From IMG/VR virus record IMGVR_UViG_3300043640_000123, positions 1-37,955 of that record: DNA of 37,955 bases; one strand, 5' to 3'. The notes under the pieces were generated by a model that was not told the DNA's origin, searched no databases, and was given only the letters and a program-made list of their open reading frames with translations. Position 1 is the first letter of the stretch, and the number at the start of each line of letters is the position of its first letter. A program made the translations under genes and the position numbers. The DNA is from a virus. Below, in pieces: positions 1 to 37,955 of the stretch.

Positions 1-257
1 CCAAGGGCGGCCAGCCGGGTCCAATGCCAGGTGATCCAGAGGATGAACAGAGCAACGGCGCGGATGGGGGTCACCCCCTTGGCGAACTTGTCCTGAACCG
101 TCCCGGAGATCGCGGGGGGCCGTACTTGCTGGCTCCACTCCCACTCCTGGGTGTTCCGAACTGGCGTAATGATCTGGGGCTCCGGGGCCCACTCCGGTCC
201 AACCGGTCCAATGGGCCGGGCCACTCCGGTCCGAACCGGCTCAATGTCCTGGGCCAT
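1..257 (-). CDS. N-terminal part of a membrane-associated protein (cut by the window edge)
   Basis: An open minus-strand frame starts at ATG 257 with a strong GGGAGGTG ribosome-binding site 7 bases upstream and runs off the left edge, giving the first 85 residues. Residues 1-60 are Pro-rich and polar with repeated PVG/PEW-like steps; from about residue 65 a hydrophobic stretch (IRAVALFILWITW) looks like the start of a membrane segment. It is transcribed divergently from the YdjM-type gene at 383, with a shared promoter/operator region between them. A cytosolic N-terminus followed by membrane segments would fit an FtsK/SpoIIIE-like translocase or another membrane protein, but too little is visible to assign a function. 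Confidence 0.7.
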   Translation of the reverse strand, partial: MAQDIEPVRTGVARPIGPVGPEWAPEPQIITPVRNTQEWEWSQQVRPPAISGTVQDKFAKGVTPIRAVALFILWITWHWTRLAAL

Positions 258-297
258 CTTGGATCACCTCCCTCACAAGGTCTTAGTGGAAGTACCC

Positions 298-326
298 ATA
301 TTGACACACGGTCAAGCACAGGTCAA
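298..326 (-). promoter_or_regulatory. Divergent promoter/operator region between 257(-) and 383(+)
   Basis: On the minus strand TTGACC (326-321) is followed after 17 bp by CAATAT (303-298), a plausible promoter for the left-edge gene. Overlapping it, TTGAC-acacg-GTCAA (301-315) is a perfect 5-bp inverted repeat of the TTGAC-N5-GGCAA element class found before the early cassettes. The same TTGACA may serve as a plus-strand -35, but the -10 at 17 bp (CAACCT) is poor. Confidence 0.5.
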
Positions 327-382
327 CCTTGGGTGGTGTACCAAATCGGTCCACGTGAACCAGAACGGAGAATGACCAGCTC

Positions 383-1084
383 ATGATGGGTGACTCACAC
401 GCGCTTACGGGGGTGGTGGCCGGGATCATCGCGGCTCACGCATTCGATTCGACATGGGCCGCGATCGGGGTGGGGGCCGTGGCCCTCCTGGGGGCCACTC
501 TGGTCCCAGACCTGGATTGCGGCTCCTCCACCGTGGCCAACACGGCCGGATGGCTGACCCGGCTCCTGTCCTGGGTGATCCGCAAAAGTACCGGCGGGCA
601 TCGGACGGCCACACACTCGATCCTGGGGGCCGCCTCCTTGGCCGTTCTGGCCCAAGTGGCGATAGACCACCGTGACCAGGGTTGGGCCATAGCGGTCCTA
701 ACCGTGATCTTGTTCCTGTGCATCGCTGGGCCACTCCGGCTCCTCCACATCCGGGGGATCCTGGACGACCTGATCCCGGCCCCGATCGCGCTGGGCATGG
801 TCATGTGGGACGCGGTCCCGCTGGACCTCGTCCCGGTCTCCCTGTTCATCGGAGTCCTCGTCCACATCCTGGGGGACATGATCACCAAGATGGGGTGTCC
901 GGTCCTGTGGCCGCTCTCGTCCGACAAGATCAACCTGGCCAGGCTCAAGGCCGGGGGCTGGACGGAGCGGAAGATCCTCAAGCCCGTGTTCGTCGTGGCC
1001 ATCCCCGTGGCCCTGTTCTGGCCCCTGATTGATCCGTACTGGGTTGACATGCTGGCAAGCCTGACTCAACATCTGGGGAGGTAG
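383..1084 (+). CDS. YdjM-like membrane-bound metal-dependent hydrolase (DUF457 type)
   Basis: A 233-residue polytopic membrane protein. The family signature is visible: H6 near the N-terminus, the acidic LVPDLD motif (D43, D45), GHRTATHS (H73, H78) and HILGDM (H161, D165), all placed as in the YdjM/DUF457 family of predicted metal-dependent hydrolases. Several hydrophobic segments alternate with these motifs. The family is widespread, often phage- or SOS-associated in other bacteria, and its substrate is unknown, so only the family is claimed. The start is ambiguous between ATG 383 and ATG 386, because the nearest GGAG is about 14 bases upstream. A promoter for the following gene lies inside its 3' end. 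Confidence 0.8.
   Translation: MMGDSHALTGVVAGIIAAHAFDSTWAAIGVGAVALLGATLVPDLDCGSSTVANTAGWLTRLLSWVIRKSTGGHRTATHSILGAASLAVLAQVAIDHRDQGWAIAVLTVILFLCIAGPLRLLHIRGILDDLIPAPIALGMVMWDAVPLDLVPVSLFIGVLVHILGDMITKMGCPVLWPLSSDKINLARLKAGGWTERKILKPVFVVAIPVALFWPLIDPYWVDMLASLTQHLGR
1044..1072 (+). promoter_or_regulatory. Cassette promoter with TTGAC-N5-GGCAA element, inside a coding end
   Basis: TTGACA (1044-1049), 17-bp spacer, CAACAT (1067-1072). The element TTGAC-atgct-GGCAA occupies 1044-1058, within the last codons of the YdjM-like gene, and leads into the gene at 1110. Confidence 0.5.
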
Positions 1085-1109
1085 TCCAACCGAGAGCACA
1101 GGAGGCAGC

Positions 1110-1319
1110 ATGGCCAGGAACGTAGCGTCCGGTAATGACAGAGTCGCGGTCCAGGTGGGCCGGGTCGTGGCGGCGGACGAGCGGCCCAAGGACGAGCCCG
1201 CGCGGACCAAGCCCCCGGCGGGAACCGGCGGAGGCAAGACCAAGAACGTGGTGGAGGGGAACGCCAAGGTGGGCCGCCAGGAGGACGTGATCAAGGGAGG
1301 TCTCAACATCTGTTGGTGA
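1110..1319 (+). CDS. Hypothetical 69-aa basic protein
   Basis: Starts at ATG 1110 behind AGGAGG at ideal spacing. It is hydrophilic, rich in Lys, Gly and Val. Near-repeated elements VQVGRVV and GNAKVGRQ, with a short Cys-containing end, recall small actinobacterial and phage proteins of unknown role. It has no membrane segment or enzyme motif. It follows the YdjM-like gene by 25 bp, but a TTGACA promoter in the end of that gene suggests independent expression. A GC hairpin lies 15 bp after its stop codon. Confidence 0.65.
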   Translation: MARNVASGNDRVAVQVGRVVAADERPKDEPARTKPPAGTGGGKTKNVVEGNAKVGRQEDVIKGGLNICW

Positions 1320-1333
1320 CCGGCCAGCACCGC

Positions 1334-1359
1334 ACAGGCTCCGCTCCGGCGGGGCCTGT
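1334..1359 (+). terminator. GC-rich hairpin after 1110-1319
   Basis: ACAGGCTCCGC pairs with GCGGGGCCTGT (one G-T pair) around a TCCG tetraloop. No U-run follows. A near copy at 4609-4633 does have a U-run, so this is probably the same terminator module. Confidence 0.55.
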
Positions 1360-1383
1360 CGCATGTCCTGGGAAAGATCTTGT

Positions 1384-1432
1384 AACCAATCTGGCCGAAT
1401 AGCTTGACGCCAGGGCAACCCATGGACATGAT
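1384..1432 (+). promoter_or_regulatory. Cassette promoter with upstream box and TTGAC-N5-GGCAA element
   Basis: The upstream box AACCAATCTGGCCGAATAGC sits immediately 5' of TTGACG (1404-1409), with a 17-bp spacer and CATGAT (1427-1432). TTGAC-gccag-GGCAA spans 1404-1418. A degenerate second copy, TTGAC-ccaag-AGCAA, follows at 1432-1446. The leader then carries the AGCAAGAACGAG sequence shared with other cassettes and a GGAGG before ATG 1470. Confidence 0.65.
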
Positions 1433-1469
1433 TGACCCAAGAGCAAGAACGAGGTCCCCAGGAGGACAC

Positions 1470-1676
1470 ATGGCCGCCAGAACCGGAACCTGTGAGCACT
1501 GCCACCAGGGCCCGATGATGTGCGACTGCTGTCCGAACGGGTGCCTGTACGCGGCATCGCTTCACTGTGACAAGTGCGGCCTGTGTGAGTGCCAGGGCGA
1601 CTGCAAGCCGGTCCGCCGGGTCCGCCGGGCCGCCAAGCCCCGTACCGCTGAATCCCTCGGGATCATCATCCCGTAA
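1470..1676 (+). CDS. Cys-rich small protein (probable zinc binder)
   Basis: A 68-residue protein starting at ATG 1470 behind CAGGAGGACAC. Residues about 8-47 hold a dense Cys/His cluster: CEHC, CDCC, C, CDKC, CEC and a final C, enough for at least two metal sites. The C-terminal third is basic (RRVRRAAK). This looks like a compact treble-clef or ribbon-like metal-binding protein that could contact nucleic acid; no named family was recognised. It follows its own cassette promoter and is followed by a hairpin. In-frame upstream ATGs lie inside the promoter and were not used. Confidence 0.75.
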   Translation: MAARTGTCEHCHQGPMMCDCCPNGCLYAASLHCDKCGLCECQGDCKPVRRVRRAAKPRTAESLGIIIP

Positions 1677-1682
1677 CCCCCC

Positions 1683-1703
1683 GGGGCCGCAACCGGCGGC
1701 CCC
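1683..1703 (+). terminator. GC-rich hairpin with AACCG loop
   Basis: GGGGCCGC-AACCG-GCGGCCCC, an 8-bp perfect stem between the Cys-rich gene and the gene at 1731. The same loop occurs in the hairpin at 5683-5707. Confidence 0.5.
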
Positions 1704-1730
1704 ACCTCCTCCCTTGGAAGGGACGAGATC

Positions 1731-2192
1731 ATGTCAAGATCTGCCACCGCGCGACTCAAGGCCGCACAGGACAACGGCGCGATCATCGTGTGTGTCTGCG
1801 CTCCCTACGTGGACCGGCCCATGTTCCACCTCCCCCGGCATAGCCGGGACGGCCAGCCCTGGGTCCTGGCGACCCAGCGCCACGAGGACAACCCGCTCCG
1901 CTACTCCGGCGGAGAGTGCAAGGCCGTGACCCCGGACGGCCAGGAGGCCCCGGCCCGCAAGCTCCGGCCCCTGGGTGAGGACCAGAAATTGGCCCTGGAC
2001 TCCCTCCGGCGTCACGGGGAGTGGCCCGGCGGTTGGTACATGACGAACACGAGCTACACGATCCGCGTCCTGGATCGCCTCGTCCGCCGGGGCCTCGTGG
2101 AGACGTTCGAGGTCCCCTCAACCTACGCTCACGGGTCCCCCGTCACTCACTACCGGCTGACCCAGGCCGGGCTGGAGGTCACGGGTGCGTAA
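1731..2192 (+). CDS. Hypothetical protein with C-terminal winged-helix-like domain
   Basis: 153 residues from ATG 1731, preceded by GGAAGGGACGAG. The N-terminal half (to about residue 75) has CVCAPY and GGECKA and no recognised fold. From about residue 80 to the end the pattern (LGEDQKLALDSL, a helical turn with YTIRVLDRLVRRGLV, then a beta-strand pair ending YRLTQAGLEV) is typical of a MarR/winged-helix DNA-binding domain: recognition helix, wing and the common LTxxG ending. It may therefore be a small transcription factor acting on the phage or the host. Its 3' end overlaps the next gene by 8 bp, which suggests translational coupling. Confidence 0.7.
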   Translation: MSRSATARLKAAQDNGAIIVCVCAPYVDRPMFHLPRHSRDGQPWVLATQRHEDNPLRYSGGECKAVTPDGQEAPARKLRPLGEDQKLALDSLRRHGEWPGGWYMTNTSYTIRVLDRLVRRGLVETFEVPSTYAHGSPVTHYRLTQAGLEVTGA

Positions 2193-2460
2193 GCGGTGGT
2201 GGAGCGCGATCACGGCCAGCACGGGGGCCACCCTCGTCCGGGAGTCGCTCAAGGGCCGCAAGGTCTGGAGCGGCTACCGGGTGCGGGTCCGGCTCTCCCT
2301 GGCCCGTGAGCCCGATCGGACCGTGTTCCTGGAGCTGACCCCCGACGCGGCGGAGAACTGGGCCCTGGACGTCCTGGAGGCCGTGGACAGGGCCCGGGAG
2401 CTGAACACCAAGACCAAGGCCGGGCCGGACCCGCTCCTGGAGAGAGGTAAGCGATCATGA
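2185..2460 (+). CDS. Hypothetical 91-aa protein
   Basis: GTG start at 2185 overlapping the previous gene; the stop overlaps the following ATG as ATGA. The N-terminus is basic (MRKRWW) and the middle contains alternating strands (YRVRVRLSLA, RTVFLELT) followed by a helix (ENWALDVLEAVDRARELN). No family was recognised. The tight overlap on both sides makes it a member of the coupled run 1731-2756. Confidence 0.65.
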   Translation: MRKRWWSAITASTGATLVRESLKGRKVWSGYRVRVRLSLAREPDRTVFLELTPDAAENWALDVLEAVDRARELNTKTKAGPDPLLERGKRS

Positions 2461-2636
2461 AGGAGTACCAGATCCGGTACGAGGTCCACGAGCGCAATGG
2501 CGGACGGTCCTGGGCCGTGGTCAAGATCGGGATCCGGGGAGGAACCCGCCACGTGGCCACATACCCCGGGACGGACAAGGTCGTGGCGGAGGACGTAGCG
2601 CGCACGCTGAACGCGTGGGCTGACCGGGAACTGTGA
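2457..2636 (+). CDS. Hypothetical 59-aa protein
   Basis: Starts at ATG 2457 in an ATGA overlap with the upstream gene. The product has two predicted strands (YQIRYEVHER, SWAVVKIGI, HVATYPG) and a C-terminal helix (VAEDVARTLNAWADREL). This compact beta-beta-beta-alpha pattern resembles other small phage accessory proteins. No known function. Confidence 0.65.
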   Translation: MKEYQIRYEVHERNGGRSWAVVKIGIRGGTRHVATYPGTDKVVAEDVARTLNAWADREL

Positions 2637-2645
2637 GGAGAGACC

Positions 2646-2756
2646 ATGAAGTGTAAGTGTGGGGCCAAGACCACAGAGGGCCACGCGGCCAAGGTGGCGA
2701 ACGGCTACGGACCGCACGTGTTCCGCCTGTCGGTCTGGGGAGACGCGCGCAAGTAA
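2646..2756 (+). CDS. 36-aa microprotein with CxC motif
   Basis: ATG 2646 with GGAGAG upstream. The product begins MKCKCG and contains a His (GYGPHV), giving a possible half metal site. It is the last gene of the 1731-2756 run and ends just before a 10-bp inverted repeat. The strong ribosome-binding site and position support it despite its length. Confidence 0.55.
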   Translation: MKCKCGAKTTEGHAAKVANGYGPHVFRLSVWGDARK

Positions 2757-2760
2757 AGAT

Positions 2761-2804
2761 CTTGCCCGGGAGTCATTGACCCCCGGGCAAGGTCATGTCA
2801 GTAT
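2761..2804 (+). promoter_or_regulatory. Cassette promoter overlapping a 10-bp inverted repeat
   Basis: CTTGCCCGGG (2761-2770) is inverted at 2782-2791. Inside it TTGACC (2776-2781), 17 bp, CAGTAT (2799-2804) forms a promoter, and TTGAC-ccccg-GGCAA (2776-2790) is the operator-like element. The hairpin may also end the upstream transcript. Confidence 0.65.
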
Positions 2805-2843
2805 CTAGGTAGATAGTCAAACACGAGCCCCAAGGAGGGCCCC

Positions 2844-3380
2844 ATGGCCCGCAAGGTCAAGCCGTTCCAGATCACCCGGGACTCCAGTGACGCGGCCAAG
2901 TACGGATACACGAACGAGGTCCTGGAGTTCGGGCCGCGCTACTCCCCGCCGGTTGACAACACCCTGATCATGAACATCTTCCACGGGACCATGGACGGGG
3001 GGATCTCGATCCTCATGGACCACGAGGCCGTGGCCAAGCTCCTGGCCTGGCTCTCCGCCGACGTGGATTTCTGGCTGGGGACCATTGAGTTCCCGGAGCT
3101 CCAGACCTCCGCCGAACTCTCCCGCCGGGTCCACAGCATGACCGGGGAGGAGCTCGTGGACGTGCGGATCTGGTGGCACGGATCCAAGAGGGCCCGCTCC
3201 TACCACCTGACCCCCCGTCAGCGTGAGGCCGTGGTGGAGTTCCTCCAGGAGGCCCTGGCGGGCCGCTGGGAGGGCTGGCTGTCCCCGGAGGACGTCCCCA
3301 TGGCCTACCACGGCCACGTCACCACGAACGGGGTCAAGGCCCCATGCAAGCTCTGTGACCTCCGGGCCGTCAAGGCCTGA
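2844..3380 (+). CDS. Hypothetical 178-aa protein
   Basis: ATG 2844 behind AAGGAGGGCCCC. A soluble, mixed alpha/beta protein; visible features are the strand TLIMNIFHG, a helix EAVAKLLAWLSADVDFWLG, a second helix region PRQREAVVEFLQEALAGRWEGWL, and a C-terminal CKLCD Cys pair with an upstream His pair (YHGH) that could bind a metal. No family was recognised. It is the first gene of a cassette with its own promoter and a hairpin after its stop. Confidence 0.7.
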   Translation: MARKVKPFQITRDSSDAAKYGYTNEVLEFGPRYSPPVDNTLIMNIFHGTMDGGISILMDHEAVAKLLAWLSADVDFWLGTIEFPELQTSAELSRRVHSMTGEELVDVRIWWHGSKRARSYHLTPRQREAVVEFLQEALAGRWEGWLSPEDVPMAYHGHVTTNGVKAPCKLCDLRAVKA

Positions 3381-3390
3381 CCACCCCCCG

Positions 3391-3411
3391 GGGCCGCCGG
3401 TCCGGCGGCCC
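3391..3411 (+). terminator. GC-rich hairpin
   Basis: GGGCCGCC-GGTCC-GGCGGCCC between two genes of the same strand; no U-run. Confidence 0.45.
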
Positions 3412-3437
3412 TCGATCCCCCTGGAGGGACACGCACC

Positions 3438-3965
3438 ATGGATGGTTACCCGCTCCTCACAGAGACCGCCGCCGGAGCCCCGCTCTCGGAGGTCTGGGTC
3501 CAGTTCGATGTCCACCCGGCCACATCCCGACAGGGCCTCACGGAGGTCCGCCTCCACGCCGGGGTGGTGGACGAGGTGGCGGTGGAGTTCTTCTGTTACG
3601 GCGGATGCTGCCTCCTGGCCGCCGCCATGCATGAGCGCTCCGGCTGGCCGCTCATGGCCTACTACGTGAACCGACCAGACGGAAAGTTGGCCATTGCTCA
3701 CCTGGGGGTCATGACCCCGGAGGAGGAGTTCCTGGACGTCCAGGGGGTCCGCTCCTATGGGGACCTCGTGGCCGACTACGGCCAGGGGTGGCGGCGGACG
3801 CACACCCTGGCGGAGGCCGTGGCCCTGGACGCGATCAGCGCGGACGGGTGGCGCTCCAATCTCGGAGGAGAGCACATCCGGGAGATCGTCTGGTATTTCG
3901 CAGAACAGACCCTACTTAAGGCCACCCTGGCCGACTCGATCCCCCAAGGAGGGACCCCATCATGA
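3438..3965 (+). CDS. Hypothetical 175-aa protein
   Basis: ATG 3438 behind CTGGAGGGACACGCACC. It begins with strands (SEVWVQFDV, LTEVRLHAGVVDEVAVEFF) and contains CYGGCC around residue 55, an acidic EEEFLDVQG loop and a C-terminal helical part (GGEHIREIVWYFAEQTLLKAT). It is soluble and of no recognised family. The stop overlaps the start of the following membrane protein, so the two are probably co-translated. Confidence 0.7.
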   Translation: MDGYPLLTETAAGAPLSEVWVQFDVHPATSRQGLTEVRLHAGVVDEVAVEFFCYGGCCLLAAAMHERSGWPLMAYYVNRPDGKLAIAHLGVMTPEEEFLDVQGVRSYGDLVADYGQGWRRTHTLAEAVALDAISADGWRSNLGGEHIREIVWYFAEQTLLKATLADSIPQGGTPS

Positions 3966-4441
3966 TCCTCGTCCTCACGTTCATCGCGCTGTACGCGGCC
4001 CACCAGTTCGCGGACCACTGGGTCCAGACCCATGACGAGGCGCTGGGCAAGGGAGCCCCCGGCCTCACGGGCCGCCTCTACTGCCTGGCTCACGTCTCGT
4101 CCCTCACCGCGTTCAAGACCGGGGCCCTCACGATCGCGTACGCGGTCACGGGGATCTGGCCGAACCTGTGGGCCGCCGCGCTGATCCTGGCCCTGGACGC
4201 CGGGACGCACTACTGGGCAGACCGGGCCGCCTACCACGCGGCCAAGGAGGGCCGCAAGGTCACGCTGGAGCTCCTGGCGGACAGGATGAACAAAACCGCA
4301 TTCTGGAACCTGGGCAAGACCGGCGTGGACGCGGAGGGCAAGCCCGCCGCCTCCCTGGGGACCGGTGCCTACGCCCTGGACCAGTCGTTCCACGTGGCCA
4401 TGTTGTTCCTGGCCGCCGCGATCCTGGAGCTCCTGTCATGA
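3962..4441 (+). CDS. Polytopic membrane protein, DUF3307-like pattern
   Basis: 159 residues from ATG 3962 (AAGGAGGGACCCCATC upstream). There are about four hydrophobic segments. The first carries HQFADHWVQT, reminiscent of the AHxxxDxxLQ motif of DUF3307 membrane proteins, and a second motif HYWADR follows after the third segment; conserved His and Asp residues in the membrane suggest metal or proton handling. A C-terminal LGTGAYALDQSFH motif is shared with actinobacterial and phage homologues known to me only as uncharacterised membrane proteins. Its stop overlaps the next gene (ATGA). Confidence 0.65.
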   Translation: MILVLTFIALYAAHQFADHWVQTHDEALGKGAPGLTGRLYCLAHVSSLTAFKTGALTIAYAVTGIWPNLWAAALILALDAGTHYWADRAAYHAAKEGRKVTLELLADRMNKTAFWNLGKTGVDAEGKPAASLGTGAYALDQSFHVAMLFLAAAILELLS

Positions 4442-4587
4442 CCTACGTCCACGGGGCCCTCCGGTGTAACGCGTGCCTACGGGACCGCAACGTCAAGGGC
4501 CGTCCCGGCCAGACCGTCCGGTTCACGTACACATGCGAGTGCGGATCCCGGATCGACATGCAACACACGTTCGCCTCCGTCAACTGA
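4438..4587 (+). CDS. 49-aa zinc-ribbon-like microprotein
   Basis: ATGA overlap with the membrane protein gene. The product contains CNAC and CEC separated by about 25 residues on predicted strands (VRFTYTCECG), a typical small zinc-ribbon layout. It is the last gene before the 466-bp non-coding region and is followed by an intrinsic terminator. Confidence 0.65.
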   Translation: MTYVHGALRCNACLRDRNVKGRPGQTVRFTYTCECGSRIDMQHTFASVN

Positions 4588-4608
4588 GAGGGCCGCACAG
4601 GCCCGCAC

Positions 4609-4633
4609 AGGCCCCGCTCCGGCGGGGCCTTTT
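4609..4633 (+). terminator. Intrinsic terminator
   Basis: AGGCCCCGC-TCCG-GCGGGGCCT followed by TTT: 9-bp perfect stem with a stable UUCG-type tetraloop position. It ends the cassette that finishes at 4587 and is a near copy of the hairpin at 1334-1359. Confidence 0.75.
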
Positions 4634-4965
4634 CCATGTCGCCAGAGACGAGCACAGGGCCGCACAGGATCCCCGATGCGGCTCCCTGACCGGACCTCGT
4701 CCCCCTCGTCCCAAGATCGGGACGAGCCGGGACGAACACCTAGAACCAAATAACCTATCCAGCCTCGTCCCTCGTCCCGCTCGTCCCCCCCTCTTTATAG
4801 GGGGACGAAGGGACGAGAGAGGAGGATGGTTGGTTACCTGGGGAAATGCAAAACCCCACAGGCCAGGCCGTAGGGGTCCGTCCCGATCATGGAAATGCCG
4901 GTAAGCGCGTCGGAGACCTCGTCCCCGTCCCGTCCTCGTCCCTGATCTTGACCAGAAGTCCCGGG

Positions 4966-5014
4966 GACCAATCTGGCGGAATACCTTGACCGGCGGGCAA
5001 GGGTCCGGGATGAT
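4966..5014 (+). promoter_or_regulatory. Cassette promoter with upstream box and TTGAC-N5-GGCAA element
   Basis: The upstream box GACCAATCTGGCGGAATACC precedes TTGACC (4986-4991); 17 bp; GATGAT (5009-5014). TTGAC-cggcg-GGCAA spans 4986-5000. The leader repeats the AGAGCACGAACGAG sequence seen before the gene at 1470. Confidence 0.65.
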
Positions 5015-5053
5015 GGGACCAAGAGCACGAACGAGAGACCCACGGAGGTCCCC

Positions 5054-5260
5054 ATGGCCGCGATGCGAACCGCTCCCCACCGACAGTCCACCGCCGTTGA
5101 CGAGAGTCTCCGCGCGGAGGCCGCCGTGGAGCGGGACCAGTGCGGTTATTGCGGTGGCTGGTTCACCCCGGCCCCCGGAGACCTGTCCGGCGTGTGCCGT
5201 GCCCACGGTGGCATGGCGTACAACGGGCTGGCCGACTCCGCCGGACCTCTCGACTCCTGA
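5054..5260 (+). CDS. 68-aa Cys/His microprotein
   Basis: ATG 5054 behind CACGGAGGTCCCC. The N-terminal third is polar; residues about 30-50 carry CGYCGGWF and CRAHGGM, a CxxC plus CxxH set that could coordinate one zinc in a ribbon or knuckle. This is similar in style to the other small metal-binding candidates of the region. Function unknown. Confidence 0.65.
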   Translation: MAAMRTAPHRQSTAVDESLRAEAAVERDQCGYCGGWFTPAPGDLSGVCRAHGGMAYNGLADSAGPLDS

Positions 5261-5288
5261 CCCCTCACGTCCCCTGGAGGACACGATC

Positions 5289-5675
5289 ATGACCAAGACC
5301 CCCGATACCCTCCCCGCCGGTACGCCGGTCACCTGGACCCAGTACGCGCTGGACGGGGCCAACCTGATCCGGACCGGGATCGTGGTGGACCGCGCTCCCA
5401 CCCCTGAGTCCAAGGGCCACGGCTCCCGCCGGGACACTCCGGGGTTCGTCGTGGCCTACTGGGTCCACCCGGACGAGGCGGATGACCGTGACGGTTACCC
5501 GATCATCGCGGTGGCCAAGGCCTCGTCCAGCCGGTCCGCTCACGGCCGGTACGTGGATCAGGCCGGGGACCAGTTCACCACCAAGGGCGGCCTGTTCGCC
5601 TCGTGGTGCCCCGACAGCCCCACGGGCAAGCTCGTAGCGGACGGGGTCAAGCTCCTCCTGGAGCTCCACAGCTAG
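5289..5675 (+). CDS. Hypothetical 128-aa protein
   Basis: ATG 5289 behind CTGGAGGACACGATC. The beginning (PAGTPVTWTQYALDGANLIRTGIVVDRAP) reads as a small beta-barrel or SH3-like segment, and later strands (FVVAYWVHPDE, YPIIAVAKA) continue the barrel; HPDE and WCPDSP are the only notable local motifs. No family was recognised. It is followed by an AACCG-loop hairpin. Confidence 0.65.
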   Translation: MTKTPDTLPAGTPVTWTQYALDGANLIRTGIVVDRAPTPESKGHGSRRDTPGFVVAYWVHPDEADDRDGYPIIAVAKASSSRSAHGRYVDQAGDQFTTKGGLFASWCPDSPTGKLVADGVKLLLELHS

Positions 5676-5682
5676 ACCACGA

Positions 5683-5707
5683 GGGGGCCCGCAACCGGCG
5701 GGCCCCC
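5683..5707 (+). terminator. GC-rich hairpin with AACCG loop
   Basis: GGGGGCCCGC-AACCG-GCGGGCCCCC, a perfect 10-bp stem 7 bp after the stop codon; same loop as 1683-1703. Confidence 0.55.
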
Positions 5708-5730
5708 GCTCTCGTCCCTGGAGGGACGCC

Positions 5731-5913
5731 ATGCAGATCAACAATTTCAAGCACCCGGGCAAGACCACGACCCGCCGGACCGGGAAGAACTACATGGTCC
5801 AGGCGGACAACGCACCCACGGAGGCGGAGCTGACCGCCGCGCTGGCCGACGTGGTAGAGGCGGCGGCGGACGAGGTGGAGGCCAAGCTCCGCGCGGCGGG
5901 GTTGCTCCCGTGA
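5731..5913 (+). CDS. Hypothetical 60-aa protein
   Basis: ATG 5731 behind CTGGAGGGACGCC. The N-terminus is basic and polar (NNFKHPGKTTTRRTGKNY). The C-terminal 35 residues form an acidic amphipathic helix rich in Ala, Glu and Val, possibly a coiled coil or partner-binding helix. The stop overlaps the next start (GTGA). Confidence 0.6.
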   Translation: MQINNFKHPGKTTTRRTGKNYMVQADNAPTEAELTAALADVVEAAADEVEAKLRAAGLLP

Positions 5914-6059
5914 GCGGCTCCACGTGCCGTCACCCGATCACGTCCGTGGTGTCCAGCCGGACATTCACGGTCAAGATCAAGGGCAAGGACGTGACGTTCC
6001 TGGAACAGAAGCTCCGTTGCGTGGACTGTCACACGGATTGTGAAACGTCCATCACCTAA
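5910..6059 (+). CDS. 49-aa Cys/His microprotein
   Basis: GTG start in a GTGA overlap with the previous gene. The product has CRHP near the N-terminus and CVDCHTDC near the C-terminus, a zinc-binding pattern around a strand hairpin (FTVKIKGKDVTFLEQKL). It is very short, but tightly coupled and Cys-patterned. Function unknown. Confidence 0.6.
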   Translation: MSGSTCRHPITSVVSSRTFTVKIKGKDVTFLEQKLRCVDCHTDCETSIT

Positions 6060-6075
6060 CCCCAAGGAGGGGATC

Positions 6076-6489
6076 ATGTGCGCTCCCAAGTCCCACGGCG
6101 TGCCTGTCGGTAGCGTCCTGGCATCGCTCGTCCTGTCCAAGGCCGGTCTGGCCATCACTGCCGTGGTGGCCTCCGGGCTGGCCGTCTCGTACGTAGGGAT
6201 CATGGCGGTCCTGGGTCTGCCGTTCCTCGTGATCGCGGGCATCATCGCCCTGGCGTACAACACCCACGGCGTACGGATCGAACGGGTCCGGCCAGCCGCT
6301 CCGGCGGAGGAGGCCACAGAGGCCCCCAGGACCGCCGTGGAGGCCCGCGCGCCTCGTCTTGCGGTAGAGGCCACCCCCTTGACTCCACGGCCCGCTCTGG
6401 AGCCAGCCAGGCCCGTGTTCCAGGACCCGGTCAAGGTCTTGAGCCTGGACCCGGCCAAGGTCCTCGTGGAGGTCTCCCGGTCAGCATGA
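6076..6489 (+). CDS. Membrane-anchored protein with Ala/Pro-rich cytosolic tail
   Basis: ATG 6076 behind AAGGAGGGGATC. Residues about 20-62 form two adjacent hydrophobic segments (SKAGLAITAVVASGLAVSYVGIM and VLGLPFLVIAGIIALAY when read as separate helices). The remaining 75 residues are Pro/Ala/Glu-rich and probably disordered, ending in PVKVLSLDPAKVLVEV. It could tether a partner at the membrane. No family was recognised. The next cassette promoter begins at its stop codon. Confidence 0.65.
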   Translation: MCAPKSHGVPVGSVLASLVLSKAGLAITAVVASGLAVSYVGIMAVLGLPFLVIAGIIALAYNTHGVRIERVRPAAPAEEATEAPRTAVEARAPRLAVEATPLTPRPALEPARPVFQDPVKVLSLDPAKVLVEVSRSA

Positions 6490-6537
6490 CCAATCTGGCC
6501 GAATAGCTTGACGCCAGGGCAAGGGTCTGGGCATGAT
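6488..6537 (+). promoter_or_regulatory. Cassette promoter with upstream box and TTGAC-N5-GGCAA element
   Basis: The upstream box GACCAATCTGGCCGAATAGC precedes TTGACG (6508-6513); 18 bp; CATGAT (6532-6537). TTGAC-gccag-GGCAA spans 6508-6522, identical in sequence to the copy at 1404. Confidence 0.65.
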
Positions 6538-6581
6538 GGTTGCACAGGCCCCGCCGGGGCCCCAAGCCCCCAGGAGGGCCC

Positions 6582-6833
6582 ATGTTCGTCTCCACTCTCC
6601 ACTCCGTTCCGGTCCAGGCCACGTTCACGATCCCGGCCACCATGTTTGACCCGGAGCTGACGATCCACGCGGACGGAACGGTCCTCATGATGATCTGGGA
6701 GGGTGGCCGCAAGGGCCGCCGGGTCATGGCCATGGGAGTCACCCAGGAGGCGGCCCCGTACCGCATGCAGACCGTTGTGTTCCAGGACGGCACCGTTCAC
6801 AACGTGGCTCCCCACGTGCTCCACCTGGCTTAG
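6582..6833 (+). CDS. Hypothetical 83-aa protein
   Basis: ATG 6582 behind CAGGAGGGCCC. Almost entirely predicted beta strand (VPVQATFTIPATM, ELTIHADGTVLMMIW, RRVMAMGVT, MQTVVFQDGTVHNV), suggesting a small beta-barrel or sandwich. No family was recognised. It is the first gene of the cassette 6582-7476 and is followed by a 24-bp perfect palindrome. Confidence 0.65.
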   Translation: MFVSTLHSVPVQATFTIPATMFDPELTIHADGTVLMMIWEGGRKGRRVMAMGVTQEAAPYRMQTVVFQDGTVHNVAPHVLHLA

Positions 6834-6841
6834 GCCAGGAC

Positions 6842-6865
6842 GGGCCCGGCCAGCTGGCCGGGCCC
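6842..6865 (+). terminator. 24-bp perfect palindrome
   Basis: GGGCCCGGCCAG pairs with CTGGCCGGGCCC with no spacer. In RNA it folds into a GC stem and is followed by TCGTTCGTTC. It is a likely attenuator, since genes continue downstream without a new promoter of the TTGAC type. Confidence 0.5.
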
Positions 6866-6890
6866 TCGTTCGTTCGAGAGGGAAGAGATC

Positions 6891-7043
6891 ATGAGCATTC
6901 ACGACATGTGTCCGGCGGAGACCGTCTCCCCGTTGGGGTCCCCGCTGGACTGCATGCGGTCCAAGGGCCACGCGGGAGTTCACAGAGACGTCTCTGTGGG
7001 CTACACGTGGACCGATGGCTCCACGCCGGTATTCGAGGACTGA
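6891..7043 (+). CDS. 50-aa hypothetical protein
   Basis: ATG 6891 behind GGGAAGAGATC. It contains two Cys and three His (HDMCPAE, LDCMRSKGHAGVHRD), spaced as in small zinc-binding proteins, and ends in an acidic tail. It is short but has a ribosome-binding site and tight spacing (2 bp) to the next gene. Confidence 0.55.
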   Translation: MSIHDMCPAETVSPLGSPLDCMRSKGHAGVHRDVSVGYTWTDGSTPVFED

Positions 7044-7045
7044 TC

Positions 7046-7171
7046 ATGAGCAGCCCAGAAGAGTACGGCCTGGACAAGGTCCAGGAGCGGATCCAGGATG
7101 ACCTGGAGCTGGCCGCCGGAGACGCGCTGTGGGACAAGCACTACGGCCCCAAGGAGGGCAAGCGATCATGA
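7046..7171 (+). CDS. 41-aa acidic helical protein
   Basis: ATG 7046, 2 bp after the previous stop; ends in an ATGA overlap with the next gene. Mostly one amphipathic helix (LDKVQERIQDDLELAAGDALW). Function unknown; supported by its place in a coupled run. Confidence 0.5.
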   Translation: MSSPEEYGLDKVQERIQDDLELAAGDALWDKHYGPKEGKRS

Positions 7172-7314
7172 GCCAGTACACCGATGACGGAGCCGGAGGC
7201 CTGGCCTGTCCTGACTGCGCTCACGAGCGCGGAGAGGGTCACGCGGATTGGTGCCGTAACCCGGACAACCCCGCGAACGCGGGCCTGACCCTTGAAGAGA
7301 TCCACAACAAGTGA
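7168..7314 (+). CDS. 48-aa Cys/His microprotein
   Basis: ATGA overlap with the previous gene, with AAGGAGGGCAAGCG upstream. Motif CPDCAHE followed by HADWC gives a CxxCxH...HxxxC set, a likely single zinc site. Small proteins with this pattern are common in actinophages and have no assigned role. Confidence 0.6.
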   Translation: MSQYTDDGAGGLACPDCAHERGEGHADWCRNPDNPANAGLTLEEIHNK

Positions 7315-7323
7315 GGAGTGATC

Positions 7324-7476
7324 ATGGCATTCGTCAAGATCCAGTTCCGGGCCAAGGGCGGTAACCACGAGCTCTCCACGGAGCTGGCCTCCGGGGAGTC
7401 GGCCATGGCCAAGGTCTGTGAGGTTTTCGGGCTGGAGGCCCGGAACGTCTCGATCACCCACGTGGGCACCCCGTGA
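7324..7476 (+). CDS. Hypothetical 50-aa protein
   Basis: ATG 7324 behind GTGAGGAGTGATC. Predicted strand-helix-strand (FVKIQFRAKG, ESAMAKVCEVFGLE, NVSITHVG). It is the last gene of the 6582-7476 cassette; its stop codon touches the next promoter's upstream box. Confidence 0.55.
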   Translation: MAFVKIQFRAKGGNHELSTELASGESAMAKVCEVFGLEARNVSITHVGTP

Positions 7477-7524
7477 CCAATTCAGCCGGATAGCTTGACA
7501 GGGGGCCAAGCCCCCTGCTTAGAT
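7475..7524 (+). promoter_or_regulatory. Cassette promoter with upstream box and variant operator element
   Basis: The upstream box GACCAATTCAGCCGGATAGC precedes TTGACA (7495-7500); 18 bp; TTAGAT (7519-7524). The element is TTGAC-agggg-GCCAA (7495-7509), one base off the usual half-site; GGGGGC/GCCCCC flank it as a small inverted repeat. Confidence 0.6.
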
Positions 7525-7564
7525 CAGATCAACACCAGGAACAACGAGTCCCACGGAGGACACC

Positions 7565-7828
7565 ATGGCCCGCCGCCTCAAGGCCCGTTATGTCGATCTC
7601 GTCTATGTCACCCCGGTTGTCACGGAGCGCGGCATGGCCCTGTCGGCCCGGGACGAGGACGGTCGGGACTTCTACGTCCTGGCCTCCCCCAAGATGTTGA
7701 TCTGCCTGGCCAAGAGCCTGATCCGGATGACGGTCCACTCCTGGTTCCGCCAGAAGTACAACGCGGACACGAGCCGGTTCCGGGACATCCCGGAGACCCT
7801 GTCTGACCCCACCGTTACCGCCGCGTGA
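7565..7828 (+). CDS. Hypothetical 87-aa protein
   Basis: ATG 7565 behind CACGGAGGACACC. N-terminal strands (VDLVYVTPVVTERGMALSARDEDGRDFYVLAS) are followed by a helical part (MLICLAKSLIRMTVHSWF). Soluble, small, no recognised family. It is coupled by GTGA overlap to the next gene and is the first gene of the cassette that ends with the TOPRIM protein. Confidence 0.65.
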   Translation: MARRLKARYVDLVYVTPVVTERGMALSARDEDGRDFYVLASPKMLICLAKSLIRMTVHSWFRQKYNADTSRFRDIPETLSDPTVTAA

Positions 7829-7953
7829 GTAAGCCCCGTTGCTCCCGTTGCGGGGTGCTCACGGTCCCCTCCCCGGGGGCCGTGTGCGGTCCGTGTAGAC
7901 AACAGGACAAGGCGGCGGCGGACAGGCTCCTCAAGGATCTGTTCAAGCCGTAG
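7825..7953 (+). CDS. 42-aa zinc-ribbon microprotein
   Basis: GTG start in a GTGA overlap. The product has CSRC and CGPC separated by 16 residues, a classical four-Cys ribbon, then a basic amphipathic helix (QDKAAADRLLKDLFK). It resembles the zinc-ribbon plus helix proteins that assist larger nucleic-acid enzymes; whether it works with the TOPRIM protein 60 bp downstream is a guess from position. Confidence 0.65.
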   Translation: MSKPRCSRCGVLTVPSPGAVCGPCRQQDKAAADRLLKDLFKP

Positions 7954-7969
7954 AGACCAGTACAGCCCC

Positions 7970-7993
7970 GCCGGGGGCCAGCCAGCCCCCGGC
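7970..7993 (+). terminator. GC-rich hairpin before the TOPRIM gene
   Basis: GCCGGGGGC-CAGCCA-GCCCCCGGC, 9-bp stem. It lies between 7953 and ATG 8016 and may attenuate the longer gene. Confidence 0.45.
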
Positions 7994-8015
7994 CCTCTCT
8001 CCCCCAGGAGTCGTA

Positions 8016-8933
8016 ATGCCGTTCATCGCGTACAAGGACATCAATTTCCGTCCGGCCTCCCTGGCCGTGATCGAACACGCGAACGAGATCATCAATGCCT
8101 ACGCGGCCCAGGGCCTCACCCTGACCCTCCGTCAGCTCTACTACCAGTTCGTCAGCCGGGACCTGATCCCCAACAACCAGCGGGAGTACAAGAAACTGGG
8201 GGACGTGATCGGGAACGCACGCCAGGCGGGCATGATCGACTGGTACGCGATCGTCGATCGTTCCCGCTCCCTCCGGGGGACCTCGTTCTGGCAGAGCCCG
8301 GACCAGATCATCTCCGCCGCCGCCAACGGCTACCGGACGGACCGCTGGGATCTCTCCCAGGCCTACCACGTGGAGGTCTGGGTGGAGAAAGAGGCCTTGG
8401 TGGACGTGATCGGACGCGCGGCCCAGCGCTGGGACCTGAACTACTTTGCGTGCAAGGGGTACACGAGTGAGAGCGCCATGTGGTCCGCCGCGCGGCGGTT
8501 GATCCGCAAGGAGGACGCGGACAAGGAAACGATCATCCTGCATCTTGGCGACCATGACCCCTCCGGGATCGACATGACCCGGGACATTCAGGACCGGCTC
8601 CGGGGGTTCGGCTCCACGGCCACCGTGACCCGGCTGGCACTGAACATGGACCAGGTGGACGAGTACAACCCGCCACCCAACCCGGCCAAGATGACGGACT
8701 CCCGCGCGGAGGGCTACGTGGACGCGTACGGGACGGAGTCCTGGGAGCTGGACGCGCTGGACCCGGCCCTCCTGGACACGGTCATCCGGGACGCGGTGGA
8801 GCCGTACGTGGACATGCCCGCGTGGCGCGCGGCCACGGCGGATTGGGAGCTGGAGCTGGAGGCGCTCCGCAAGATTGAGCGCAACTGGGACGCGGTCAAG
8901 GCCTATGTGGAGGACCTTGATGAGGACGCGTAA
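8016..8933 (+). CDS. Spo11/TopoVI-A-like protein with TOPRIM domain (possible Mini-A type)
   Basis: 305 residues, ATG 8016 behind CAGGAGTCGTA. The N-terminal part (about 20-85) reads as a winged helix with TLRQLYYQF (Y42, Y43), placed like the RxxYY catalytic-tyrosine motif of the 5Y-CAP domain in Spo11 and topoisomerase VI A. A TOPRIM domain follows: VWVEKEAL (E124), then LHLGDHDPSG (D179, D181), the Glu and DxD metal ligands. The C-terminus (from about 240) is acidic and helical. Known relatives include TopoVI-A, Spo11, JetD of Wadjet, and the mobile-element Mini-A proteins lacking a B subunit. No ATPase (GHKL) partner is seen in the window. A DNA-cleaving or DNA-binding role is likely; the exact activity is inferred. 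It is much the largest early gene here. Confidence 0.8.
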   Translation: MPFIAYKDINFRPASLAVIEHANEIINAYAAQGLTLTLRQLYYQFVSRDLIPNNQREYKKLGDVIGNARQAGMIDWYAIVDRSRSLRGTSFWQSPDQIISAAANGYRTDRWDLSQAYHVEVWVEKEALVDVIGRAAQRWDLNYFACKGYTSESAMWSAARRLIRKEDADKETIILHLGDHDPSGIDMTRDIQDRLRGFGSTATVTRLALNMDQVDEYNPPPNPAKMTDSRAEGYVDAYGTESWELDALDPALLDTVIRDAVEPYVDMPAWRAATADWELELEALRKIERNWDAVKAYVEDLDEDA

Positions 8934-8957
8934 GGCGCTACGTGGGGGGTCGCGTAG

Positions 8958-9059
8958 ATGCCGGAAATGTGGCTGGCCTATCCTGCATGGGCCCCTGGGT
9001 CCTACGTGCGGTTGCACGTGGTGACACGTTCTGTCCAAGATCCTCCCACCCGTTGGTAA
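8958..9059 (+). CDS. Possible 33-aa ORF (uncertain)
   Basis: ATG 8958 has GGGGGGT 7-8 bases upstream and encodes a 33-residue Trp/Pro-rich peptide (MPEMWLAYPAWAP...) with a basic middle. No homology or coupling supports it, and a perfect IR ACGTGC-GGTT-GCACGT (9004-9019) lies inside. It may be non-coding. Confidence 0.2.
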   Translation: MPEMWLAYPAWAPGSYVRLHVVTRSVQDPPTRW

Positions 9060-9087
9060 AGGATCGCGGAGAGATCGCTTGAATGAG

Positions 9088-9116
9088 TTGACCCCGGGGC
9101 AACCCGGGGTCACACT
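9088..9116 (+). promoter_or_regulatory. Cassette promoter with TTGAC-N5-GGCAA element
   Basis: TTGACC (9088-9093), 17 bp, CACACT (9111-9116). TTGAC-cccgg-GGCAA spans 9088-9102, and CCCCGGGG...CCCGGGG-type symmetry surrounds it. It lacks the upstream ACCAATCTGG box. Confidence 0.6.
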
Positions 9117-9154
9117 CATGTGGAGGCGAGATCAACGGCAGACAGGAGGAGCCC

Positions 9155-9316
9155 ATGAGCGCGGAGGCTAAAACCAGTCGGAAGGTGCTCCAGAACAAGA
9201 TCCGGGTCAACAAGACCAAGGCCGCATTGGCGGACAAGGCCGGAGACCACACCGTGGCCAAGGAGTTCAGCGCGGCGGCGGATGAGCAACTGGCGGAGCT
9301 CCTGTCTGTGGCGTAG
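9155..9316 (+). CDS. Hypothetical 53-aa helical protein
   Basis: ATG 9155 behind CAGGAGGAGCCC. Lys/Ala/Glu-rich and wholly helical (TSRKVLQNKIRVNKTKAALADKA, split by a Gly-Asp turn, then AKEFSAAADEQLAELLS). A single-gene cassette between its own promoter and a strong terminator, which is unusual for such a small gene. Function unknown. Confidence 0.65.
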   Translation: MSAEAKTSRKVLQNKIRVNKTKAALADKAGDHTVAKEFSAAADEQLAELLSVA

Positions 9317-9320
9317 AGGC

Positions 9321-9350
9321 GGCCCCGGGAAATCCCGGGGCCTGTTCTTT
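9321..9350 (+). terminator. Intrinsic terminator
   Basis: GGCCCCGGGA-AA-TCCCGGGGCC followed by TGTTCTTT: a long GC stem with a U-rich tail, 5 bp after the stop codon. Confidence 0.8.
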
Positions 9351-9360
9351 GCCCAAGGGG

Positions 9361-9389
9361 TTGACTACCGGGCAAGGAGCCCCCACTAT
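9361..9389 (+). promoter_or_regulatory. Cassette promoter with TTGAC-N5-GGCAA element
   Basis: TTGACT (9361-9366), 17 bp, CACTAT (9384-9389). TTGAC-taccg-GGCAA spans 9361-9375. It drives the run 9427-10599. Confidence 0.65.
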
Positions 9390-9426
9390 TGAGGTAGGTA
9401 GACGAGCCCCACGGAGGGACCTGATC

Positions 9427-9636
9427 ATGGCGAACATCACCCCCATCCAAGAGCGCGCACTGGAGACCGTCCGTAAGGCCGGGGAGCTCCACGCGTACAA
9501 CGGGGTGTCTCGCGCCACGATCAATGTCCTGGAGCGCTTGGGGCTCGTCTCCGTTGACTGGTCCATGGACACGTGGACGAACTACAGAACCCACCGCACG
9601 CACCACCGTTGCAACTGGGTTGCCAAGATCAAGTAG
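9427..9636 (+). CDS. Small winged-helix-like DNA-binding candidate
   Basis: 69 residues, ATG 9427 behind CACGGAGGGACCTGATC. The pattern ITPIQERALETVRKAG, then GVSRATINVLERLGLVS and a basic C-terminal wing (YRTHRTHHRCNWVAKIK) matches a minimal winged helix in which the second block is the recognition helix. It may be a small regulator of this cassette. Assignment is by pattern only. Confidence 0.65.
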   Translation: MANITPIQERALETVRKAGELHAYNGVSRATINVLERLGLVSVDWSMDTWTNYRTHRTHHRCNWVAKIK

Positions 9637-9644
9637 GAGGCCCC

Positions 9645-9785
9645 ATGAAGGGCAAAACCGTCAAGGCCCCGGCCATCCGGGCCGTGGAGAACGGAACCAA
9701 GAGCCTGTCCCAGACCTTGCGGGAAAAGCACGTGGCCGCCGCAACGGCGGAGGCCAAGATCTGTCAGGAGGCGAACGGCATATGA
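9645..9785 (+). CDS. Hypothetical 46-aa protein
   Basis: ATG 9645 with GTAGGAGGCCCC upstream; stop overlaps the next ATG. Lys/Ala-rich and helical (KSLSQTLREKHVAAATAEAKICQEA). Unknown function; supported by a perfect ribosome-binding site and overlap on the 3' side. Confidence 0.55.
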   Translation: MKGKTVKAPAIRAVENGTKSLSQTLREKHVAAATAEAKICQEANGI

Positions 9786-10102
9786 CATCCCGCGCGGACA
9801 TCATCATGGCGGAGTTCGACAGGATGGATCAGGCCCGGGGAGCGCTCCGGGTCGCGGTCCTGTCGGGCCAGGAGGAGCTGGCCAAGGCCAAGGAGCTCCA
9901 GGCCTCGTTCACGGCCACGCTCCTGGAGAACGCTCCCACGTGCTGGGACGTGATCTCCCCGTCCTCCCTGGAGAGTCGCGCCGCGCGCTACCTCCGCCAC
10001 CTGGAGGGGGCCGCCACGGCCCGGGGCCAGGAAATGGGCATGTCCCGTCACCGCCTTGACTGCGCTGGAGACTGTCCGGCCAGAGAGGGAAACGGATCAT
10101 GA
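9782..10102 (+). CDS. Coiled-coil protein, paralogue of the next gene
   Basis: 106 residues in an ATGA overlap. A long helix (MDQARGALRVAVLSGQEELAK continuing to about residue 45) is followed by a block LLENAPTCWDVI...ARYLRHLEGAA and a His/Cys ending (RHRLDCAGDC). The same block and ending occur in the next gene's product (APRCWDG...LYVRKLETAA; CDGEC), so the two share a domain of about 55 residues. Function unknown; the Cys/His tail may bind metal. Confidence 0.65.
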   Translation: MTSRADIIMAEFDRMDQARGALRVAVLSGQEELAKAKELQASFTATLLENAPTCWDVISPSSLESRAARYLRHLEGAATARGQEMGMSRHRLDCAGDCPAREGNGS

Positions 10103-10599
10103 AGTATTACGACATCACCGTGCGCGTATCGGCGGAGGCCGTCCGGCTGGCCCAGGCCGGTCCGGAGGACCCGCCGCTCCACTTCACGGAGTACATCACG
10201 GAGGACCACCTCAAGGCCGTGGGGGAGCTCATGGCGGAGGAGCTCCAGAACGTGGCCGACTCCTACGAACCCACCACCGCCGCTTACCGCGCCTCCGCCG
10301 GGCCGTTCCGGGAGCGCGGCGGGGAGGTCTCCGGACGAGGCGGGAACCTGGCCGCGCTGGCCGACCTGACCCGGAAGATCCAGGAGCTCCAGGCGGAGAA
10401 CCGGGGCCTGGAGGCAGAAAAGGATCAGCTCCTTGAGGCCATCCTCCGGGACGCGCCGCGATGCTGGGACGGGGTCCAGGGCATGGAGATTCCCGCGATC
10501 TTGTACGTGAGAAAGCTGGAGACCGCCGCGCGGGTCCTGATCCCGGCGGACAGCCACGCCACCCACGAGGAATGGTGTGACGGGGAGTGCACGGCCTAA
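10099..10599 (+). CDS. Coiled-coil protein with shared APxCWD domain
   Basis: 166 residues in an ATGA overlap. The N-terminal 70 residues are a separate domain (YYDITVRVSAEAVRLA; YITEDHLKAVGELMAEELQ) resembling nothing recognised. Residues about 85-115 are a clear heptad coiled coil (LADLTRKIQELQAENRGLE and on). The C-terminal block APRCWDG...YVRKLETAARVL and tail H...EEWCDGEC match the preceding paralogue. It is the last plus-strand gene before the convergent terminator. Confidence 0.65.
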   Translation: MKYYDITVRVSAEAVRLAQAGPEDPPLHFTEYITEDHLKAVGELMAEELQNVADSYEPTTAAYRASAGPFRERGGEVSGRGGNLAALADLTRKIQELQAENRGLEAEKDQLLEAILRDAPRCWDGVQGMEIPAILYVRKLETAARVLIPADSHATHEEWCDGECTA

Positions 10600-10614
10600 C
10601 AGGCCAGATACGAC

Positions 10615-10653
10615 AGAGAGCCCGGCCCGCTGTAGACGGGGGCCGGGCTCTCT
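10615..10653. terminator. Bidirectional terminator between early and late genes
   Basis: AGAGAGCCCGGCC (10615-10627) pairs with GGCCGGGCTCTCT (10641-10653). It lies between convergent genes ending at 10599 (+) and 10688 (-), so it probably stops both transcripts. Confidence 0.75.
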
Positions 10654-10687
10654 GCTGTCCACCGAGAGGCAGACCGGACAGTACCGC

Positions 10688-11068
10688 CTAGCTGTGGCGT
10701 CCGGTACCAACGAGGCCCCGGAGGAACGAGGGGTCCGGGTCGGCCTTGGGCGTGACCGCGTTCGAGACGAGGATGCCCATGAGGAACGTCCCAGCTCCCA
10801 CGATCGCTCCGGCCAGTTCCGGGGAGATCGGGAGGCCGAACATCACGAGCGCGGCGGCGGAGGTTCGGACGGCCACGGTCATGGCCGCCACGGTGAACGG
10901 ACGGACGGCCCAGGCCTCTACGGCACCCAGGACGGCGGAGGCCAGCGTGACGATCCACGCGGCGGTCATGGCGTCGATCCCGAACGCGGGGATGGAGACG
11001 GCCACGGCCAGGATGGCCTGGAGGCCGGTCAGCCAGACGATCGGTTCACGGCCAAAGATTCGGATCAT
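10688..11068 (-). CDS. Small membrane protein, holin candidate
   Basis: 126 residues from ATG 11068, chosen because GGGAGAGCAC precedes it; a longer upstream frame has no ribosome-binding site. Three to four hydrophobic helices (IVWLTGLQAILAVAVSI, AAWIVTLASAVLGAVEAW, SAAALVMFGL, LAGAIVGAGTFLMGILV) and a charged C-terminus are typical of a class I or III holin. It closes the lysis region, after the endolysin and the lamin-tail protein. A holin role is inferred from topology and place only. Confidence 0.65.
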   Translation of the reverse strand: MIRIFGREPIVWLTGLQAILAVAVSIPAFGIDAMTAAWIVTLASAVLGAVEAWAVRPFTVAAMTVAVRTSAAALVMFGLPISPELAGAIVGAGTFLMGILVSNAVTPKADPDPSFLRGLVGTGRHS

Positions 11069-11108
11069 GTGCTCTCCCGTGGGGGGGTAGGGGGATTCAG
11101 AGCGGATC

Positions 11109-11720
11109 TTACGGGGTGGGGTTGATCCCGTACGCGTCATAGGAGATCGCGTCCATGGACTCCCCGGCCTTGTTCTTGATCTCCACGCGCTCTCCGCTGG
11201 AGTTGTTCAGGTAGTGGCCGGAGAGGTCCAGGTACACGGAGTGATCCGCGTTGCCCGGGGACACGTCCTTGCCCGATCCGGTGTAGACGATCACGGAGTG
11301 ACCAGCGGGGAGGACCAGGGTGTCCACGCGCGCGGGGAGGGTCTCCGTGGCCGCCACGGCCGGAAGGTACTCCAGCTCCTTGACCTTGTTCGGTCGGAAG
11401 GTGAACCGCGTGCCGTAACCGTCCCGGAGTTTCCAGCCGAATACGTTGACGTCCTTGGCGCTCACGTTCTTGATCCAGACGTACTCCCGGTTCCGGTTGG
11501 CCCGGGTGTCCACGCCGGGAGCGTTCGTCCCCAGGACCGTGATCTTGACGTCACCCTTGGCCGCCTCCACGGGGGCCGCCGCCGCGCGGGACGAGGTGGC
11601 CGCCGCCGCGCGGGACGAGGTGGCCGCCGCCGGGGAGATCGTGGTGACGAGGGACAGGAGGCCAACGGCCACCATGCCCGCCGCCGCTCCGCGCTTGATG
11701 CTCCGTGAGTACGTGGTCAT
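11109..11720 (-). CDS. Secreted lamin-tail-domain (LTD) protein
   Basis: 203 residues. A twin-charged N-terminus and hydrophobic core (SIKRGAAAGMVAVGLLSLV) with an Ala-x-Ala exit form a signal peptide. Residues 35-50 are an exact 8-residue tandem repeat (ATSSRAAA) encoded by a 24-bp duplication. The rest has the LTD beta-sandwich signature: YVWIKNVS, VFGWKLRDGYGTRFTF, LPAGHSVIVYTGSG, YLNNSSGERVEI and a DAISY end. In bacteria LTDs occur in secreted and surface proteins and nucleases. Here no catalytic domain accompanies it. It lies directly downstream of the amidase with only a few bases between, so it is co-expressed with lysis genes; its role is unknown. Confidence 0.8.
   Translation of the reverse strand: MTTYSRSIKRGAAAGMVAVGLLSLVTTISPAAATSSRAAAATSSRAAAAPVEAAKGDVKITVLGTNAPGVDTRANRNREYVWIKNVSAKDVNVFGWKLRDGYGTRFTFRPNKVKELEYLPAVAATETLPARVDTLVLPAGHSVIVYTGSGKDVSPGNADHSVYLDLSGHYLNNSSGERVEIKNKAGESMDAISYDAYGINPTP
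11574..11632 (-). repeat. 24-bp tandem repeat in the LTD gene
   Basis: Two exact 24-bp units (11574-11597, 11598-11621) and a partial third, encoding the Ala/Ser/Arg linker after the signal peptide. Copy-number variation would be in frame. Confidence 0.85.
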
Positions 11721-11724
11721 CTGA

Positions 11725-12762
11725 TCAGCTCTCCTGACTCAACATGCGAACCCAGGCCTTGGCGACCCGGACCGTACCGGCTCCGTTGTGCTGGAGCTGG
11801 AGCCGGAGCTTACGACCCTCCTGGACGGCACCGATGGAGGCGTGCGTGATGACCACCGTGCCGTCCCCGTCCGGGAGGACGAGGGTGGGCCGCCACTGGG
11901 TGTATTCCAGGACCACGCCGGGGCTCGTCCCGGCCTGGACCTCCACCACGCGCGTGAGCACGCGGTCCCCCGCGATCACGCCGGACAGGACCAGTTCCGC
12001 GTCCAGGGAGTACTTGGCCGGGCCGTCCAGGAACGAGGGGTTGGCACCCGTGTTGACGTGGCCGCCAGTGGGGTCCGCGAACTCATGATCGAACGCGACG
12101 TCCACGGGCTCGTTCGCGGGGACTACCGGGGACGGGCCGCCGGTCAGTCCAAGGCTCGTGTAATCCATGGGTACCTCCGTGGGGGTGGTGGGGGGAGTTA
12201 CCGGCGGCGGGGTGACCGGCGGCGGGGTGGTGGGGCCTCCGGCGGGACGAGGCGCTCCGGCCTGGACCCACGCGTACAGTTTGTCTCCCGGGCAATCCGT
12301 AGCGTATCCGTCACGATGGCCCTTGATCTGCGTTCCCACACCCTTGGCGCGGAGCCACTCGATCACGTCCCGGATACCGGACTTCATGGCATCGGAGGGG
12401 GTCACGACTCCCGACGTGCCCACGAGGCCCAGGATCGCGTAATGGCCTGAATTGAGCCCGGCCCCGTTGGCGGCGGGGAGCTTCCCGAACCCCCGGCCTA
12501 CGAACGCGTAGCCGTGCATACAGACCACGAACGAATATCCGATGTCGCTCCAGCCGTTCCCGTCCATGTGCCCGTTCTGGACGGACCGGACTCGATCATC
12601 ACACTTGGTGTGATCGTTGATCATCGCGGAGTTCTCCGCGCCACCCGTGTAATGGATCTTGACGCCCTTGACGTTCCCAGCGGAGGGCATGGCCGCGAGA
12701 GCCTGTGAGGCACTCCTAGCCCCCCAACCCCCGGAACCGGTCCGCTCTACCCACTTAACCAT
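11725..12762 (-). CDS. Endolysin: N-acetylmuramoyl-L-alanine amidase with C-terminal wall-binding-type domain
   Basis: 345 residues from ATG 12762 (ACAGGAGGCACAC upstream; the longer frame from 12786 has no such site). Residues 1-170 are a PGRP/amidase-2 domain: IHYTG (H37), GYSF (Y76), and KGHRDGYATDCPG (H149, C157) supply the zinc ligands and catalytic Tyr. A Pro/Thr linker (about 175-198) leads to a beta-rich C-terminal domain of about 145 residues, probably wall-carbohydrate binding. The enzyme cuts the amide bond between N-acetylmuramic acid and the stem peptide. There is no signal peptide, so release depends on a holin. It overlaps the upstream membrane protein gene by 8 bp. Confidence 0.92.
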   Translation of the reverse strand: MVKWVERTGSGGWGARSASQALAAMPSAGNVKGVKIHYTGGAENSAMINDHTKCDDRVRSVQNGHMDGNGWSDIGYSFVVCMHGYAFVGRGFGKLPAANGAGLNSGHYAILGLVGTSGVVTPSDAMKSGIRDVIEWLRAKGVGTQIKGHRDGYATDCPGDKLYAWVQAGAPRPAGGPTTPPPVTPPPVTPPTTPTEVPMDYTSLGLTGGPSPVVPANEPVDVAFDHEFADPTGGHVNTGANPSFLDGPAKYSLDAELVLSGVIAGDRVLTRVVEVQAGTSPGVVLEYTQWRPTLVLPDGDGTVVITHASIGAVQEGRKLRLQLQHNGAGTVRVAKAWVRMLSQES

Positions 12763-13081
12763 GTGTGCCTCCTGTGGCCTTCTCAAGCTCTGCCACGCGG
12801 TTCTCCAGCGCGACGCGGAGCTTACGCTCCTGATTCAGCTCTGCCTCCAGGCTCCGCCGCCTGGACCGTTCCTCCTCCAGCTCTTGGCGCACCCCGTTGA
12901 GGTCATTTCGGAGTAGCGCGTTGCTCTCCTTCCACGTGGCGAAATCGAACTGTCGTTCTTCCATCCGGCCGGTCTGGCGGTTGCGGATGTAGCTCACGAT
13001 CGCGGTAACAATGCCGCCGCCCATGAGGGCCGCGATGACCATTCCGATCGTCTGGAGCAATTGGGGGGTCATGGGGGTCAC
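12755..13081 (-). CDS. Membrane-anchored coiled-coil protein of the lysis cassette
   Basis: 108 residues from GTG 13081 (GTGA overlap with the upstream gene, AGGGGGG 7 bases before); ATG 13072 is the alternative. One N-terminal membrane helix (TIGMVIAALMGGGIVTAIVSYI), then RNRQTGRMEERQ and a long coiled coil to the end. This layout, directly before the endolysin and overlapping it, is common in actinophage lysis cassettes, where such proteins are annotated as holin-like. It could be a holin accessory or an envelope-spanning factor. Confidence 0.75.
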   Translation of the reverse strand: MTPMTPQLLQTIGMVIAALMGGGIVTAIVSYIRNRQTGRMEERQFDFATWKESNALLRNDLNGVRQELEEERSRRRSLEAELNQERKLRVALENRVAELEKATGGTHG

Positions 13082-13515
13082 AGGGAGTCCCCCCTGTGAC
13101 GTGCCATGTAATCCACCCGGCGGAGCCACGTCCCGAACGAGATCACGAGGTACGCCGTGGCGGCCAGGACTCCGGTCCAGCCAGAGAAAAGGATCAAGAC
13201 CGCCGCGTACGTCAGACAGGTGATGGAGACCAGATGGAGACCCAGGAGGAGGATGGGCATCCTCGTGAGGATCAGGATCCCATTGGTCTCCCTGACACTC
13301 GTGAGGCCCACGAGCCAGGCCAGGCACCCGATGAACAGGGCCACGGCCCAGAGCTTGGGGCCCCACCAGGGGAGGACGTCCAGGGCGTTGGACTGGGCCA
13401 CGCCTACCACGGCGGCCAGGGACGAGGGCAGACCCAGGAACACGAACATCACGTCAAGCGGGCTTACCCGGACCCACTTGGGGAGTTTTCGGACTATGCG
13501 GCCTGACAGGCTCAT
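13078..13515 (-). CDS. Four-helix membrane protein, holin candidate
   Basis: 145 residues, ATG 13515. Four hydrophobic segments (MFVFLGLPSSLAAVVGVA; LWAVALFIGCLAWLVGL; ILLLGLHLVSITCLTYAAV; TGVLAATAYLVISF), basic at both ends (GRIVRKLPKWVR; RRVDYMARHR). It is coupled by GTGA overlap to the next lysis-cassette gene. Four-helix topology is like some phage holin and anti-holin genes. With the genes at 12755 and 10688 there are three holin-like candidates; which one forms the lesion cannot be decided here. Confidence 0.7.
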   Translation of the reverse strand: MSLSGRIVRKLPKWVRVSPLDVMFVFLGLPSSLAAVVGVAQSNALDVLPWWGPKLWAVALFIGCLAWLVGLTSVRETNGILILTRMPILLLGLHLVSITCLTYAAVLILFSGWTGVLAATAYLVISFGTWLRRVDYMARHRGDSL

Positions 13516-13564
13516 AGGTCCTCATTCCGGGCCGGAGGTGGGGGAGGGTGGACAGACCCGGCCC

Positions 13565-14344
13565 TTACAGGTTGGTGATCGTAGTGGCAAGTCCCAGATC
13601 TTCAATCACACCGATGAACGAAATGTCCTCCACCCGGGTCCAGACGTTCCCGGTCACGGAGCCGAACCGGTACATGGACAGGTTCACGTTCGCGATCGTG
13701 GCGGTGGACGGGGCCTCCCATAGGAACTGGACCGTGATGTTCTGGTACAGGCCGGAGGCATCGGTGTTACGGAAGATCGGTTCCTGGGTGCCCAGCTGGG
13801 TCCCGCCCACCGTGCCGTTCCAGAGCGCGTACCGGATCCTGTTGTTGAGGGTGGAGCCCGCCATGCCCACCTGGAACACGGCGCGGTAGCCGTGGCCAGC
13901 GATCACGGGGACGTTCTGGATGTTGGCCCCCGTGATGTTGGTGGGGGATGTGGAGGCGGAGAGGGTGTCCACGGCGGTACCCACGTACACCTTGCCCTTG
14001 ACCACCCGGGAGACGGCCAGCCCGCGCGCGTTCACGTCCCCCGTGGCGGTCACGGTCCCGCCGGTCACGGTCCCTCCGGCGGTGATCCCTCCCGTGGCAT
14101 CTATTGAGCCGGTTACGTGGAGGTCCCCGTCATCATCCCAGGTACCGACCTTGCCCAGCTGGGTCCAGACCCCTCCGTACCAGACCCGGAACGTCCCGGT
14201 GTCCGTCTCGAATATGGGCATGCCCTCCACGGGAGTCGGGGGCCGGGCCGTGCTCACGCACCCAATGACCACCTGGTTCATCAGGTATTTCTGGAGGACC
14301 TCCGCCGTGGGTACCTGGCCGGATGGGAAGATGCGATACGACAC
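13565..14344 (-). CDS. Minor tail / fibre protein (receptor-binding candidate)
   Basis: 259 residues, GTG 14344 behind AAGGAGCTCCGTC. Residues 1-65 match the N-terminus of the protein at 14901-15530 (MNQVVIGCVST..PPTPVEGMPIFETDT...), a likely virion-attachment module. Residues about 75-115 are a repetitive beta region (TGSIDATGGITAGGTVTGG) resembling a trimeric beta-helix stem. The C-terminal 140 residues are a beta-sandwich (GYRAVFQVGMAG; NITVQFLWEAP), a plausible receptor-binding head. Confidence 0.75.
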   Translation of the reverse strand: MSYRIFPSGQVPTAEVLQKYLMNQVVIGCVSTARPPTPVEGMPIFETDTGTFRVWYGGVWTQLGKVGTWDDDGDLHVTGSIDATGGITAGGTVTGGTVTATGDVNARGLAVSRVVKGKVYVGTAVDTLSASTSPTNITGANIQNVPVIAGHGYRAVFQVGMAGSTLNNRIRYALWNGTVGGTQLGTQEPIFRNTDASGLYQNITVQFLWEAPSTATIANVNLSMYRFGSVTGNVWTRVEDISFIGVIEDLGLATTITNL

Positions 14345-14366
14345 GACGGAGCTCCTTACTTGATCG

Positions 14367-14621
14367 TTATTCGGCGGTCACGATCTGGTCCACGCGGTAC
14401 ACGCGGCTGGCCTCGATCACGGTCAGGCCGGGGACCGCGTTGATCCCGTCCAGGATCCGCTGGAACAGGACCTCCGCCTCCTCCACGGTCGCGTCATTGT
14501 TGCCGAACTGGCCCGTGGTGAGCTGGAGCCGGGGGACGTACTCCCCGCCGCCGTTCGAGTCCGTCACGGTGAACGTGCCCACGGAGGTGGAGGGGTTCAG
14601 TTCGGGAGTCTCGTATGCCAT
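14367..14621 (-). CDS. Hypothetical 84-aa protein, paralogue of 14635-14883
   Basis: ATG 14621 behind AAGGAGAGCACC. It aligns along its length with the neighbouring 82-aa product: (T)VTDSNGGGxYxP, then EEAEVLFQRILDGINA / EDAETLFQKIVTVLDG, and a final A-R-Y/V motif. A tandem duplication that diverged. It sits between two fibre-like genes, so may be a small tail-tip or fibre accessory protein. Confidence 0.7.
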   Translation of the reverse strand: MAYETPELNPSTSVGTFTVTDSNGGGEYVPRLQLTTGQFGNNDATVEEAEVLFQRILDGINAVPGLTVIEASRVYRVDQIVTAE

Positions 14622-14634
14622 GGTGCTCTCCTTG

Positions 14635-14883
14635 CTACGGGGTGACGTCCTGGGCCGTGGGATAGCGACGGCCCGCGCTGACGATCTCCAGATCTGCATG
14701 TCCGTCCAGAACCGTGACGATCTTCTGGAACAGGGTCTCCGCGTCCTCTATCGCGAACTCCCCCAGGCCGTTGTCAGAGACCCAATCGAACTGGGGGTAG
14801 TACGGTCCCGGGCCAGACGTGTCCCGGACGGTCATGGCCCAGACAGAGCTGTTCGGCTCGTTCACTGGGGTCTGGTACGTCAT
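14635..14883 (-). CDS. Hypothetical 82-aa protein, paralogue of 14367-14621
   Basis: ATG 14883 behind AAGGAGAGCACCGT. Begins MTYQTP (compare MAYETP), has the MTVRDTSGPGPYYPQFDW strand region and EDAETLFQKIVTVLDG helix. See the paralogue for the shared features. Both are translated from their own good ribosome-binding sites. Confidence 0.7.
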   Translation of the reverse strand: MTYQTPVNEPNSSVWAMTVRDTSGPGPYYPQFDWVSDNGLGEFAIEDAETLFQKIVTVLDGHADLEIVSAGRRYPTAQDVTP

Positions 14884-14900
14884 ACGGTGCTCTCCTTGAT

Positions 14901-15530
14901 CTAGGACGGCCCGACTCTACGGGCCTGGAGGAACGGCGTGGTCTGAACCACGTTGAGGGCCAGCGTGGAGCCGGAGTTCTGATACAGCGCAACCTCGAAA
15001 TAGTCCCCGGCGGCGGCCACAATCTCGCGACTGTAGAACACCCGGGAGTCCTGGCCGGAGCCCGCGTTCGTGGTGATGGAGCGGCCCACGATCCCGCCGT
15101 TCTTCATGAGGGCCACCTGTCGAGTCCCGTTGCCGTTCATGGCATATTCCACCGTGGACGACACGCGGTAGAGGCCGCCCATGCCGGAGGGGACCGTGAG
15201 CCTGGACGGGTTCACGCCGGAGGACCACATGGTCCGGTAGTTGTAGTTCGATGCCTGCCACGTCACGGTGGTCTGGGTGGAGTCCGTGATGTTCTGGGCC
15301 GTGGTCCGGGTGACCTCCGCGCGCGGCGGGTTCAGCATGAAGACCTCTTGCCAGGTGGACCCGTCATAGCCCCGGTAGGTGTCCGTGTCCGTCTCGTAGA
15401 TGAACATCCCCTCCACGGGGGTACCGGGCCGGGTGCCGGACGTGCACGCGATCACGGATTGTTTCATCAGGAGGTTGTTCACGTCGGCGGAGGCCAGAAC
15501 CTCCTCCGTGACCCAGGTCTTATTACCCAT
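14901..15530 (-). CDS. Minor tail / fibre protein with C1q-like head
   Basis: 209 residues, ATG 15530 behind AAGGAGATCAGC. Residues 1-65 share the attachment module of the 13565-14344 product (TPVEGMFIYETDTDTYRGYDGSTW). The C-terminal 140 residues have the jelly-roll pattern of phage C1q/TNF-like domains: GLYRVSSTVEYAMNGNGTR, ALMKNGGIVG, YFEVALYQNSGSTLAL. Such domains bind receptors as trimers. It may be part of the adsorption apparatus with its paralogue. Confidence 0.75.
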   Translation of the reverse strand: MGNKTWVTEEVLASADVNNLLMKQSVIACTSGTRPGTPVEGMFIYETDTDTYRGYDGSTWQEVFMLNPPRAEVTRTTAQNITDSTQTTVTWQASNYNYRTMWSSGVNPSRLTVPSGMGGLYRVSSTVEYAMNGNGTRQVALMKNGGIVGRSITTNAGSGQDSRVFYSREIVAAAGDYFEVALYQNSGSTLALNVVQTTPFLQARRVGPS

Positions 15531-15540
15531 GCTGATCTCC

Positions 15541-18006
15541 TTAGAAGGGGGTCACGTCGGAGTACTTGGTGGCGCTCTGGAGCGTGAACACGGTGTCCCA
15601 TTTGACCTGTCCGATGTCGTGGGCCACCCCACGAATGATCACGTCCCGGATGATCGGGAGCCCGCCGCCGGGGGGACGGCGGATGATCCTAACCATGTCT
15701 CCGATGCGCAGAGACAGGACCGCCGGGAACAGGCGATACGGGTCCTTGTACGCGTTGATCGTCAAGGAGTCGAACCGGAGCTCTGGATCCTTGGACATGG
15801 CCAGGATCATGTTCGCGTGGTCCAGGACCTCCGCGTCCGTGGTCAGGAGGAGGTCCGATCGGGAGAACGGCCTTGTGAGGTTGCGGACCCGGGAGGGAGC
15901 GCTCTGGACGCTCTGGACCTCCCCTCCCACCATGGCCTCCTCCACGAGGTTGTATAGCTGGGTGTCGTCATAGGCCACGGCCAGGTCTGCCCATGGGAGC
16001 TCCTGGGGGTTGTCCGTGTCGTCGCCAAAGATCCACTGTGGGACCGTGGAGCGCTCCTCCTCCAGGACCGCGTTCCGCCGCCGGAACACGACCTTGCCAG
16101 AGCTGTCCATGTAGAGCTCTCCCAGCTCACTCTCCACGGCCTGTTGAAGCTCCCCCAGGGAGTCCCCGTCATGGGTCGTCCCCTGGAGCACGGAGTCCCC
16201 CGCGTCCACGAGGCGCTCCTCCTCCGGCCAGCCCACGAGGTCCAGGACCCGGTGTACGCGCTGGCCCGTGTCCTCCCCGGCTCCCACCACCGTGTCTTGG
16301 GCCACGCGCGTGAAGTTCGTGAAGTACTTGAACGCGTCGCTACACGGGGTTGTGGTCTCACTCCACAGGGGCCCGTTCTCCATGGACCACTTGACCTCCC
16401 AGTAGTCCACGAACCCACGGAACATCGGGAACCTCGTCCGGCCCATGGTGAACCGCTCCGGTTTGGCGGCGGTGACCACCTGGACCGCGTCCACGTAGGC
16501 CACCGTGGCGGCGGCCCCCAGGGTGTTGTTCGTGGTGAACGAGATCTGGACCGCGCGGAGCTGGCCGCCGGTCACGGTGGTGGTGTAGCGGATCCGCCGC
16601 CACCGATCCGCCGTGTCCGGCTTAGCCAGGTTCCCGGTCACGATCCCGGCGTCCCCCGTGGGGTCAGAGATCGTGATCCCGGTCACGGCGGAGTACGCGC
16701 TGGCCGGGACGTACACCCACGCGGAGACCGTGACCGGCTGGCCGGAGGGTGAGGAGAAATAGGCCCCGGAGCTCATGACCATGCCGAACGTGGAGCCGGA
16801 GCTCTTGGCCAGTTTGGCGGAGTATCCGCCTAGATAGGCCCGGTCATGGGAGGAGGTCAGGGTGGTCCCGGCCACGGCGCTCCAGCCGGTCAGGGACCCG
16901 CCGCCGTTCCCGCCAAGGGTCTGGAACATGGAGTTGGCCACGAGGTTGGCCTCTGTCCCCCAGGTCCCGAACAGGCGCGCGGCCCTCATGGGCGTGATCT
17001 GGGTCTCCCCGGCCCCGATCGCCACCAGGGGCCGCGTGAACAGCGCTCCCGTGGTGTAGCCGTTCGACTGGATATCGATCCGCTCCGTGAAGCCCACGGC
17101 CTCGTCCGTGCGTTGCCAGGAGGCCCCGCCTCCGCCGCCGGACCCGGCCACCCAGCGGAGCTCAAAGTCATCCGTTCCCGCCGGGGTCAGGGACGGGGTG
17201 GCGAACACGGCCAGGTGGTCATTGCTCATCTGTGCGATCAAGGGTGTGGCCGTGGCGTCCGCGAACCGCACACACGCAATGGCCACGGTGGAGTCCGCGA
17301 ACCCATGCTGTGTGAAGTCGAACGCGCCAACGGTGGACAGGGCCACGTCTGTGGCCGTGGCCCTCTTCCACCAGACCTTGGTCTTGACGCTCGTCATGCC
17401 CGCGCTGGAGCGGGTCCCCAGGGACAGCCACGTGGTTCCGCCGGTAGGCGTGCCCATGTCGCTCAAGGAGCCGTAGTCCGCTGTCTGGAACGCCACCAGG
17501 ATGTGACCGGCGGCCAGCCCGGCGGGCTTGTCCACCTCGATCAGCGGGCCGCCGTCTGCCTTGGAGGACCAGGACAGGATGTCCGCCGGGCCGGTGCTCG
17601 CGTCGCTCTTGATCAGGACCGTGAACCCGTGGCCGGTGTCCTGGGTCCGGTTGCATCGGAAGTTCCACACGCCGGAGGTGGGGATCCCGCTCCCGATCAC
17701 GTACGGCCCGTCCAGGTTGGTCGGGTCGAACCGGCGGTCCTCGTTCCGGAGGGTCATGACCGCGTTCCCGGTCTCGTACCGGACCAGGGGGCCGTCCAGC
17801 CGCGTGGCCCCCCGGTTCACCTGGACCGCCGACAGGAAATCACTGATCGGCTCGAACAGCTCCCCACCCACGGCGGAGTTCCCCGGGGCCAGCTTGCCCA
17901 CGTCCAGCTTGCCCCGGACCGGATCGTCCAGGGTGAGGTACTGGCCTGAATTGCTGCCCGACGTGAACGCAATCTCCGCGTCCACGCGGGGGAGGGGATA
18001 AGTCAC
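15541..18006 (-). CDS. Large minor tail protein (tail-tip/hub class) with inserted beta-sandwich domains
   Basis: 821 residues; GTG 18006 in a GTGA overlap with the tape-measure gene. The opening (DAEIAFTSG to RGATRLDGPLVRYETGNAVMTLRNEDRRFDPTN when read in parts) and the C-terminal part (LGELQQAVESELGELYMD; VFRRRNA; LSLRIGDMVRIIRRPP) are typical of the actinophage protein that follows tape measure and forms the distal tail or hub. Between them are a domain of about 200 residues also seen in the 24200-25957 protein (AGHILVAF, PPxG/TxxER and related steps) and a carbohydrate-binding-module-like segment (about 350-500). Cell-surface contact is likely. Confidence 0.82.
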   Translation of the reverse strand: MTYPLPRVDAEIAFTSGSNSGQYLTLDDPVRGKLDVGKLAPGNSAVGGELFEPISDFLSAVQVNRGATRLDGPLVRYETGNAVMTLRNEDRRFDPTNLDGPYVIGSGIPTSGVWNFRCNRTQDTGHGFTVLIKSDASTGPADILSWSSKADGGPLIEVDKPAGLAAGHILVAFQTADYGSLSDMGTPTGGTTWLSLGTRSSAGMTSVKTKVWWKRATATDVALSTVGAFDFTQHGFADSTVAIACVRFADATATPLIAQMSNDHLAVFATPSLTPAGTDDFELRWVAGSGGGGGASWQRTDEAVGFTERIDIQSNGYTTGALFTRPLVAIGAGETQITPMRAARLFGTWGTEANLVANSMFQTLGGNGGGSLTGWSAVAGTTLTSSHDRAYLGGYSAKLAKSSGSTFGMVMSSGAYFSSPSGQPVTVSAWVYVPASAYSAVTGITISDPTGDAGIVTGNLAKPDTADRWRRIRYTTTVTGGQLRAVQISFTTNNTLGAAATVAYVDAVQVVTAAKPERFTMGRTRFPMFRGFVDYWEVKWSMENGPLWSETTTPCSDAFKYFTNFTRVAQDTVVGAGEDTGQRVHRVLDLVGWPEEERLVDAGDSVLQGTTHDGDSLGELQQAVESELGELYMDSSGKVVFRRRNAVLEEERSTVPQWIFGDDTDNPQELPWADLAVAYDDTQLYNLVEEAMVGGEVQSVQSAPSRVRNLTRPFSRSDLLLTTDAEVLDHANMILAMSKDPELRFDSLTINAYKDPYRLFPAVLSLRIGDMVRIIRRPPGGGLPIIRDVIIRGVAHDIGQVKWDTVFTLQSATKYSDVTPF

Positions 18007-21000
18007 GGGTTACCTCTCCAGCGGGTTCCGTTGTTCTTCTCGTACTCCTTGATCGCGGCCACGATCGCGCGGCCCACCTCCGCCGGGGACTGGCCCACGG
18101 CCACGGGGGCCGTGATGTGGTAGGTGTTCCCGCCGCCTCCGGCGTTGGCCATGACCCGGAGCATGTCCGCCGTGAACACACCCTCCGTCTTCCCGGTCCC
18201 GTTCCAGATCGGGGGGTTCCAGCCGGGCCGGATGCTGCCTCCCTCGTCCATGACGGACGAGGCGGTCACGCCCTTGGGCCAGCCCCACCACGGGGTGGGC
18301 CTCATGGGGACCTCACGGACGAACCCTCCCGTGAACGGCGCTTCAATGATCTTCCCGGGTGCGCTCATGAGGTAGGTGTGGCCGGGGTGGGGCTGGCCCA
18401 CCGCTCCAGGCCGGGGAGTGGAGATCTGGTCAAGGATCCCCTTCTGGGCATAGGTGGTCCCGCCAATGGATCTCCCGATGGCCTTGTACCACGCGTACTC
18501 CGTGAGGCCGGAACAGTCGAACCCCCGGGTGTTCGCGCCTCGTCCGATACCTGTGGAGGGACCGCCGGGGCCGCCGCCTCCCCAGGAGTAGGGGACACCG
18601 ATCTGGGAGCGCGCGGCGGCCACCACCTTCCCGCCGCCTCCGCCTCCCAGCTGGCTCTCCAGGGGCTTGAACTTGGCCAGGACCCCATTGACGATCTTGT
18701 CCACGCCGGAGGCCAGGAGGCCACCGATCCCCGTGGAGCCAAGGCCCGCGTGGGCCAGGTTCTTGATGGGGGACAAGGCCGCATTGGCCGCCTTGTAAAA
18801 GCCATTCATGAAAAAGTCCTTGCCCTTTTTAATGAATGACGAGACCCACCCGACAATGCCGCCCTCCGCATATCCGGGAATGCCCATTCCTCCGGGGTCT
18901 CCCGCATATCCGGATTCCTTGAGGATGTTTTTGTTCTTCCCGAACTTGTTCACGTAGTCGATCAGGCCCGCGTTTCTCTTGGTGCTGGCCGCGTTGACCA
19001 CGTACTCTCCGCGCGACGCGCGCATGAGGACATCATCCGCCGTGCCGTGCGTGCCCTGGGTGATCGGGCCGCCAGTTGCGAACCCCTTGATCTCCGGGAG
19101 CTCCCCGCCAATGCCGACCTTGCCAGACACCCAGTTCCAGAGCTTGCGGATTCCGTTGTTATAGATCGTGTTCACGACAAAGGAAACCGGCTTCTTGGCC
19201 ACGGCCTCCAGCTTGTTCCAGAACGTTCCCACGGCGGCCACGCCGGTTTTGAATCCGGCGGGGATCGTGACCGTGATAAAGCTCTTGAGCTTTTCCAGGA
19301 CGGACTTGACCTTGGTCCACCCGCCGTTGATCACGCCGTAGACCGTGTTCCAGATCGCGGTCACGGAATTCTTAAACGACGTCCAGCCGTTCGGGAGCGT
19401 GACCGTGATCCACGTCTTAAGCATGTTGAACACGGACTGGATCTTGGACCATGCGGCCTGGATGAATTTCTGGACCGCCGCCCATACCGCGTCAACGATC
19501 TTGCGGAATGTCTCGTTTTTCTGATACGCCAGGACCACCGCGCCAATGAGCAGACCCACGGCGGTGATGATCAAACCGACCGGTCCCGTGGCGAACTTGA
19601 CCGCCACACCCACCGCGCGGATCCCGATCGCCAGGGCCTTGGAGGCCACGTTCCCCACGACCTGGGCCCCGGTCAGGAGTCCTTGCTTGAGTGCGGCCCC
19701 GGCGGTGGCCAGCGCTACCTTGCCGTGCTCGATCGCCAGTCTCGCGTTCGTCGCGACGAATGAGGCCGTGGTGGAGATCCCGGACGCGATGTGACCGCCG
19801 AACGTGCGGACAGCCGCTCCGGCCTTGGCCGCCGCTCCGGCGTTCTCCGCCAGTCTGGCGGAGCCACCAATCAGGCCTTGGCCGAACTTGAAGACCGCCG
19901 CCGTGGTGCCCACCACTCCCACGGTCACGCCCTTGACGACTCCCAGGAGGCCGGAGAGTTTCCCGGCCAGCGCGACTCCCACCACACTGAACGCCAAGAT
20001 CTGGACCACCACTCCCCGGACCTCCGGGGACAGGCCGGTCATGATCTTCATGATGGCACCCAGCGGGCCCAGGAAGATCGGGAGGACCCCCACCACCGCG
20101 CGGAGGATTTCCAGGAGGAGGGAGAACGATTCGTTGAGGCGCTCCTGTCCGCCCACGGAGTTGGCCCACTTGTCCATCTTGGCCGTGATCTCTTCAAGGG
20201 TGTTCAAGACCCCGTCTCCGCTGGGCTTGACCCCCTTGAACATGCCCAGGAGGAACCCGCCGACGTTCCCGGCTATTGAGCCCAGTTTCCCCAGGATGAT
20301 CCGCGCGTTGGCGGCCCAGACACCCAGCTTGACCGCGCCGTCAGCGGACGAGGCGAACGCGGCCCCGGCCTTGATGCCGTTGATCGCCCACTTGGCGAAC
20401 GCCTCCGCCAGGGGGAGCCCGATCACCACGAGGGAGGCGATGCCCTTGAGGACGGGCTGTACGGCCTTGGCCGCGTGATCCAGGACGGTCTTGGTGGTCT
20501 TGAAGACCGCGTTAAGAGCCCCCTTGGCCACAGGGGTTTGGCCGAACTTGAACAGCTCCTTGGCCCCCGTGTTGAACGATCCAGCAACCCCCACCATGCC
20601 CGCCTTGAGGGACGGCATGAGGTTTGCGGCCAGGGGCTTGATCTCCTTGGACAGGCCGTCGAACAGAGCGTCCTGGACCGCTACGCGGATCTTGGACTGG
20701 GCCCCCACGATCCCCTCTGTGGCCATGACGAATTTCTTGGCCTGGGGGGAGAGGACCTGGAGGGCCTTGTCCAGCTTCTCTGAGTTGCCCTCCGCCAGGG
20801 CCCCCATGGCGTCGCTCACGCCAATGAGTCCGACCTTGAGCGTCCCCGTGGCGGCCTGTGCCACGGCCAGCGCTCCGGGGAGGGCCACGAGGGCACCCAC
20901 CGCCGGGAGGATCGCGGCGGTCAGGGACGAGGCGGCCCCGGCGGCGGCCCCGATCCCCATCCCGATCGCGACGCCCTTATTGATCTTTGAAAATCCCTTG

Positions 21001-21098
21001 TCGAACTTGGCCACGCTCTTGGCGGCCCGCGCGAACCCCTTGTCGATCGGGTCCACGTCCACGCCAAGCCTGATCAGGAGGTTACGAATCGTCGCCAC
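18003..21098 (-). CDS. Tape-measure protein with C-terminal NlpC/P60 peptidase
   Basis: 1031 residues. GTG 21098 is chosen because GGAGGATCTGACA precedes it; longer frames extend into the chaperone gene. The N-terminus (ATIRNLLIRLGVDVD) and a long Ala/Gly/Val-rich helical body with membrane-like segments fit a tape measure that sets tail length. Repeated ITVTLPNGW / ITVTIPAGF steps with SxxxxxWN spacing lie near 560-660. The C-terminal domain is NlpC/P60: VVAAARSQIGVPYSWGG, FDCSGLTEYAW (C862) and GHTYLM (H907), an endopeptidase or amidase that would open the wall during DNA entry. The gene is the longest in the window. Confidence 0.93.
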   Translation of the reverse strand: MATIRNLLIRLGVDVDPIDKGFARAAKSVAKFDKGFSKINKGVAIGMGIGAAAGAASSLTAAILPAVGALVALPGALAVAQAATGTLKVGLIGVSDAMGALAEGNSEKLDKALQVLSPQAKKFVMATEGIVGAQSKIRVAVQDALFDGLSKEIKPLAANLMPSLKAGMVGVAGSFNTGAKELFKFGQTPVAKGALNAVFKTTKTVLDHAAKAVQPVLKGIASLVVIGLPLAEAFAKWAINGIKAGAAFASSADGAVKLGVWAANARIILGKLGSIAGNVGGFLLGMFKGVKPSGDGVLNTLEEITAKMDKWANSVGGQERLNESFSLLLEILRAVVGVLPIFLGPLGAIMKIMTGLSPEVRGVVVQILAFSVVGVALAGKLSGLLGVVKGVTVGVVGTTAAVFKFGQGLIGGSARLAENAGAAAKAGAAVRTFGGHIASGISTTASFVATNARLAIEHGKVALATAGAALKQGLLTGAQVVGNVASKALAIGIRAVGVAVKFATGPVGLIITAVGLLIGAVVLAYQKNETFRKIVDAVWAAVQKFIQAAWSKIQSVFNMLKTWITVTLPNGWTSFKNSVTAIWNTVYGVINGGWTKVKSVLEKLKSFITVTIPAGFKTGVAAVGTFWNKLEAVAKKPVSFVVNTIYNNGIRKLWNWVSGKVGIGGELPEIKGFATGGPITQGTHGTADDVLMRASRGEYVVNAASTKRNAGLIDYVNKFGKNKNILKESGYAGDPGGMGIPGYAEGGIVGWVSSFIKKGKDFFMNGFYKAANAALSPIKNLAHAGLGSTGIGGLLASGVDKIVNGVLAKFKPLESQLGGGGGGKVVAAARSQIGVPYSWGGGGPGGPSTGIGRGANTRGFDCSGLTEYAWYKAIGRSIGGTTYAQKGILDQISTPRPGAVGQPHPGHTYLMSAPGKIIEAPFTGGFVREVPMRPTPWWGWPKGVTASSVMDEGGSIRPGWNPPIWNGTGKTEGVFTADMLRVMANAGGGGNTYHITAPVAVGQSPAEVGRAIVAAIKEYEKNNGTRWRGNP

Positions 21099-21722
21099 TG
21101 TCAGATCCTCCGCTCCACTTGACCAGGTAGTCCGAGTCTTTGATCTTGGGTTGGTCCTTGGACGAGGCGTTGATCCTGACAATCACGGACATGACCTTGG
21201 CCGCCAGGATGTCCAGCCGTTCGCCTCCCAGGGGGCCATGCTCTCGTTCGTAGATCTGCCACTCCGTCAGCTCCCGCGAATCGATTGACCCCAGGAGTTG
21301 ACGGACCGTCATCCCCAGGTGGGCCGCTAGACGGAAGTAGAACTCTCGTTCTGGTCTCCGTCGAAATTTCCGGCCAGCTCCGCCACGTCATCATCAGACA
21401 TGCCGGACATGGTGGCCGCCGCGTCGAACACCCGCTCCAGGGCCACGGCGGATTTCTGTCCGAGCTTCATGACGTCGGCCCGGGTGAACAAGGGCTGGCC
21501 GTTCTCGTCCACGGCACACATCGCGATCAGGCGGGCCCGCATGTTCGCCATGTTGACCTCCCGCTTGCCCTTGTTCATCTTCACGCTGTCGGCCTCGTAC
21601 TGATCGCGCTCCGCGCCGGTCAGGGTCTTGATCCGGACCTCTCCGCCCCATTCGGGGACGGAGACGTCCGTGGTCTTCAGGTCGTCAGCGGTCAGGATGT
21701 CGTTCTTGCTCAGAAGTGCCAT
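21082..21722 (-). CDS. Tail assembly chaperone, long form made by -1 frameshift (gpGT type)
   Basis: A -1 shift at AAATTTC (21369-21363, read as A AAT TTC) joins the first chaperone frame to a downstream frame that ends at 21082, giving about 213 residues. The joined C-terminal part runs EFYFRLAAHLGMTVRQLLGS and DSRELTEWQIYE, the conserved gpT-type motif of siphophage chaperones. It begins upstream of any good start codon, so the shift is needed to make it. It overlaps the tape-measure start by 17 bp. The two chaperone forms coat tape measure during tail assembly. Confidence 0.85.
21327..21722 (-). CDS. Tail assembly chaperone, short form (gpG type)
   Basis: 131 residues, ATG 21722 behind TGGAGGACGGCCATC. 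Composition and motifs (VSVPEWGGEVRIKTLTGAERDQYE; RLIAMCAVDENGQPLF; LGQKSAVALERVFDAA) are those of siphophage first tail chaperones. Its last codons after the slippery site differ from the long form. Position between the tail tube and tape measure confirms it. Confidence 0.9.
   Translation of the reverse strand: MALLSKNDILTADDLKTTDVSVPEWGGEVRIKTLTGAERDQYEADSVKMNKGKREVNMANMRARLIAMCAVDENGQPLFTRADVMKLGQKSAVALERVFDAAATMSGMSDDDVAELAGNFDGDQNESSTSV
21363..21369 (-). other. Programmed -1 ribosomal frameshift site
   Basis: AAATTTC in the zero frame is a perfect X XXY YYZ heptamer. tRNAs on AAT and TTC can re-pair on AAA and TTT. The -1 frame is open from here through the second chaperone. Confidence 0.88.
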
Positions 21723-21772
21723 GATGGCCGTCCTCCACAGGCTTGGATGGGTGGGCTAATCAGCTGGATTGC

Positions 21773-22270
21773 TTACGGGGTGGCGGCGGGGACAACCCAG
21801 TTCTCCGCCGGTTCCGCCGTGATCGCGAACGAGACCACGAGGCGTCCGCCCTCGTCATCGGTCCCGGCCTGTTCCGACAGGGACGAAACCGTGATGGGGA
21901 ACGTGGAGCCCAGGGACGCGGGCACGTCTCCGCCGGGGAGGCGCACGATGTAGCCCTCCTCGTCACGCGGGAGGAGGGCCCGGACGTCATCCCCGGTCTT
22001 GTCGGAGTAGAAGGTGAGGGAGGAGTCCTCCGCCGTAATCCGGCCAGGGATACGGGACGTGAACCTTTTGTTGATGTCCGGGGTGTCGATCAGGTCGGAG
22101 GAGACCGTGAACCCGGAGACCTCCGCCAGGTCGGTGGACAGGTCCGTTCCGGCGTTGATCTCCGAACGGGTCGGGATCAGGGTGGAGGCGGCGATCGTGG
22201 GGAGGTACAGGTACCGGGTGGTACCAGTCGGGAAGTACCTGACCACGGGGGTCATTGCAATGGCAACCAT
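21773..22270 (-). CDS. Major tail tube protein
   Basis: 165 residues from ATG 22270 (an alternative Met follows at residue 6). Beta-rich with RYLYLPTIAASTLIPTRSE near the start, DSSLTFYSDKTGDDVRALL in the middle and ITVSSLSEQ with SFAITAEPAEN at the end, the pattern of siphophage tube proteins. It lies just before the chaperones, as expected. An AAGGAGG lies about 12 bases upstream. Confidence 0.85.
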   Translation of the reverse strand: MVAIAMTPVVRYFPTGTTRYLYLPTIAASTLIPTRSEINAGTDLSTDLAEVSGFTVSSDLIDTPDINKRFTSRIPGRITAEDSSLTFYSDKTGDDVRALLPRDEEGYIVRLPGGDVPASLGSTFPITVSSLSEQAGTDDEGGRLVVSFAITAEPAENWVVPAATP

Positions 22271-22461
22271 TACTTGGTTTCCTCCTTGGCGGCGGTCCGG
22301 GACTTACCGGCGGGGGCCGGATCCGGGGTGGGGGTGGCCTCTGCGGACTCGTCCTTGACGAGCTCCCAGCCAGACCTCTCGTAGATCTGGACCGCCGTGG
22401 CCGGGGCCTGGATTTCGGCCTTGGTCTTGGGGTTCCTCATGGCAACGCGGGGGATGCTCAT
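22270..22461 (-). CDS. 63-aa accessory protein before the tail tube gene
   Basis: ATG 22461; the stop overlaps the tail tube start. It has a short folded start (VAMRNPKTKAEIQAPATAVQIYERSGWELV) and a low-complexity Pro/Ala/Thr/Glu tail. Similar small proteins with the YxxxGWExV step occur at head-tail completion positions in phages. Function unknown. Confidence 0.65.
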   Translation of the reverse strand: MSIPRVAMRNPKTKAEIQAPATAVQIYERSGWELVKDESAEATPTPDPAPAGKSRTAAKEETK

Positions 22462-22925
22462 CTGAACTCATTTCTCCTGGCGACTTGATCGATTGCGTCC
22501 CCGATGCCCCGGCGGACCTCCGCTTGCCATCGGGGGGCCTCCGGGAGCATGAAGGGCTTAGCGGGCTGGCTGAACCACCGCCGGGGGTTACCGAACAGTG
22601 GGGCCCGCGCGCGGCCTGGCTTGCCCTGGTGCTCAAGGTTCCGGGCCTGGCGGGCCTTGATCCTCTTGGTCACGATGGCAACTCCTGGCCGCTTACCGGC
22701 CAGGGAGATCTGGAGGACAGTGGCGCGCGGGATCGTAGTGGACCATGAAGCATTCCGACGCACGGCCTGGAGCGCGGGCTGGCCGGTCCGGCGGAGGAGG
22801 GGCCGGATCCGGGCTTTCATCTCCCTGGGCATCTTCCCGCCAAGATCAGCGATCAGATCCGCAATGTCGTTCTTGCTCCGGACCTGGAGCACGTACGGGA
22901 CGGGCCTGGGCTGGAATCCGGCCAT
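22458..22925 (-). CDS. HK97 gp10-like head-tail/tail completion protein
   Basis: 155 residues, ATG 22925. The pattern DIADLIADLGGKMPREMKARIRPLLRRTGQPALQAVRRNA (read across several helices), a beta segment and the end WQAEVRRGIGDAIDQVARR matches the HK97 gp10-like family involved in joining tail to head. Strongly basic. Gene order connector, completion, this gene, tail tube agrees. Confidence 0.75.
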   Translation of the reverse strand: MAGFQPRPVPYVLQVRSKNDIADLIADLGGKMPREMKARIRPLLRRTGQPALQAVRRNASWSTTIPRATVLQISLAGKRPGVAIVTKRIKARQARNLEHQGKPGRARAPLFGNPRRWFSQPAKPFMLPEAPRWQAEVRRGIGDAIDQVARRNEFR

Positions 22926-22927
22926 GG

Positions 22928-23386
22928 TCAGGCCCTCCGGGTGAACGCGTCCACGAAGATCGTGAACATCACGGTGGCCACGGGGCCGGAGTCGGTCTGG
23001 GCCTGTGCCAGCGCGGCGGTTGCCAGCCGGGACTTGCCGCACGCTCCGCCCATGGTGTGGTCCTGTGCGATCCGTGCGGCTATCAGGCCGATTAGCTCGT
23101 ACACCCGGCCCCGGGTCTCCTCCATGGAGGCGTCCTCACTCAGCCAGGACGTGGCCAGGCACGTGATCTCGTAGCGCTCCCGATCGCGCTCCCGCGTGAG
23201 CTCCTCCACGCTCCGGGTGTCCTCCACCGCCGCCGCCAGAGGATCGCCCGTGAAACCGATCACCACGGTCTCGTCTGCCACGTCCCTGTCCGGCTGGCCA
23301 TCGAACACGTCCACGGACGCCGGGAGGACCTCCCGGGCCATGGTCGCCAGGGCGGTCAGTACGTAAGGGACTGTTGAGAGGCTCAT
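22928..23386 (-). CDS. Tail terminator-type protein
   Basis: 152 residues, ATG 23386. It opens with a helix (TALATMAREVLPASVDVFDG), has a central beta and charged region (ETVVIGFTGDP; RDRERYEITCLATSW) and ends with TVMFTIFVDAFTRR, a layout typical of tail terminator or minor capsid completion proteins in siphophages. The position after the connector supports this. Confidence 0.7.
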   Translation of the reverse strand: MSLSTVPYVLTALATMAREVLPASVDVFDGQPDRDVADETVVIGFTGDPLAAAVEDTRSVEELTRERDRERYEITCLATSWLSEDASMEETRGRVYELIGLIAARIAQDHTMGGACGKSRLATAALAQAQTDSGPVATVMFTIFVDAFTRRA

Positions 23387-23390
23387 GGCG

Positions 23391-24203
23391 TCATCCGATC
23401 GCTGGCATGTCGCGCTGGGCCTTGTTCAGGCCCAGGAGTTGACGGACGTTGTACGGGAGCGCGTAGCCGGACGAGGCGTCCACCTGGATCTCTCCCTGGA
23501 GGGAGGGACGGCCTCCGTCCTGGTTCGTCTGTGAGGTCCGCCAGAGGTGGGCCACGAGCTCTTTTGAGGCCAGCTGAAAACGGTGGGGGATGGGCTGACG
23601 TCCGGCCCGGTACATGACGAGCGCCGTGGCCGCCGTGGTGTTCAGCTCCAGGACCCCCTCCGCCGAACAATCCCAGTCCGCCTCCGCCAGGCCGCCCACG
23701 CTGATCACTTCAATGACCGGCCGGTCATGGAGCACGGCCTTGCCACGGAAGATCTTGACGGTCTCTACGAGGGTGACCGGGAGGACGTGGCCCATCCGGT
23801 CCTCGATCATGGACGTGGCCGCCATGATGAACCCCTGGAGCTTCTCGTCATCCTCCGTGCTCGTGATCCGTTTCTTAAGGTGGCTCTTGGCCTCCGCCAG
23901 GGATGTGATCCCTACGGCCCAGAGCGGCTCCACCTCGAACGGCTGATCATCCGTGACGGTCGGGCTGACCGCGTCCCAGTGGGCCACGTGTGAGCCAACC
24001 TGGTCCGTGAGGTGGTCCAGGTGGAACAGGCCGGTCCCGTCCGCGATCACGGCCGGAGTGGACGAGGTATCGAACGGCCCGGCCAGCGTGCCGTCCGGGA
24101 GCCGGATCGTGAGGGTGATGGAGACCGGGTCCACGGCGGTACCCACCGCGTCCCGGACCGCGATCGAGACACGGGCCAGGGTTCCGATGCCATACGAGGT
24201 CAT
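23391..24203 (-). CDS. Head-tail connector (gp6-like) with N-terminal beta domain
   Basis: 270 residues, ATGA overlap with the repeat-protein gene. Residues from about 100 on carry the connector signature: SLAEAKSHLKKRITSTEDDE, GFIMAATSMIEDRMG, then RPVIEVISVGG and a C-terminal helix region. The first 95 residues are an extra immunoglobulin-like beta domain (SIAVRDAVGTAVDPVSITLTIRLPDG in parts; VGSHVAHWDAVS), not part of minimal connectors. Such additions are common in Streptomyces-type phages. Confidence 0.8.
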   Translation of the reverse strand: MTSYGIGTLARVSIAVRDAVGTAVDPVSITLTIRLPDGTLAGPFDTSSTPAVIADGTGLFHLDHLTDQVGSHVAHWDAVSPTVTDDQPFEVEPLWAVGITSLAEAKSHLKKRITSTEDDEKLQGFIMAATSMIEDRMGHVLPVTLVETVKIFRGKAVLHDRPVIEVISVGGLAEADWDCSAEGVLELNTTAATALVMYRAGRQPIPHRFQLASKELVAHLWRTSQTNQDGGRPSLQGEIQVDASSGYALPYNVRQLLGLNKAQRDMPAIG

Positions 24204-25957
24204 CCGGTTCCTCCCTGGGCCGTTCCGGTCCTACTGGTCCCGCCGGTCATCCGTGGTCCTCCCGTGGCGCTCGTAGCGCTGGCCACAGGTCGAACCGAAC
24301 CGGCCAAGGCCCCCGTGGGGAACAAGATCGGCGGATGAACGGTGGACAGCATAGACAGGTTGGTGGCGGAAGACATGGAAGATCTCGCACGCACCGTCTG
24401 ACGTGCGGACACGCTCATGGAGCCGGAGGCGGACAGGCTGATCCGGACCGGGGCCAGGGTGGCCGCCGCCGCCAAGGTGGATGAGGCGGACAGGGACGCG
24501 GAGGCCTGGACCACGCGGAGCGCGGAGGCGGCCAAGGTGGCGCTGGCCGACAGGGACGCGGCTCCGGCCACGGCCCCGCCGGAGGCGATCGTCAGCGTGG
24601 ACGAGGCGGCCAAGGCCGCGCTGGCAAAGACCAGGACGGAGGCGGCCACGGTCAGGGACGAGGTGGCCGACAGTTGAGCCGCATTGGTCCCGGAGGTGGA
24701 GCCGGTCACGTCCAGCTGGGCCACTCCGGCCAGGGATGCGCCACCCTGGACCAGGACGTGGGCCACGGCGGTCAAGGAGGTGGAGCCGCTCTGGGCCAGG
24801 GTGGCCCGGACCACCTGGGAGCCCTGGGCCGTCATGGTCCCGGAAGTGGCCAGACTGGCCGACCCCTGGACCACCTGGACCACGCGGTCCCCGGCGGCGG
24901 TCAGGGAGCCGGACGCGGACAGCGCCACGGCCCCGGACGTGATCACCGTGGAGGAGGCCGTGAGAGCCCCTGTGGCCGACAGAGCGACGGCCCCGCCGGA
25001 TACCACCGATCCGGAGGCGGAGAGCGTCCCTGTGGCGTTCAGGGCCGCCTGAGCCCGTTGTGTGACGGAGCCCACAACCGTGAGAGACGCGGAGGCGGAC
25101 AGCGCTGAACTACCGGGCCGAATAACAGACCCCACGGCGGCCAGCGCGGCGGAGGCCGTCAACGCGGCGGCGGCCACCTGGCGGACGGAGGCGGAGACCA
25201 CCACAGAGCCGGAGGCGGCCAAGGCCGAACTGGCCACCTGGCTCACGGAGCCCACGGCGGCCAGCGCGGCGGAGGAGTCCAGGGCCGCCGCTCCGGTCAC
25301 GGTGGCCGGGCCGCCTCCGGCCGTGGTCCCGATCAGGGCACCGATCCAGGCGGTCCGCTTGTCGGATCCCGTGGCCGTACCGGTCACGCCTCCCGTGGCT
25401 CCGGCGGTGGCCCACGGCATGTCTGCGGAGGAGACGTTCCCGTTCCCGATGTCCATGCGCCCTGTGAAGCCGGACGGAGGGGTCCAAGATCCTCCACCCC
25501 AGTTTGTGGCGGCCCAGATCAGGAGCCGGTCCGGTCCCAGGCTCGTGGTGCTCACGGACGGGGAGACGCTGCTGTTCGTGGTCTCGAACGCCTTGCCCGT
25601 GGGGGAGTCGAACGGCGTGCCGGACGTGATCACGTCCTTATAGAGGATCGCGCGGCCCTCACGTTGACGGGAGCCGGTCCAGGTGAACGCGTACGTTCCC
25701 GTGTCGGCCCCGGTCAGGCGCTTGTAATACAGGTACAGAGAATGACTGCCACCACTGGCCGGGATCTGGACCGGGGCTCCCTCTGCCAGGGCGAACCCGG
25801 AGGGCATGGCCGGATTGACGGCCAGCGGGCTCCCGTCGATGAACAGCGGGATGATCACCATGTAACCGCTGGCCGTGCCGGAGGGGACCGCAAACGAAAC
25901 GCTGGCCCCGCCGCCGGACTGGCCAGTCCCGGCTGATACGAACGCGGGGAGCGCCAC
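24200..25957 (-). CDS. Large Ala/Ser-rich repeat structural protein
   Basis: 585 residues, GTG 25957 behind AAGGAGTAGTCC. Residues 1-215 form a beta-sandwich domain (YMVIIPLFIDGSPLA; LYLYYKRLTGADTGTYAFTW; TPPSGFTGRMDIG; AAT steps) also recognisable inside the minor tail protein at 15541-18006. Residues about 220-540 are about fourteen imperfect repeats of 18-21 residues with consensus ALSASGSLTAxGSVV, almost free of charge, suggesting a beta-solenoid or fibrous shaft. A basic, Gly/Thr-rich tail ends it. Placed between capsid-region genes and the connector, it may be a head fibre or neck appendage. No name is assigned. Confidence 0.75.
   Translation of the reverse strand: MALPAFVSAGTGQSGGGASVSFAVPSGTASGYMVIIPLFIDGSPLAVNPAMPSGFALAEGAPVQIPASGGSHSLYLYYKRLTGADTGTYAFTWTGSRQREGRAILYKDVITSGTPFDSPTGKAFETTNSSVSPSVSTTSLGPDRLLIWAATNWGGGSWTPPSGFTGRMDIGNGNVSSADMPWATAGATGGVTGTATGSDKRTAWIGALIGTTAGGGPATVTGAAALDSSAALAAVGSVSQVASSALAASGSVVVSASVRQVAAAALTASAALAAVGSVIRPGSSALSASASLTVVGSVTQRAQAALNATGTLSASGSVVSGGAVALSATGALTASSTVITSGAVALSASGSLTAAGDRVVQVVQGSASLATSGTMTAQGSQVVRATLAQSGSTSLTAVAHVLVQGGASLAGVAQLDVTGSTSGTNAAQLSATSSLTVAASVLVFASAALAASSTLTIASGGAVAGAASLSASATLAASALRVVQASASLSASSTLAAAATLAPVRISLSASGSMSVSARQTVRARSSMSSATNLSMLSTVHPPILFPTGALAGSVRPVASATSATGGPRMTGGTSRTGTAQGGTG
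24340..25290 (-). repeat. Imperfect ~57-bp coding repeats
   Basis: The DNA behind the ALSASGSLTA-type protein repeats: motifs such as GACGCGGAGG and GAGGCGGCCA recur with a spacing of about 54-63 bp on the plus strand. Repeats have diverged in sequence but keep reading frame. Confidence 0.75.
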
Positions 25958-25967
25958 GGACTACTCC

Positions 25968-26363
25968 TTAGCCAATCGCCAGGTCAAGGTCACCAATGGC
26001 GATCTGGAACGTGTCGCCCAAGTTGACGGTCTTGGACGCGGTCAGCGCGCCATGCCAGAGCCGGACCGGGGAGCCCGCGCTGTCATAGATCGCCACGGCC
26101 ACCACCGTGCAAGACGGCATGTTCGTGAAACTGATCAGGTTCGTGTTCGACGTGGCCCCGCCGGAGGCCGCCGCCAGGGTGGCGGTCTGGCGGAGGTAGG
26201 CGGAGCCCCCGGCGTCCGTGACCTCCGTGCCCGCCGCGCTGTCCGAACCGGCCACGGTCAGGAGTGCCAGCTTGAGGGGTGAGGTGGGCCGGGCTGGGGT
26301 GCCCACCACGTTGATCCAGTCCAGGGCCAGATTTTCGGCCGTGTCGGTCATGTTGTCGGCCAC
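25968..26363 (-). CDS. Virion structural protein (fibre/decoration type)
   Basis: 131 residues, GTG 26363 behind GCGGAGTACCTG. Strongly patterned beta protein: NLALDWINVVGTPARPT, LKLALLTVAGSDSAAGTEV, NLISFTNMPSCTVVAVAIYDSAG, LWHGALTASKTVNLGDTFQIA. The last motif recurs in many siphophages in small structural genes near the head-tail junction. The exact location on the virion is unknown. Confidence 0.7.
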   Translation of the reverse strand: MADNMTDTAENLALDWINVVGTPARPTSPLKLALLTVAGSDSAAGTEVTDAGGSAYLRQTATLAAASGGATSNTNLISFTNMPSCTVVAVAIYDSAGSPVRLWHGALTASKTVNLGDTFQIAIGDLDLAIG

Positions 26364-26390
26364 CAGGTACTCCGCTCAATAGGTGGCCCG

Positions 26391-26419
26391 CTGGCCGGGT
26401 GGGGATGTCACCCGGCCAG
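26391..26419 (-). terminator. Hairpin between structural genes
   Basis: CTGGCCGGGTG-GGGATGT-CACCCGGCCAG, 11-bp stem, between the genes ending at 26430 and starting at 26363. A likely attenuator. Confidence 0.5.
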
Positions 26420-26429
26420 AGGGGACGGG

Positions 26430-26729
26430 CTACTTGGTGTCGGAGTCGGAGGACTTGGCGTCCTCCTTGTCCAGCTCACGGGCCTTGTCGATCTTGTCCT
26501 GTGAGGCCTGGGCCGAAATGGTCGCGCCCTCGTCCTTGTCGTCCAGGTCGGCCACCTTGGCCACGGTCTGGAGGGCCTTTTCTGCGGTGGTGCCGTCGAA
26601 CGAGAGCGGGCTCTCGTTCGCGGTCTCCGCCAGGACCTCACGCGAACGCGCGCCCTTTTCGACTTCCGCCGCGTGGGCCGCCGCTCCGTTGCCGCGCTGG
26701 ATCGGGTTGTCTCGACTGGAAAGAGCCAT
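26430..26729 (-). CDS. Hypothetical 99-aa acidic protein
   Basis: ATG 26729 behind CGGAGAACACAGC. Hydrophilic and helical, with the C-terminal 30 residues highly acidic and Lys-rich (KARELDKEDAKSSDSDTK). It has no recognised family. It lies in the cluster of small genes between capsid and connector. Confidence 0.65.
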   Translation of the reverse strand: MALSSRDNPIQRGNGAAAHAAEVEKGARSREVLAETANESPLSFDGTTAEKALQTVAKVADLDDKDEGATISAQASQDKIDKARELDKEDAKSSDSDTK

Positions 26730-26761
26730 GCTGTGTTCTCCGTTCTGGGCTACTGGCCCGG

Positions 26762-27166
26762 TTACCTGGGAACCGCCTGGATCCCCAGGAGACAGACACC
26801 GTCCACGAACCCGCCAGTGGTCGCACCCGTGGTGATCAGCTGGAGCCGGACGTAATGAGCCCCACCCGTGTACGCGAACTCATAGGTGGCGTTGTCATTC
26901 GCCAGGAGGATCACGGGCTCCGCGCCACGGAGGTCCCCGGCGGCCACGTTCGTCCAGTCGGTCCCGTTCGCGGACTCCTGGACGTTCACGGTGTGAGTGC
27001 CGTCCGTGATCGCGCCGGTCATGACCGCGAACATCACGGAGCGGTAGAACGTCCGGCCCTGGCGGCGGTCCACGGTGGGGCCGTCCACAGAGCCGTTCAC
27101 GCGGAGGATGTCCGGCCGGATGGCCGGGAGGACCTTCACGTTGTCGTATAGATCGTCAGCTGCCAC
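26762..27166 (-). CDS. Virion structural protein, 134 aa
   Basis: GTG 27166 is preferred (ACGGAGGCCCCCA upstream). Beta-rich: YDNVKVLPAIRPDILRVNGS, GRTFYRSVMFAVMTGAI, HTVNVQESANGTDWTNV, AHYVRLQLITTGATTGG. This series of strands with the NVQESxxGTxW step is common in phage structural proteins near the capsid gene. Decoration or neck protein are both possible. Confidence 0.7.
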   Translation of the reverse strand: MAADDLYDNVKVLPAIRPDILRVNGSVDGPTVDRRQGRTFYRSVMFAVMTGAITDGTHTVNVQESANGTDWTNVAAGDLRGAEPVILLANDNATYEFAYTGGAHYVRLQLITTGATTGGFVDGVCLLGIQAVPR

Positions 27167-27455
27167 TGGGGGCCTCCGTGGGGGGTGTTCCGACACGCTT
27201 AGCCCCGGGCTTGGGGCCGGGCTTCTTGCGCTCCGGAGCCGTCATGATCTGGGGTCCCGGGACAGGCTGGGGACGGGCCGGGGGGTTCTCGATCGAGTCC
27301 GCCGTGAAGACCTTGGGCGGGCTCGTCTTGGCCTTGGCCTCCGCGTCCACGAACAGGTCCGGGTGACTCTTGGTCAGCGGGTCAGTGTCGTCCAGGAGAT
27401 CGCCCTTACGGACGAGTCTCTGACCGATCCACGCCGTGGTGGTGGTCTGCTTCAT
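27156..27455 (-). CDS. Small protein next to capsid with AT-hook-like tail
   Basis: 99 residues, ATG 27455 behind GGAGGAGTAGATC. The start (WIGQRLVRKGDLLDDTDPLTKSHPDLF) is a compact beta fold common in phage proteins that follow capsid genes. The tail is Pro/Lys-rich and contains KKPGPKPG, resembling an AT-hook-type basic motif. It overlaps the next gene by 11 bp. Confidence 0.65.
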   Translation of the reverse strand: MKQTTTTAWIGQRLVRKGDLLDDTDPLTKSHPDLFVDAEAKAKTSPPKVFTADSIENPPARPQPVPGPQIMTAPERKKPGPKPGAKRVGTPPTEAPSGS

Positions 27456-27481
27456 GATCTACTCCTCCCGTCCAGTCCCGG

Positions 27482-27518
27482 GTAACGCGGGCCGGGGGAC
27501 GGTCCCGGCCCGCGTTAC
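27482..27518 (-). terminator. 15-bp perfect hairpin after the capsid gene
   Basis: GTAACGCGGGCCGGG pairs exactly with CCCGGCCCGCGTTAC around a 7-nt loop, starting 13 bp after the capsid stop. No U-run. It may attenuate transcription or protect the capsid mRNA 3' end. Confidence 0.6.
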
Positions 27519-27530
27519 GTAATAGGGCTG

Positions 27531-28967
27531 TTAGGCCTTGATGCGGAGGAGCCGGAACGCGTCCGGGTTGACCACACCGGCACCGACGCGCCAGTACGCG
27601 AACCAACCGGCCTCACCAGTGGGCCGACCGTTGGCACCCTTGACGAGGGGCTCATAGACCATGGTCATTCCAACCCGGTCGATGATGTAGTACTGGCGGA
27701 AATCCCCCAGGAGCAGCACGTCATTGCCCGTGGCAATCGCGCCGTTCATCGCGCTGGCCTCCAGGATCGGAGCTCCAAGGAGCTGTTCCGGCTGGCCCAT
27801 GCCCAGGTTCGCCCAAAAGCTGGAGCCCCCGCTTTCGTCGAACTGGCGGGTCATGTTGATCACGGCCTTGTCGGCCAGCCAGGTGGGGTTACCGGTCAGG
27901 CGGTAGCGCGGCGGGAGCGCACCCTCCAGGGCGTAGACGTCACCCACGGCGTACGCGCCGGTACCGATCGACGCGACACGGGAACCGGCCACGGCGGCCA
28001 CGCCAGTGACCACGCCCTCCGGCTTACCGATGCCGTCGCCCGTGGCGAACGCCACGGCCTCAAGCTGATCTTTGGCGTCCGCCAGGAGCGGGCCGACTTC
28101 GGAGGCGAACCCGGAGTCCGACAGGACTTCAAAGCTTCCCTGAATCCACGCGGCGGCTTTCTCCGGCTTGATGTCCGGGGAGCCGAACGTGGGGCTTGCG
28201 TCCGCCGCTTGCTCGGACTCAGCCAGCCATTCGGCGGTCACGCCGGAGGACGAGACACCGTGCCACACGTCGGTGGCGATCGTCCGCACGGTGGAGACCC
28301 GGCGGAAGGGGTTGGCGCTACCGGCGTTGGTGAGGATGATCGTCGGGTCCAAGGTGAACGGGACGAGGAAGCCACCAGCGGAGTCCGTGAGGGACATCGC
28401 GCGGCGGTGGGCCTCCGCCATCTTGTAGGCCTCGTATTCCGGCTGATCGAGCAAGGCCGGGTTGTTGTGGGTCAGGAGCTCCTCAAACGCGCGGTGATAC
28501 TCGTCCGAGCCGGTCAGGAGCATGTGCTGGGAGAGACGGCCACCCTTGTCAGAGCGGATCATCTTCTCCGCGCGGGCCTGCTGGGAGTCCGTGAGGAACT
28601 CCGCCGCTCCCTCGATCGCGTAGAGGGCCCGGGTCCGGAGGTCCCTGACCTGGTTGCGATCGTAGAGGTTCGCGGACCGGACGTTCTCCAGGCGCTCGTA
28701 CGGGTTGCGCTTGCCACGGGTGACAACCTCCGGGCCGCCGTCACGGGAGCGGGGGTCCATGGCGTGAGCCCGGACCTTGTCCACGCGCTCCTCGTGGGCA
28801 ACCTGGGTGTCGTACGCCTCCTGGGCCTCGTCGAACAGGCCCAGGAGCTCGTCCGAACGGGTGGCCTCCTCCTCCGTGGGCTCCTCCACGTCGGCCAGGG
28901 CCAGGATCTCTGTCCGGTAGGTCTCCAGCGTTTCCTTAAGAACCGCTGACCTCTTGCGTGCTGGCAT
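27531..28967 (-). CDS. Major capsid protein (HK97 fold)
   Basis: 478 residues, ATG 28967 behind CGGAGGATTGGCA. Residues 1-130 are a charged helical delta (scaffold) domain (KETLETYRTEILALADVEEPTEEE in parts; coiled coil). The shell domain follows: GGFLVPFTLDPTIILTNAG, KPEKAAAWIQGSFEVLSDS (E-loop to spine helix region), AFATGDGIGKPEGV, TWLADKAVINMTRQFD, and AYWRVGAGVVNPDAFRLL at the end. This is the HK97/phiC31-like class, matured by the protease encoded just upstream, whose gene it overlaps by 32 bp. Confidence 0.95.
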   Translation of the reverse strand: MPARKRSAVLKETLETYRTEILALADVEEPTEEEATRSDELLGLFDEAQEAYDTQVAHEERVDKVRAHAMDPRSRDGGPEVVTRGKRNPYERLENVRSANLYDRNQVRDLRTRALYAIEGAAEFLTDSQQARAEKMIRSDKGGRLSQHMLLTGSDEYHRAFEELLTHNNPALLDQPEYEAYKMAEAHRRAMSLTDSAGGFLVPFTLDPTIILTNAGSANPFRRVSTVRTIATDVWHGVSSSGVTAEWLAESEQAADASPTFGSPDIKPEKAAAWIQGSFEVLSDSGFASEVGPLLADAKDQLEAVAFATGDGIGKPEGVVTGVAAVAGSRVASIGTGAYAVGDVYALEGALPPRYRLTGNPTWLADKAVINMTRQFDESGGSSFWANLGMGQPEQLLGAPILEASAMNGAIATGNDVLLLGDFRQYYIIDRVGMTMVYEPLVKGANGRPTGEAGWFAYWRVGAGVVNPDAFRLLRIKA

Positions 28968-29871
28968 TGCCAATCCTCCGCATGGTGATCTTTCGCGCAT
29001 TGTGCTTCATGCGCGCGATCCGGGCAGAGTGGCCAGCGTTGGCCGGGTCTCCGGAGGACGGGTCCGCCGTGTGCGGAGTGTCCTGGCTGGACGGGTCCCC
29101 AGGGGGAGTGTCCTGGCCTCTTGAGCTATCCAGCTCATTTTCAGCGCGGACAGTACCACGATCACGAGACTTGGCCAGTAGCTCCTGGATCTCGTCCTCC
29201 TCGAACCCCTCCGCGCGCATGGCGTTGATCATCCGCCTGTGGGAGAGCGCGGCGGAGAGGATCGGGATGTCCTCCACCCGGAACAGATCCTCCTCCCCGT
29301 CGATCTCCGCGTGTCCGGCCAGCGCGGCGCGAACTCCAGTGATCATGGCCTCCGCGTACGCCGGGAAGGGAGTCGGGCCGTACTCCCTCATGTCGATCTC
29401 CATCCGGGTCACGGTCGGAAGTTTTCCGGCCTTGGTCCCCTTGCGCGGGACCCGGGTGGGGGTGGAGCGGAGGAACCGGCCCGTGAAGCTCTGGGCCGTG
29501 ATCGCTCCGGAGTTGATCGCCTCCAGGACCTCCTCCGCCAGGGCGGTCCGGTTGTACTTGGTCACGGTCCGGACACCCACGTTGTCCGCGTGCACTTCCA
29601 CGGGGGTACCGATCGGGACGGAGCCCCGGTCAGAGGGGGTTCCGTGAATGGTCAGGCCGTGGTTATAGAAGACACCGAACTTGTTACGACGATTGATGAT
29701 CGTTCGGTTGAACGCGGTGGGGTCGATCTCCTCCATGTAGTGGCCGTCCTGGTCCCGGATCTCCGCCGGGGTCTTGAAGACCGCCGCGTAAGCCTCCACG
29801 GTCCGGCCGTCTCCATCGTTTCTGATCTTGATGTCGGAGAGGGGGTACGAACGGACAAAGAACTCCGTCAT
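28936..29871 (-). CDS. Prohead protease (HK97 family)
   Basis: 311 residues, ATGA overlap with the portal gene. Family motifs: RTVEAYAAVF, FGVFYNHG (catalytic H71), TAQSFTGRF (catalytic S128), and FPAYAEAMI. The last 120 residues are a disordered acidic and then basic tail, probably a scaffold-like portion removed on maturation. It cleaves the capsid delta domain. The start is fixed by coupling to the portal gene. Confidence 0.93.
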   Translation of the reverse strand: MTEFFVRSYPLSDIKIRNDGDGRTVEAYAAVFKTPAEIRDQDGHYMEEIDPTAFNRTIINRRNKFGVFYNHGLTIHGTPSDRGSVPIGTPVEVHADNVGVRTVTKYNRTALAEEVLEAINSGAITAQSFTGRFLRSTPTRVPRKGTKAGKLPTVTRMEIDMREYGPTPFPAYAEAMITGVRAALAGHAEIDGEEDLFRVEDIPILSAALSHRRMINAMRAEGFEEDEIQELLAKSRDRGTVRAENELDSSRGQDTPPGDPSSQDTPHTADPSSGDPANAGHSARIARMKHNARKITMRRIGNASTQEVSGS

Positions 29872-31322
29872 GCGCTGGCTCCTACCTTGATCTTGACTTG
29901 GCCGTTCGTGGCCGGGGGTTTGGCCTCCGCCGTCTCCGGAGTGTTCATCTTGGGGACCGTGGCCTTGGCCGCCGCGTCCGCCGCCAGTTGCTCCGCAGAG
30001 ACCGGGGGCTGGAGCTGGACGGAGAACAGGCCCGTGTGTTCCAGGAGCCGGAAATTCTCGTTGACCACGGCCTCAACCACGGTGTCAGGCTTGTATCCGG
30101 CGGTGATCAACTGGTTGATCGTCCCGGCCTGTTTGGTCTGGATCTCCGCCACCACGTCCCGGTCCTCACGGAGGAACGGGATGTCCCTGTCGTCATACCA
30201 GAGCCGGGAGTCCTCGTCCGGGTCCACGAGGGAGGACAGCGCGGCGGCGGCCATCCGCCACAGGGGCCTCATGGTCATGTCAGCGAACCGGCGGCGGGCA
30301 GACGCGTAGTTGCCCGCGTTCAGGGCCGAACCCTGCATGCCCTCCGAGAATCCCACGATGGAGGCGGGCACTCCGGCGGCGGCGGCCAGCCTGGACTCCC
30401 CGGCCCCCTGAGTGGCTTTGAAATCGACCTGGCGGAGGTCCGCTCCCAAGGTCTTGGCGTCCGCGCCACCACCCATGATGATCGTCTTGTAGGCGTTCGC
30501 GGGGCCCGCGTGTTGCTCCTCGAACTGGGTCCTGAACCGCTTGACCTTGTCCGGGTCAATGGACGCGTCCAGGGAGATCCACGTGGTGGCCGTGGCCCCG
30601 TTCCGGAAGTATGCGGCCTTGTGCTGGCTGGCCGCCTGATCACCCATGATCTCCGAGAGAACGGGCTGGATCCAGGACATGCCACGGAACTGAAACTCCG
30701 GGTCCGGGTACGGCGCGAAATGCGCCATGTCCTCCGGAAAGATAATGTCCGCGTCCTCGATCGTCCGGCCGTTGGGGTGGTAGGCGTAGGCGATCACCTC
30801 CGCGTCAATGGCGTCCCCGAACATGTCCGGGTCATCGTGGGAGCCCATGATGATCGTGACCCAGTCCGGCCGGAGGCGGCGGAGGTACTCCCCCGTGATC
30901 GCCAGTGTCTCCGGGTCCACCCGGTCCCGCCGCGCGACGAACCCGTTACCGGCCAGGTCCGCGTCCTGGATCATCCGGGCCAGGAGGGAGCCCGTGGTCC
31001 CGCCGGTCCACGGCTCCTCCAGGAGGGCCAGCCGTGGGTCCCCGTAGAGATCCCCCGGCCTCCCCTTGCGGAGCTTCTGGAACTTGAACGAGGCCTCCGT
31101 GAAGACCAGGGAGCGGACGGCCATGAGGGCAAAGATCGGGCCGTTCCGCTTATAGACGTGCTGGGCCAGGGTGAGGTACTCCCCGGGGGCCGGGGTCTCC
31201 TCCCCGTTGGATACCGTGCCTCTGCCGTAGTACACGTTCCCGTCCACGGAGAACTCCGCGTCCGGGTCCACGCCGTAGGGGACGGTTCTCCGGCCCAGGA
31301 GGCGCTGGAGGAGGTTGGTCAC
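29868..31322 (-). CDS. Portal protein
   Basis: 484 residues, GTG 31322 in a GTGA overlap with the 60-aa membrane protein gene. HK97-type portal features: GPIFALMAVRSLVFTEASFKFQ, LLEEPWTGGTTGSLLARMIQDADLAGNGFV in parts, FQFRGMSWIQPVLSEIMGD, AGVPASIVGFSEGMQGSALNAGNYASARR in parts. The dodecameric ring forms the DNA port and head-tail vertex. A Pro/Ala-rich C-terminal tail follows. Confidence 0.93.
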   Translation of the reverse strand: MTNLLQRLLGRRTVPYGVDPDAEFSVDGNVYYGRGTVSNGEETPAPGEYLTLAQHVYKRNGPIFALMAVRSLVFTEASFKFQKLRKGRPGDLYGDPRLALLEEPWTGGTTGSLLARMIQDADLAGNGFVARRDRVDPETLAITGEYLRRLRPDWVTIIMGSHDDPDMFGDAIDAEVIAYAYHPNGRTIEDADIIFPEDMAHFAPYPDPEFQFRGMSWIQPVLSEIMGDQAASQHKAAYFRNGATATTWISLDASIDPDKVKRFRTQFEEQHAGPANAYKTIIMGGGADAKTLGADLRQVDFKATQGAGESRLAAAAGVPASIVGFSEGMQGSALNAGNYASARRRFADMTMRPLWRMAAAALSSLVDPDEDSRLWYDDRDIPFLREDRDVVAEIQTKQAGTINQLITAGYKPDTVVEAVVNENFRLLEHTGLFSVQLQPPVSAEQLAADAAAKATVPKMNTPETAEAKPPATNGQVKIKVGASA

Positions 31323-31501
31323 CGCTTCACGCTCCGCTCACGCTTGGGCTCGTCCACGTCGATCAGGATCAGGGCCGCCGCGATCGAGAGCGTACCTCCC
31401 AAGATCAAGCCCCACCACATACCAAACAGGCCGAATACTCCAGCGGTCACCGCCGCCAGTCCCAGTACGACGATCACGGAGCTGATCTGGGCCCGGCTCA
31501 C
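31319..31501 (-). CDS. 60-aa membrane protein between terminase and portal
   Basis: GTG 31501 in an overlap with the terminase stop; its own stop overlaps the portal start. Two hydrophobic helices (SSVIVVLGLAAVTAGVFGLF; WWGLILGGTLSIAAALILI) and a basic end (KRERSVKR). A membrane protein in this position is unusual but occurs in actinophages. Function unknown; perhaps docking of assembly at the membrane. Confidence 0.7.
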   Translation of the reverse strand: MSRAQISSVIVVLGLAAVTAGVFGLFGMWWGLILGGTLSIAAALILIDVDEPKRERSVKR

Positions 31502-32991
31502 AGGACCACCACGAACGGATCCATTACGATCTCCTTTTTGTTGCCATGCACAATCCGGCCCCAGAGCGCAAGCGACACGGAGACTAGCGGAGTGATGTCC
31601 ACCGCCGGGGATTTCCTGTCCCAGGCCCAGGCCCCGGCGGTCCCCATCGTGCGCTTGGTCGCGCCGGAGACGGCCACGGTCAGGGAGGCTTGGCCGACGT
31701 GGCGGAGCACGGGGTTAGTCTCCCCGTCCAACAGGGTGTAGTCGTAGAAGTAGCCGCACGCCGTGGCCATGTCCTGGGCCGTGGTAATGATCAGCTTCTC
31801 CAGGAGCGCCTCCTTGTCGTCCCGGGTCAGCTCCTTGTCCTCCTCCACCAGTTCCCGGATGTCCGGGATCAGGGTGGCGGCCTGGCTCTTGTCGTCGATC
31901 ACGGCGGCGGCCACGTCTGGCCGCTTCATGAGCCGCACCATCTCCGCCGCCATCCACCCGGTCCCCCGGCGGTGGGCATGGAGTTCGACATGCCACAGGC
32001 TGTCAGCGCGGCGGCCACAGAACGCAATGGCCCCGGCGGAGCGCTCCGGCGTGATGTCCGCCGCGATCACGATCCGGCCGTCTCTCCGGCTGGCCCCGTC
32101 CTCCAGCTCCTCCCAGACAGCCATGTCGATCACGGCGGCCCCTGTGGTGTCCTCCCCGATGCCGAGACGCTCACGGGCGAATTCGTCATCATCCATGGCC
32201 TCCCGTTCGGTCTCCACGAACTCCTCCGAGATCCGGATCCCCAAGGCCGGGTTGGCCTCGTACCACGCGTCTCGATCGTCCAGGCTCACGCCGGGGTTCC
32301 GCGCGGCCCACTCCATGTAGCGGAGGCGCTTGGACGTCCCCTCCCGGCCACGGCGCTGGATCTTGCGGAGCTGTTCGGAGTCCAGATGAGGCGCGCTGGA
32401 GTAGTACAAGATCTGGGGGTTCGGCCTGGCGGACATGGTGGGCATGATGGCCCCCACGGCCTTGGACGAGAGGTTGAACGCCTCGTCCAGGTAGATGTCA
32501 TCTCCGGAGAATCCACGGCCGGATCCACGGCTCCGCGCGATGAACCGGAGGCGGTTGCCGTTGAGGAGCTCCACCCCCTCCTCCCCGTGGGCCTCCGTGA
32601 CCTTGCGCACGCGCTTACGGAGATCATCGGTGTTCATGATCATGTCCCGTAGCCGGATGAACATCTCCGTGGCGGTCTTGAACTCATGGGCCGAATAGAG
32701 GGAGAGCTGGGAGCCGAACAGGAACAGCCCACCCAGTTGGCGGGCCGTGATGATGTCGCCCTTACCGTTCTGTCGGGCCACGATCGTGGCCACCTCCAGC
32801 GCGGCCCACTTCCCGTCCTCACGCTCCTGGAGCGTTTGCTTAAGGGCGTACCTCTGCCAGATGTCCAGGTCCCGGCCCGTGGACTGGACGAGCTCCACGC
32901 ATTCGGCCCCGGAGGAGGAAACACCCCGGGGCCCGGTGTCAAAGACCGGCGTCTGCGCGCCTACGCGCACGGGCTGTAGCAAGGTCGTCAA
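31498..32991 (-). CDS. terL: Terminase large subunit
   Basis: 497 residues from TTG 32991 (ACGGAGAGCGTCC upstream; overlaps the small subunit gene by 53 bp). ATPase domain: ATIVARQNGKGD as Walker A variant, DDIYLDEAF as Walker B with catalytic Glu, then SSAPH coupling-type motif. The nuclease domain holds acidic residues in AADITPERSAG, VIDDKSQ and SPAVDITPL. It pumps DNA into proheads and cuts concatemers. The alternative start is a downstream GTG. Confidence 0.93.
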   Translation of the reverse strand: MTTLLQPVRVGAQTPVFDTGPRGVSSSGAECVELVQSTGRDLDIWQRYALKQTLQEREDGKWAALEVATIVARQNGKGDIITARQLGGLFLFGSQLSLYSAHEFKTATEMFIRLRDMIMNTDDLRKRVRKVTEAHGEEGVELLNGNRLRFIARSRGSGRGFSGDDIYLDEAFNLSSKAVGAIMPTMSARPNPQILYYSSAPHLDSEQLRKIQRRGREGTSKRLRYMEWAARNPGVSLDDRDAWYEANPALGIRISEEFVETEREAMDDDEFARERLGIGEDTTGAAVIDMAVWEELEDGASRRDGRIVIAADITPERSAGAIAFCGRRADSLWHVELHAHRRGTGWMAAEMVRLMKRPDVAAAVIDDKSQAATLIPDIRELVEEDKELTRDDKEALLEKLIITTAQDMATACGYFYDYTLLDGETNPVLRHVGQASLTVAVSGATKRTMGTAGAWAWDRKSPAVDITPLVSVSLALWGRIVHGNKKEIVMDPFVVVL

Positions 32992-33178
32992 GGACGCTCT
33001 CCGTTCTGGCCGGGGCCACCTCTTCAAGCTTGGCCAGGACGTCCATGAGCTGTTTCGTGAGCGGGGCCACGACACTGGCCGGAGCGTCCTCCAGCTCATC
33101 CACGAGGCGATCCCGTAGGGCCTTGAGCCGGTCCGGGTAGGTCGTGAAATCAGCCTTGATAGCTGACAGGTCTGTCAT
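32939..33178 (-). CDS. Terminase small subunit candidate
   Basis: 79 residues, ATG 33178 behind GTGAGGAGCCGGGGCC. All helical (DFTTYPDRLKALRDRLVDELE; PLTKQLMDVLAKLEEVAP) with a basic end (ARARRRADAGL). Short for a DNA-recognition subunit, but its place directly before terL and the overlap are typical of actinophages. The name rests on position and helical content. Confidence 0.65.
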   Translation of the reverse strand: MTDLSAIKADFTTYPDRLKALRDRLVDELEDAPASVVAPLTKQLMDVLAKLEEVAPARTESVLDDLATARARRRADAGL

Positions 33179-33225
33179 GGCCCCGGCTCCTCACGTGATC
33201 AGGGCGAACGGTACCCTGTGCGCGA

Positions 33226-33426
33226 TCACCAGTCATCCGCCGTGGCGGGACGGGCCTCTGGGAGGGCCTGATAGCAGGTGGCGCACTCCCCGCGCGATCG
33301 GGTCTCGAACTCCGCGCGCTGGGACTCCCGGATCCGGATCTTGTTCCCACACTGTTCGGTGTGGTCGTACACCCAGATGGGCTCCGGCCCGGCGGGCTGA
33401 TCCGTGGGCTCCTCCGGCGTGCTCAT
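33226..33426 (-). CDS. 66-aa Cys-pair protein
   Basis: ATGA overlap with the upstream gene. It has a Pro-rich acidic start, then WVYDHTEQCG and GECATCYQAL, giving one C and a CxxC pair with a His, a possible zinc site. Function unknown; it precedes the terminase pair. Confidence 0.6.
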   Translation of the reverse strand: MSTPEEPTDQPAGPEPIWVYDHTEQCGNKIRIRESQRAEFETRSRGECATCYQALPEARPATADDW

Positions 33427-33764
33427 CCCCGGTCCCTCATCTCTGCCTCGTACTCGTCCCGGCTCCGGGCCCTTTGCTCCAGCTCCGTGATCCGCCGGGT
33501 GAGGTCACCAATGATCCCGTCCCGGATGTCCAGGGCTCCCTGGATCGACAGGAACCGGGACTCCAGCGCGGCCACGTGGCGCTCCGCCCATGCCTGGGCC
33601 TCCCGGACGTGTGCGGCCATCTCCACCTGGGAGGCGTACGGGTGGGCCCGCCGGATCGAGTCCCCGATCCGGCCACCCTGGCGGATCACGTCCTCGTAGT
33701 CCGGGAGCCGGTAGGCCCCCGCCTCCTCCGCCGGGGTGAGGGCCCGCTCACTGTCGCTCGTCAT
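33423..33764 (-). CDS. 113-aa coiled-coil protein
   Basis: ATG 33764 overlapping the YiiX-like gene. The central region is helical (VEMAAHVREAQAWAERHVAAL) and the C-terminal 45 residues form heptads (IRDGIIGDLTRRITELEQRAR). Possibly an oligomerising accessory of packaging, by position only. Confidence 0.6.
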   Translation of the reverse strand: MTSDSERALTPAEEAGAYRLPDYEDVIRQGGRIGDSIRRAHPYASQVEMAAHVREAQAWAERHVAALESRFLSIQGALDIRDGIIGDLTRRITELEQRARSRDEYEAEMRDRG

Positions 33765-34347
33765 CCGTCCACTCCGTTCCGCTCTGTGCGTACCTGGGCA
33801 TGATGAACCGACCGTCCATGATGAACCGGTCCCAGTGGCCGGGGGTGGTGAACCGGGTCAGGAGGTGGCCACCCGGGTTATCCAGCCCAACAGTCTCGTA
33901 AGCCCAGTCCGCCAAGGCCGAACAGATGACGGCCCCGGGGACCGCGTCCTCCGGCCACTCCTTGGCGGCGGCCACCCGGAGCCGGAGCGCCTCGTCCGCC
34001 GCCTCCACGATCGCGGTCCAGTCGTACGCCGTGCCCACGAGCGCCTCCGCCGCGCGGGCCACCAGGTAGCGCTGTTCCTCTGTCTTGGGCTGGGCCGTGT
34101 TCGCGTTCGTCAGCGGGCCGTCAAGGCGGGCCTGGACGTCACACCACCCGGTCCCGCTGGGCCGTCCCTCAATCCCCACCCACCTCCCCGTGACGAGGTC
34201 CTTGTGATGCACGATGATCACGTGATTGACCATGCTGGGCAGACCCATGAGCATGGCCCCGAACCGGATGGCCGCCGATATGATCCATGGCCCCTCCCGG
34301 GTCACGATCACGTCCCCGATCCCGATCTCTCCGCTGTATCTGGTCAT
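33748..34347 (-). CDS. YiiX-like (permuted papain/NlpC-P60 superfamily) protein
   Basis: 199 residues from ATG 34347 (CCGGAGAGGTC upstream). Motifs in the permuted order of the YiiX/YaeF group: GDVIVTREG, VNHVIIVHHKD (H42), VGIEGRPSG, then VGTAYDW and finally AVICSALADWAYE (C142), the likely nucleophile. Members are cysteine hydrolases acting on amide or lipid bonds; substrates of phage members are unknown. It lacks a signal peptide. Its place before terminase, not in the lysis cassette, argues against a simple lysin. Confidence 0.78.
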   Translation of the reverse strand: MTRYSGEIGIGDVIVTREGPWIISAAIRFGAMLMGLPSMVNHVIIVHHKDLVTGRWVGIEGRPSGTGWCDVQARLDGPLTNANTAQPKTEEQRYLVARAAEALVGTAYDWTAIVEAADEALRLRVAAAKEWPEDAVPGAVICSALADWAYETVGLDNPGGHLLTRFTTPGHWDRFIMDGRFIMPRYAQSGTEWTDDERQ

Positions 34348-34469
34348 GACCTCTCCGGCCGGTAAGTGCACTCCGAGATCTCGTGACCCATCGGGCCGCC
34401 ACGAGTGTCCCCACAGTTGGAACAGTGCGGGTTACGGCGGAGCTCCGCCGCCTCGTCTTCCGTGCTCAC
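34344..34469 (-). CDS. 41-aa Cys-pair microprotein
   Basis: GTG 34469 in an overlap with the upstream stop (GTGA) and ATGA overlap with the YiiX-like gene. HCSNCG...GHEISEC gives a zinc-type set. Too short to classify; coupling on both sides supports it. Confidence 0.6.
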   Translation of the reverse strand: MSTEDEAAELRRNPHCSNCGDTRGGPMGHEISECTYRPERS

Positions 34470-34612
34470 GCCTGGCCTCCCCAGGAGACTCCAGTGACGC
34501 GGGCCTCCGAGAGCTCCCGGACCCGGCCCCTGATCGCGGTGATGACAACCTCCGCCAGTTCCTCGTCCGATCGATGGCCAGACGTGGCGGTGATCTCTAC
34601 GGTGATCCTCAT
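34466..34612 (-). CDS. 48-aa hypothetical protein
   Basis: ATG 34612 in an ATGA overlap with the upstream gene. Strand then helix (RITVEITATSG; EELAEVVITAIRGRVRELS) then a short strand. Unknown function. Confidence 0.6.
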   Translation of the reverse strand: MRITVEITATSGHRSDEELAEVVITAIRGRVRELSEARVTGVSWGGQA

Positions 34613-34824
34613 GAGAGCGGGATCACCACGGTCTGGGTGATCGCGTCATCCTGGTCATCGTTGATCCGGCGGCGGCCTTGGTCGTCCAGGTCGTACACGT
34701 CCAGCTGGACCTCCCCCTCCGCCATGTAGAGGGAGCGGACCTCCGTGGGGTCGATCCCCATGGATCGGACCCCGGCCATGAACTGGGCCGTGGGGATGTG
34801 TGCGGGATAGTCCTTGATCGCCAT
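34609..34824 (-). CDS. 71-aa hypothetical protein
   Basis: ATG 34824 behind AGAGGAGCACACGC. Helix (IPTAQFMAGVRSMGI), then strands (VRSLYMAEGEVQLDVYDLD; AITQTVVIPL). Unknown function. First gene of the tightly coupled set that ends with the terminase. Confidence 0.65.
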   Translation of the reverse strand: MAIKDYPAHIPTAQFMAGVRSMGIDPTEVRSLYMAEGEVQLDVYDLDDQGRRRINDDQDDAITQTVVIPLS

Positions 34825-34884
34825 GCGTGTGCTCCTCTGGGTAGATCCTTGGTAAATGCCCCGGGATGGGGCTGTATGGCCGTT

Positions 34885-35226
34885 CTAGCTGGGTGTGTCC
34901 CCTTTGGGAGGGATTCCCTCCGGCCTCCGGAGATTGGCCGTCTCCGTCGATTCGTCATAACGGCGGTCCGCCACCCGCCGGACGATCAATGCCCTGGCGT
35001 CCCGGTCCCAACCGATCACCTGATAGTCCACGGCCTTGGCGATCGTGACCACGTCCCCGTGGACCTCGAACCGGGCCCGCTCCGCCACGGTGAGGAGCTC
35101 CAGACTTATCAGGCTGATTAGTGGAGCGGAGAGCACCGTGACCACGTTCCCCTCCCGCTGGACCGTGATGTGCTCGTACGTCTCCGGCGGCCAGACCCTC
35201 CGCGCGGGCCGGGCTGGCCTCGTCAC
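34885..35226 (-). CDS. 113-aa hypothetical protein
   Basis: GTG 35226 overlaps the stop of the lipoprotein frame as GTGA. Basic start, then a helix/strand region (VVTVLSAPLISLISLELLTVAERARFEV) and DRDARALIVRRVADRRYD. Unknown function. No clear ribosome-binding site, so translation is probably coupled; the upstream frameshift could therefore affect it. Confidence 0.55.
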   Translation of the reverse strand: MTRPARPARRVWPPETYEHITVQREGNVVTVLSAPLISLISLELLTVAERARFEVHGDVVTIAKAVDYQVIGWDRDARALIVRRVADRRYDESTETANLRRPEGIPPKGDTPS

Positions 35227-35659
35227 TGGATCTCGTAGGAGTTGATCACCAGGAGCTTGCACGTGGTCCCGGCGGTGACCTTGGGGTCCTCCACGTAGCC
35301 GTTCGCGTCCACGGTGGTGGACTGGCCCGCGCGGAGGTGGTTCACGAACGCGTCCAGGGTGGTGACCTGGACGGAGCCCTTCACAACCTCCACGGTGATC
35401 GTGTAGGCCCGCGCGGCCCCCGTGCTGTTCTTGACCGTGTGACCGGGGCCGCCACGTCCCCGAACTCCCCGGCGGAGCACTTGCCCAGCTTCACGTCCGG
35501 GGTGGGGTCATAATCGCCGTTGATCTCCACGCCGGGGGCCAGGAGGTCCGACTCCCCGGCGGGCACGATCTCCACGCCGGTCAGGTCCGGGCCGGAGCCG
35601 CACGCGGCCAGGACGAGCGCGGAGGCGGCCAGCGCGGCGGAGAGCTTGGTCAACTTCAT
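35223..35659 (-). pseudogene. Secreted lipoprotein gene with an apparent frameshift
   Basis: ATG 35659 behind TGGAGGTCCTC. The first frame gives a lipoprotein signal (LSAALAASALVLAACGSG, lipobox LAAC) and mature sequence to GKCSAGEFGDVAAP; it then runs into an unrelated end at 35381. The continuation (GHTVKNSTGAARAYTITVEVV... to SYEIQ) is in the -1 frame, ending at 35223. One additional C in the CCCC run of GGCGGCCCCGGT would join them into about 145 residues, a typical FxLYD-like beta-sandwich lipoprotein. Sequencing error, true mutation and frameshifting are all possible. A phage lipoprotein could act in superinfection exclusion, which is a guess. It has its own promoter. Confidence 0.75.
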
Positions 35660-35697
35660 GAGGACCTCCATGGGTCTGTGGGGAGAGTGCGGGCCAT

Positions 35698-35726
35698 ATT
35701 GAATCACGCCCTTGACAGAACGGCAA
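35698..35726 (-). promoter_or_regulatory. Lipoprotein promoter with the operator-like element
   Basis: Minus strand: TTGCCG (35726-35721), 17 bp, TTCAAT (35703-35698). On the plus strand the same bases read TTGAC-agaac-GGCAA (35712-35726), an exact match to the cassette element lying over the -35 region. It is the only such element inside the late-gene side. Confidence 0.6.
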
Positions 35727-35735
35727 GCTATGTGC

Positions 35736-36056
35736 CTACCACCGCGTGACCGTGTTCGTCTCCGGGACGTGCCAGGTCCCCGGGAGGTAGAGCTGGGTCC
35801 CGTACCCACAGCGCGATCCCATGGGGAGGACCATGTCCTCCGGGGCCTGGCCGGTGTGGAGCTTGACCCCTCCGTCCGAGAGCGGTTGGAAGAACAGGCC
35901 CGTGGGGTTGATCACGGCCAGGCCCACGATCGACGGAGTGTTCTGGTCCTCCGTGACCTCCGTGACGAACGCCATGCGACACACGGAGGCGTACCGGCCA
36001 TCCGCGCTCCCGCGCGCCACGTAGTGGACGAGGCGGCCAACGGTGGGTACCAGCAT
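35736..36056 (-). CDS. 106-aa hypothetical protein
   Basis: ATG 36056 behind AAGGAGAGATC. Beta-rich: VGRLVHYVARGSADGRY, RMAFVTEVTED, IVGLAVINPTGLFF, and TWHVPET at the end. A familiar actinophage protein pattern (VHYVxxGSxDGxYxxxCR), but no function is known. It is the first gene after the 276-bp intergenic region. Confidence 0.7.
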   Translation of the reverse strand: MLVPTVGRLVHYVARGSADGRYASVCRMAFVTEVTEDQNTPSIVGLAVINPTGLFFQPLSDGGVKLHTGQAPEDMVLPMGSRCGYGTQLYLPGTWHVPETNTVTRW

Positions 36057-36332
36057 GATCTCTCCTTGAGGGGTGACGGTATGTAGTTACCGGGCTGGGC
36101 CGGAGCGGCCCGATTTAGTTGCGTGCGCAATTACTTTGGTGTCCTGGCCCGCGCTGGGCACCGATGCCGCGCGGTGGCCTGGGACTCGTTCGCAAACATG
36201 CAGGTCAGAGGCTTGATCGTCTTGTGGTTGAGCGGGGAGAGAAATTGCCTTGGCCGGGCTCCTTATCAAGATCACCCCCATGACCCGTCCGGGGGGTACC
36301 CCCTCCCCTCTGTCCCTCCTCACTCCCCGTGA
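36057..36332. other. Intergenic region with palindromes; possible cohesive-end or late-promoter region
   Basis: No supported gene. It holds GGGGGTACCCCC (36292-36303, perfect 12-bp palindrome), TTGCGTGCGCAA (36119-36130, inverted arms of 5) and a hairpin GGGCCG-GAG-CGGCCC (36097-36111). The HNH gene lies on one side and late genes on the other, the usual neighbourhood of cos in actinophages, but no overhang can be recognised. Confidence 0.35.
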
Positions 36333-36617
36333 TCACAAGCGTTCTGATCTTGGCATTCTGTTCTGCATTGATCGTCCAGCTTTTGAGTTGCATGACCTGT
36401 GTTCCAGCCTGAGATTGTCCAGGTCCAGCGGTGGACCACCGTCAGCCAAGGCCACGATGTGGCCAACCGTGCGCGCCATGCGGTCCTGTGGGTCTAGGTC
36501 CTGATCCACGTACTGACCACAACGCCAACAGTGAGTCTGTGTTCTGAACACGATGGCTTGTGCCTGTTCCCATCGTGGACCCATGCGACCAAGGTTGTAC
36601 GTGTACTGATCAACCAT
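36333..36617 (-). CDS. HNH endonuclease
   Basis: 94 residues from ATG 36617; the start is uncertain because no ribosome-binding site precedes it or the next ATG (36584). The zinc-type HNH core is clear: CWRCG (C30, C33), GHIVALADGG (H53), LDNLRLEHRSCN (N68, H73, C76). Small HNH proteins beside terminase are needed for DNA packaging in HK97-like phages, cooperating with the terminase at cos. Upstream in-frame codons derive from the GT-rich repeat and are not coding. Confidence 0.85.
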   Translation of the reverse strand: MVDQYTYNLGRMGPRWEQAQAIVFRTQTHCWRCGQYVDQDLDPQDRMARTVGHIVALADGGPPLDLDNLRLEHRSCNSKAGRSMQNRMPRSERL

Positions 36618-36672
36618 GCTGATCACACGCACACACGTACACACACGCACATACATGGACATACACACACGC
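36618..36672. repeat. GT/AC-rich microsatellite
   Basis: Alternating CA-type dinucleotides with scattered CG and TA steps, purine-pyrimidine alternating over about 50 bp, unlike the rest of the genome. Could adopt Z-form or slip during replication. Confidence 0.8.
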
Positions 36673-36727
36673 ATGGGTACTACTACCTACACACGTACCT
36701 ATCAGGGCAGGTAGGTACACAGGTGGG

Positions 36728-36767
36728 CATGGGTGGGTGGGTAGGTGGGCATACACACCCACCCATG
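36728..36767. repeat. 12-bp inverted repeat CATGGGTGGGTG / CACCCACCCATG
   Basis: Arms at 36728-36739 and 36756-36767 with a 16-bp spacer. The G-rich strand (GGGTGGGTGGGTAGGTGGG) also fits a G-quadruplex pattern. Confidence 0.75.
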
Positions 36768-36770
36768 TGG

Positions 36771-36870
36771 AGGCCCCTCTGTGAGGCCCCTCATATAGGC
36801 CCCTCTGTGAGGGCCGCTCTACACAGGGCCCTCTGTGGTAGGCCCCTGTGAGTGGGCTCCCCTGTGGGAG
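36771..36870. repeat. 13-bp tandem repeats (iteron-like)
   Basis: AGGCCCCTCTGTG at 36771 and 36797 exactly, AGGCCCCTCATAT at 36784, AGGGCCGCTCTAC at 36810, then spaced degenerate copies (GGGCCCTCTGTGG, AGGCCCCTGTGAG, GGCTCCCCTGTGG) to about 36870. The 3' end of the gene on the minus strand reads through part of it. Confidence 0.8.
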
Positions 36871-37157
36871 GGGGTGTCTGTGCTGGGCCCCTCGTAGTAG
36901 GCGAACATGAGGGCCATGGCCACCTCTGCCTCCCCTGTGCCCAGGGCCAGCTCCAGCTTGTCCCACAGATCCTCCAGGGTCTTGACGTCCTTGGATCCAC
37001 CCCTGTCGTACACGCTGCTGTCCAGCCTCCACGCCTCCAGCATGGTACGGGCCAGGACCGGCCAAGGCCCGGAATCAGGACCCCACGCGGTGGGTATGGA
37101 GTGCGGGCATGTATCCTCGTGGCCTTGGGTCAGGTGGCAGAACACGCACTTGGACAC
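36819..37157 (-). CDS. Small zinc-finger-type protein
   Basis: 112 residues, GTG 37157 behind TGGAGGCCCC. It opens with CVFCHLTQGHEDTCPH (CxxC, H, C, H), a likely zinc site, followed by a helical domain (PVLARTMLEAWRLDSSVYD; LEDLWDKLELALG; AEVAMALMFAYYEG). The last 25 residues are encoded by the 13-bp repeats (HRGAHSQGPTTEGPV) and are probably unstructured. Function unknown. Divergent from the HTH regulator. Confidence 0.7.
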   Translation of the reverse strand: MSKCVFCHLTQGHEDTCPHSIPTAWGPDSGPWPVLARTMLEAWRLDSSVYDRGGSKDVKTLEDLWDKLELALGTGEAEVAMALMFAYYEGPSTDTPSHRGAHSQGPTTEGPV

Positions 37158-37171
37158 GGGGCCTCCAGGCT

Positions 37172-37200
37172 TTGACAGGTGGGCAATGCACGCCCATAAT
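37172..37200 (+). promoter_or_regulatory. Leaderless promoter of the HTH regulator with an operator-like element
   Basis: TTGACA (37172-37177), 17 bp, CATAAT (37195-37200); the best promoter in the window. ATG follows 7 bp later with no ribosome-binding site, so the mRNA is likely leaderless. TTGAC-aggtg-GGCAA spans 37172-37186. GGGC...GCCC adds a second small inverted repeat. Confidence 0.72.
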
Positions 37201-37207
37201 AAGGCCC

Positions 37208-37486
37208 ATGACCAGACTCACGAATCAGGAATTCGCACAGCGTACGGACTGCGATTTCACCACCGCGTCCAAGCTCCGGAACGGCAAGCGCCGTCCAGGC
37301 ATCGAACTGTTCATCCGCATGATCATGGAATTCGACCTTGATCCCAAAGAGGCGGTTCTGGCGTTCGCTCGTGGCCGGGCATCGTTCCGGGACTACATCA
37401 ATCGGACGATCTTTGAGCCCCCGAATGACGAGCCCGCCAAGGAAACCCCCAAGGCCCCATCCACGGATGTCCGTTTCTCGAACTGA
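37208..37486 (+). CDS. Helix-turn-helix (XRE-type) regulator, immunity-repressor candidate
   Basis: 92 residues from ATG 37208. Residues 4-55 are a helix-turn-helix domain of the XRE kind: LTNQEFAQRTDCDFTTASKLRNGKRRPG, then IELFIRMIMEFDLDPKEAV as the supporting helices. The C-terminal third is short and polar (NDEPAKETPK), without a peptidase or dimer domain. Position (its own leaderless promoter, opposite to flanking genes, closed by a terminator) and the operator-like element in its promoter suggest autoregulation. It could be the lysogeny repressor or a Cro-type factor. Confidence 0.78.
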   Translation: MTRLTNQEFAQRTDCDFTTASKLRNGKRRPGIELFIRMIMEFDLDPKEAVLAFARGRASFRDYINRTIFEPPNDEPAKETPKAPSTDVRFSN

Positions 37487-37494
37487 CCGCCTAC

Positions 37495-37548
37495 ACAGAA
37501 CGGCCCCGCTAGGAGATCGTCTGGTCTCTCCATGCGGGGCCGTTCTGT
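37495..37548. terminator. Bidirectional terminator
   Basis: ACAGAACGGCCCCGC pairs perfectly with GCGGGGCCGTTCTGT (15 bp) around a 24-nt loop. It separates the regulator from the convergent gene ending at 37552; CGTTTACT follows on the plus side. Confidence 0.75.
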
Positions 37549-37551
37549 CGT

Positions 37552-37755
37552 TTACTGGCTCTCTCCAGCCCGACCTATGTGGTAGTGAGAACAAGATCTA
37601 CACCAGTACGAGCGCATCCCCAGAGTGTTGAGGGGGTGCTCCGCCTCCAGGCGGAGAATCGCGCGATCCGCCGCCGCCTGGTTGTTCCACGCTCCGGGCT
37701 TGCATCGCTTACGGGCTGACTGAGTCCTGGCCTTGATGACCTTGTTCCTGGGCAT
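37552..37755 (-). CDS. 67-aa basic protein with a zinc-type motif
   Basis: ATG 37755 behind ACGGAGGCACC. A basic start (KVIKARTQSARKRCKPG), a helix (NQAAADRAILRLEAE) and YWCRSCSHYHIG, a CxxC...H pattern common in small actinophage and actinobacterial proteins. It overlaps the gene to its right by 47 bp. Possibly nucleic-acid binding; function unknown. Confidence 0.65.
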   Translation of the reverse strand: MPRNKVIKARTQSARKRCKPGAWNNQAAADRAILRLEAEHPLNTLGMRSYWCRSCSHYHIGRAGESQ

Positions 37756-37955
37756 CGGGGGGTGCCTCCGTTGAGGGAAGGGATATGTCTCCGCTCAAGT
37801 AGATCCGATCCGGCCAGCCAAGCTCCACCACGAGCTCTTTCATGAGCCGGTCACGGCCTTGTCCGCACAGGCGATCGTCCACCCAGATCAGCATGGAGAC
37901 CGTCCGGTACTCCGGCCCAATAGTCCAGCTGAACCTCTTGGGCCGGTAGGTCAGA
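37709..37955 (-). CDS. C-terminal part of an unknown protein (cut by the window edge)
   Basis: The frame is open to the right edge, so the ATG at 37894 is probably internal. Visible residues include FSWTIGPEYRTVSMLIWVDDRL, LMKELVVELGWPDRIYLSGD and an acidic Gln-rich tail. No family was recognised. The start lies outside the window. Confidence 0.6.
   Translation of the reverse strand, partial: LTYRPKRFSWTIGPEYRTVSMLIWVDDRLCGQGRDRLMKELVVELGWPDRIYLSGDISLPSTEAPPDAQEQGHQGQDSVSP

Follow-up and report, generated by a model that had tools for sequence, protein, structure and literature searches.

A stand-alone Mini-A protein resembling the topoisomerase VI A subunit in the early region of a phage, with a probable part in phage DNA replication or recombination

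Introduction

Spo11 and the topoisomerase VI A subunit use a tyrosine to cut the two strands of DNA. Topoisomerase VI is an A2B2 enzyme whose B subunit carries a GHKL ATPase. Its archaeal A subunit (1d3y, 9o0g) has a winged-helix and TOPRIM fold with catalytic residues that are also found in the Mini-A proteins studied here, but the Mini-A records examined are without a B subunit, and the Mini-A sequence is too distant for Pfam TP6A_N, a feature of the TopoVI A subunit. Meiotic SPO11 has a catalytic tyrosine and metal-binding acids equivalent to those of Mini-A, and its dimers cut DNA without partners (PMC11922746). Unlike Mini-A, SPO11 is eukaryotic, and in vivo it works together with TOP6BL and further proteins. 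Topoisomerase VIII, like Mini-A, is found on mobile elements and has an A-like core of type IIB, but it carries an ATPase part, mostly in one chain, whereas the protein studied here has 305 residues and no HATPase_c domain. JetD/MksG of Wadjet shares the CAP and TOPRIM architecture and cleaves DNA in a metal-dependent manner; it works with the JetABC SMC proteins and has no catalytic tyrosine in its CAP domain (PMC10586767).

Closest of all is the Mini-A family itself. It was named in Takahashi et al. 2020; our definition of it rests on reviews, which describe truncated Top6A homologues of archaeal viruses and phages of unknown function and report no activity for them. A protein of Pseudomonas phage NP1 is drawn as an example in a review (PMC7614492).

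Here we analysed a stretch of viral DNA of 37,955 nucleotides (the window; IMG/VR record IMGVR_UViG_3300043640_000123). An earlier note had read one of its genes as encoding a stand-alone TopoVI-A/Spo11-like protein, suggested Mini-A as its kind and called its role open. We found that the product is a member of Mini-A, with which it has in common a length of about 300 residues, the motif set, the lack of a B subunit and the phage or plasmid setting. Because this family was named before, the gene itself is not a discovery, and the openness of its role agrees with what the reviews say of the established family.

Results

The Mini-A open reading frame starts with ATG and encodes 305 residues plus a stop codon, with a GC3 of 0.91 and a strongly coding codon composition; the start, length and motif numbering given for it earlier were all correct (Table 1). 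A profile search matched residues 5-299 to PHROG 6247 'DNA topoisomerase' (E=6.1e-109), a match that chance does not explain. Pfam Toprim_2 gave a weak match under its gathering cut-off (E=0.0027), and the NCBIfam and PADLOC models gave none. A longer open reading frame on the opposite strand (7815-9119, 434 residues) was rejected as a high-GC shadow with no support of its own; such antisense frames are also present at other Mini-A loci.

Table 1. Features of the Mini-A gene and its cassette (window coordinates)
Feature	Coordinates	Strand	Basis
TTGAC-N4-GGGCAAG copy, 1 mismatch, 70 nt ahead of the first start codon of the cassette	7495..7510	+	repeat scan
87-aa gene, first of the cassette	7565..7828	+	no PHROG match
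42-aa zinc-ribbon-like microprotein, two CxxC pairs	7825..7953	+	ORF list
Mini-A gene, stand-alone TopoVI-A/Spo11-like protein, 305 aa	8016..8933	+	ORF, PHROG, conservation, model
RQLYYQ (39-44), winged-helix (5Y-CAP) domain	8130..8147	+	R39 and Y43 invariant
Catalytic tyrosine Y43 codon	8142-8144	+	invariant in relatives
VEKEAL (123-128), first TOPRIM acid E124 at 8385-8387	8382..8399	+	E124 invariant
LGDHDPSG (177-184), TOPRIM D179/D181, predicted metal ligands	8544..8567	+	D179 and D181 invariant
PPPNPAKMTD, family signature past the TOPRIM core	8670..8699	+	K225 and D228 invariant

Five residues, R39, Y43, E124, D179 and D181, were invariant in an alignment of 23 diverse members, drawn from phages with many different hosts, from plasmids of bacteria and from a single archaeal plasmid, with identities down to 25%. 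The same five were invariant in 51 closer members, and Y42 was nearly so. Distant members carry H, F or W in place of Y42 but always keep Y43, which narrows the catalytic tyrosine to Y43. By motif order and fold, Y43, E124, D179 and D181 correspond to Y138, E224, D277 and D279 of mouse SPO11. Together with the PHROG match, this conservation bears out the earlier reading that RQLYYQ, VEKEAL and LGDHDPSG stand in TopoVI-A/Spo11 order.

An AlphaFold2 model of the single chain, built from 51 sequences, had a mean pLDDT of 83.6 and a pTM of 0.72, with the loop 182-185 beside D181 below 50 in pLDDT. Under E=0.001 it had just two PDB matches (E=1.2e-4, about 300 columns, and 1.6e-4; TM 0.49), both of them chains of Methanosarcina mazei topoisomerase VI-A in its DNA-cleavage state; neither JetD nor OLD came up at significance in the PDB search, and nothing informative over the whole length was obtained from the viral structure library. 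The structure comparison proposed earlier points to TopoVI-A as the only significant match in the PDB. At the profile level, the sole PDB match of the family was TopoVI-A 1d3y (E=0.044), in which GDHDPSG aligned over the DGDP motif and the PNPAK..D motif over HPLKEQD ('LPTHPLKEQD'). Archaeal TopoVI-A sequences carry TLRELYYISE at the place of TLRQLYYQFV in the Mini-A family. When the family was compared profile to profile with 17 sequences of archaeal TopoVI-A, the scores were weak (E about 0.02-0.03), since both alignments are narrow. The two motifs fell into register in separate profile-profile runs, which do not constitute independent proof. Pfam TP6A_N matched none of 21 Mini-A records, NP1 included, and all four archaeal controls. 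On the model, Mini-A is predicted to be a winged helix with the catalytic tyrosine followed by a TOPRIM domain with the E...DxD acids.

Using tblastn we found that the NP1 protein (gp49) is 45% identical to the window protein over 92% coverage. Matches were detected in 73 phage records, 67 of them with a query coverage of 80% or more, and under a more permissive limit in 57 plasmid records; a protein of the archaeal plasmid P-7H_11, annotated 'Topo Mini-A', was recovered at 26% identity. Direct megablast of the region against phages gave no match. An alignment-guided scan recovered at least 579 relatives among at least 599 pattern matches in IMG/VR and 216 in the bacterial and archaeal genomes sampled. 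In the tree the window protein groups with actinobacterial and metagenomic members, near Actinomadura and Nonomuraea (support 88).

We searched Mini-A-carrying records for the missing partner subunit. The GHKL ATPase domain HATPase_c was found in 0 of 25 records and the TopoVI-B transducer Topo-VIb_trans in 0 of 22, with positive controls in both searches, as expected from the claim that no B subunit is visible. The result carries weight for those phage and plasmid records that are complete, and for them a topoisomerase VI with its B-subunit gene elsewhere was rejected; the window probably covers only part of its genome. The relationship to NP1 and P-7H_11, the fold and the absence of a B subunit together support the stand-alone, Mini-A reading.

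The genes around Mini-A were then compared among relatives. A replication or recombination gene lies within 6 kb at 50 of 152 non-redundant loci, a lower bound from a survey with few query families that found nothing at about two thirds of the loci, and a structural gene at 2 of 152, for which the query set was smaller and less sensitive. Most of the replication and recombination hits are on the same strand as Mini-A. Recurring neighbours confirmed by Pfam are SNF2 helicase, DUF2800/PD-(D/E)XK, Enc34 SSB, PolA and YqaJ. In NP1 a Sak4 RecA-like gene immediately follows Mini-A, with ligase, Cas4-type exonuclease, helicase and primase near, and other named phages have a DNA polymerase, helicase, exonuclease or thymidylate synthase in the vicinity. 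Sak/Sak4 proteins are required for replication in the staphylococcal phages tested (PMC5499656). Integrases occur near 27 loci, indicating that many Mini-A loci are prophages. In the annotation of small Mini-A plasmids, of 8.8 and 15 kb, no recombination module is recognised.

In the window, by comparison with the Sak4, ligase and exonuclease genes of NP1, Mini-A instead follows the 87-aa gene and the zinc-ribbon microprotein, as the last of the three genes of the cassette. The microprotein had been noted before, and we find it as described; its GTG start overlaps the stop of the 87-aa gene, and it was assigned to no individual family. Mini-A is the largest of the recognised genes of the plus-strand early region, again in agreement with the first reading. 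IMG/VR yielded no relatives of the 87-aa gene and no close relatives of the terminase of this phage. Among otherwise unassigned early genes, 383-1084 matches PHROG 20744 'hydrolase' (a YdjM-type membrane protein) and 3962-4441 matches the membrane protein PHROG 2470.

The element TTGAC-N4-GGGCAAG, an imperfect palindrome, has 12 plus-strand copies in the window at no more than 1 mismatch (301, 1044, 1404, 1432, 2776, 4986, 6508, 7495, 9088, 9361, 35712 and 37172), against a shuffled mean of 0.03. Ten copies lie within the first 9.4 kb; the distance to the next gene start is 66-82 nt for nine of them and 38 nt for the tenth. When the element is read as a -35 box, CATAAT, CACTAT or CAGTAT follows 17 nt later at several copies. 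Judged by sequence, these copies are probably early promoters with an embedded operator or regulator site. A 48-nt near-repeat with GC-rich hairpin sequence (1320-1367 and 4593-4640) is possibly a repeated terminator that closes early cassettes.

Terminal repeats are missing from the contig, which is probably incomplete. No replication gene was recognised in the window, and no recombination gene was recognised near Mini-A; the role of Mini-A in this phage is therefore approached through its relatives. The structural genes, on the minus strand, resemble those of Gordonia and Rhodococcus phages, and the tree position near Actinomadura and Nonomuraea makes an actinobacterial host likely.

Discussion

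We favour, as reasonably probable, the reading that Mini-A acts as a homodimer, depends on metal, uses Y43 to cleave DNA and has its function in the replication or recombination of the phage. We infer that the active sites would be hybrid, each pairing Y43 from one subunit with the metal site (E124/D179/D181) of its partner. Both DNA strands would be cut, leaving Mini-A covalently attached to the 5' ends, and no ATPase subunit would be needed. Such an A-only enzyme is chemically plausible, because mouse SPO11, using equivalent residues, makes metal-dependent, tyrosine-linked breaks without partners (PMC11922746). Mini-A most likely acts at the replication and recombination stage, where it would introduce transient breaks or nicks into replicating phage DNA. 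These would be resealed, relieving topology, or be passed to exonuclease, annealing and SSB functions for recombination-dependent replication. The lack of a recognised recombination module on the small plasmids, and of a recognised replication or recombination gene close to Mini-A in the window, speaks against this role. A tentative extension, to which we give distinctly less credence, is that Mini-A does for phages what SPO11 does in meiosis: it would break phage DNA in a programmed, tyrosine-linked manner, the PD-(D/E)XK exonuclease encoded by the phage would resect the ends, and a RecA-like protein of the Sak4 type would take them over, so that recombination-dependent replication and mosaicism of the genome begin.

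An alternative is that Mini-A is mainly a topoisomerase-like relaxase, making reversible breaks that relieve supercoils or unlink phage or plasmid DNA during replication and no productive double-strand breaks. The catalytic set of Mini-A is that of TopoVI-A, SPO11 alone can reseal nicks and relax plasmids (PMC11922746), a role in plasmid maintenance has been proposed in a review, and some of the plasmids with Mini-A are small and have few further genes that are recognised. We nevertheless regard this as rather unlikely, since the Mini-A records examined contain no ATPase or transducer to power strand passage. Bacterial hosts, moreover, already have gyrase and usually topo IV as well.

The neighbourhood in relatives bears on another proposal, that Mini-A is a weapon against competing DNA, whether the host chromosome, a superinfecting phage or a plasmid. 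Some TopoVI-A relatives, JetD/MksG, are defence nucleases (PMC10123090), and the early region around the gene is made up of small accessory genes; but PADLOC gives no match, the recognised neighbours are replication and recombination genes, and Mini-A is kept in many unrelated phage lineages, all of which make this improbable. We hold it very improbable that Mini-A, as a TOPRIM nuclease of the JetD/OLD type, hydrolyses DNA with the help of metal and without a tyrosyl intermediate. The conserved TOPRIM acids and the Toprim_2 match below its cut-off would fit such a nuclease, but a fold search that yields only TopoVI-A at significance and the invariance of Y43 in its R39 context, where JetD has no catalytic tyrosine (PMC10586767), speak against it. 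The JetD-like alternative raised by the earlier note is thus disfavoured, as it is by the lack of a PADLOC match.

For the preferred reading, cleavage through Y43 in the service of replication or recombination, the recurring helicase, exonuclease, Sak4, SSB and PolA genes supply a concrete hypothesis. The family is spread over hundreds of phages, prophages and plasmids, and its broad spread in IMG/VR and in bacterial and archaeal genomes, together with the strict catalytic conservation, indicates that very many mobile elements gain from retaining a type IIB enzyme with an A subunit only. Because SPO11 cuts alone in vitro, an ATPase-free role of such enzymes can be tested in simple phage systems.

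Several relatives deserve separate mention. A divergent group in 42 Streptomyces plasmid records (L029 5848-6771 and L031 6037-6870 among them), about 25-31% identical to the window protein, is annotated as hypothetical only; its two aligned members keep the Y, E, D and D residues and have lost K125. A Methanimicrococcus MAG (L188) carries a Mini-A that groups with Firmicutes and Bacteroidota members, and the MAG, in contrast to most of its relatives, has no TP6A_N match; possible explanations are transfer by a prophage, an incomplete MAG or mis-binning. One relative, L105, has an in-frame TAA within Mini-A; a recoded genome was considered and rejected, as TAG read as Gln does not account for TAA. 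In two Bacteroidales phages an SMC/RecN-like ATPase gene lies a few kilobases from Mini-A (L023 4059-5504, L024 3368-4813), an arrangement reminiscent of SMC-nuclease pairs. In one of them, Parabacteroides phage PDS1 (L024 7627-8513), Mini-A appears to be divided between two genes that overlap, one annotated 'DNA topoisomerase' and the other 'DNA primase', which suggests a frameshift.
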